From: Bacilli bacterium
GTDB taxonomy: Bacteria; Bacillota_I; Bacilli_A; RFN20; CAG-826
Assembly: GCA_017450325.1 (NCBI GenBank)
Contig: JAFSVB010000003.1
Span: 1-34,761 of the forward strand
DNA length: 34,761 nucleotides
Direction of reading: 5' to 3'
In this document: positions 1 to 34,761 of the stretch, one piece after another
Numbering within the stretch: position 1 is the stretch's first letter
Layout: each line of letters opens with the position of its first letter
Translations under genes and position numbers: made by a program
Notes under the pieces: generated by a model
Databases searched by the model: none
What the model saw: the letters and a program-made list of their open reading frames with translations, nothing else
Told to the model about the DNA's origin: nothing

Positions 1-1
1 C

Positions 2-2101
2 GGTAAAGTCGCGCTAAAGAACCTCCGCCTCGAGCTTCGTGGCGACGACGCCTTCCAAACCTATCCCATCCAGCTCGCCGAAGCGAGGGACGCCGATAAC
101 GAGGCACTTCCCGAACTCACGGACGAATTCCAGGATTTCCTCATCAACCCCGGCCAGACCATCGAGGACGAGAACACCGTCTACGCCAACCTCGACGGCA
201 CCCCATCCGAGACCAAAGTCCTCAGCAAGATCCTCGGCTTCCATTTAGTCGCCAACGACATCGAGGTCGGCGGCGAAATCGAGATCGACGACGTGTTCAC
301 CTACGTCGGCACCACCCGCACCGTCCTCGACGATTTCAACCGCGATGCCGTCAAGCCAGTTCCCAACGCCTGGTGGGGCGATAGCGCCTCGGGCTTCGTC
401 GTCCGCAAAGGCGTTCTCCTCGATAAGGCGAAATCCTACACGACCCCGTCCATCGCCGGACACTCTCATATTGTCATCGCCGCGATGGGTGATTCCAGTG
501 GTGTCACCCTCAAGGGCATCGACGCCGCCGGCGTGACCCTTATGAACTTCAAGTGGAGCGAAGCGCTTGGCAATGCGAACCCCCTCCCCGTGACCGCGAC
601 GGGCGGCTATGCCAACTACGTGGTCAACCTCACCCAGCTTTCGGGCAATGGCATCCTCGACAAAGTCGTCATCGAATCGACCACCCCGTTTGAGGTCTCC
701 AACGTCTTCCTCACCTCGCTCGAGACTCCGGTCCTCGACCTCTCCTATCCGCGCATCGCCCCGACGGTCACGATGGATTCCTTCGAGCGCGAAATCGCCT
801 CGCTGAACTCCGATTGGGATGCTTCCGCCTTGATTCAGGCCAATATCGACGCCGACGTCAACGGATTCGTCTCCTATAACCATGGCGATCAGATTAAAAC
901 CACGGGCGGCGCGCTCGTTCTTCCTGCGGCGGATGATTACGCCCAGGTCACCATTGGCTATAAGGCGACCCGCCTCGATATGAACGCCAAGTACGTCGTC
1001 ATCGCCGCCAAGGGCGAAGACCTTAACTTGTTCCGCTTCAAGTTCCGCGGCGGCGGCAAAGATACCGAAGTCTGGTTCAACGCCGCCCTCGCCGCCGAAG
1101 GCGTCAAGACCTACGGCGACAAAGCGATTCCTTCGCCTTACGTCGACGCGAAGGGCTTCACCCATTATGTCGTCGACCTCGCGCTCAACGGCCTTGCCGT
1201 CACCGATACCTTCGACCTCTATTACACCGGAGCGACCGGCATGGAGATCGAGTCCATCTACTTCGCAGGCGATGACTTCTCCCTCGTCAAGAAATCCGAA
1301 GGGCAAACCGTCCTCACGGCTCCGCAGAACCTTGCTGATTGGGCTTATGCTGGCGGCATCTACGCCGGAAGCAGCCGCTATTTCGGCGTCGAGGTCGTCA
1401 GCGCTTCTGGCGGTGCGAACCTGATGTCCTTCCGCCTTGTCATGGGCGACAAGGAAGCTTGGCTCAAGGATGGCGTCATCAAGGCCTATACGGCTTCGGG
1501 CGCCCTCATCGATCCATCCGCAGCCATCCCTGAGACGGGCATGACCCTCTACTTCGACCTCTCCACGGGCGAATTCCCGGCAGAGAACGACGGCTGGGTC
1601 CATCTCCATGTCGGCGGTGGCTTCGAAGGCGTCGCGACGCTTGGGAAATTCATTGTCGCCGAGCGCGGCTTTGCGAAGAGCTTCGGTGGCCGCGATGTCG
1701 TTACGGTCAATAAGACCTATGAGTTCCTTGGCGGATTCGATATCGACGCTCCCTATGACTTCGTCGCGATCACCCTTAAGGCCAGCGGCACGAATATGAC
1801 CTACGAGTCCTTCCGCATTGAAAGCCCTAAGGGCACCGTCGCCTATGCGAACAACCCGTCTACTTGGAATGCCGTCCACGCCGATGGCAGCCCGGTCGTC
1901 GCATCGGACGTCATCCCCGAAGTGGGCGAGACGATCTACGTCAACGTCGCCGAAAGCGCGATCGTTCTCTCCGCCGGCACCGCCTTGTACGCCCATTATG
2001 CGGATTGGGGCGAGCCCGTTGGCACCATCCAGATCACCGATCTCTCTGGCGTCAGCGCCTACACGCCTTATAACCTCATCCTCTCGAAGCTTCCCGCTTA
2101 A
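2..2101 (+). CDS. Large repeat-domain protein, probably extracellular carbohydrate-binding (5' end missing)
   Basis: The reading frame is open from the window edge to TAA at 2099-2101, giving about 699 residues of the C-terminal part; the true start lies outside. I do not recognise a catalytic domain. The visible part is beta-rich and consists of two kinds of repeated modules. Two modules (about 325-755 and 773-1275) begin with a DxFxR-type stretch (LDDFNRD, MDSFERE) and share a core of the form VIAAxG, then YVVNL or YVVDL. Two further modules (about 1300-1680 and 1690-2098) share a segment with IPETGMTLYFDL versus IPEVGETIYVNV. Such tandem all-beta modules are typical of carbohydrate-binding parts of secreted proteins. 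It lies directly upstream of a sugar ABC transporter, which supports a role in glycan capture or degradation. Function is inference; presence of a real gene is near certain. Confidence 0.8.
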   Translation, partial: GKVALKNLRLELRGDDAFQTYPIQLAEARDADNEALPELTDEFQDFLINPGQTIEDENTVYANLDGTPSETKVLSKILGFHLVANDIEVGGEIEIDDVFTYVGTTRTVLDDFNRDAVKPVPNAWWGDSASGFVVRKGVLLDKAKSYTTPSIAGHSHIVIAAMGDSSGVTLKGIDAAGVTLMNFKWSEALGNANPLPVTATGGYANYVVNLTQLSGNGILDKVVIESTTPFEVSNVFLTSLETPVLDLSYPRIAPTVTMDSFEREIASLNSDWDASALIQANIDADVNGFVSYNHGDQIKTTGGALVLPAADDYAQVTIGYKATRLDMNAKYVVIAAKGEDLNLFRFKFRGGGKDTEVWFNAALAAEGVKTYGDKAIPSPYVDAKGFTHYVVDLALNGLAVTDTFDLYYTGATGMEIESIYFAGDDFSLVKKSEGQTVLTAPQNLADWAYAGGIYAGSSRYFGVEVVSASGGANLMSFRLVMGDKEAWLKDGVIKAYTASGALIDPSAAIPETGMTLYFDLSTGEFPAENDGWVHLHVGGGFEGVATLGKFIVAERGFAKSFGGRDVVTVNKTYEFLGGFDIDAPYDFVAITLKASGTNMTYESFRIESPKGTVAYANNPSTWNAVHADGSPVVASDVIPEVGETIYVNVAESAIVLSAGTALYAHYADWGEPVGTIQITDLSGVSAYTPYNLILSKLPA

Positions 2102-2123
2102 TCACTCACATCCATGACGATAT

Positions 2124-2148
2124 CCCGGGGGAGCGCGCCTCCCCCGGG
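2124..2148 (+). other. Strong GC hairpin between the repeat-domain gene and the solute-binding protein gene
   Basis: A perfect 10-bp inverted repeat (CCCGGGGGAG, 5-nt loop, CTCCCCCGGG) sits between the stop codon at 2101 and the Shine-Dalgarno sequence of the next gene. No T-tract follows, so it is not a standard terminator. It may act as a 3' stabiliser or partial processing/attenuation site that sets the binding-protein mRNA level apart from the upstream gene. Confidence 0.55.
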
Positions 2149-2169
2149 TCCCTTTCGGAGGAAAAAACC

Positions 2170-3561
2170 ATGAAAAAACTAATGATGCCCATGCTCAGCG
2201 CGCTCTTGCTCACCCTCGCTTCCTGTGGCGGAGGTTCTTCGTCGAAGATCGTGCTGAAAATCGGTTTCTGGCCCGAGCCGAATGACACCGCGGACGTCGC
2301 GATGTACGAGACTTGGGCGAAGCGCTTCATGGCGGACAACCCGCAATACGAGATTCAGGGCATGCCCTATACCTATTCCACGGAGACGGTAGGGCAGAAG
2401 TACGCCGTCGGCGCGCTTCCGGACGTCTGGCAGACCTGGTTCACCGAGCCGGGCAAGTTGATGGAGAAGAACATCATCCGCTCCATCGACGCGCAGGTGA
2501 AGGCGACTGGCTGGGACAAGGCCATGGACGAGGCGATGAAGGAAGAACTTACCTTTCATGGGGAGCTCTATGGCATCCCTCGCGATGGCTATGGCCTAGG
2601 GCTTCTTATGAACAAGCGCATCCTCGGCGAGAACGGCTTCCTGCCTGAAATCAATGGCAAATACTCTATATATAATGAAGACGGCTCTCCCGCCTATCCG
2701 ACTTCCTTCGCGGAAATCCAAGCCATTTCCGAAGAGCTCGTCGAACTCGACAATGTCCGCGGCTTCTTGATGTATTCCGCGAACAAAAACGGCGGATGGG
2801 TCTTCTCCAACATGGCTTGGAACTATGGCGCGACTTTGGAGAAGAAAGAAGGCGACCGCTATAAGGCGAACCTCAATGATCCCGCGGCCGTCCAGGCCCT
2901 AGAATGGGTCAAGGAAATGCGCGTGAACGGCTTGCTTCAGGAGGCGGTCTCTTCCGTTTATAACGACTGGTATTCCCATATCGGCGAGCGCGTGGCGTTC
3001 GCGGTGGTGGGCAGCGACGTCCTCCAAAACGCCAAGCTTCTAGGCGAAGTGAGCATGGACGACCTCGCCTTTGTCCCGATGCCTACGGGCGATGGCACCC
3101 ATCATTATTCCCTTTATGGCGGCACGCCGTTTGTCTTCACCAAGGGCGTCTCGGACGCGAAGGTCGAGGGCATCCTCAAGTTCTTCTCCTATATCGGACG
3201 TTCGCCCGAGAAGAGCGAGAACAACCTCCTTGCGAAGAAGGAAGGCTACGAAGTCGCCAAGCGCAAGAACCAGCCGATCCTACCGACGATTATGCCTTGG
3301 AAGGATGGAGAGTTCTTGCAAGAAGCCAAGAAGCTCGAAGCGCAATACATCAATGTGAACCTCCCCGATTACGCGCCTTTCTTCGACGCGATCGAGAGCA
3401 ACAAGCATCCCGAGGAACCCGCGTTAGCCCAAGAGATGTATGCTGCTTTAGACACGGCCATTCAAAGCGTCTTCACCTCGCTTGAGACCGCCAATTGCAG
3501 CGCGTTGCTCACGACGGCGAACACCACGCTGCAGAATAAACTCGACGAAAGCGCTCGGTAA
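2170..3561 (+). CDS. Sugar ABC transporter substrate-binding lipoprotein (family 1 SBP)
   Basis: This 463-residue protein is the extracellular binding component of a carbohydrate ABC importer. It has a short signal peptide ending in the lipobox LASC with the lipidated Cys at residue 19, then a Gly/Ser stretch and a family 1 solute-binding fold rich in Trp and Tyr. Segments such as GELYGIPRDGYG and the later SLYGGTPFVF are typical of MalE/UgpB-like sugar binders. The start is fixed by CGGAGG at 2156-2161, 8 nt before the ATG. It is followed after 6 nt by the first permease gene. The ligand cannot be read from the sequence; the GH65 enzymes downstream suggest a glucosyl oligosaccharide. Confidence 0.93.
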   Translation: MKKLMMPMLSALLLTLASCGGGSSSKIVLKIGFWPEPNDTADVAMYETWAKRFMADNPQYEIQGMPYTYSTETVGQKYAVGALPDVWQTWFTEPGKLMEKNIIRSIDAQVKATGWDKAMDEAMKEELTFHGELYGIPRDGYGLGLLMNKRILGENGFLPEINGKYSIYNEDGSPAYPTSFAEIQAISEELVELDNVRGFLMYSANKNGGWVFSNMAWNYGATLEKKEGDRYKANLNDPAAVQALEWVKEMRVNGLLQEAVSSVYNDWYSHIGERVAFAVVGSDVLQNAKLLGEVSMDDLAFVPMPTGDGTHHYSLYGGTPFVFTKGVSDAKVEGILKFFSYIGRSPEKSENNLLAKKEGYEVAKRKNQPILPTIMPWKDGEFLQEAKKLEAQYINVNLPDYAPFFDAIESNKHPEEPALAQEMYAALDTAIQSVFTSLETANCSALLTTANTTLQNKLDESAR

Positions 3562-3567
3562 AAAAAC

Positions 3568-4512
3568 ATGCTCCCTTCGCGGTCAAATCAGAAAAAGAAG
3601 CGGAATTTGCGGCGATATTCGGTGATTAAGCGCCATCTTTTCGGATGGGCGCTCATGATCGTTCCCCTCGCTCTTTTCGCGTTCTTCGTCTGGGTGCCGA
3701 TGGGGCGCAACTTCCTGCTTAGCTTCCAAAACAATTACTTCGATCAGGAGTTCGTGGGACTAGCGAACTTCGCCGCCATTTTCGCGGACAAGACGTTCTT
3801 AAAAGCGCTCGGAAACACGTTCTTATATATTCTCTTCTCTATTTTGATTGGCTATCTCGTGCCGGTATTCCTCGGCTTCTTGCTTTCGGAAGTCTTCCAT
3901 TTCGCGGGCATATTCCGTGTATTGCTCTACCTTCCCTGCATGATCAGCGGCATTGCGGTCGTGTTCCTCTTCTCGACGATGTATGGCGATTCCTCAACCG
4001 ATTTGTTCAACGCCATCGCCATCGCTATGGGCGGCGAATCTCACCCATGGAAAGGCTCGACCTCCCTCATCATCCCGTTAATCGTCTTAGCCATGACCTG
4101 GCGTGGCGCGGGGTCGACGGCGCTGATCTACCTTTCGTCTTTCCAATCGGTGGACGACTCGATGTACGAGGCCGCCCGCATGGATGGGGCGAGCCCTTGG
4201 CAGCGCTTCATCCGCATCACCGCTCCAAGCCTCAAGGCAACGCTCATCACCTTGTTCGTCTTGCAAATCATCTCGGTGTTCCAGGTGTTCTACGAGCCCC
4301 TCGTCATCGGGCCAAAAGGCGGGCCGCTAGACAGCTCTATGTCTTTGCTGCTTCTAAGCTATCTCTACGCCTTCGAGGATTTCGAGCACGGCCGAAGCGC
4401 GGCGGTAGCGATGGTCTTGGTTTTGATCATCGCGTTATTCACCCTGGCGTATCGATTGCTTCTTAAGGTCCTTTCGGGCGAGAAAATCATCAAGCGGAGG
4501 GGCAAACGATGA
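3568..4512 (+). CDS. Sugar ABC transporter permease, MalF/UgpA type
   Basis: This 314-residue inner-membrane permease has a basic N-terminus (many Lys/Arg in residues 1-24) and about six membrane segments, starting near residues 26-48. The cytoplasmic coupling motif for the ATPase is visible near residue 200 (YEAARMDGASPWQRF), matching the EAA-loop consensus of MalF-like subunits. It starts 6 nt after the binding-protein stop codon with no clear Shine-Dalgarno sequence, so translation is probably coupled. Its stop overlaps the next permease start in an ATGA. It should form a heterodimer with that neighbour. Confidence 0.93.
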   Translation: MLPSRSNQKKKRNLRRYSVIKRHLFGWALMIVPLALFAFFVWVPMGRNFLLSFQNNYFDQEFVGLANFAAIFADKTFLKALGNTFLYILFSILIGYLVPVFLGFLLSEVFHFAGIFRVLLYLPCMISGIAVVFLFSTMYGDSSTDLFNAIAIAMGGESHPWKGSTSLIIPLIVLAMTWRGAGSTALIYLSSFQSVDDSMYEAARMDGASPWQRFIRITAPSLKATLITLFVLQIISVFQVFYEPLVIGPKGGPLDSSMSLLLLSYLYAFEDFEHGRSAAVAMVLVLIIALFTLAYRLLLKVLSGEKIIKRRGKR

Positions 4513-5429
4513 AGACCCGTCGCATCTTCCCGCGCCTGAAGGACAAACGCGGAGGCTTCCTCAATTTCGCCGATTACCGCAAGGCATCGAACAAGGTGGC
4601 CTACGGCTTCATCGTCGTCTTCTTGCTCTTATTCTCCTTCGTCGCGGTGTTCCCAATCGTCTTCCTCTTCGCCTCCTCGATGAAAAGCGTCTCGGAAATC
4701 ACCGGCAATACCTATACCTTCTGGCCGCAGCAGTGGGACTTTGGCAAGATCGGGGCACTTTGGAGCCGCTTCGACTTCGGTCGTTACTATCTCAACACGC
4801 TGGTATACGTCGCGGGAGCGGTGGTGTGCGCGGTGCTTTTCAATAGCCTGCTCGCCTATGCGGTCGCGGTGGTGAAGCCCTTTGGCTATAAAGTCATTAA
4901 TGTCCTCGTCTTCCTCGGCTACATGGTGCCGACGATCCTCAACATCTTCCCGCTTTTGCAGGAAATCCGCGCCTTCGGTTTCCTCGACCCGGACCACCAA
5001 AGCTATCTGACGTTCCTGCCCTTGTGGCTTGGCTTTGGCGCGAATGCCTATTACTACATGCTCTTCCGCGACTATTTCGCAAGGCTTCCCAAGAGCCTCG
5101 TCGAGGCGGCTTCGATGGATGGGGCGAGCCAACTCCGCGTCTTTACCCGCGTGGTTCTTCCCTTGTCGCGACCCATCATCGGCATCGTCGCCATCTTCGC
5201 GATGACCGCTTCCTATAGCGATTTCCTGCTTCCTTATTGCGTCCTTCAAAGCTCGAACCTGCAGACGGTGGTCGTGGGCATCTACAACATCTCGAACATC
5301 AATCCGCCTCTCCAGATGCCGGATTTCCTCTTATTAATCCTTCTATCCGTCATTCCCCAAATCGTCATCTTCCTGATTTTCCAGCGCCAGATCATGAACG
5401 TCGGCGCCGGCAAAGGGAGCAAGGAGTAG
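4509..5429 (+). CDS. Sugar ABC transporter permease, MalG/UgpE type
   Basis: This 306-residue protein is the second permease of the importer. It has a first membrane segment near residues 35-58, about six segments in total, and an EAA loop near residue 198 (VEAASMDGASQLRVF) followed by a conserved LP. Start and preceding stop share ATGA at 4509-4512, showing tight co-expression. The gene ends 4 nt before the first GH65 gene, whose Shine-Dalgarno AAGGAG overlaps this gene's 3' end. Paired with the upstream permease and energised by the ATPase half of the fusion protein further down, it would import the oligosaccharide used by the phosphorylases. Confidence 0.93.
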   Translation: MKTRRIFPRLKDKRGGFLNFADYRKASNKVAYGFIVVFLLLFSFVAVFPIVFLFASSMKSVSEITGNTYTFWPQQWDFGKIGALWSRFDFGRYYLNTLVYVAGAVVCAVLFNSLLAYAVAVVKPFGYKVINVLVFLGYMVPTILNIFPLLQEIRAFGFLDPDHQSYLTFLPLWLGFGANAYYYMLFRDYFARLPKSLVEAASMDGASQLRVFTRVVLPLSRPIIGIVAIFAMTASYSDFLLPYCVLQSSNLQTVVVGIYNISNINPPLQMPDFLLLILLSVIPQIVIFLIFQRQIMNVGAGKGSKE

Positions 5430-5433
5430 CATT

Positions 5434-7680
5434 ATGGCCAAAACCGCGGAACGTTATCTTGAAATCGACCCGTATCGCCTCATCGAAAAGGGCTTCCATA
5501 AGGAAAAGAACATGGTCTCCGAATCCTTGTTCAGCCTGGGGAACGAATATAGTGGGGTGCGCGGCTTCTTTGAGGAAGGCTCTTCCCTCCCTTCGTTGAT
5601 CGGCACTTACTATAACGGCATTTACGAATACGCCTTAGAAGATACCCCAAGCGCTTATAAAGGCATCGTCAAGCGGACGCATTTCACGATCAATTCCACT
5701 AACTACCTCAAGGCGGAAATCGTCATCGACGGCGAAAAGCTCGACCTTGGGAAGGCGGAAATCGAGGATTTCCTGCGCGTTTTGGACATGCGCGATGGCT
5801 TGCTGGAGCGTTCCTTCATCCTGAAAGCGAATGAGAAACGCGTGAAGGTATGCTTCCGCCGCCTCCTTTCCATGACCCGCCCGCACATCGCCTACCAATC
5901 CATCTCCTTCTTCAGCGACCATCCCGTCCATATCGAGCTATCCCTGAACCTCGATGGTAGCGTCCTGCATTGGGGAAAACATAACTTCTACGAGGAAGGC
6001 TTCGCGGGCGAAGACGAGCTTTATCTCTATACCCCGACGACCAACCAATCCCTATACACGGCGGAGAGAATCGCTTCGCCTTGTGGCAAGGCGAGGTGGG
6101 GCAAAAAAGAGAAAGAAGTCTTCTCTCTCTACGAATTCGATGCCGCCCCCAACCAGGAATATCTCTTTGAGCGTTTCGTTTCCAATATCGCTGCAAAAAC
6201 GAAAGAACCCATGGAAATCTCCGCAGAAACGGCACGAATTGATCTCGATGACGCCGTGAGGCTCTGCTTTGAGGGATTAAGGAAGGAAAACGCCTCCTTC
6301 TTCGCCTCCCATTACGCGAAGTCGGATATCGTCATCGATGGCGATGCCTCCGACCAGCAGGGGATCCGTTTCTGCATCTTCCAGATGCTCAGCGCCTACC
6401 ATGGCCTAGAAAGCGACAACAACATCGGGGCGAAGGGCCTTACGGGCGAAGCCTATTCCGGCCATGCCTTCTGGGACTCGGAGACGTATTGCCTCCCTTA
6501 TTACCTCTTCAATGACCAGACGTCCGCGAAGAACTTGCTGAAGTTCCGCTTTGCGACGTTGGACGAGGCGAGGGCCCGCGCGAAGGACTTAGACTGCGAA
6601 GGCGCTTGCTTCCCCATCGCGACCCGCAATGGCAAAGAAGGATGCACCTTATGGCAGCACGCCTCCACCCAGCTCCAGCCCACGACCGCCGTGGCGTACG
6701 CCATCGAGCATTACATGACCCTCTATGACGACGAGGAGTTCTTGAAGGACTATGGGGCGGAGATGCTCGGCGAGATCGCGAAGTTCCTGCTTTCTCGCGG
6801 CGACTACAATCCCGCTCATACCCGCTTTGGCTATTATGGCGTGATGGGGCCGGACGAATTCCAGCTCATGGTCGCCCACAATGCCTACACCAATTTCATG
6901 GGCAAGAAGAGCATGGAATACGCATTAAAAGTGCTCCGCGACCCGCGCTTTGGCACAAAAGATCTCCTGGCCCGCCTGAACCTCGACGAGGCTAAACTCG
7001 CGGAATTGGAGGAAGCCGCGGCGAAGATGTACCTGCCTTATGACCCGAAGACGAAGCTTTTCGAGCAGCATCAAGGCTATTACGATTTGCCGCATATCGA
7101 CGTCGACAAGATCCCGCTGGAGGATTTCCCCCTCTATGCCCATTGGACCTATGACCGCATCTACCGCAACGACATGATCAAGCAGCCGGACGTCTTGATG
7201 TTCCTCTTCCTCTATAGCCAGGACTTCGACGAGCAGACCATCCAAGCCAACTACGAGTTCTATGAGCCGCGCTGCATCCACGAGTCTTCCTTGTCGCCCT
7301 CCATCCATTCCATCCTCGCGGCCCAATTAGGCAAAAAGCAGGAGGCCTCGGATTTCTTTGGCTTTGCCACGCGCCTAGACCTCGATGACTATAACCGCAA
7401 CACGAGCGAAGGGCTCCACATGACCTCCATCGCCGCCGCATGGATGAATATCGTCTATGGTTTCTTGGGCTTACGCAGCGAGCGGAAGATCCTGAAGATC
7501 CAGCCGACCCTCCCCACCCGCTGGACCCATTACGGCGTCAAGCTGACCTACCATGGCCATCCCGTTCGCTTCGACGTCTATGAAGACCGCGTCGATATCG
7601 ATGTGGAAGGCGGGAGCATCGACTTGCTTTATCATGGGGAAGTGGTGCGCGTATCATCGAAGAGGAGTTTGCCTTTATGA
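5434..7680 (+). CDS. Glycoside hydrolase family 65 phosphorylase, copy 1
   Basis: This 748-residue cytoplasmic enzyme belongs to GH65, whose members cleave alpha-glucosides with phosphate and inversion, giving beta-glucose 1-phosphate. Layout follows the family: N-terminal beta-sandwich (about 1-300), (alpha/alpha)6 barrel (about 320-690), small C-terminal domain. The general acid is probably Glu475 in GPDEF; the phosphate-binding stretch is SLSPSIHS near residue 618. The sequence after GPDEF reads QLMVAHNAYTN, unlike the HEHVxNNAYTN form I associate with maltose or kojibiose phosphorylases, so the substrate may be a different glucoside (for example alpha-1,3- or rhamnose-linked). The stop overlaps the next gene in ATGA. 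Family is secure; the linkage is not. Confidence 0.92.
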   Translation: MAKTAERYLEIDPYRLIEKGFHKEKNMVSESLFSLGNEYSGVRGFFEEGSSLPSLIGTYYNGIYEYALEDTPSAYKGIVKRTHFTINSTNYLKAEIVIDGEKLDLGKAEIEDFLRVLDMRDGLLERSFILKANEKRVKVCFRRLLSMTRPHIAYQSISFFSDHPVHIELSLNLDGSVLHWGKHNFYEEGFAGEDELYLYTPTTNQSLYTAERIASPCGKARWGKKEKEVFSLYEFDAAPNQEYLFERFVSNIAAKTKEPMEISAETARIDLDDAVRLCFEGLRKENASFFASHYAKSDIVIDGDASDQQGIRFCIFQMLSAYHGLESDNNIGAKGLTGEAYSGHAFWDSETYCLPYYLFNDQTSAKNLLKFRFATLDEARARAKDLDCEGACFPIATRNGKEGCTLWQHASTQLQPTTAVAYAIEHYMTLYDDEEFLKDYGAEMLGEIAKFLLSRGDYNPAHTRFGYYGVMGPDEFQLMVAHNAYTNFMGKKSMEYALKVLRDPRFGTKDLLARLNLDEAKLAELEEAAAKMYLPYDPKTKLFEQHQGYYDLPHIDVDKIPLEDFPLYAHWTYDRIYRNDMIKQPDVLMFLFLYSQDFDEQTIQANYEFYEPRCIHESSLSPSIHSILAAQLGKKQEASDFFGFATRLDLDDYNRNTSEGLHMTSIAAAWMNIVYGFLGLRSERKILKIQPTLPTRWTHYGVKLTYHGHPVRFDVYEDRVDIDVEGGSIDLLYHGEVVRVSSKRSLPL

Positions 7681-9758
7681 GGCGCGTCCTCACCAAAAAC
7701 GGATACGACAGAGAAGACGTCATTCAAGACGGCAACCGTTTTCTTTTAGGCAACGGCCATCTTGGCTATCGCGGGACGCTGGAAGAGCATGATAAAGACG
7801 ACCTCACCGGCTTCATCCTCGCGGGCGTCTATGACCAGCATGAGGACGATTGGAGAGAAAACCTCTCCCTTCCGAACCCACTCCATTTTCGCGTATATCA
7901 AGATGATGAGGAAATCTCTCTCCGCACGAAAGCGCCTTTGTCCCACGAGGTTCAACTCGACATCGAGAAGGCCTTATTCCACCGTCATACCGAATTCGAG
8001 CCTTTCGCCCTTTCGTCCATGCGCTTGCTTAGCCATGACGACGACTCCTTGCTTCTAGAAGAGATAACCTTGCGCGCGAATAAGGGCGGGACCTTCCGAC
8101 TCGAGTATGGGCTCGACCGCGACATTGCGGATATGCATGGCCCCCATTTCCGGGAAACCTGGGTGGAAATCGGCGCGAACTGCATCCTTTTTCATGGAAA
8201 GACCAACGAGGGCAAAACGCTGCATGTGCGCGCTTATTATGAGGGGATTGAGGGCGAATATGACGGCAAAACCCGCTTCTTTTCCAAAACGTTAACCCTA
8301 AAAGAAGGAGAGGAAACCTCCTTGCGCATCATCGCGAAAGTCTGTGAGGAAGATGAATCAACCGCCTTCCGGAATAGCGGCTTTGAAGATCTGAAGTCCC
8401 GCTCCATCCAAGCCTTTCAAAAGAAGCTCTCCGCGATTGCGGTGGAGATCGATGGCGACGAGGAGCTCGACTTCGAGATGGCCTATTCCATCTACCACGC
8501 CTTGATCCTTGGGGACGAGAAGCGCGTCCGCTCCATCGCGGCCCGCGGAGTTTCCGGCCAAACCTATAAAGGCGCCATTTTCTGGGACACCGAGATCTTC
8601 CTCCTTCCTTTTTATGTCCTAGCGAATCCCATCATCGCGAGGAACCTCTTACTCTACCGCATCAACACCTTGGAAGGGGCGTTAACGAAAGCGAAATCCC
8701 TCGGATTTGAGGGCGCTTATTACGCGTGGGAATCCCAAGATAGCGGGCTAGAGGCCTGCCGTGCGGACAATGTGACCGACCCGGTGACGGGGGAGACGGT
8801 CATCACCTATTTCGGGACGAAGCAAATCCATATCTCCGCGGACATCGCCTATGCCTTCGATCGCTATATCGAAGCCACGGGGGACGCGTCCATCTTAGAA
8901 GAAGGCGGAACGCGGGTCCTTCTGGAAATCGCTCGGTTCTTCCTTAACTATGCGCGCGCCGATGAAGATGGCGTCTACCACATCGACGACGTCATCGGCC
9001 CCGACGAATACCATGAGCGCATCGATGACGAAGCGTTCACGCTCGGGATGGCACGCAGGGTCCAGCAGACCATCTTGCGGCGCGTCGACCCTGAAAAACT
9101 CGACGAGGAATCTCGTGGTTTGTACCAGAGAATAATCTCCGCAAAATGGGCCTCGCCCAAAGAAAAAGAGGGGATTTACGAAGAATTCGATGGGTATTTC
9201 GCCTTAGAAGACGTCGACGTGGCCATGCTGAAGAAGCGCGTGAAGAACCCGCAGGACTATTGGGGTGGCAAAAACGGCATCGCGACCAAGACGACCGTCA
9301 TCAAGCAAGCCGACGTCATCGCCTTGCTAGCCTTATGCCCCGAGGACTACGACCTGCAGACGGTGCGCAAGAACTATATTTACTATTTCTCCCGCACGGA
9401 GCATGGTAGCAGCCTAAGCGCCTCGATGCATTCGCTTCTTGCGGTGCGACTCGGGAGGTTAGAGGAGGCCTATGACTTCCTTCGCGCCTCCTCCGGGATC
9501 GATCTTCGCGGCGCGAATAAGCTCTATGCGGGCGGCGTCTATATCGGGGGCACGCACCCCGCCGCCAACGCGGGCGCTTACCTCGGGCTCATCTATGGGT
9601 TCCTCGGCTTCCGGCAAAAGCAGGGGAAGGTGACCTTAGACGTCCATCTCCCATCCCATATTCGGAAAGTGCGGTTCTATTTCATGAATCAAGGAACCCG
9701 TTACGAAGGGCTCGCCTACCAAGACGGGCATTACGAAATCAAGGAGGCAAAGCAATGA
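7677..9758 (+). CDS. Glycoside hydrolase family 65 phosphorylase, copy 2
   Basis: A second GH65 enzyme of 693 residues, shorter than copy 1 and clearly not a recent duplicate. The probable general acid is Glu444 in VIGPDEYHE, and the phosphate loop is HGSSLSASMHS near residues 575-585. FWDTEIFLLPF and QIHISADIAYAF are typical barrel segments of the family. The region around residues 358-378 (AWESQDSGLEACRADN, then a DPVTGE loop) differs from copy 1 and should shape another acceptor site. Start and stop both lie in ATGA overlaps with the neighbours. Two different phosphorylases in one operon suggest sequential attack on an oligosaccharide with two linkage types, or two alternative substrates; this is inference. 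Confidence 0.92.
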   Translation: MRRVLTKNGYDREDVIQDGNRFLLGNGHLGYRGTLEEHDKDDLTGFILAGVYDQHEDDWRENLSLPNPLHFRVYQDDEEISLRTKAPLSHEVQLDIEKALFHRHTEFEPFALSSMRLLSHDDDSLLLEEITLRANKGGTFRLEYGLDRDIADMHGPHFRETWVEIGANCILFHGKTNEGKTLHVRAYYEGIEGEYDGKTRFFSKTLTLKEGEETSLRIIAKVCEEDESTAFRNSGFEDLKSRSIQAFQKKLSAIAVEIDGDEELDFEMAYSIYHALILGDEKRVRSIAARGVSGQTYKGAIFWDTEIFLLPFYVLANPIIARNLLLYRINTLEGALTKAKSLGFEGAYYAWESQDSGLEACRADNVTDPVTGETVITYFGTKQIHISADIAYAFDRYIEATGDASILEEGGTRVLLEIARFFLNYARADEDGVYHIDDVIGPDEYHERIDDEAFTLGMARRVQQTILRRVDPEKLDEESRGLYQRIISAKWASPKEKEGIYEEFDGYFALEDVDVAMLKKRVKNPQDYWGGKNGIATKTTVIKQADVIALLALCPEDYDLQTVRKNYIYYFSRTEHGSSLSASMHSLLAVRLGRLEEAYDFLRASSGIDLRGANKLYAGGVYIGGTHPAANAGAYLGLIYGFLGFRQKQGKVTLDVHLPSHIRKVRFYFMNQGTRYEGLAYQDGHYEIKEAKQ

Positions 9759-11542
9759 TCAAAGGAGCGATATTCGATCTCGATGGGGTGCTCGTGTTCA
9801 CCGACCGTCTCCATTACGCCGCCTGGAAGAAGCTCGCGGACGAAGAAGGAATCCCCTTCAATGAGGAGGATAATCTCCGCCTGCGTGGAGTCTCGCGCAT
9901 GGAGTCGCTGGAGATCATCCTCGAGAAAGCCACCAAGACTTATACAGACGAAGAAAAGGAAGCTTTGGCCAAGCGCAAGAACGACTATTACGTCGCCTCG
10001 CTTTCCTCGCTGACCGAAAAAGACGTCAAAGACGAAGACCGCCGCACTCTGAAGGCGCTTCGCGACCAAGGCATCCTCCTCGCGGTCGGCTCTTCCTCCA
10101 AAAACACGCGCGCCATTATGGGCCGAGTGGGGTTGTTTTCCTATTTCGACGCCATCGCCGACGGCACCATGATCCATCGCAGCAAACCCGACCCCGAAGT
10201 CTTCCTCCTCGCCGCGAAAAAACTCTCGCTTCCCCCTGAGGAATGCATCGTCATCGAGGACGCCGAGGCGGGCATCGACGCGGCCAATGCGGGCTGCTTT
10301 GATTCCGTCGGCATCGGTCCCGCCGCCTCGCTGCAGAAAGCCCGTTACTCCATTTCCTCTCTTTCCGATTTATTGAAATTGCTCGAGGATTCGCGCAAGC
10401 CCGTGCTCCGCCTCGAGCACGTCAAGAAGGTCTACCCCAACGGCTTTGAGGCGGTCCACGATTTCTCCTTGGACGTGCAACAGGAGGAGTTCGTCGTCTT
10501 CGTCGGTCCCTCCGGATGCGGCAAATCCACGGTCCTACGCATGATCGCAGGCCTCGAGGACGTCACCGAAGGCTCGATTTATTTGGGCGAAGAGGACATC
10601 ACCGATAAGGAATCCAAGGACCGCAACATCGCCATGGTCTTCCAAAACTACGCCCTTTACCCGCATTTGACGGTCGCGAAGAACATCGCCTTTCCCCTCG
10701 ACCTCGAACGGGTGCCCTGGAAGCATTTCTTCGATTTGAAATACCGCAAGCAGCGGAAGCAGCGCATCCGCGAGGCCGTCGAATCCGCCGCCGAGCGCAT
10801 CGGCTTAAGCGATTACCTCAACGTGAAGCCTGAGAACCTTTCCGGTGGCCAGCGCCAGCGCGTCGCCTTAGGCCGCGCGATCGTCCGCAACCCCCGCGTC
10901 TTCCTCCTCGACGAGCCCTTATCGAACCTCGACGCGAAGATGCGCGTCTCCATGCGCGCGGAGATCAGCAAGCTCCACGATAAGCTGCGCACCCTCTTCG
11001 TCTACGTCACCCACGACCAAGTCGAGGCCATGACCATGGGCACGAAGATCGTCATCATGAAGGATGGCTACATCCAGCAAGTCGGTAGCCCCGAGGATGT
11101 CTTCCTCAACCCCGTCAACCGCTTCGTGGCCGGATTCATCGGCACCCCGCAGATGAACTTCCTTCGCGCGGAGATCCATCGCCGCGGAACGATATATACC
11201 GCGACCATCGCCGGCAAGGAACTGACCCTTCCACCAGAGAGAATGAAGCGCTTCAACGTGAAATACCTGGACAGAACCGTCACCCTCGGCGTGCGCCCGA
11301 AAGCCGTGAAGGTGCAGGGCGACCTCGGCTATGACGAGCAGGGGTTCGCGGGCAATATCTCTTTGTTCGAGCAGCTTGGCGAGGACACGCTCGTCTATGT
11401 TTCCTTCCCAGAACTTGAAGGCGACCTCATCGTCTCCACCTCGGGGCTAGGCCGTTTCTTTAAGGGCCAAAGCGTTGGACTATCGCTCGATTTAAGCGGC
11501 GTCTGTCTCTTCGATGAGCAGACTGGGGACTCGCTCCTATGA
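9755..11542 (+). CDS. Fusion: beta-phosphoglucomutase + sugar ABC transporter ATPase (MsmX/UgpC type)
   Basis: One uninterrupted 595-residue frame carries two enzymes. Residues 1 to about 212 are a HAD-family beta-phosphoglucomutase: DLDG near residues 8-11 with the nucleophile Asp, GSSSKN, KPDPEVF, and the metal-binding EDAEAG. It would turn beta-glucose 1-phosphate from the GH65 enzymes into glucose 6-phosphate. From about 217 on is a complete import ATPase: Walker A GPSGCGKST at 251-259, signature LSGGQ at 362-366, Walker B Asp386/Glu387, H-loop His420, and a TOBE-like regulatory end from about 460. The linker is only a few residues. A GTG at 10403 with GAGGA 13 nt upstream could allow a separate ATPase to start internally. 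The ATPase would serve the two permeases. Domains are certain; one polypeptide in vivo is likely. Confidence 0.93.
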   Translation: MIKGAIFDLDGVLVFTDRLHYAAWKKLADEEGIPFNEEDNLRLRGVSRMESLEIILEKATKTYTDEEKEALAKRKNDYYVASLSSLTEKDVKDEDRRTLKALRDQGILLAVGSSSKNTRAIMGRVGLFSYFDAIADGTMIHRSKPDPEVFLLAAKKLSLPPEECIVIEDAEAGIDAANAGCFDSVGIGPAASLQKARYSISSLSDLLKLLEDSRKPVLRLEHVKKVYPNGFEAVHDFSLDVQQEEFVVFVGPSGCGKSTVLRMIAGLEDVTEGSIYLGEEDITDKESKDRNIAMVFQNYALYPHLTVAKNIAFPLDLERVPWKHFFDLKYRKQRKQRIREAVESAAERIGLSDYLNVKPENLSGGQRQRVALGRAIVRNPRVFLLDEPLSNLDAKMRVSMRAEISKLHDKLRTLFVYVTHDQVEAMTMGTKIVIMKDGYIQQVGSPEDVFLNPVNRFVAGFIGTPQMNFLRAEIHRRGTIYTATIAGKELTLPPERMKRFNVKYLDRTVTLGVRPKAVKVQGDLGYDEQGFAGNISLFEQLGEDTLVYVSFPELEGDLIVSTSGLGRFFKGQSVGLSLDLSGVCLFDEQTGDSLL

Positions 11543-13203
11543 GGAGGAAGTTCCTCGTCCTATTGGCCTTGTCGTTGCTATCTTGCCAAGCACCTCAAGG
11601 CTCTCCCACAAGCTCCTCAAACCCCCAAAGCGAGGAGGGTGTTTCCTCGTCGGTTTCTGCTAGAGAGCCTTCCTCCCAAACCCCAATCAGTGCAGAGTCT
11701 AGCCAGGAATCCATCGAGAAAGACGAGCAGGGGTTCATCGTCCTTCCACAGGGGTATTTGACCCACGAAGAGCGTCCTCATTCTTTTGGCGCGGACGTGC
11801 AAGAAAAAGAAAAGAGCGGGAATTTGCGGCTATTTTTAGGGGATGAGCCGGTTCCTATCTATAACGTCTACGTCAACCAGACCCATCGATGGGACCCAGA
11901 GGCGAAAGGCAGGACCCTCGCGGGCGTGGCAAGCGTTTCCGTTTCCACCGGGGCAATTTTTACCCTTGCCTGCACATGGGTGATTGAAGGGCGATGCAAG
12001 ATTTCCCCGAGCAACAAGAACGTGAGCCTATCCTTTGACGAGGCTCACCGAACCGTGCGCTTCGAGCTAAGCGAGCCCGGGGATTATCTGGTGGAGTTTC
12101 GCGGCGGGCGCGCCCTCCATCTTTTCGTCCATGAATACGAGGAGGCATCTCCTTATGACGAGAGCAATTCCATCTATTTTGGGCCAGGCGTCCATAACAA
12201 GAACAATGACTCTCGGCTTCGCGACTCGACCCTAAGGATTTCCTCTGGCGCGACCGTCTACCTCGCGGAAGGGGCCTTCGTGGAGGCGGCCTTCGTCTCG
12301 ACGTCGGCCTCAGGCTTCCGAATTCTCGGTAAAGGGTTCGTCGATGGTTCCGTCTTCGACCGCAACGCAAGTATGGGTTCCCGTTTTATCCCGTTTGATT
12401 TCTCCGATTGCCGCGATTTCCTGCTGGGGGACTTCGCCGTCCTCGACCCGGCGGGTTGGTGCTTCAATTTGTATTTCTGCGCCGATTTCAAACTAAATCG
12501 CGTTAAGGTGATCTCCAGCCGCTCCAATGGCGATGGCATCTCTTTGCAATCCTGCAAAAGGGTGGTGGTGGATGGCTGCTTCCTCCGCACCTACGACGAC
12601 TCGATCGTCGTCAAGAACTATCCGCGCTGGAACAACCGCTCCATCGAAGGGGAGACGGAGGACATCGAGGTGAAGAACTGCCTCGTCTACACCGACCTCG
12701 CCCAATGCCTCGAAGTCGGCTATGAGACGGTCGGGGAGAAGATGGAGCGCATCCATTTCCACGATATCGTCATCCTCGCCGCGACCCATAAGGCCGCCCT
12801 TTCCATCCATAACGCGAACAACGCCCACCTCAAGGACGTCCGCTTTGAGGACATCGTCATCGAGAACCTGCAGACGGGGCAAGGGGATGGGACGCCGCTA
12901 CTTTTGGAATTCACCGTCGCCCATTCCCCGACTTGGTCCGACCAGCATAAAGTCACGGGCCTTGGGGACATCGATGGGGTCCTCGTGAAGAACATCCGCG
13001 TCCTCTCTGGACTAAAGACGCCGCGCATCGCCATCCAAGGCAGCATGGAAACGCGCTCTGGTTATCCAGCCGCACCGCATAAAATCACCAATGTAAGCCT
13101 AGAGAATATCCTTTTGCAGGGCGAGAGGCTTACGAGCGAATATCCCGCTTTTTCCTTGGCTTATGCGGAGGGGATCACCCTGGATGGCGTGACGATTTCC
13201 TAG
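11539..13203 (+). CDS. GH28/GH49-like parallel beta-helix lipoprotein, probable glycan hydrolase
   Basis: This 554-residue protein has a lipobox (LLSC, Cys16), then a Ser/Thr/Pro/Gln-rich linker to about residue 65, then a beta-sandwich and right-handed beta-helix domain. YFGPGVH near residue 215 resembles the entry of GH49/GH28-type folds. Candidate catalytic acids are Asp332 in SNGDGIS and Asp353-Asp354 in YDDS; their 21-residue spacing matches the NxD and DD motifs of GH28 polygalacturonases. The GH28 histidine motif GHG is not seen; the matching region reads LEVGYE. The substrate is therefore open: an alpha-glucan (dextranase-like) would fit the downstream phosphorylases, pectin less so. 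It begins in an ATGA overlap with the fusion gene and ends the operon before a hairpin terminator. Confidence 0.8.
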   Translation: MRRKFLVLLALSLLSCQAPQGSPTSSSNPQSEEGVSSSVSAREPSSQTPISAESSQESIEKDEQGFIVLPQGYLTHEERPHSFGADVQEKEKSGNLRLFLGDEPVPIYNVYVNQTHRWDPEAKGRTLAGVASVSVSTGAIFTLACTWVIEGRCKISPSNKNVSLSFDEAHRTVRFELSEPGDYLVEFRGGRALHLFVHEYEEASPYDESNSIYFGPGVHNKNNDSRLRDSTLRISSGATVYLAEGAFVEAAFVSTSASGFRILGKGFVDGSVFDRNASMGSRFIPFDFSDCRDFLLGDFAVLDPAGWCFNLYFCADFKLNRVKVISSRSNGDGISLQSCKRVVVDGCFLRTYDDSIVVKNYPRWNNRSIEGETEDIEVKNCLVYTDLAQCLEVGYETVGEKMERIHFHDIVILAATHKAALSIHNANNAHLKDVRFEDIVIENLQTGQGDGTPLLLEFTVAHSPTWSDQHKVTGLGDIDGVLVKNIRVLSGLKTPRIAIQGSMETRSGYPAAPHKITNVSLENILLQGERLTSEYPAFSLAYAEGITLDGVTIS

Positions 13204-13205
13204 GG

Positions 13206-13258
13206 AAAAAACGCCGAGGACATTCTTGGATCTCAGGGGTGCCGCCTTGGCGTTTTCG
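13206..13258 (+). terminator. Terminator closing the carbohydrate operon
   Basis: AAAACGCCGAGG (13208-13219) can pair with CCTTGGCGTTTT (13245-13256), a 12-bp stem with one G:U pair. It starts 4 nt after the TAG of the beta-helix lipoprotein gene, and the A-rich 5' arm gives U residues at the 3' end. The loop is long (25 nt). Confidence 0.6.
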
Positions 13259-13314
13259 CTTGCCTCATCTTACATAAACCGCTTTCTTTCGTCCGACTAT
13301 TTTTTGGCACTTCC

Positions 13315-13341
13315 TATCTTCACCCTTATGGGTGTAAGATA
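13315..13341 (+). promoter_or_regulatory. Dyad just upstream of pnp (5'-UTR hairpin or operator)
   Basis: TATCTTCACCC (13315-13325), TTAT, then GGGTGTAAGATA (13330-13341) form an inverted repeat of 11 bp with a single bulged T. It ends 30 nt before the pnp start. Read as RNA it is a stem-loop in the pnp leader; read as DNA, its right arm contains TAAGAT (13335-13340), a possible -10 box. pnp leaders in E. coli carry a hairpin used in autoregulation, so the position is suggestive. Confidence 0.45.
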
Positions 13342-13371
13342 TGCCCGTTGCAAACAAGAAAGAGAGTAGTA

Positions 13372-15615
13372 ATGAAAAAAGTATTCGAAACTGAATTCGC
13401 CGGACGCCACCTCAGCGTCGAGTTCGGCGAGATCGCCAAGCAAGCCGATGGTTCGGCCTTCGTCCGCTTTGGCGACACCGTCGTCCTCGGCACCGTCTGC
13501 TGCGCCGACGAACCCAAGGAGGGCGACTTCTTCCCCCTCACCGTCAATTATGAGGAAAAATCCTATGCCGTCGGCAAAATCCCCGGCAGCTTCCTCCGCC
13601 GCGAAGGCCGCGCTGGCGAACACGCCACGTTAGCCGCCCGCCTCATCGACCGCCCGATCCGCCCGCTTTTCGCGGATGGCTTCCGCAACGAAGTCCAGAT
13701 CGTGGCCACCGTCATGTCCGTCGACCGCGACAACACCCCTGAGATGACCGGCATGCTCGCCGCCTCGCTCGCCCTCTGCACCTCCGACATCCCCTTCGAC
13801 GGCCCCGTCGCCGGCGTCTACGTCGGCCGCGTCGATGGTAAGTTCGTCATCGATCCCACCGAGGAGCAGCGTGAGCTCTCCGATATCGACCTCGCCGTCG
13901 CCGGAACCAGCGACGCCATCATGATGGTCGAAGCCGGCGCCGCCGAAGTCCCCGAAGAGGAGATGCTCGATGCCATCATGTTCGGCCACGAGGCCATCAA
14001 GGAACTCTGCGCCTTCCAGAAGAAAATCATCGACGAGATCGGCAAAGCCAAGCGTGAGATTCAGCTCTATGCACCCGACCCGAAGGTCGTGGAGGACATC
14101 GAGTCCCGCATCGGCGCTCGCCTCGTCAAAGCCATCTCCATCTTCGACAAGCTCGAGCGTCAGGATGCCGTCGACGCCCTCAAGAAAGAGATCATTGACG
14201 ACTATGATTCCCGCGAATACGAAGACGAGCACGACCACAAGATGTCCATGCTCATGGTCGAGGATATCCTCGAGGGCATGGTCGCCAAGGAAGTGCGCCG
14301 CCTCATCACCGAGGAGAAAATCCGTCCCGACGGCCGCAAGGTCGACGAGATCCGTCCGCTCGATTGCCAGGTCGACCTCCTTCCCCGTGCCCATGGTTCC
14401 GCCATGTTCACCCGCGGCCAGACTCAGGTCATCGGCACGACCACCCTTGGTCCTTTAAGCGACAAACAGCTCATCGATAACCTCACCGGTGAGACGGAAC
14501 GCCGCTTCATGCATCACTATAATTTCCCACCCTATTCCGTCGGCGAGATCGGCCGCATGGGCGCCCCTGGCCGCCGCGAGATCGGCCATGGCAAGCTCGG
14601 CGAGCGCGCTCTTAGCTATGTCCTCCCCTCCGAGGCGGAATTCCCCTATACCATCCGCTGCGTCGCCGACGTCGTCGAGTCCAACGGTTCGTCCTCCCAG
14701 GCTTCCATCTGCGCCAACTGCATGTCCCTCATGGCCGCCGGCGTCCCCATCAAGGGCATCGTTTCCGGCATCGCCATGGGCCTCATCAGCTCGGGCCCGC
14801 TCGATGGCAAGCATCCTTACACCATCCTCACCGACATCCAAGGCCTTGAGGACCACTTCGGCGACATGGACTTCAAGTGCGCCGGCACCGCGAAGGGCTT
14901 GACCGCCCTCCAGATGGACATCAAGATCCACGGCGTCACCCGCGAAGTCCTCGCGGAAGCCCTCGCTCAGGCGAACAAGGCCCGCGCCGAAATCCGCGAA
15001 GCCATCGCTGCCTGCATCCCCGAGCCGCGCAAGGAAGTCTCCAAATACGCGCCGAAGATGCTCACCTTCAAGATCGATCCTTCCAAGATTCGCGAAGTCA
15101 TCGGCAAAGGCGGTGAGACCATCCAAGGCATGATCCGCGAGTGCGATAACGCCGCGATCGACGTCGAGGACGACGGTACCATCACCATCTACCACGCTAA
15201 CCAGGAGATGATTGCCAAGGCCAAGGCCATGATTGACGCCATCACCAAGGAAGCGGAAGTGGGCGAGATCTATGAAGGAACCGTTACCCGCGTCGAGGAT
15301 TACGGCGCCTTTGTCAACCTCTTCGGCGAGACCGATGGTCTCTGCCATGTCTCCCGCTTGAAGTGGGACTACGTCGACAACGCCAACGACATCGTCAAGG
15401 TCGGTGATACCCTCAAAGTCGTCGTCATCGGCATCGAGATGGGCAAAGTCAAAGTCTCCCACCGCGAATTCGAGGAAAAGCCCGAAGGCTACGTCGAGCG
15501 TCCTGAGCGCGAAGCCAAGCCCCATGGTGGCAAGCCTCATGGCGACCATGGCCGTGGCGGTGACCACGGACACGGTCCCGACCGTCGTGGCGGAAATCGC
15601 GGCGGACGTCACTAA
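13372..15615 (+). CDS. pnp: Polyribonucleotide nucleotidyltransferase (PNPase)
   Basis: PNPase degrades RNA 3'-to-5' with phosphate and can add tails; it works as a trimer in the cytoplasm. The 747-residue sequence shows the family order: first RNase PH domain (from residue 1), helical domain, second RNase PH domain with the catalytic GDMDFK around Asp498, KH domain (GKGGETIQGMI near 578-590), and S1 domain (from about 631). An extra C-terminal tail of about 30 residues (717-747) is rich in His, Gly, Asp and Arg. The ATG at 13372 is preferred over an in-frame TTG at 13348 because an AAGAAAGAGAG Shine-Dalgarno-like stretch precedes it and MKKVFETEFAG matches the usual N-terminus. Codons are strongly C-ending, as expected for high expression. 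A terminator follows. Confidence 0.98.
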   Translation: MKKVFETEFAGRHLSVEFGEIAKQADGSAFVRFGDTVVLGTVCCADEPKEGDFFPLTVNYEEKSYAVGKIPGSFLRREGRAGEHATLAARLIDRPIRPLFADGFRNEVQIVATVMSVDRDNTPEMTGMLAASLALCTSDIPFDGPVAGVYVGRVDGKFVIDPTEEQRELSDIDLAVAGTSDAIMMVEAGAAEVPEEEMLDAIMFGHEAIKELCAFQKKIIDEIGKAKREIQLYAPDPKVVEDIESRIGARLVKAISIFDKLERQDAVDALKKEIIDDYDSREYEDEHDHKMSMLMVEDILEGMVAKEVRRLITEEKIRPDGRKVDEIRPLDCQVDLLPRAHGSAMFTRGQTQVIGTTTLGPLSDKQLIDNLTGETERRFMHHYNFPPYSVGEIGRMGAPGRREIGHGKLGERALSYVLPSEAEFPYTIRCVADVVESNGSSSQASICANCMSLMAAGVPIKGIVSGIAMGLISSGPLDGKHPYTILTDIQGLEDHFGDMDFKCAGTAKGLTALQMDIKIHGVTREVLAEALAQANKARAEIREAIAACIPEPRKEVSKYAPKMLTFKIDPSKIREVIGKGGETIQGMIRECDNAAIDVEDDGTITIYHANQEMIAKAKAMIDAITKEAEVGEIYEGTVTRVEDYGAFVNLFGETDGLCHVSRLKWDYVDNANDIVKVGDTLKVVVIGIEMGKVKVSHREFEEKPEGYVERPEREAKPHGGKPHGDHGRGGDHGHGPDRRGGNRGGRH

Positions 15616-15640
15616 TCCCCCTTACATGAACCACAAGGAA

Positions 15641-15668
15641 GCGCGGTGAAAGCCGCGTTTTTCTTTCG
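15641..15668 (+). terminator. Rho-independent terminator after pnp
   Basis: CGCGG (15642-15646) and CCGCG (15653-15657) form a short GC stem with a 6-nt loop, followed directly by TTTTTCTTT. It lies 26 nt after the pnp stop codon. Confidence 0.8.
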
Positions 15669-15740
15669 CTTTGGAAAAAAAGGAACGTTTTTCTTCGATA
15701 CTTTTGGATTTCGTGACTATATGTGAGTAGGAGGTGTTTC

Positions 15741-16628
15741 ATGAAAAAGCAACACGAGAAACACAAGAAAGGGGCAGTGAGAAAACATCTGACCCTAGAG
15801 GAAATGGAACGCGCACGGCGCTGGGTGCAGGAATCCACTTTGATGGACGACGCGACCATGATGATGGCGGTGGAAGGCGACCTAGAGGCCGCGACCGCCA
15901 TGTTGAAGCCTCTTCTTCCCGAGGAAGACTTCACCTTAAAGGAGGTGAAAGTGCAATTCACCATTCCACCTTCCCAAGCGGATGGAAGGAGGGTGATCTT
16001 CGACGCTTTGGCATTGGACCAGAACGGGAACTCATTCGACATCGAAGTCCAAAAAGCGGACAAGAACTTCTCCGTTGAGCGGATGGTGTATTACGCCTGT
16101 TCCCTCGTGCACGCGAATGCCTTAAAACGAAAGGACGATTACGAGAAGTTCCGCCGCGTCGTCGTGGTGTTCTTTTGCGACGGGGATTTCCTAAGCACGA
16201 AAGTTCCGGTTTCAAGAATCGTCCCGGGTCTCACCGCGAACGATCAAATCACCGAGACATACGAGGACATGATGCTGATTCTCATCGCGAATATCCAATC
16301 GGGTGAGGCAAATGGAGAACTTGCGAAACTCTATGATGACATGAAGCAAGCCAACCCTGGCAAGATGAATGCATCGGCCCTTGCAAATGCCTTGGGCAGG
16401 GTCAAAAATAAGGACATGGATGAGATTACACTTCAGTGGGTCATCGACCACATGAGCAAGGACGAGTACGCGAAGTACAAGCAGGACATCGCGGAAGCCG
16501 AGAGAAGGGGCGCCGAGCGCATGCTCACAAAAATGCTAGCCCAAGGCCTCGTATCGCGCGAGGCGGCGATCTCCATCCTCGGCACGGACGAAGCGGGGCT
16601 GGAACGGCTCCTTGCGGAATATAAATAA
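15741..16628 (+). CDS. Rpn/PD-(D/E)XK nuclease family protein (putative transposase-like)
   Basis: This 295-residue protein matches the Rpn / PDDEXK_2 family, often annotated as recombination-promoting nuclease or putative transposase. The nuclease core is visible as Asp88 in VIFDALALD followed by DIEVQ at residues 100-104, the usual D...(D/E)xQ variant of PD-(D/E)XK. The C-terminal part is helical and charged and ends with a short segment near GLVSREAAISILG, common in Bacillota members. The ATG at 15741 follows a near-perfect AGGAGGTG (15729-15736); an upstream in-frame GTG at 15723 is not used. The gene stands alone between two terminators, and its codons are less C-biased than pnp. No flanking inverted repeats were seen, so mobility is not supported. 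Confidence 0.88.
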   Translation: MKKQHEKHKKGAVRKHLTLEEMERARRWVQESTLMDDATMMMAVEGDLEAATAMLKPLLPEEDFTLKEVKVQFTIPPSQADGRRVIFDALALDQNGNSFDIEVQKADKNFSVERMVYYACSLVHANALKRKDDYEKFRRVVVVFFCDGDFLSTKVPVSRIVPGLTANDQITETYEDMMLILIANIQSGEANGELAKLYDDMKQANPGKMNASALANALGRVKNKDMDEITLQWVIDHMSKDEYAKYKQDIAEAERRGAERMLTKMLAQGLVSREAAISILGTDEAGLERLLAEYK

Positions 16629-16650
16629 CAACTGTGCTGTCAATGCCGAT

Positions 16651-16676
16651 CGAGCCCGGGTTTATCCGGGCTTTTT
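16651..16676 (+). terminator. Rho-independent terminator after the Rpn-family gene
   Basis: AGCCCGG (16653-16659), a 6-nt loop and CCGGGCT (16666-16672) form a perfect 7-bp stem followed by a run of five T, 25 nt after the stop codon. Confidence 0.88.
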
Positions 16677-16693
16677 CATGTGTGCCCACGAGG

Positions 16694-16726
16694 ATAAAAG
16701 AAAGGCCACCCGAAGGTGACACTTTC
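16694..16726 (-). terminator. Terminator for the minus-strand lipoprotein gene, UUCG tetraloop
   Basis: On the minus strand GAAAG, a bulged T, GTCACC, the tetraloop TTCG, GGTGGC and CTTTC form an 11-bp stem (one G:U), followed by TTTTAT. It lies 20 nt beyond the stop of the lipoprotein gene and faces the terminator of the convergent Rpn-family gene. Confidence 0.85.
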
Positions 16727-16745
16727 TATATAAGGTCTCTAAATA

Positions 16746-17573
16746 TTACTGGGCGGCGGGCTCGGTGACGTAGACCTTGTATTCCTTGTTGACGTAGACG
16801 GTGTGCTCCCCAGCGACCTTGCAGGTGAACTCGGTGGAATCGCTATCGCCTAGGGGAAGGGCGGCGCCGTCGCCCTTGACGACGAGCTTGTCGCCGACCG
16901 CGAGGGTGACCTTGTAGACGGCCACGTCGTTGCCCGGGTTCTCCTCGGGCGTCACGCTGGCCTCGGCTCCGTTGACCTCGACCTTGAGGGTTTTCGCGGC
17001 AGGGGTCGGGGCGGCGGGGATGCCGACCCAGCAATCGGTCGCGCTGTTGATGTAGAACTCGTAGGTCCCATCGCGCGGGGCGACGAACTCGGTTCCGTGC
17101 TCTTCATCATCGTACGTAAACGGGACGGGGGTGCCGTCGACGGTGAGGACGATCTTGTCGTCCTTGACAAGGTCGAGCTTATAGTAGGCGAGGCAGGTCC
17201 AGCCTTCCTCCTTGAGGTCGACGAGGTCGAGCACGACGCCGTTTTTGGTGCCTGCGAAGACGTGGCTCACAGGGGCGACTCCACTAGAATCTTGAGCGGA
17301 ATCAGAAGAAATGTCCGGCGTTTGTTCGGAAGAAGTGGGCTCGGCGCTCTCTTGGCTTTGTTCCGAAGGGATGGACTCCTCGCTTTCCTGACTTTGCTCG
17401 GAAGGAATGGGATCCTGACTGGTTGTAGCCGGGGTAGAAGGGGTGACGATGGAAGTGGATGCGGGTTCCGTCGGGCTCGAGGTGGACGTGGGCGTTATGG
17501 CACGGTTGCCACAAGACGCGAGCAAGCACGCCGCGGATAAGAGCAAGACGGAAGAAAATTTGGTTTTCTTCAT
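16746..17573 (-). CDS. Surface lipoprotein with Ser/Glu repeat linker and two similar beta domains
   Basis: This 275-residue protein is not recognised as a named family. It has a signal peptide ending in LLASC (lipidated Cys21), then a long Ser/Thr/Pro/Glu linker to about residue 100 containing 12-residue repeats (IPSEQSQESEES, IPSEQSQESAEP and a weaker third). Two beta-rich domains follow (about 103-190 and 193-275) that resemble each other: the first ends in YEFYINSATDCWVGIPAAP, the second in HTVYVNKEYKVYVTEPA. Duplicated small beta domains on a linker suggest display at the cell surface and ligand, perhaps glycan, binding; that is inference. AAGGAGT 7 nt before the ATG fixes the start. It is monocistronic, with its own promoter and terminator. 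Confidence 0.82.
   Translation of the reverse strand: MKKTKFSSVLLLSAACLLASCGNRAITPTSTSSPTEPASTSIVTPSTPATTSQDPIPSEQSQESEESIPSEQSQESAEPTSSEQTPDISSDSAQDSSGVAPVSHVFAGTKNGVVLDLVDLKEEGWTCLAYYKLDLVKDDKIVLTVDGTPVPFTYDDEEHGTEFVAPRDGTYEFYINSATDCWVGIPAAPTPAAKTLKVEVNGAEASVTPEENPGNDVAVYKVTLAVGDKLVVKGDGAALPLGDSDSTEFTCKVAGEHTVYVNKEYKVYVTEPAAQ
17301..17408 (-). repeat. Tandem 36-nt repeats encoding the lipoprotein linker
   Basis: Three units encode residues 56-67, 68-79 and 80-91 of the lipoprotein. The first two differ at only two residues; the third keeps only the SSEQ core. Such in-frame repeats can change length by slippage. Confidence 0.7.
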
Positions 17574-17580
17574 TTCAAGA

Positions 17581-17606
17581 ACTCCTTAATACAAACAATT
17601 CTATCA
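17581..17606 (-). promoter_or_regulatory. Extended -10 promoter and ribosome-binding site of the lipoprotein gene
   Basis: On the minus strand TGATAGAAT (17606 to 17598) matches an extended -10 element, and AAGGAGT (17587 to 17581) lies 7 nt before the ATG at 17573. No good -35 is visible, which is usual with an extended -10. Confidence 0.5.
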
Positions 17607-17681
17607 TGGAAGCGGTTACATATGCTCACGAGCGAAGCATAAACTTAGATTTTGACATATGCATTTGCTCATTTTATAGAC

Positions 17682-17732
17682 AAAAAAGGCCTATTGTCTG
17701 AAAAATCGCGGGGAAGTTTCGTCGAATAGGCC
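17682..17732 (-). terminator. Terminator of the methyltransferase-like gene
   Basis: On the minus strand GGCCTATT (17732 to 17725) pairs with AATAGGCC (17695 to 17688), followed by six T. The 8-bp stem is perfect; the loop is long (29 nt). Confidence 0.65.
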
Positions 17733-17741
17733 GTAAAACGA

Positions 17742-18830
17742 TTAGATTTTCAATGTTTCGGCGATGGAGCGCAACGTCTCGTCGGAAAGAAGATGGGCGA
17801 GTTGCTCTTGGTTGCTTAGCTCGTAGTTCTTCAGGTGGAAGTGCAAGGCGCGAAGCAAGGAGTCGGAGAAGGTTTCCACGCTTTCGTATTCCGCGTCGCT
17901 GCTGCCATCGGATTCTTCGCCGATCAGGGCGATCACGTGGCGGCGCATGTATTCAAGGATCGCTTTTTCAATCCACACGTCGACTTCTTTGGCGAGGTCT
18001 TTTTTCCTTAATAACCTTATATATAAAGGGAGACCATCCGTCGCGTCGTGATGGAGGTCGGCGAAAAGGTAATCGTAAGGTTCCTTCGCCTCAAAGAGCA
18101 AGGCGTCCTCCAAAAGAAGAATCTCGACTTTCTCGGGATGGTCGAACAAAGGCAGGAACGCTTTCTTGAACAAAGAGACCACCGAGGGGTCGCGCTCGAG
18201 GACGGTCACGGAGGCGACCTCGTCTTTTCGCGACGCCATGAAGGCAAAGTACCCCATGCCAAGCCCCATCGTCAAGACGCGGCCATGGGCTTTTTGAATC
18301 GGCTCGGCCATGGTGTTGATCTCGTGGGGGATCAAGGACATATAGGTCGTTCCCTTTTGGCTGAGGGCGGGGTAGGGGAAGGCGCCCTTGAAAAAGCCGA
18401 TGGGGGAGTAACTCGCGTAGGGGCAAGAAGGGAGAACCTCGTCATAGACGAATAACTGATACGGCATATAGGACTTCATTTCTAAGGCCCAATCGCCGAT
18501 TTTCGTTTTCTTATTTACGATGCTGCATACTTTTTGATAATAGGGGTTGCCCTGATAGAAGCCCGCATCGAGCGCCTTTATCTCGTCTAAGCCATACCCG
18601 ACTTGGACGGAAGCGAGCATTTCCTTGGCCTCTTGGTCTAGAAGCGGGAGCAAAGCGCGACGATAGGCGGAGGAGGGGGTTTCTCCTTTGCCCATCGCTT
18701 TCACGGCTATGGAAAGCTCTTCCTCGCTCAAGGCAAAATAGCCTTCGTTGAGGATGTAATCGGCGGTTTCCGCCTCTTCGTTGACGGCTAATAGCTCGTC
18801 GAGGATATCGGGGGTTAAGGTGATTTTCAT
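17742..18830 (-). CDS. Class I SAM-dependent methyltransferase-like / spermidine-synthase-like protein
   Basis: This 362-residue cytoplasmic protein has a Rossmann-type core from about residue 180: VLTMGLGMGYFAF matches the glycine-rich nucleotide-binding motif I, and VTVLERDPSVVSLF the acidic motif II that binds the ribose of S-adenosylmethionine. LFADLHHDATDG resembles the later D-containing strand of spermidine-synthase-like folds. The first 170 residues are helical, charged and not recognised. No catalytic signature tells RNA, protein or small-molecule methylation apart. The start is supported by AAGGAA (18843 to 18838), 7 nt upstream on the minus strand. It is monocistronic and divergent from the GlpA-like operon. 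Confidence 0.75.
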   Translation of the reverse strand: MKITLTPDILDELLAVNEEAETADYILNEGYFALSEEELSIAVKAMGKGETPSSAYRRALLPLLDQEAKEMLASVQVGYGLDEIKALDAGFYQGNPYYQKVCSIVNKKTKIGDWALEMKSYMPYQLFVYDEVLPSCPYASYSPIGFFKGAFPYPALSQKGTTYMSLIPHEINTMAEPIQKAHGRVLTMGLGMGYFAFMASRKDEVASVTVLERDPSVVSLFKKAFLPLFDHPEKVEILLLEDALLFEAKEPYDYLFADLHHDATDGLPLYIRLLRKKDLAKEVDVWIEKAILEYMRRHVIALIGEESDGSSDAEYESVETFSDSLLRALHFHLKNYELSNQEQLAHLLSDETLRSIAETLKI

Positions 18831-18873
18831 GGGGAATTTCCTTGGATGCGGGAGGAGGCTCCCTCGTCACGAT

Positions 18874-18879
18874 ATTGTA
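18874..18879 (-). promoter_or_regulatory. Candidate -10 box of the methyltransferase-like gene
   Basis: TACAAT on the minus strand lies 43 nt before the ATG and would give a leader of about 37 nt carrying the AAGGAA ribosome-binding site. No convincing -35 was found. The rest of the 209-nt divergent intergenic region shows no supported gene. Confidence 0.35.
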
Positions 18880-19024
18880 CTTGTTCTGCTTCGAGGATGG
18901 TATCCTAGGCGCTTTCTTTGCCTTCGGGCACCTATGCGATGATAAAGATATATTGGGCACCAACTGTATTCCTAAAAACCGCGCTTTCCCCATTCACGTC
19001 CTCACGTTTTCGCTCCTACGGGCG

Positions 19025-19030
19025 TATAAT
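19025..19030 (+). promoter_or_regulatory. Consensus -10 box of the GlpA-like operon, nearly leaderless start
   Basis: A perfect TATAAT ends 9 nt before the ATG at 19040, leaving at most about 2-3 nt of leader and no room for a Shine-Dalgarno sequence. The context GGCGTATAAT resembles CGCGTATAAT before the GT2 gene. No TTGACA-like -35 is present at the usual distance. Confidence 0.65.
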
Positions 19031-19039
19031 GGGGCACAT

Positions 19040-20467
19040 ATGAAAGACATCATTATCATTGGAGCAGGTGCCATCGGCGCTTTCCTCGCCCGGAACCTCT
19101 CAAAATACGAGCTCAACGTCCTCGTAATCGAAAAGGAAAACGATGTCGGCGATGCCACGAGCATGGCCAACTCCGCCATCGTTCATTCGGGCTATGACCC
19201 CGTCCCGGGAACCAACAAGGCCCGCTTCAACGTGGAGGGCAACAAGCTCTTCCCGAAAATCTGCGAGGAGCTCGACGTCGAATTCGAGCAATGCGGTTCC
19301 TTGACCGTGGCCACCGAGCCGAAGCAGCTCGAGATGCTAAAGGAACTCGCTAGGCGCGGCGAGCTTAACGGCGTCCCCACCAAACTGCTCACCCCCGAGG
19401 AAGTAAAGGCCCTAGAGCCCAACATCACCCCCGAAGTCCAAGGCGCGCTTCTATGCCCGACCGCGGGCATCGTCAACCCCTTCACCCTCGTCGCCCATGC
19501 CTTCGAGAACGCCCTCGATAATGGGGTGGAGCTCGCCCTCGGCACGACCGTGACCGCCATCCGCCATGAAAACGGCCATTACCAAGTGCAGACCGACAAA
19601 GGCACCTTCGAGGCCAAAGTCGTCATCAACGCCGCCGGCGTGGCCGCTGACCATATCGCCTCCTTGGTCGAGGAAATCGATTGGTCCATCCAGCCGCGCA
19701 AAGGCGAATACTACGTCCTCGACCATTATGCCCCAGGCCTAGTGAACCACGTCCTCTTCCCGCTTCCAAGCGAAAAGGGCAAAGGCATCCTCGTCACCAT
19801 GACCACCGCGGGCAACTACCTCGTCGGCCCCTCGAGCGAATTCGTCGACGACAAGGACGACCATAGTACCGACCTACCGACCCTCGCGAACGTCAGGGCG
19901 CAGGCCACCAACATGGTTCCGAAAATTCCTTTCCGCGAGCAAATCCGCACCTTTGCGGGCCTTCGCGCGACCCCCTCGACCCACGACTTCATCATCGGCC
20001 CCTCCAAGAGCCACGAGGATTTCATCAACGTCGCGGGCATCGAGTCCCCGGGCTTAGTCTCCTCCCCCGCGATTGGGGAATACGTGGTGGAACATCTCGT
20101 CCGTCCCTTATTGGACCTCAAGCCCAAGAAATCCTATAACCCCTGCGTCAAGAAATACGTCACCCTCTCGCGTCTAAGCGAGGAGCAGAAGAAGGAAGTC
20201 ATCGCGAAGAACCCCCATTATGGCGAGATGATCTGCAACTGCGAGAAAGTGAGCCTTGGCGAGATCGAGGACGTCTTGTCCCGCTCGCTGCCGACCCTCA
20301 CCATCAAGGCCATCAAAAAGCGCACCCGCGCTGGCTTTGGCAAGTGCCAAGGAGGATTCTGCCAGCCCAAAGTGCTCTTCCTCCTCGCCAAGCATCTTGG
20401 CGTCTCGCCCCTAGAGGTCCTCTATGACCGCTCGGGCAGCGAAATCCTCGACAAGGAGGCCAAATAA
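19040..20467 (+). CDS. GlpA-like FAD-dependent oxidoreductase (glycerol-3-phosphate dehydrogenase family) with BFD-type Fe-S domain
   Basis: This 475-residue flavoprotein has an N-terminal FAD Rossmann motif (GAGAIG, residues 8-13), a DAO-type fold and a C-terminal BFD-like [2Fe-2S] domain with Cys399, Cys401, Cys436 and Cys441 (CNC and CQGGFC). This layout is that of anaerobic GlpA-type glycerol-3-phosphate dehydrogenases, which oxidise glycerol 3-phosphate to dihydroxyacetone phosphate; related 2-hydroxyacid oxidases look alike. The start at MKDIIIIGAGAIG agrees with the family and with the promoter; the frame stays open upstream to 18842 but that part is non-coding in character. The next gene begins 1 nt after the stop. 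No glycerol kinase or facilitator is nearby, so the substrate is an inference. Confidence 0.85.
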   Translation: MKDIIIIGAGAIGAFLARNLSKYELNVLVIEKENDVGDATSMANSAIVHSGYDPVPGTNKARFNVEGNKLFPKICEELDVEFEQCGSLTVATEPKQLEMLKELARRGELNGVPTKLLTPEEVKALEPNITPEVQGALLCPTAGIVNPFTLVAHAFENALDNGVELALGTTVTAIRHENGHYQVQTDKGTFEAKVVINAAGVAADHIASLVEEIDWSIQPRKGEYYVLDHYAPGLVNHVLFPLPSEKGKGILVTMTTAGNYLVGPSSEFVDDKDDHSTDLPTLANVRAQATNMVPKIPFREQIRTFAGLRATPSTHDFIIGPSKSHEDFINVAGIESPGLVSSPAIGEYVVEHLVRPLLDLKPKKSYNPCVKKYVTLSRLSEEQKKEVIAKNPHYGEMICNCEKVSLGEIEDVLSRSLPTLTIKAIKKRTRAGFGKCQGGFCQPKVLFLLAKHLGVSPLEVLYDRSGSEILDKEAK

Positions 20468-20468
20468 G

Positions 20469-21737
20469 ATGGAAACCCGTGACCTCGTGATCATCGGCGG
20501 TGGCTCCGCCGGCATGGCCGCCGCGGTGGCCGCCTACGACAAAGGCATCCGCGATATCCTCATCCTCGAGCGCACCGAGTTTCTCGGCGGCATCCTCAAC
20601 CAATGCATCCATAACGGCTTCGGCCTCACCCATTTCAAGGAAGAGCTGACCGGGCCTGAGTTCCTCACCCGCTTCGTGAAGCAGGTGCAGGAGCGCGGCA
20701 TCGAATACAAGCTCCACACCAACGTCGTCGCGGTGACCAAGGACAAGAAAGTCTCCTACGTCAACGCCAAAGACGGCGCGATCACCCTCCAAGCCAAGGC
20801 CATCGTCATGGCGGCGGGCTGCTATGAACGCAACGCCGGCGCCATCGGCATCCCCGGCGAGCGCCCCGCCGGCGTCATCACCGCCGGCCAAGCCCAGCTC
20901 TACCTCAACGAATACGGCTACCTCGTCGGCAAGAAGGTCTTCATCCTCGGCTCAGGCGACATCGGCCTCATCATGGCCAGGCGCATGACCCTCGAGGGGG
21001 CCAAGGTCCTCGGCGTCGCGGAGCTCATGCCCTATAGCAACGGGCTAAACCGCAACATCCAGCAATGCCTCATTGACTTCAACATCCCCCTCTACCTTTC
21101 CCATACCGTCTCCAAGATCATCGGCAAGGGCAAACTTGAGGCCATCGAGATCTCGCAGGTCGACGAGAAGTTCCGTCCCATCCCCGGCACGGAGAAGCGT
21201 TTTGACGTCGATACCTTGCTTTTGTCCATCGGCCTCATCCCCAACAACGACCTCCTCGATAAGGCGGGCGTCGCCAAGAGCAGCACGCGCGGCGCCTCCG
21301 TCGACGAGCACATGCAATCCATCAACGCCCCGGGCATCTTCTCTTGTGGCAACGTCCTCCACGTCCACGACCTCGTCGACTATGTCGTCGCCGAAGGAGC
21401 GGTGGCGGGGGAAGCGGCCGCGAGCTACCTTCAAGGCACCTTGAAGGAATCGGAAGGGCCTTGTTTGGAGACCGTCGCGGGCGAAGGGATCGGATACGTC
21501 GTCCCAAGCCGCATCAACCTGGCCAACGCGGGCGAGAACGTCGAACTGAAGTTCCGCGTCCGCAAGCCGAGCAAGAACGTCTACGTGACCTATTCCCTTA
21601 ACGGGCAAGTGCTCAAGAAGACATTGAAGCCCGCGATCATCCCGAGCGAAATGGAAATCGCGCGCTTGCCGCGCAACCTGCTCGGGGAAGAAGGCGGCAC
21701 CTTGACCGTCTCGCTGCTCGCGAAGGAGGAAAACTAG
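20469..21737 (+). CDS. NAD(P)/FAD-dependent oxidoreductase, partner of the GlpA-like enzyme
   Basis: This 422-residue two-dinucleotide-binding flavoprotein starts with an FAD motif (VIIGGGSAG, residues 7-15) and has a second Rossmann motif (FILGSGDIG near 157-165) for NAD(P)H, as in thioredoxin-reductase-like proteins. A typical CxxC redox pair is absent. Homologues commonly sit between a GlpA-like gene and a DUF1667 gene and are thought to pass electrons from the dehydrogenase to NAD or another carrier; that role is from context. The ATG is 1 nt after the preceding TAA, and the DUF1667 gene begins 1 nt after this stop, so the three are co-translated. An upstream in-frame extension to 20424 overlaps the preceding gene and is rejected. 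Confidence 0.88.
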   Translation: METRDLVIIGGGSAGMAAAVAAYDKGIRDILILERTEFLGGILNQCIHNGFGLTHFKEELTGPEFLTRFVKQVQERGIEYKLHTNVVAVTKDKKVSYVNAKDGAITLQAKAIVMAAGCYERNAGAIGIPGERPAGVITAGQAQLYLNEYGYLVGKKVFILGSGDIGLIMARRMTLEGAKVLGVAELMPYSNGLNRNIQQCLIDFNIPLYLSHTVSKIIGKGKLEAIEISQVDEKFRPIPGTEKRFDVDTLLLSIGLIPNNDLLDKAGVAKSSTRGASVDEHMQSINAPGIFSCGNVLHVHDLVDYVVAEGAVAGEAAASYLQGTLKESEGPCLETVAGEGIGYVVPSRINLANAGENVELKFRVRKPSKNVYVTYSLNGQVLKKTLKPAIIPSEMEIARLPRNLLGEEGGTLTVSLLAKEEN

Positions 21738-21738
21738 C

Positions 21739-22086
21739 ATGGCACGCGACTTAACCTGCATCATCTGCCCCCGTGGCTGCCACTTGCATATCGACGATAA
21801 CCTCAACGTCACCGGCAATTTCTGCCCCCGTGGCGCGGCCTATGCCAAGCAAGAGGTCCTCGACCCGCGCCGCACCCTCACCACGACGGTGCGCTGCAAG
21901 TCCCAATTGCTCGAGGTCTGCCCCGTCAAGACCAACGCGGCGATGCCCAAGGACAAGCTCTTCGAGGCGATGAAGGCCGTCAACGAGGTGACCCTCACCC
22001 CGCCCGTCCATATCGGCGACATCGTCATCAAGGACCTTTGCGGCACCGGCGTCGACCTCGTCGCCACCCGCGATATCGAGAAATAG
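21739..22086 (+). CDS. DUF1667 family cysteine-motif protein
   Basis: This small 115-residue protein begins with a cluster Cys7-x2-Cys10-x3-Cys14 and Cys29 (CIICPRGC, then FCPRG), the spacing of a [4Fe-4S] site. A later CPVKTNAAMPK and a C-terminal half with IGDIVIKDLCGTGVD complete the DUF1667 pattern. It lies last in the three-gene operon, where it may carry electrons between the two flavoproteins; this is inferred from linkage. A strong terminator follows 7 nt after the stop. Confidence 0.88.
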   Translation: MARDLTCIICPRGCHLHIDDNLNVTGNFCPRGAAYAKQEVLDPRRTLTTTVRCKSQLLEVCPVKTNAAMPKDKLFEAMKAVNEVTLTPPVHIGDIVIKDLCGTGVDLVATRDIEK

Positions 22087-22093
22087 CTTAGTT

Positions 22094-22128
22094 GCCTCGT
22101 GACGAGACGCTCGTCGCGGGGCTTTTTT
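22094..22128 (+). terminator. Rho-independent terminator of the GlpA-like operon
   Basis: GCCTCGTGACGAG (22094-22106) pairs along 13 positions, with three G:U pairs, to CTCGTCGCGGGGC (22110-22122), loop ACG, followed by six T. Confidence 0.93.
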
Positions 22129-22174
22129 GCGTCCCTCCAGGCCGCCCCCTCTTCCTTAAAGAGGGCGTTACGCG

Positions 22175-22180
22175 TATAAT
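22175..22180 (+). promoter_or_regulatory. Consensus -10 box of the GT2 gene, nearly leaderless start
   Basis: TATAAT in the context CGCGTATAAT ends 9 nt before the ATG at 22190, the same geometry as at 19025. There is no Shine-Dalgarno sequence between them. The promoter lies 47 nt after the terminator of the preceding operon. Confidence 0.65.
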
Positions 22181-22189
22181 CACGGCCGT

Positions 22190-23587
22190 ATGGAACAATT
22201 CTGGAACGCCATCTTGTCGTGGCTTAGAAACCTCATCGGCCTCGACCTGATGCTTTCCGCCATGGAAGAAGGACGCCCGATCCCCGCCCAGGCCTACCTG
22301 AACCTGGTCTTCTCGAGCATCACGCTGATCGTCGGCATCCTCGTCGCATATCGCACGCTTTACATGATTCTTGGCGTTTTCGGCCGCTCGCGGAAATATC
22401 CTAGCGCCCCCAAGGACAAACGCTATTGCTTCATCGTTCCCGCCCGCAATGAGGAGCTCGTCATCGGCAACCTCATCGACACCGTCCGCGCGATGGACTA
22501 CCCGCAGGAGCTCGTCGACATCATGGTGGTCGCGGATAACTGCGACGACGACGACAAGACCGCCGAGATCGCCCGCAGCAAAGGCGCCATCGTCATCGAG
22601 CGCCACGACATGGCCCATCGCACCTTGGGCTTTGCCCTCCAATACGCCTTCCGCGAATTCAAGAAGCAGGGGCATGACATCGAAAGCGAATACTACGCCT
22701 ATATCCGTCTCGACGCGGACAACATCGTCTCGCGCAACTACCTGACCAAGCTCAACGACTGCATGCAGAATTCCAATTTCGACGAGGCCATCACTTACCG
22801 CAACGCCAAGAACCTCGACGAGAACTGGATCGCGGCGATGTGTGGCATGAACGTCTATGTCAACGTCTTGGCCAACGCCCGCCCCCGCTCGATTTTGAAG
22901 ACCAACCAGCAAGTCTACGGCCCCGGCGCTTGCTTCCGCAGCTACCTTCTCAAGGACGGCTGGAACTGGACTGGCCTCACCGAGGACCTCGACATCGAGT
23001 CGGACATCACCTCCCGCGGCTACGTCACCGGCTATTGCGAAGAGGCGATGTTCTACGAAGAGGAGCCGACGGAAATCCGCCTCTTCGTCCGTCAGCAGAT
23101 GCGGTGGACCCGCGGCAACCTCATCTCCTTTGGCAAGTACGCCCCCGGCCTGCTCAAGTCCTTCTTCAAGAAGCCGACCTGGAGCAAATACGATATCTTC
23201 TGGCAGTTCTTCCCTTATTCCTTCGTGAGCTTCTACTTCACGCTCGCCTACCAGCTGATCTCCCTCGTCCTGTTCTTCATCTACGGCAATAACGGCTACA
23301 ACTGGTGGAGCTTCGGCAACTGGCTGCTCACCATGTTCGGCGGCATTTACGTCAGCAACCTCCTCAACGACGCCCTCACCGTCATCCGCGAATGGAAGAG
23401 ATTCCATCTAAGCGTCCCAAAGACCATCCTCTATATCTTCCTTTTCCCGATCTACCAGATCATCAACCTCCCGGTCTCTTGCGTGGCTGGCTTCATGAAA
23501 GTGCAATGGAAGCACATCGACCACCATTCGGTCGTCGACCCCGCGACGCTTGAAGAAGAAGAGGCTCGCCGCGCTGGAAAGAAGTAG
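22190..23587 (+). CDS. Membrane glycosyltransferase family 2 (cellulose/hyaluronan-synthase-like)
   Basis: This 465-residue processive-type GT2 enzyme has an N-terminal membrane segment (about 30-60), a cytoplasmic catalytic domain and three or more C-terminal membrane segments (about 333-440). The catalytic motifs are present: DADN at about 177, TEDLD at about 264 with the probable base Asp, and the Q-x-x-R-W motif as QMRWTRG at about 302-308. Such enzymes polymerise or transfer sugars from nucleotide-sugar donors to a growing glycan at the membrane. No other polysaccharide gene is close, so the product is unknown. It appears monocistronic and starts directly at its promoter without a ribosome-binding site. 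Confidence 0.9.
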   Translation: MEQFWNAILSWLRNLIGLDLMLSAMEEGRPIPAQAYLNLVFSSITLIVGILVAYRTLYMILGVFGRSRKYPSAPKDKRYCFIVPARNEELVIGNLIDTVRAMDYPQELVDIMVVADNCDDDDKTAEIARSKGAIVIERHDMAHRTLGFALQYAFREFKKQGHDIESEYYAYIRLDADNIVSRNYLTKLNDCMQNSNFDEAITYRNAKNLDENWIAAMCGMNVYVNVLANARPRSILKTNQQVYGPGACFRSYLLKDGWNWTGLTEDLDIESDITSRGYVTGYCEEAMFYEEEPTEIRLFVRQQMRWTRGNLISFGKYAPGLLKSFFKKPTWSKYDIFWQFFPYSFVSFYFTLAYQLISLVLFFIYGNNGYNWWSFGNWLLTMFGGIYVSNLLNDALTVIREWKRFHLSVPKTILYIFLFPIYQIINLPVSCVAGFMKVQWKHIDHHSVVDPATLEEEEARRAGKK

Positions 23588-23661
23588 GGAACGGACACCT
23601 TTGCTCATCGCTTCAACCCACCTCGGACGTGAATTCCGATAAAAGTTGGCCGTTGCTTCTT

Positions 23662-23688
23662 TTGTAACGAACAAAGTTCGATTACAAT
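23662..23688 (+). promoter_or_regulatory. Promoter with overlapping dyad upstream of the phosphoesterase gene
   Basis: TACAAT (23683-23688) is a likely -10 box. An inverted repeat TTGTAACGAAC (23662-23672), AAA, GTTCGATTACAA (23676-23687) overlaps it: 11 bp with one bulged A. Its core CGAAC-AAA-GTTCG is perfect. The dyad could be an operator. AAGGAG (23697-23702) is the ribosome-binding site. Confidence 0.5.
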
Positions 23689-23710
23689 ATTCCCACAAGG
23701 AGATTCTTTT

Positions 23711-24253
23711 TTGCGCATCATCATCGCCAGTGACATCCATGGACGGCTCAACGCGGCCAAGCGCCTCGAGCAGATCGTCGCCTCGCTCAAGCCCGAGCGC
23801 GTTTTGCTGCTAGGCGATTATCTCTACCACGGGCCGAGAAACGGCGTCCCCTCGGACTATGACCCGATGGCGGTCGCGACGATCCTCAACCGCTTTGCTT
23901 CCAAGGTCGTGGGGGTGCGCGGCAACTGCGATTCCCGCATCGACGAATCCTTGCTGCGGTTTGGCCTCGAGAACTCAAAAGTCCTCTTCGCCAATGGCTT
24001 CCGCCTCGACCTGATCCATGGCGACCTCGTCACCAGCGACCTGCTCGAAGTCGAGCGCGGCGACATCCTGATGTACGGCCATACCCATATCCCGATGCTC
24101 AAGAAAGCCGATGGGGTCACCTACGTGAACCCCGGCTCCATCGCCTTCCCCAAAGGCGGCTATCCCGCTTCCTACGCGGTGATGGACGGCGGCCATTTCG
24201 AGGTGCGCAACCTCGATGACGACACCGCCATCCTCTCCCTCGATCTACTATAA
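23711..24253 (+). CDS. YfcE-type metallophosphoesterase
   Basis: This 180-residue cytoplasmic phosphodiesterase shows every metal motif of the calcineurin-like YfcE/MJ0936 family: Asp8 and His10 (SDIHG), Asp36 (GDYLYHG), GNCD at 71-74, His103 (LIHGD) and GHTH at 123-126. Family members hydrolyse phosphodiester model substrates; the natural substrate is usually unknown. Translation starts at TTG (23711), chosen because AAGGAG lies 8 nt upstream and MRIIIASDIHG is the expected N-terminus. The RNase J-like gene begins 13 nt after the stop, so the two are probably co-transcribed, with FtsK after them. Confidence 0.93.
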   Translation: MRIIIASDIHGRLNAAKRLEQIVASLKPERVLLLGDYLYHGPRNGVPSDYDPMAVATILNRFASKVVGVRGNCDSRIDESLLRFGLENSKVLFANGFRLDLIHGDLVTSDLLEVERGDILMYGHTHIPMLKKADGVTYVNPGSIAFPKGGYPASYAVMDGGHFEVRNLDDDTAILSLDLL

Positions 24254-24266
24254 AAGGACTTCGACC

Positions 24267-25940
24267 ATGAACGACAAAATCAGAATCTGCGCCTTAGGCG
24301 GACTCGACGAAGAAGGCAAGAACCTCCTCGTCATCGAGATCAACGACGACATCTTCGTCGTGGAGGCTGGCGTCATGGAGCCCGACAAGACGATGCCGGG
24401 CGTGGACTACGTCATCCCCCGTTACGACTACCTCGTCGAGAACAAGTCGCGCGTCCGCGCCTATTTCCTGCTGCATGGACATGACGACGAAATCGGCGCC
24501 CTCGCCTATATCTATCCCGAGGTTCCCGCCCCCGTCTATGGCTCGGCGGTGACCCTTGCGATGCTCTCCCTCTTCACCACCCACGTGAAGAAGGACCCCA
24601 AGATGTACGACCTGCGCCCCGTCGGCCCTAGCAGCACCTTCAAGGTCGCGGGCAGGAACGTCACCTTCTTCCATACCGCCCATAACATCGCCGATAGCAG
24701 CGGCATGGCCATCGAGACGAGCCTTGGCAACGTCGTCTATACCGGCGACTTCGTCGTCGAGAACGCCGCCGACCCGAGCTTCCTCAACGACATGAATGCC
24801 ATCGCCCGCCTCGCCGAGCATCCGACCCTCGCCTTGCTCCCGGAATCCATCTATGCCGAACGTCCGGGCTATACCGCCCCCAAATACAAGCTGACCCCGC
24901 ATATCTCCGAGATCTTCAAGAACGCGGAGGGCCGCATCTTCATCTCCTGTTTCTCCAACAACCTCTATAACATCACCGAGATCATCCGCCTTTCCATCGC
25001 CGAAAAGCGCAAAATCGCCTGCTATGACGCCTCGACCTACGACACCCTCAAGGCCATGCAGGCCGCGGGCGCCCTCATGATCCCCAGAGACAACTTCATC
25101 TCCACCGACGACATCCTCCGCCAACGCGACGCGGACCTCGTCGTCCTGATGACCGGGTTCGGCGGCAAGCTCTTCCGCAAGATCGCGCTTCTCGCGTCCG
25201 GGCAGAACGAGGACAAGCGCCTCAAAATCAAGGAGTCCGACTCCTTCATCATCGCCTCGCCGAGCGACGACAACACCGAGATCGAATTCGTCGACGCGGC
25301 CGATGAGCTCTTCCGCACCGGCGCCAAGGTCACCATCGTGCCGAAGAAGGAATTCCTCCGCATGCACGCTTCCGAGGAAGACCTCCGCATGATGACCTCC
25401 ATCTTCAAGCCCAAGTACTTCATCCCCATGAAGGGTTTCTACAAGTCGCTGCTTCGCTCGGCGATGTCGGCCCTTTCCATGGGCATCAACCTCAACCATC
25501 AGAATGTCTTCGTCGTCGAAAACGGCATGTCCGTCCTCATCGACGAGAAAGGCGGCAGGGTCTTCGACGAGAAGATCCCCCATGGCGACTTGATGATCGA
25601 TGGCGATGGCGTGGGGGACATCTCCTCCATGGTCCTCGCCGACCGTCAGAAGCTCGCCGAAGGCGTGGTGGTGCTCTCCATGACCATTTCGCGCCGCCGC
25701 GGGGAGATCATCTCCGGACCCGAAGTCCAGATGCGCGGATTGCTCGTCGCCAAAGATGCCGAAGCCATCCAACGCGAAGTCGGCAAGCTCGCGTCGACCA
25801 CCGCCGAGGAATTCCTCACCTCGCCGATGTACAACCTCGAGGAAATCAAGCAGAACTGCTATGAACGGACCGCGCGCCTCATCCGCCGCCTGACGGGCAA
25901 GGAGCCGATGGTCCTCCCCCTCATCATCGAGGTGGAATAA
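24267..25940 (+). CDS. RNase J family metallo-beta-lactamase ribonuclease with two replaced metal ligands (RNase J2-like)
   Basis: RNase J enzymes are 5' exonucleases/endonucleases of Bacillota mRNA decay. This 557-residue protein covers the whole family: beta-lactamase, beta-CASP and C-terminal domains. Compared with B. subtilis RNase J1, the metal motif HxHxDH reads HGHDDE (His70, His72, Asp74, Glu75). His139 and Asp161 (TGDF) are kept, as is His367 in MHASEED, but the last His (FIPxHG) is Lys389 in FIPMKG. Loss of two ligands suggests weak or no catalysis, as in J2-type partners of an active J1. The start at MNDKIRICALGGLDEEG follows AAAAGGA; an in-frame extension to 24216 overlaps the preceding gene. 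pnp, another RNA-decay gene, is 9 kb away. Confidence 0.88.
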   Translation: MNDKIRICALGGLDEEGKNLLVIEINDDIFVVEAGVMEPDKTMPGVDYVIPRYDYLVENKSRVRAYFLLHGHDDEIGALAYIYPEVPAPVYGSAVTLAMLSLFTTHVKKDPKMYDLRPVGPSSTFKVAGRNVTFFHTAHNIADSSGMAIETSLGNVVYTGDFVVENAADPSFLNDMNAIARLAEHPTLALLPESIYAERPGYTAPKYKLTPHISEIFKNAEGRIFISCFSNNLYNITEIIRLSIAEKRKIACYDASTYDTLKAMQAAGALMIPRDNFISTDDILRQRDADLVVLMTGFGGKLFRKIALLASGQNEDKRLKIKESDSFIIASPSDDNTEIEFVDAADELFRTGAKVTIVPKKEFLRMHASEEDLRMMTSIFKPKYFIPMKGFYKSLLRSAMSALSMGINLNHQNVFVVENGMSVLIDEKGGRVFDEKIPHGDLMIDGDGVGDISSMVLADRQKLAEGVVVLSMTISRRRGEIISGPEVQMRGLLVAKDAEAIQREVGKLASTTAEEFLTSPMYNLEEIKQNCYERTARLIRRLTGKEPMVLPLIIEVE

Positions 25941-25946
25941 ACGCCT

Positions 25947-28910
25947 ATGGCCCAGAACGAAACTCCGCAAGCCCCCTTTCCGAAGGCTCGGGTCTACCGC
26001 GCTTTCGGAGCCTTGATCGCCTTATTCGGCATCCTGCTTTTGCTTTCGCCCTGCACCCGCATCCGCCATGTGGGCTTCCCAATCCATTTCCTCTTCGGCA
26101 CGGCGGGATTCTATCTATGCGCCCTCCTCGCCATCGAGGGTGGGCTCCACCTGATCTTCCATGCCGTCTGGAAACGCTACCGCGTTAAGATGTGGCTCGG
26201 CTTGATGCTCGGCATGATCGGAATATACGTGCTTTTGGTCGCCCTAGCGGGCAACGCCATCGACCCCAGCCATTATAATGACGCCTTAATGGCTGCCTAC
26301 CAAGGCAATGGGCAGGCGCTATATGGCTTTGGAAGCCTCGCGGGCGGATATCTAGGCAATGCGCTTGCCTTCCCGTTACAAGGGCAGGGGCTTAGCTGGG
26401 TTCTCTACCTCGTCGCGGCCCTCTTCCTCTTGCTTTGCTTGGTCTTATGCCTATTCCCGGTCTGGGTGAGGCTTTTCCATGGCCTTCGCAGCGAAGTCGC
26501 CATCGCCAAATCGCGCAAGGAGAAGAAGAAATCCGAGCGCGAAGACCAGGAAAGCAGCTACGTCATCGAATCCGAAGAACCTTATGCCTACGCATCCCAA
26601 GACCCTTTCCAGGAGCGTACCGCCCCCACCTTAGGCTTCGCGAGGAAAGAGGAGAAAGCGGTGGAGAAGAAACCCGAGGAACCCATGCCCGAGAATCCGC
26701 TCTCCGGCTACGTCTTCGCCCCCGCGGGAGGCTCGACGCTTCCTTCGCGCCGCTCCGTACGGACCCAGCGCGCCGTCTCCAGTGCCAAAGTCCAAGGCGA
26801 CCCGACGCCCTATGTGCCGCCGATGAGCCCGCGCGAAGTCGCTTCGCCCGCCCCCGTCGGATACACGAAGAACCCGATCCGCACCTCGGGCCTACAAGAA
26901 GCCGTCTTCATCCCCTCCGACGAACTAGCCGCGCAGGAGGCGACCCCTTCCTTCGATCGCCCCGCGACCCTCCCGACAAAGCAGGAAGCCCCGCGCGAGA
27001 CCACCCCGGTGCGCGACGAGCCCGCCGTCATGGCCACGCCTGCCCCAAAAGCCGCCGAGCCGATACCGTTTACCCCCAAAGAGACGGAGCCCATCGAGGA
27101 GGAGAAGCCCCTCTTCCAAGCCCGTCCCTCCTTCTTGGACGAGCCTGAGAAGAAAGAAGAGCCCGTCGTCCCAACCCCGAACCCCGTCATCCTCCACGAG
27201 CCCAAGGCCGCCGATACCATCGAGGTCGTCTCCGAGGAGGAAGAAGATGAATATGTCATGCCGAGCAACGACCCCATCGTCCTCGCCCCCAATCCCACCG
27301 CCATCTTGACCGGTGAGACCCTCGCTCCCGAGGAGAAGGTGGAAGAAGCGGTGGCGGAAGAAAGCAAACCCGCCGTCGACGACGACCTCGAAGGGCCGCT
27401 TCCGCCTTATGTCTTCCCCACTGAGAAGCTCCTCGACGAAGGGACCAACAACCAAGACAAGGAGCGCATCGAGGAGGAGTGCCGCCAAAAGGCCGCGACC
27501 ATCGATCAGATCTTCGCCGATTTCGGCGTCGGCGCCCACGTGACCGAATTCCTCGTCGGCCCGTCCATCACCCGTTATTCCATCACGACCGACCCGGGCG
27601 TCTCCGTCCAATCCGTCGGGCGTTATATCCAGGACCTTGAAGTGCGCTTAGGCGGCGTTCCCGTCCGCTTCGTCGAGCGCGTCCTCGGCATGGCGTGCAG
27701 CGCACTAGAAGTCGCTAACGACACCCGCCGCATCGTCCCTTTCAAGGAAGTCTTCACCGGGCTTCCCAAGCGCAAAGAGACCGCGGACCTCCACATCCCC
27801 TTTGGCATCGATATCAGCGGCGCCCTCAAAGAGGCCGACTTATCGAAGTTCCCGCACATGCTCGTCGCCGGTACTTCGGGCTCAGGTAAATCCATCTTCG
27901 CCCATGGCATTTTGCTTTCGCTCGTCATGCGTAACCGCCCCGAGGACCTCAAGCTCGTCCTCATCGACCCCAAGCGCGGCGTCGAAATGGCCCCGTATAA
28001 GGACATGCCGCACCTCCTTTGCCCCATCGTCAAGGAGGCCAAGCCCGCCCGCAACGCCCTGAAGAAGCTCTGCGAGCTCATGGACAAGCGCTACGAGATG
28101 TTTGGCGAGGCGGCCGTCCGCGACATCGGCGGATACAACAAGGAATACGCCTTGCCCCAAGGCAAGAAGCGGATGCCCTATATCGTCGTCTTCATCGACG
28201 AGTTCGCGGATTTGGTCGGCGAATGCAAGGAGATTTCCGAATACGTCCTCCGCATCGCCCAGAAAGCCCGCGCCTGCGGCATCCATCTCATCGTGGCCAC
28301 CCAGCGCCCCGACGTCAAAGTCATCACCGGCACCATCAAGTCCAACTTGCTCTGCCGCGTCGCCTTGACCGTCGCTTCGTCCACCGACTCGCAAACCATC
28401 CTCGGCGTCGGCGGTGCCGAGGACCTCTATGGCTATGGCGACATGCTCATCGATTGCCAAGAGCTCAGCAAGCGCGACTTCACCCGCGCCCAAGGCTGCT
28501 TGGCCACCGGACACGAGATGAAAGCGGTGTGCGACTTTGTCCGCGCGCAGATGAAACCTTCCTACGACCCCGAATTCCTCCACCTCGAGGACGAAGAGGA
28601 GGAGTCGGGCCCCGAAATCCGCGATGGCGGCTACGCCCCCGTCGCCCCGACCATGTCCTCTCAAGAGCTTCGCAAGATCTCCGACGAGGAGAAATACCAA
28701 TACGTCAAGTCGGTCATCATGACCCGCGAATACTGCTCCATCTCCATGATTCAGAGGGAATTCGAGGTGGGCTTCCCGCGCGCGGGCAAAATCCTCGCGA
28801 AGCTGCAGGCCGAGGGCATCGTGGCCTCGCCTGGGGACGCGCCGAATAACTCCAAAGGCTGCCGCGTCCTCGTCCATGAAGACCCTAATGGCGGAAATCC
28901 CATTGCCTAA
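25947..28910 (+). CDS. ftsK: DNA translocase FtsK/SpoIIIE
   Basis: This 987-residue protein pumps chromosomal DNA through the closing septum. It has four N-terminal membrane segments (within residues 15-180), a long charged, Pro/Glu-rich linker (about 190-500), and the motor: Walker A GTSGSGKS at 642-649 and Walker B with Asp751 (VVFIDEFADLV). The C-terminal winged-helix gamma domain (about 915-975, SISMIQREFEVGFPRAGKIL) would read the orienting DNA sequence. It starts 6 nt after the RNase J-like gene with no obvious Shine-Dalgarno sequence and is probably in its operon. The linker is highly variable between species; nothing else is unusual. SpoIIIE and FtsK cannot be told apart from sequence alone here. 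Confidence 0.96.
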   Translation: MAQNETPQAPFPKARVYRAFGALIALFGILLLLSPCTRIRHVGFPIHFLFGTAGFYLCALLAIEGGLHLIFHAVWKRYRVKMWLGLMLGMIGIYVLLVALAGNAIDPSHYNDALMAAYQGNGQALYGFGSLAGGYLGNALAFPLQGQGLSWVLYLVAALFLLLCLVLCLFPVWVRLFHGLRSEVAIAKSRKEKKKSEREDQESSYVIESEEPYAYASQDPFQERTAPTLGFARKEEKAVEKKPEEPMPENPLSGYVFAPAGGSTLPSRRSVRTQRAVSSAKVQGDPTPYVPPMSPREVASPAPVGYTKNPIRTSGLQEAVFIPSDELAAQEATPSFDRPATLPTKQEAPRETTPVRDEPAVMATPAPKAAEPIPFTPKETEPIEEEKPLFQARPSFLDEPEKKEEPVVPTPNPVILHEPKAADTIEVVSEEEEDEYVMPSNDPIVLAPNPTAILTGETLAPEEKVEEAVAEESKPAVDDDLEGPLPPYVFPTEKLLDEGTNNQDKERIEEECRQKAATIDQIFADFGVGAHVTEFLVGPSITRYSITTDPGVSVQSVGRYIQDLEVRLGGVPVRFVERVLGMACSALEVANDTRRIVPFKEVFTGLPKRKETADLHIPFGIDISGALKEADLSKFPHMLVAGTSGSGKSIFAHGILLSLVMRNRPEDLKLVLIDPKRGVEMAPYKDMPHLLCPIVKEAKPARNALKKLCELMDKRYEMFGEAAVRDIGGYNKEYALPQGKKRMPYIVVFIDEFADLVGECKEISEYVLRIAQKARACGIHLIVATQRPDVKVITGTIKSNLLCRVALTVASSTDSQTILGVGGAEDLYGYGDMLIDCQELSKRDFTRAQGCLATGHEMKAVCDFVRAQMKPSYDPEFLHLEDEEEESGPEIRDGGYAPVAPTMSSQELRKISDEEKYQYVKSVIMTREYCSISMIQREFEVGFPRAGKILAKLQAEGIVASPGDAPNNSKGCRVLVHEDPNGGNPIA

Positions 28911-28925
28911 AAACCGCCAAAACCG

Positions 28926-28931
28926 TATAGT
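28926..28931 (+). promoter_or_regulatory. Candidate -10 box of the pullulanase gene, very short leader
   Basis: TATAGT ends 14 nt before the ATG at 28946, so the leader would be about 8 nt and contains no Shine-Dalgarno sequence. It lies in the 35-nt gap after ftsK; read-through from ftsK is also possible. Confidence 0.45.
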
Positions 28932-28945
28932 AATCAGGTTCCTTT

Positions 28946-31048
28946 ATGAAAGATACCTACCTCAACGCTAAATTAGTCCAGCCGGACCTGCTACGCCTCA
29001 TCGTTTTTTCCTCCCTTCCCTGGGAGAAGATCGAGCCGGTGCTGGTCACCGATGGCGTGCCCGGGCCGAAGATGAAGCCGACGCGTCTCAATACGCTTTC
29101 AAGCCTCGCGATCGCCGATTTCCGCCTCGACGCACCTTTGCAGTTAGGGCATAGCTATTTCTTCGTCATGCCCCAATATGGCAGCGTCCCCGTCGACGTG
29201 ACGGAATCGACCACCTTCGAGGGGTTCGACGAGAAATACGCCTATGATGGCGACGACCTCGGCGCGACCTACACGAAAAAGGCCACCTCCTTCGCGATTT
29301 GGGCGCCTCTTGCAAGTCACGTCGTCCTTAGCTACCGCGACAAGCGGAGCGACCCTTTCACGCCAGTGACGATGACCCGCACCGACCGGGGCGTTTATCG
29401 TGCGACCCTTCCAGGCGACCACGAAGGGGCGGAATACCATTTCTTCATCACCAATAGCGAAATCACCCGCGAGACCACCGACCCTTACGCCAAGGCCAGC
29501 GCGCCTAATGGCGAGCATTCGGTCGTCGTCGACTGGAGCAAGCTCAAGCCGCATTTCCACCATGTTTGCCTGCCCATCATCCAATCCGCGACCGAGGCGG
29601 TCATCTACGAGACCCATGTCCGTGACTTTACGGTTCATGGGGCGACCGACATCGTCCATAAAGGCCAGTTCCTCGGCATGGTCGAGCCGGGCCGTAAGAC
29701 CGTCGGAGGCCACCCCGCGGGCCTAGATTACCTGAAGGAACTCGGCGTCACCCACGTCCAATTGTTACCGATCTTCGACTATAAGACCGTCGATGAGCGC
29801 AATCCGAATTCCGGCTATAACTGGGGCTATGACCCCGCACAATACTTCGTCCCGGAAGGCTCCTATGCCTCCCATGTCGAAGACCCCCTTTCGCGCATCC
29901 GCGATTGCCAGACGATGGTCGGGGAGTTCCATAAGGCTGGCATCCGCGTCGTCATGGACGTCGTCTATAACCACGTCTACGAATACGAGCGCTCCGTCTT
30001 TGAGGCTGTCGTCCCCAATTATTACTTCCGCCATAAGTTCAACGGCAAGATGGCCAATACGTCCTGGTGCGGCGACGACCTCGCCTCCGAGCGCGCGATG
30101 GTCCGCAAGCTGATCGTCGACGCCTGCAAGTGGTGGATCGACGTCTATTCAATCGACGGCTTCCGCTTCGACCTCATGGGCATCATCGACGTCGAGACCT
30201 TGAAGTCCATCGCCGACTATGCCCTTTCCAAGGATAAATCCTTCCTCCTTTATGGCGAAGGATGGAATATGGGTGGCGAAGTCAAACAGCCCTTAGGCCA
30301 CATGGAGAACTTCCGGATGATGCCGGAATACGGCTTCTTCAACGACGCCTTCCGCGAATCGGCAAAGAAACTCTTCATCGGCGATTATGGCGTCTATCCC
30401 ACGATGAAGAACGGCATGGTCGGCAGCTGCGCGGACTTCCATATCCCCGCCCGCTTCCTAAACGCAGCCCAATCCATCAACTATGTTGAATGCCACGATA
30501 ACGCGACCTATTTCGACTTCTTGAGCAAATGCCGCAGCGACTATACGCTGAAGCAGAAGCTCTCCGCAGTCGAGGCAAGCGCCAAACTCGTCATCTTCTC
30601 TTTAGGCGTTCCCTTCCTCCACATGGGCGAAGAGATCGGCTTATCCAAGCATGGCGAGGAGAATTCCTACAACAAAGGCGACTATTTCAACCAATTCGAC
30701 TACAAACTGCTCGATGAGCGTTATGATATGGCCATGCGCATCGCCGCCTCCATCAAGCTCAGGAGGAAGCTGCGCGCGCTCCAGATCTTCGACCCACGCG
30801 TCATCGAGGAGAGCACCAATGTCGATGAAGTGGGCGGATGCTTGCATCTCGCGTTCCTCAGCGGCAATCTCATCGCTCCGAGGAAGGGGCTAGACCTCTA
30901 TGTCAACCACACCCTCGACCCCAAGACCATCCCGCTCCCTAGTGGTGCATCCTCGCTGCTAGAGGAGATTCCCATGACCAAAGGCGAAGACGAGAAGGAA
31001 TATGCGACCATTCCTCCCTTAAGCCTCGCGATCTTCGAAACCCTTTAG
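28946..31048 (+). CDS. pulA: Type I pullulanase (GH13 alpha-glucan debranching enzyme)
   Basis: This 700-residue enzyme cleaves alpha-1,6 branches of glycogen, starch dextrins or pullulan. It has an N-terminal beta domain, a CBM48-like domain (about 105-200) and a GH13 barrel. The type I pullulanase signature YNWGYDP is at about 290. Catalytic motifs are DGFRFDL (nucleophile Asp near 408), LLYGEGW (acid Glu near 437) and VECHDN (near 515). No signal peptide is present, so it acts in the cytoplasm on imported or stored alpha-glucan. Its role may link to the GH65 locus about 16 kb upstream, both feeding glucose phosphates into glycolysis, but no glycogen genes are in view. Length is typical for the short cytoplasmic class. 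Confidence 0.95.
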   Translation: MKDTYLNAKLVQPDLLRLIVFSSLPWEKIEPVLVTDGVPGPKMKPTRLNTLSSLAIADFRLDAPLQLGHSYFFVMPQYGSVPVDVTESTTFEGFDEKYAYDGDDLGATYTKKATSFAIWAPLASHVVLSYRDKRSDPFTPVTMTRTDRGVYRATLPGDHEGAEYHFFITNSEITRETTDPYAKASAPNGEHSVVVDWSKLKPHFHHVCLPIIQSATEAVIYETHVRDFTVHGATDIVHKGQFLGMVEPGRKTVGGHPAGLDYLKELGVTHVQLLPIFDYKTVDERNPNSGYNWGYDPAQYFVPEGSYASHVEDPLSRIRDCQTMVGEFHKAGIRVVMDVVYNHVYEYERSVFEAVVPNYYFRHKFNGKMANTSWCGDDLASERAMVRKLIVDACKWWIDVYSIDGFRFDLMGIIDVETLKSIADYALSKDKSFLLYGEGWNMGGEVKQPLGHMENFRMMPEYGFFNDAFRESAKKLFIGDYGVYPTMKNGMVGSCADFHIPARFLNAAQSINYVECHDNATYFDFLSKCRSDYTLKQKLSAVEASAKLVIFSLGVPFLHMGEEIGLSKHGEENSYNKGDYFNQFDYKLLDERYDMAMRIAASIKLRRKLRALQIFDPRVIEESTNVDEVGGCLHLAFLSGNLIAPRKGLDLYVNHTLDPKTIPLPSGASSLLEEIPMTKGEDEKEYATIPPLSLAIFETL

Positions 31049-31112
31049 TCGTTTCGCGAAAACGTTTGTCACTCCGCCTCGCATCAAATGCGGGAAAGGA
31101 AATGAAACTGAT

Positions 31113-31388
31113 ATGATATGCAGTGTCTTTCTCTCCGGCCGCACCGGAAAGAGCATTGACGAACGCACCCGTGCCGTGGAACTCGACTCCATCGTTCCCG
31201 GCTCCACGGGCGAATTCCAAACTTACGACATCCCCGTCCGAAGCAACCGTGGGCCCTCGTCCCACTTCCTCAGCGTAAAAGAAGGCGCCCTCGTCACCTT
31301 GCAAGGGCGTCTGGAAGTCGACCCTCTCCTCGGCCTCATCGTCCAACTCGAAGTCGAGGAAATCCACGTGCTTCCGCGCTCCAAATAA
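31113..31388 (+). CDS. Small hypothetical protein, possible OB fold
   Basis: This 91-residue protein is not recognised. Its middle and end (about residues 50-87: HFLSVKEGALVTLQGRLEVD, then GLIVQLEVEEIHVL) alternate hydrophobic and polar residues as in OB-fold nucleic-acid-binding proteins such as SSB or PriB, which is suggestive only. The ATG at 31113 is preceded by AAAGGAAA at a rather long distance of about 12 nt. It fills most of the gap between pulA and plsC, and its codon use is C-ending like the neighbours, supporting a real gene. A weak GGGC/GCCC hairpin with TTT follows at 31402-31415. Confidence 0.6.
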   Translation: MICSVFLSGRTGKSIDERTRAVELDSIVPGSTGEFQTYDIPVRSNRGPSSHFLSVKEGALVTLQGRLEVDPLLGLIVQLEVEEIHVLPRSK

Positions 31389-31433
31389 GCGCGAACTAGG
31401 TGGGCTTCGCCCTTTCTACTCGGCACGTCAAGG

Positions 31434-31439
31434 TATAAA
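31434..31439 (+). promoter_or_regulatory. -10 box of plsC, leaderless start
   Basis: TATAAA ends 7 nt before the ATG at 31447, which would place the transcription start at or next to the A of ATG. No Shine-Dalgarno sequence is present. Confidence 0.55.
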
Positions 31440-31446
31440 CTAAATT

Positions 31447-32262
31447 ATGCGAAAAATCCTGAAGTTACTCCGTCTCGTCCTCTTGTCCCTGCCACGCGTG
31501 ATTTTCGAGTACTTCCAGTGGATTCTTCCTTATTCCAGACACCCGGAAAAGGCGCCGATTGAGAAGCGCTACGCCAAGGCGCGCAGCCTCGTCGTCTTTA
31601 TCTTAAGGAACATGCATTTCGACCTTCGTGCCGAGGAGGAGGGGATATTAAACGTCGATAAGCCCTGCCTTTTCGTCGCCAATCACGTCTCCGCGATCGA
31701 CCCGCTCACCCTTATCGCCTTGTCCAAGCGGCCGGTTTCCTTCATCGCCAAGAAAGAGGCGAAGAAAATGATCGTGGTGGGGCGCTTCATCCGGGCAATC
31801 GATGGCTTGTTCCTCGACCGCAGCGATGCCTTCCAAGCCGTAAAGCTCTTCCGTCAGGCTAAGGCCAACATGGAGCAAGAGAACCTCTCCTATGCCATCT
31901 TCCCGGAAGGCACCCGCACGAAAGAACCTTATTCGGGGAAGCTGCTCCCTTTCCATGCCGGCTCCTTGAAGATCGCCTATATGGCGAAGGCCCCGATCGT
32001 CACCTATGCGCAGTTTGGCTCCTTTCACGTCCTCGACAAGAAGCCCGGCCCCTGGCATATCGTCTCCATTCTCGGCTTAAAGACCCGCGAATACGACGAG
32101 TATAACGCGGTGAAATCCGTCGACCTCATCAATAAGCTGCAAGAGGAAATCCAAGTCGGCGCGCAGAAGCTCATCGACGCGGACAACGCCTATTACGACT
32201 CCAAAGAAAACAAAAAGCGTCCCCATAAGTGGTGGAAGGACGCCTTAAAGAAAGGGGACTAG
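31447..32262 (+). CDS. plsC: 1-acyl-sn-glycerol-3-phosphate acyltransferase
   Basis: This 271-residue membrane-associated enzyme adds the second acyl chain to lysophosphatidic acid, giving phosphatidic acid for phospholipids. The catalytic HX4D motif is NHVSAID (His80, Asp85), and the glycerol-phosphate-binding motif is FPEGTRTK at 152-159. A hydrophobic stretch at residues 5-30 could anchor it. A Lys-rich C-terminus (KENKKRPHKWWKDALKK) is typical of Bacillota members. It appears to be transcribed from its own leaderless promoter and is followed after 1 nt by a small membrane protein gene. Confidence 0.93.
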   Translation: MRKILKLLRLVLLSLPRVIFEYFQWILPYSRHPEKAPIEKRYAKARSLVVFILRNMHFDLRAEEEGILNVDKPCLFVANHVSAIDPLTLIALSKRPVSFIAKKEAKKMIVVGRFIRAIDGLFLDRSDAFQAVKLFRQAKANMEQENLSYAIFPEGTRTKEPYSGKLLPFHAGSLKIAYMAKAPIVTYAQFGSFHVLDKKPGPWHIVSILGLKTREYDEYNAVKSVDLINKLQEEIQVGAQKLIDADNAYYDSKENKKRPHKWWKDALKKGD

Positions 32263-32263
32263 C

Positions 32264-32680
32264 ATGCGCGATGTGAAGGAAGAGACGTTGCAGAAAGGCG
32301 AATCGCTTTTCCGCACGATGGCGATGGCGATGGTCATCGCGGGCGTCATCACCTTCGTGGCCATGTTTTTTCCATTGCACACCAAACGTCCTGAAAACGC
32401 GGGGCTATCTTATTATCTTCCCTGGTGCCTTTCCTATGGCATCGTGGATTTGCTTCTCGCGGCGGTGGGGGTCTATTTCACGACCGTCTCCAAGGACAAG
32501 CCGAACCTCTATAAGCCCGGGTTCATCCTCGGCATCGTCGCGGGAGGCTTACTCGCCCTAAGCTCGTTGCCCTTGGTGATTTTCCTAAGCAACGTCGAGT
32601 TCTTCATCTCGGTGCTCGTGATCGGCGGCTGCGTGATCGCCATCAGCGTCGTCGGCCTTTCGTCCTTGAAGGATCAATAA
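32264..32680 (+). CDS. Small four-helix integral membrane protein, unknown function
   Basis: This 138-residue protein is not recognised. After a charged start (residues 1-15) it has four hydrophobic segments, roughly 18-37, 50-74, 84-106 and 110-132, and ends in KDQ. No cofactor or catalytic motif is visible. It starts 1 nt after plsC, so a link with membrane lipid assembly is possible but unproven. Its last 7 nt overlap the end of the convergent RNA methyltransferase gene, and no terminator is visible between them. Confidence 0.72.
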   Translation: MRDVKEETLQKGESLFRTMAMAMVIAGVITFVAMFFPLHTKRPENAGLSYYLPWCLSYGIVDLLLAAVGVYFTTVSKDKPNLYKPGFILGIVAGGLLALSSLPLVIFLSNVEFFISVLVIGGCVIAISVVGLSSLKDQ

Positions 32681-33957
32681 CGCCTTCTTAGCCCTTTGGG
32701 GTAATGGTTCTTGGCCACTCCCTTGGTCAATTTGACGAACCCGAGGGGGATGCCAAGATAGGATACGACGCGGAAGCCATCGCCTCCATCTAACGGAAAT
32801 GTCTCGCCCGCTAAATAAGCGAGCGCTTTTTCTTTTATCAGGGGAATATCATGTCCTTTCCCTAGCGCCCTTGCTAAAGCGATATCGGGTAGGAAACGCG
32901 GGGAAGTTTCGCCAAGCTTCACCCCATATCGGAGCAAGGACAAACCCGAAACGCGCATCGGGTGAGGCAAAGCGTAGAGGGCGTCATTATGAAGGCGGAT
33001 GTCTTTGCCTTCTAAATCGAAATCTTTAAGAATTGGGTCTAATTTCCCTGCAAAAGCCCGTCCTTTTTCGAATATAGTCCCTTCTTTTTCGCCTTTTTTC
33101 CTTAGTAAGCAAAGGAATTGGCCTTCGCCCTCGTAATGGCTCGGGAACAGGTGAATGCCTTCGGGAAGGTCCTTATGATGGTAGAAGCAAGGGTGGTCCA
33201 TAAGAGGGACCGCCTCGAAATCCTCATGCTCTTTTAAGAAGCCTAAGACCGACCCTTCGTCCTCTTCATAGGAGAACGAGCAGGTGGAATACAGGATCCT
33301 TCCGCCTGGGCGAAGCATCGTCGAGGCGAGGTGGAGAAGGCGGAGCTGAACCTCGTGGTTCTTGAGGACTTTCTCCTTGCTCCAATCCTGTTCCAATCGC
33401 GCGTCTTTCCGGAACATCGCCGAGCCCGAGCAAGGCGCATCGAGCATGATCGCGTCGAAATATTCCTCATATTGAGGATGGGCTGCTTCGAAGTCCCCGG
33501 AAGTAACCACGACGTTGCTTAGTCCAAGCCGTTCCACGTTGCCCGAAAGCTCCAAGGCCCTCTTGTAGGAGAGGTCGTTCGAGAGAAGGACGCCGTCTTC
33601 GAGCATGAGGCTAAGGATTGACGTCTTTCCGCCGGGCGCGGCCGCTATATCGAGGATGCGCTCGCCTTTTTTGGGCGAGAGGAAATAGGGGGAGACCATG
33701 CTCGCCGCGTCGAGGATATAGAAGCCGCCGATATTGTGGAGCAAGGACTTCCCTAGGGCGTCTTCTTGCTCAAAATAATAGGCGTGGGGGATGAAAGGAT
33801 GGGCGCGTAGCCCTGGGTAAAGCGCTTGGAAGTCCTCGTCCGAAATCAGATGGTGGTTGAGGTATAACGCGTGCGTCGAAGGTTTCTTTAACGCCTCTTC
33901 AAGCAGCAATATCTCTTCTTCTTCATAGTAAGGCCGAAGCGAATCAAGCATCTCCAT
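32674..33957 (-). CDS. RNA (cytosine-C5)-methyltransferase, RsmF/NSUN family
   Basis: This 427-residue enzyme methylates cytosine C5 in RNA, most likely 16S rRNA. The SAM site is [13 protein letters not shown] near residue 100, and both family cysteines are present: Cys176 in DAPCSG (product release) and the catalytic Cys226 in [12 protein letters not shown]. The C-terminal 150 residues fit the RsmF-type extra domain with a PUA-like end. The start [11 protein letters not shown] at 33957 is preferred: TACGAT lies 7 nt before it, and earlier in-frame starts (such as 34008) would place the promoter inside the gene. It is divergent from the pyrimidine-nucleoside phosphorylase and overlaps the convergent small membrane protein gene. 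Confidence 0.92.
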
Positions 33958-33964
33958 GTCGGTT

Positions 33965-33970
33965 ATCGTA
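33965..33970 (-). promoter_or_regulatory. -10 box of the RNA methyltransferase gene, leaderless start
   Basis: TACGAT on the minus strand (33970 to 33965) ends 7 nt before the ATG at 33957. No ribosome-binding site lies between. The -35 region is not recognisable. Confidence 0.45.
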
Positions 33971-34002
33971 ACGGGATTGCCACGAAAAGAAAAGCCCTTC
34001 AC

Positions 34003-34035
34003 GCGCATAGGTGCGCAATGTGGTACACTATGCGC
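34003..34035. promoter_or_regulatory. GCGCATAG/CTATGCGC inverted repeat in the divergent promoter region
   Basis: GCGCATAG (34003-34010) and CTATGCGC (34028-34035) are perfect inverted copies separated by 17 nt, and a further TGCGCA lies between them (34012-34017). The right arm covers the space between the -10 box and the start codon of the phosphorylase gene, a typical operator position. Confidence 0.45.
34024..34029 (+). promoter_or_regulatory. Extended -10 box of the nucleoside phosphorylase gene, leaderless start
   Basis: TGGTACACT fits an extended -10 (TGnTAnnnT). The box ends 6 nt before the ATG at 34036, placing transcription start at the start codon. Confidence 0.5.
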
Positions 34036-34761
34036 ATGAGAATGGTAGATATCATACAGCGCAAGAGGGATGGGCATACCCTCAGCGAGGAAGAAATTCG
34101 ATTCTTTGTCCAAGGCTATGCCGACGGGAAGATCCCCGATTATCAGGCGAGTGCCTTCACGATGGCCGTCTATTTCCAGGGCATGACCCCCGAGGAAACC
34201 GCGATCATGACCGATGCGATGATGCATTCGGGCGAGACGGTCGACTTATCCATGATCCAAGGCGTCAAAGTCGATAAGCATAGCACCGGAGGCGTGGGCG
34301 ATAAGACTTCCCTCGTCGTCGGACCGCTGGTCTCCGCCTGCGGAGGCAAGGTCGCGAAGATGTCGGGTAGGGGACTCGGCCATACCGGCGGCACCCTTGA
34401 TAAGATCGAATCCGTCCCGGGTACGGATATTTTCCGCACCCGCGAGCAGGTCGTTCAGCAAGTCAACGACATCGGCCTAGCCATCATCGGCCAGACGGGT
34501 AAGCTCGTCCCCGCGGATAAGAAGCTCTACGCTCTCCGCGACGTCACCGCGACCATTGAATCGATACCCTTGATCGCCTCCTCCATCATGTCGAAAAAGC
34601 TCGCTTCGGGAACCGACGCCATCCTTTTGGACGTCAAATTCGGAAGCGGCGCCTTCATGAAGAACATCGCCGATGCCCGCCGCCTCGCCAAAGCCATGGT
34701 CGAGATCGGCGATAAGCTCGGCCGCGATACCCGCGCGGTCCTCACCGACATGGACCAGCCC
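34036..34761 (+). CDS. Pyrimidine-nucleoside / thymidine phosphorylase (3' end missing)
   Basis: The first 242 residues of an enzyme usually about 430 long. It splits thymidine or uridine with phosphate into base and (deoxy)ribose 1-phosphate in nucleoside salvage. The N-terminal helical domain begins [13 protein letters not shown], as in Bacillus-type Pdp, with IPDYQASAF near residue 34. Phosphate and substrate residues are seen in [13 protein letters not shown] (from Lys81) and the family signature [13 protein letters not shown] near 111-123. The start MRMVD is supported by family alignment and the promoter 6 nt upstream. Pdp and DeoA types cannot be separated with certainty. Confidence 0.95.

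Follow-up and report, generated by a model that had tools for sequence, protein, structure and literature searches.

Fusion of a beta-phosphoglucomutase with an ABC importer ATPase in a bacterial sugar uptake operon

The operon and its fusion gene

The window analysed here, a stretch of 34,761 nucleotides from a Bacilli bacterium (contig JAFSVB010000003.1), carries an operon whose features, as described below, all lie on the + strand. Its first frame is truncated by the window start (2-2101) and is followed by the gene of a lipoprotein (2170-3561), a putative substrate-binding protein to judge from the permease genes that follow it and from its lipobox-like N-terminus. Even with E values of up to 1 allowed, neither product matches a Pfam family, and homologues of both recur across these operons, that of the truncated protein in most of them. 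Two permeases of PF00528 come next, one UgpA-like (3568-4512; EAA loop YEAARMDG) and one UgpE-like (4509-5429; EAA loop VEAASMDG), and then two GH65 genes for predicted alpha-glucoside phosphorylases, GH65a (5434-7680), for which the nearest solved chain is 6w0p (named kojibiose phosphorylase), and GH65b (7677-9758), for which it is 4ktp. GH65 phosphorylases are marked by a general acid Glu and by Ser-Ser, His and Lys residues that bind phosphate (PMC8626586). GH65a keeps GPDEF, ESSLSP, GLH and AKGLTGE, with the His and Lys columns assigned by alignment, while GH65b keeps GPDEY, GSSLS and GTH and shares with 4ktp an Arg in place of the Lys, again in columns set by alignment. By their general acid, Ser-Ser and His residues both proteins are predicted to be phosphorylases and not hydrolases.

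The fusion gene (9755-11542) lies directly behind GH65b and is followed by the gene of a GH28-like lipoprotein (11539-13203; PF00295), which is the location, between the GH65 genes and a surface hydrolase, given by the first-pass annotation. The start codon of the fusion gene and the stop codon of GH65b share an ATGA (9755-9758), and the fusion's own stop is overlapped by the ATG of the GH28-like gene (ATGA, 11539-11542). A ribosome-binding sequence, GGAGG, is found at 9743-9747, and a purine-rich site is present 5' of the ATG in 16 of 16 fused copies. The order substrate-binding protein, permease, permease, GH65a, GH65b, fusion, GH28-like is conserved among the fused copies with long enough surroundings. 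No close mutase other than the fusion was found in the window genome, which does encode a separate MsmX-like ATPase (L002).

The frame of the fusion gene runs through 595 codons with no internal stop. It had been annotated as a mutase at residues 1-212 and an ATPase at residues 217-595 with intact motifs, and these coordinates and domain limits proved right. In the mutase half (9755-10390), residues 1-188 match TIGR01990, the beta-phosphoglucomutase model of the HAD superfamily, at 226.4 bits, passing its equivalog cut-off of 189.4, and alignment to solved mutases (4gib, 3nas, 1lvh) extends the homology to residue 212. The window protein has the motifs FDLDGV, RGVSR, GSSSKN, SKPDPE and EDA; the DxD aspartates, nucleophile and acid/base, are thus kept, as are the motifs with Ser, Lys and Glu-Asp. 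The ATPase half (10403-11539) is of the MalK/MsmX type with an OB/TOBE regulatory part. It aligns over its whole length to the MalK, AlgS, SugC and MsmX ATPases, and structure comparison with MalK gives a Z of ~41, also over the whole length. PF00005 matches, PF17912 (OB_MalK) matches above cut-off, and TOBE_2 reaches 20.9 bits against a cut-off of 21. Walker A (GPSGCGKS), the Q-loop, LSGGQRQR, Walker B/D-loop and the H-loop are complete. The presence of both a full ABC ATPase and a C-terminal OB/TOBE part assigns this half to the CUT1 importer type (MalK/UgpC), with a score of 409.6 bits against NCBIfam NF008653 (UgpC) that lies below the cut-off of 432. Among the matches listed, by sequence or by structure, no single solved chain spans both halves, and the best 50 structural matches listed align with the ATPase half only. 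All motif patterns are matched in 14 of the 16 fused copies, with a few substitutions in G243 and G338.

The halves meet at residues 213-216 (10391-10402), a joint whose sequence differs from copy to copy. The only in-frame start here is a GTG at 10403, with no ribosome site. In none of the 16 fused copies does an in-frame start close to the joint have a ribosome-binding sequence ahead of it, and 7 of them lack a start codon there altogether. In an AlphaFold model (mean pLDDT 87) the last mutase helix spans residues 204-214 and the first ATPase strand begins at 218, indicating that the joint is short. The model was built on 16 sequences, just 3 of them covering the mutase half, and with a pTM of 0.63 it does not fix the relative placement of the halves. 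Both halves evolve under purifying selection: the closest pair of fused copies (G075/G068) has dN/dS values of 0.056 in the mutase half and 0.036 in the ATPase half, and more distant pairs, whose synonymous sites approach saturation, have values of 0.06-0.18.

Distribution and ancestry of the fusion

When 224 genomes of the window's family were searched for the mutase, 12 besides the window's proved to encode the full-length fusion (G018, G008, G027, G125, G075, G068, G205, G114, G034, G179, G033 and G092). Wider searches added G243, from another family of the same order, and G338 and G488, from two further families of the class. The full-length fusion is therefore present in at least 16 genomes, the window's and 15 others, in 11 genera and four families of one class, and the identity of the copies to the window protein declines to 54-57%. 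Every copy comes from a draft assembly, many of them metagenomic, and the carriers are some rumen- and gut-type bacteria. The proposal that two normally separate proteins are fused here is borne out by the 15 other genomes and by the selection on both halves. Outside the class, no fusion was found in a sample of 392 genomes from across the phylum, class members aside. The best matches of a plasmid search are separate adjacent genes and not the fusion. A viral origin was also considered, and was rejected when a pattern-based search of viral_contigs found no relative. The literature that we searched, with most subscription papers outside its reach, contained no description of a mutase/ABC ATPase fusion. 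The fusion of known parts is real and conserved, and it is apparently undescribed.

The fused ATPases share an insertion. In the window protein DLERVPWKHFFDLKYRKQRKQR (residues 316-337; 10700-10765) holds ~13 inserted residues in the helical subdomain. The distance from the Q-loop to the signature is 57-58 residues in 15 of the 16 fused copies and 79 in G243; in 33 of 35 unfused ATPases it is 44. A phylogenetic analysis that omitted the insertion columns and set the 16 fused ATPases against 33 unfused ones, taken from the window's family and other Bacillota, united the fused ATPases in a single clade (support 100/98). In the tree of the mutase half, fused and unfused copies are intermixed with weak support, and a single clade of fused mutases is not rejected (p-AU 0.095). 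We rejected several origins of the fusion, since this value keeps one mutase clade possible and the ATPase tree gives one clade. We infer that an ATPase gene arrived downstream of the mutase gene, that a single joining event made the fusion, and that the operon was afterwards passed on vertically or by transfer.

MsmX, an ATPase that serves as a multitask energiser, has been described by the signature residues D77, R104, E110 and K154, of which single ones are not decisive for multitask ability (PMC7658222). The position of D77 is Asn in 14 of the 16 fused copies, including the window's, and in the fused ATPases the insertion takes the place of the R104-E110 stretch; in the window protein K154 is in addition replaced by Arg. 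The window ATPase therefore lacks the MsmX-like multitask residues (D77, R104, E110, K154). The change at D77 and the replacement of R104-E110 fit a dedicated ATPase, with the proviso that single residues do not decide the matter. As a separate observation, many MalK/MsmX-type ATPases of the family have long C-terminal extensions (L153, L154, L155, L160-L165 and L167; frames of 579-859 aa), and no further Pfam match was found in the two that were scanned (L153 and L162).

Two relatives retain the ATPase and only part of the mutase. In G025 mutase residues 1-95 are gone and the remaining operon is not adjacent. In G163 a portion of GH65b stands, in frame, where the first two thirds of the mutase should be. 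The operon copy of G163 (L146:436-2637, L170:8353-11283) is ridden with deletions and joins the start of GH65b, the last third of the mutase and an intact ATPase in frame; both decay and misassembly are possible. Since both have lost much of the mutase but not the ATPase, the ATPase does not require the mutase, and the joined state may be neutral.

Proposed function and competing explanations

We think it probable that the protein is bifunctional, a dedicated importer ATPase tethered to a beta-phosphoglucomutase that acts on the beta-glucose 1-phosphate made by the GH65 enzymes. The conserved frame, the active-site motifs, the selection, the ATPase clade, the operon and the phosphorylase signatures support this reading. 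It is also favoured by the want of a second close mutase in the window genome, by the unfused relatives, whose fetched stretches show no MalK-type ATPase, and by the E. coli pair YcjT and YcjU. The C-terminal part would be the dedicated ATPase of an oligosaccharide importer encoded in the same operon, working as a dimer beneath the two permeases, as MalK does, and the N-terminal part would be an active beta-phosphoglucomutase. Once imported, the glucoside would meet the two GH65 phosphorylases in the cytoplasm; these would split it and release beta-glucose 1-phosphate, which the mutase would convert to glucose 6-phosphate. The first-pass annotation had likewise seen the fusion as joining import energy to the conversion of beta-glucose 1-phosphate, and its pathway logic agrees with the general acid and Ser-Ser/His phosphate-site residues kept by both GH65 proteins, for which this sugar phosphate is the product. 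The tethering follows from the single chain, and the joint of about four residues suggests that two mutase domains per assembled importer would lie at the inner membrane face. The fusion would in this way set the ratio of the two proteins and position the mutase where the sugar enters. We infer the activities, the assembly with the operon's permeases and any kinetic benefit. Points against this reading are that the separate MsmX-like ATPase L002 could serve the operon's permeases and that G025 and G163 retain the ATPase with most of the mutase gone.

A neutral fusion is a real possibility, although we consider it somewhat doubtful. An ATPase gene behind a mutase gene would have become joined to it by loss of the stop, the halves would work as if they were apart, and the link would persist without benefit because splitting it again requires a new stop, a new start and a ribosome site. 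The variable joint, the adjacent unfused genes that are the enterobacterial state, and the loss of much of the mutase half from G025 and G163 are all consistent with this. However, no split copy occurs in 16 genomes from four families, down to 54% identity. That no split is seen although these genomes often encode unfused ATPases is a weak argument, splitting being mechanistically hard. It is unlikely that the ATPase is an MsmX-like general energiser of several sugar importers, which would bring the mutase to many of them. MsmX is among its nearest solved relatives, and in G025 the ATPase is kept far from any recognised importer gene of the operon, but the change at D77 and the insertion in place of R104-E110 argue against such a role, the unfused comparison paralogues (14/16) include clear MsmX-like enzymes without the insertion, and the fusion gene is tied to one operon.

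Two further explanations concern whether the halves are made as one chain. That the chain is cut after translation, or that the ATPase is also made alone, seems very improbable to us: an in-frame GTG does stand exactly at the start of the ATPase, but an internal start at 10403 was rejected because it has no ribosome site and is not conserved. An assembly error joining two genes is scarcely conceivable. The window genome is a draft of 232 contigs, but 15 other assemblies have the same fusion, including the public contigs ONGB01000025.1 and CATKXV010000016.1, and the error was rejected on that ground.

The bifunctional reading can be taken further, to a motor subunit carrying a metabolic enzyme that consumes or senses the product of the imported sugar, with transport and first metabolism coupled physically and perhaps allosterically and the insertion acting as a contact or membrane-binding element. 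We hold this extension to be improbable, and regulation of transport by the mutase, like channelling of product, is speculative. The loss of mutase sequence in G025 and G163 argues against an obligatory gating role of the mutase. ABC importers and the enzymes that metabolise what they take up are usually considered separately. A conserved natural polypeptide combining importer ATPase and mutase offers a ready system in which to ask whether an attached catabolic enzyme alters flux or transport control, and natural controls exist in the operons with an unfused mutase and in the relatives without the mutase half.

Related and known systems

The ATPase half resembles MsmX (6yir) in fold and length, at ~47% identity, and differs from it in the fused mutase, the insertion in the helical subdomain and the changed D77. 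Within the family, the operons of G202, G207, G209, G199 and G218 encode the substrate-binding protein, permeases, GH65a, GH65b and mutase in the window's order, but their mutase stands alone; in G218 a GH28-like gene comes directly after it. No MalK-type ATPase was found near the stand-alone mutase in the fetched stretches of these five genomes, of which that of G209 stops ~1.5 kb beyond the mutase. These operons therefore presumably use an ATPase encoded elsewhere.

A second mutase fusion occurs in three genomes of the window's genus (G030, G024 and G031), in frames of 795-800 aa (L136:7399-9783 on the - strand, L137:9565-11964 on the + strand, also L030). As in the window, a mutase of the same family forms the N-terminus of a longer chain encoded in an operon for a sugar importer, but the partner is a GH127-like enzyme (PF07944) and not an ATPase. 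In the mutase tree the three group on a branch by themselves. Given the attached mutase, one may ask whether the GH127-like partner itself works as a phosphorylase. The MalK-type ATPase of the GH127-like operon (L136:14668-16524 on the - strand, L137:2850-4706 on the + strand) also carries an insertion between Q-loop and signature, ~220 residues long and located where the fused clade has its short one.

The enterobacterial ycj operon is like that of the window, with substrate-binding protein and two permeases (YcjN/O/P), GH65 (YcjT), mutase (YcjU) and ATPase (YcjV) in the same order. The E. coli proteins YcjT and YcjU are a kojibiose phosphorylase and a beta-phosphoglucomutase, respectively (PMC11543891). 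The ycj operon has one GH65 gene where the window has two, and it also contains dehydrogenases and an isomerase. The mutase YcjU and the ABC ATPase YcjV are encoded there by separate genes 10 bp apart, whereas in the window the two are fused.
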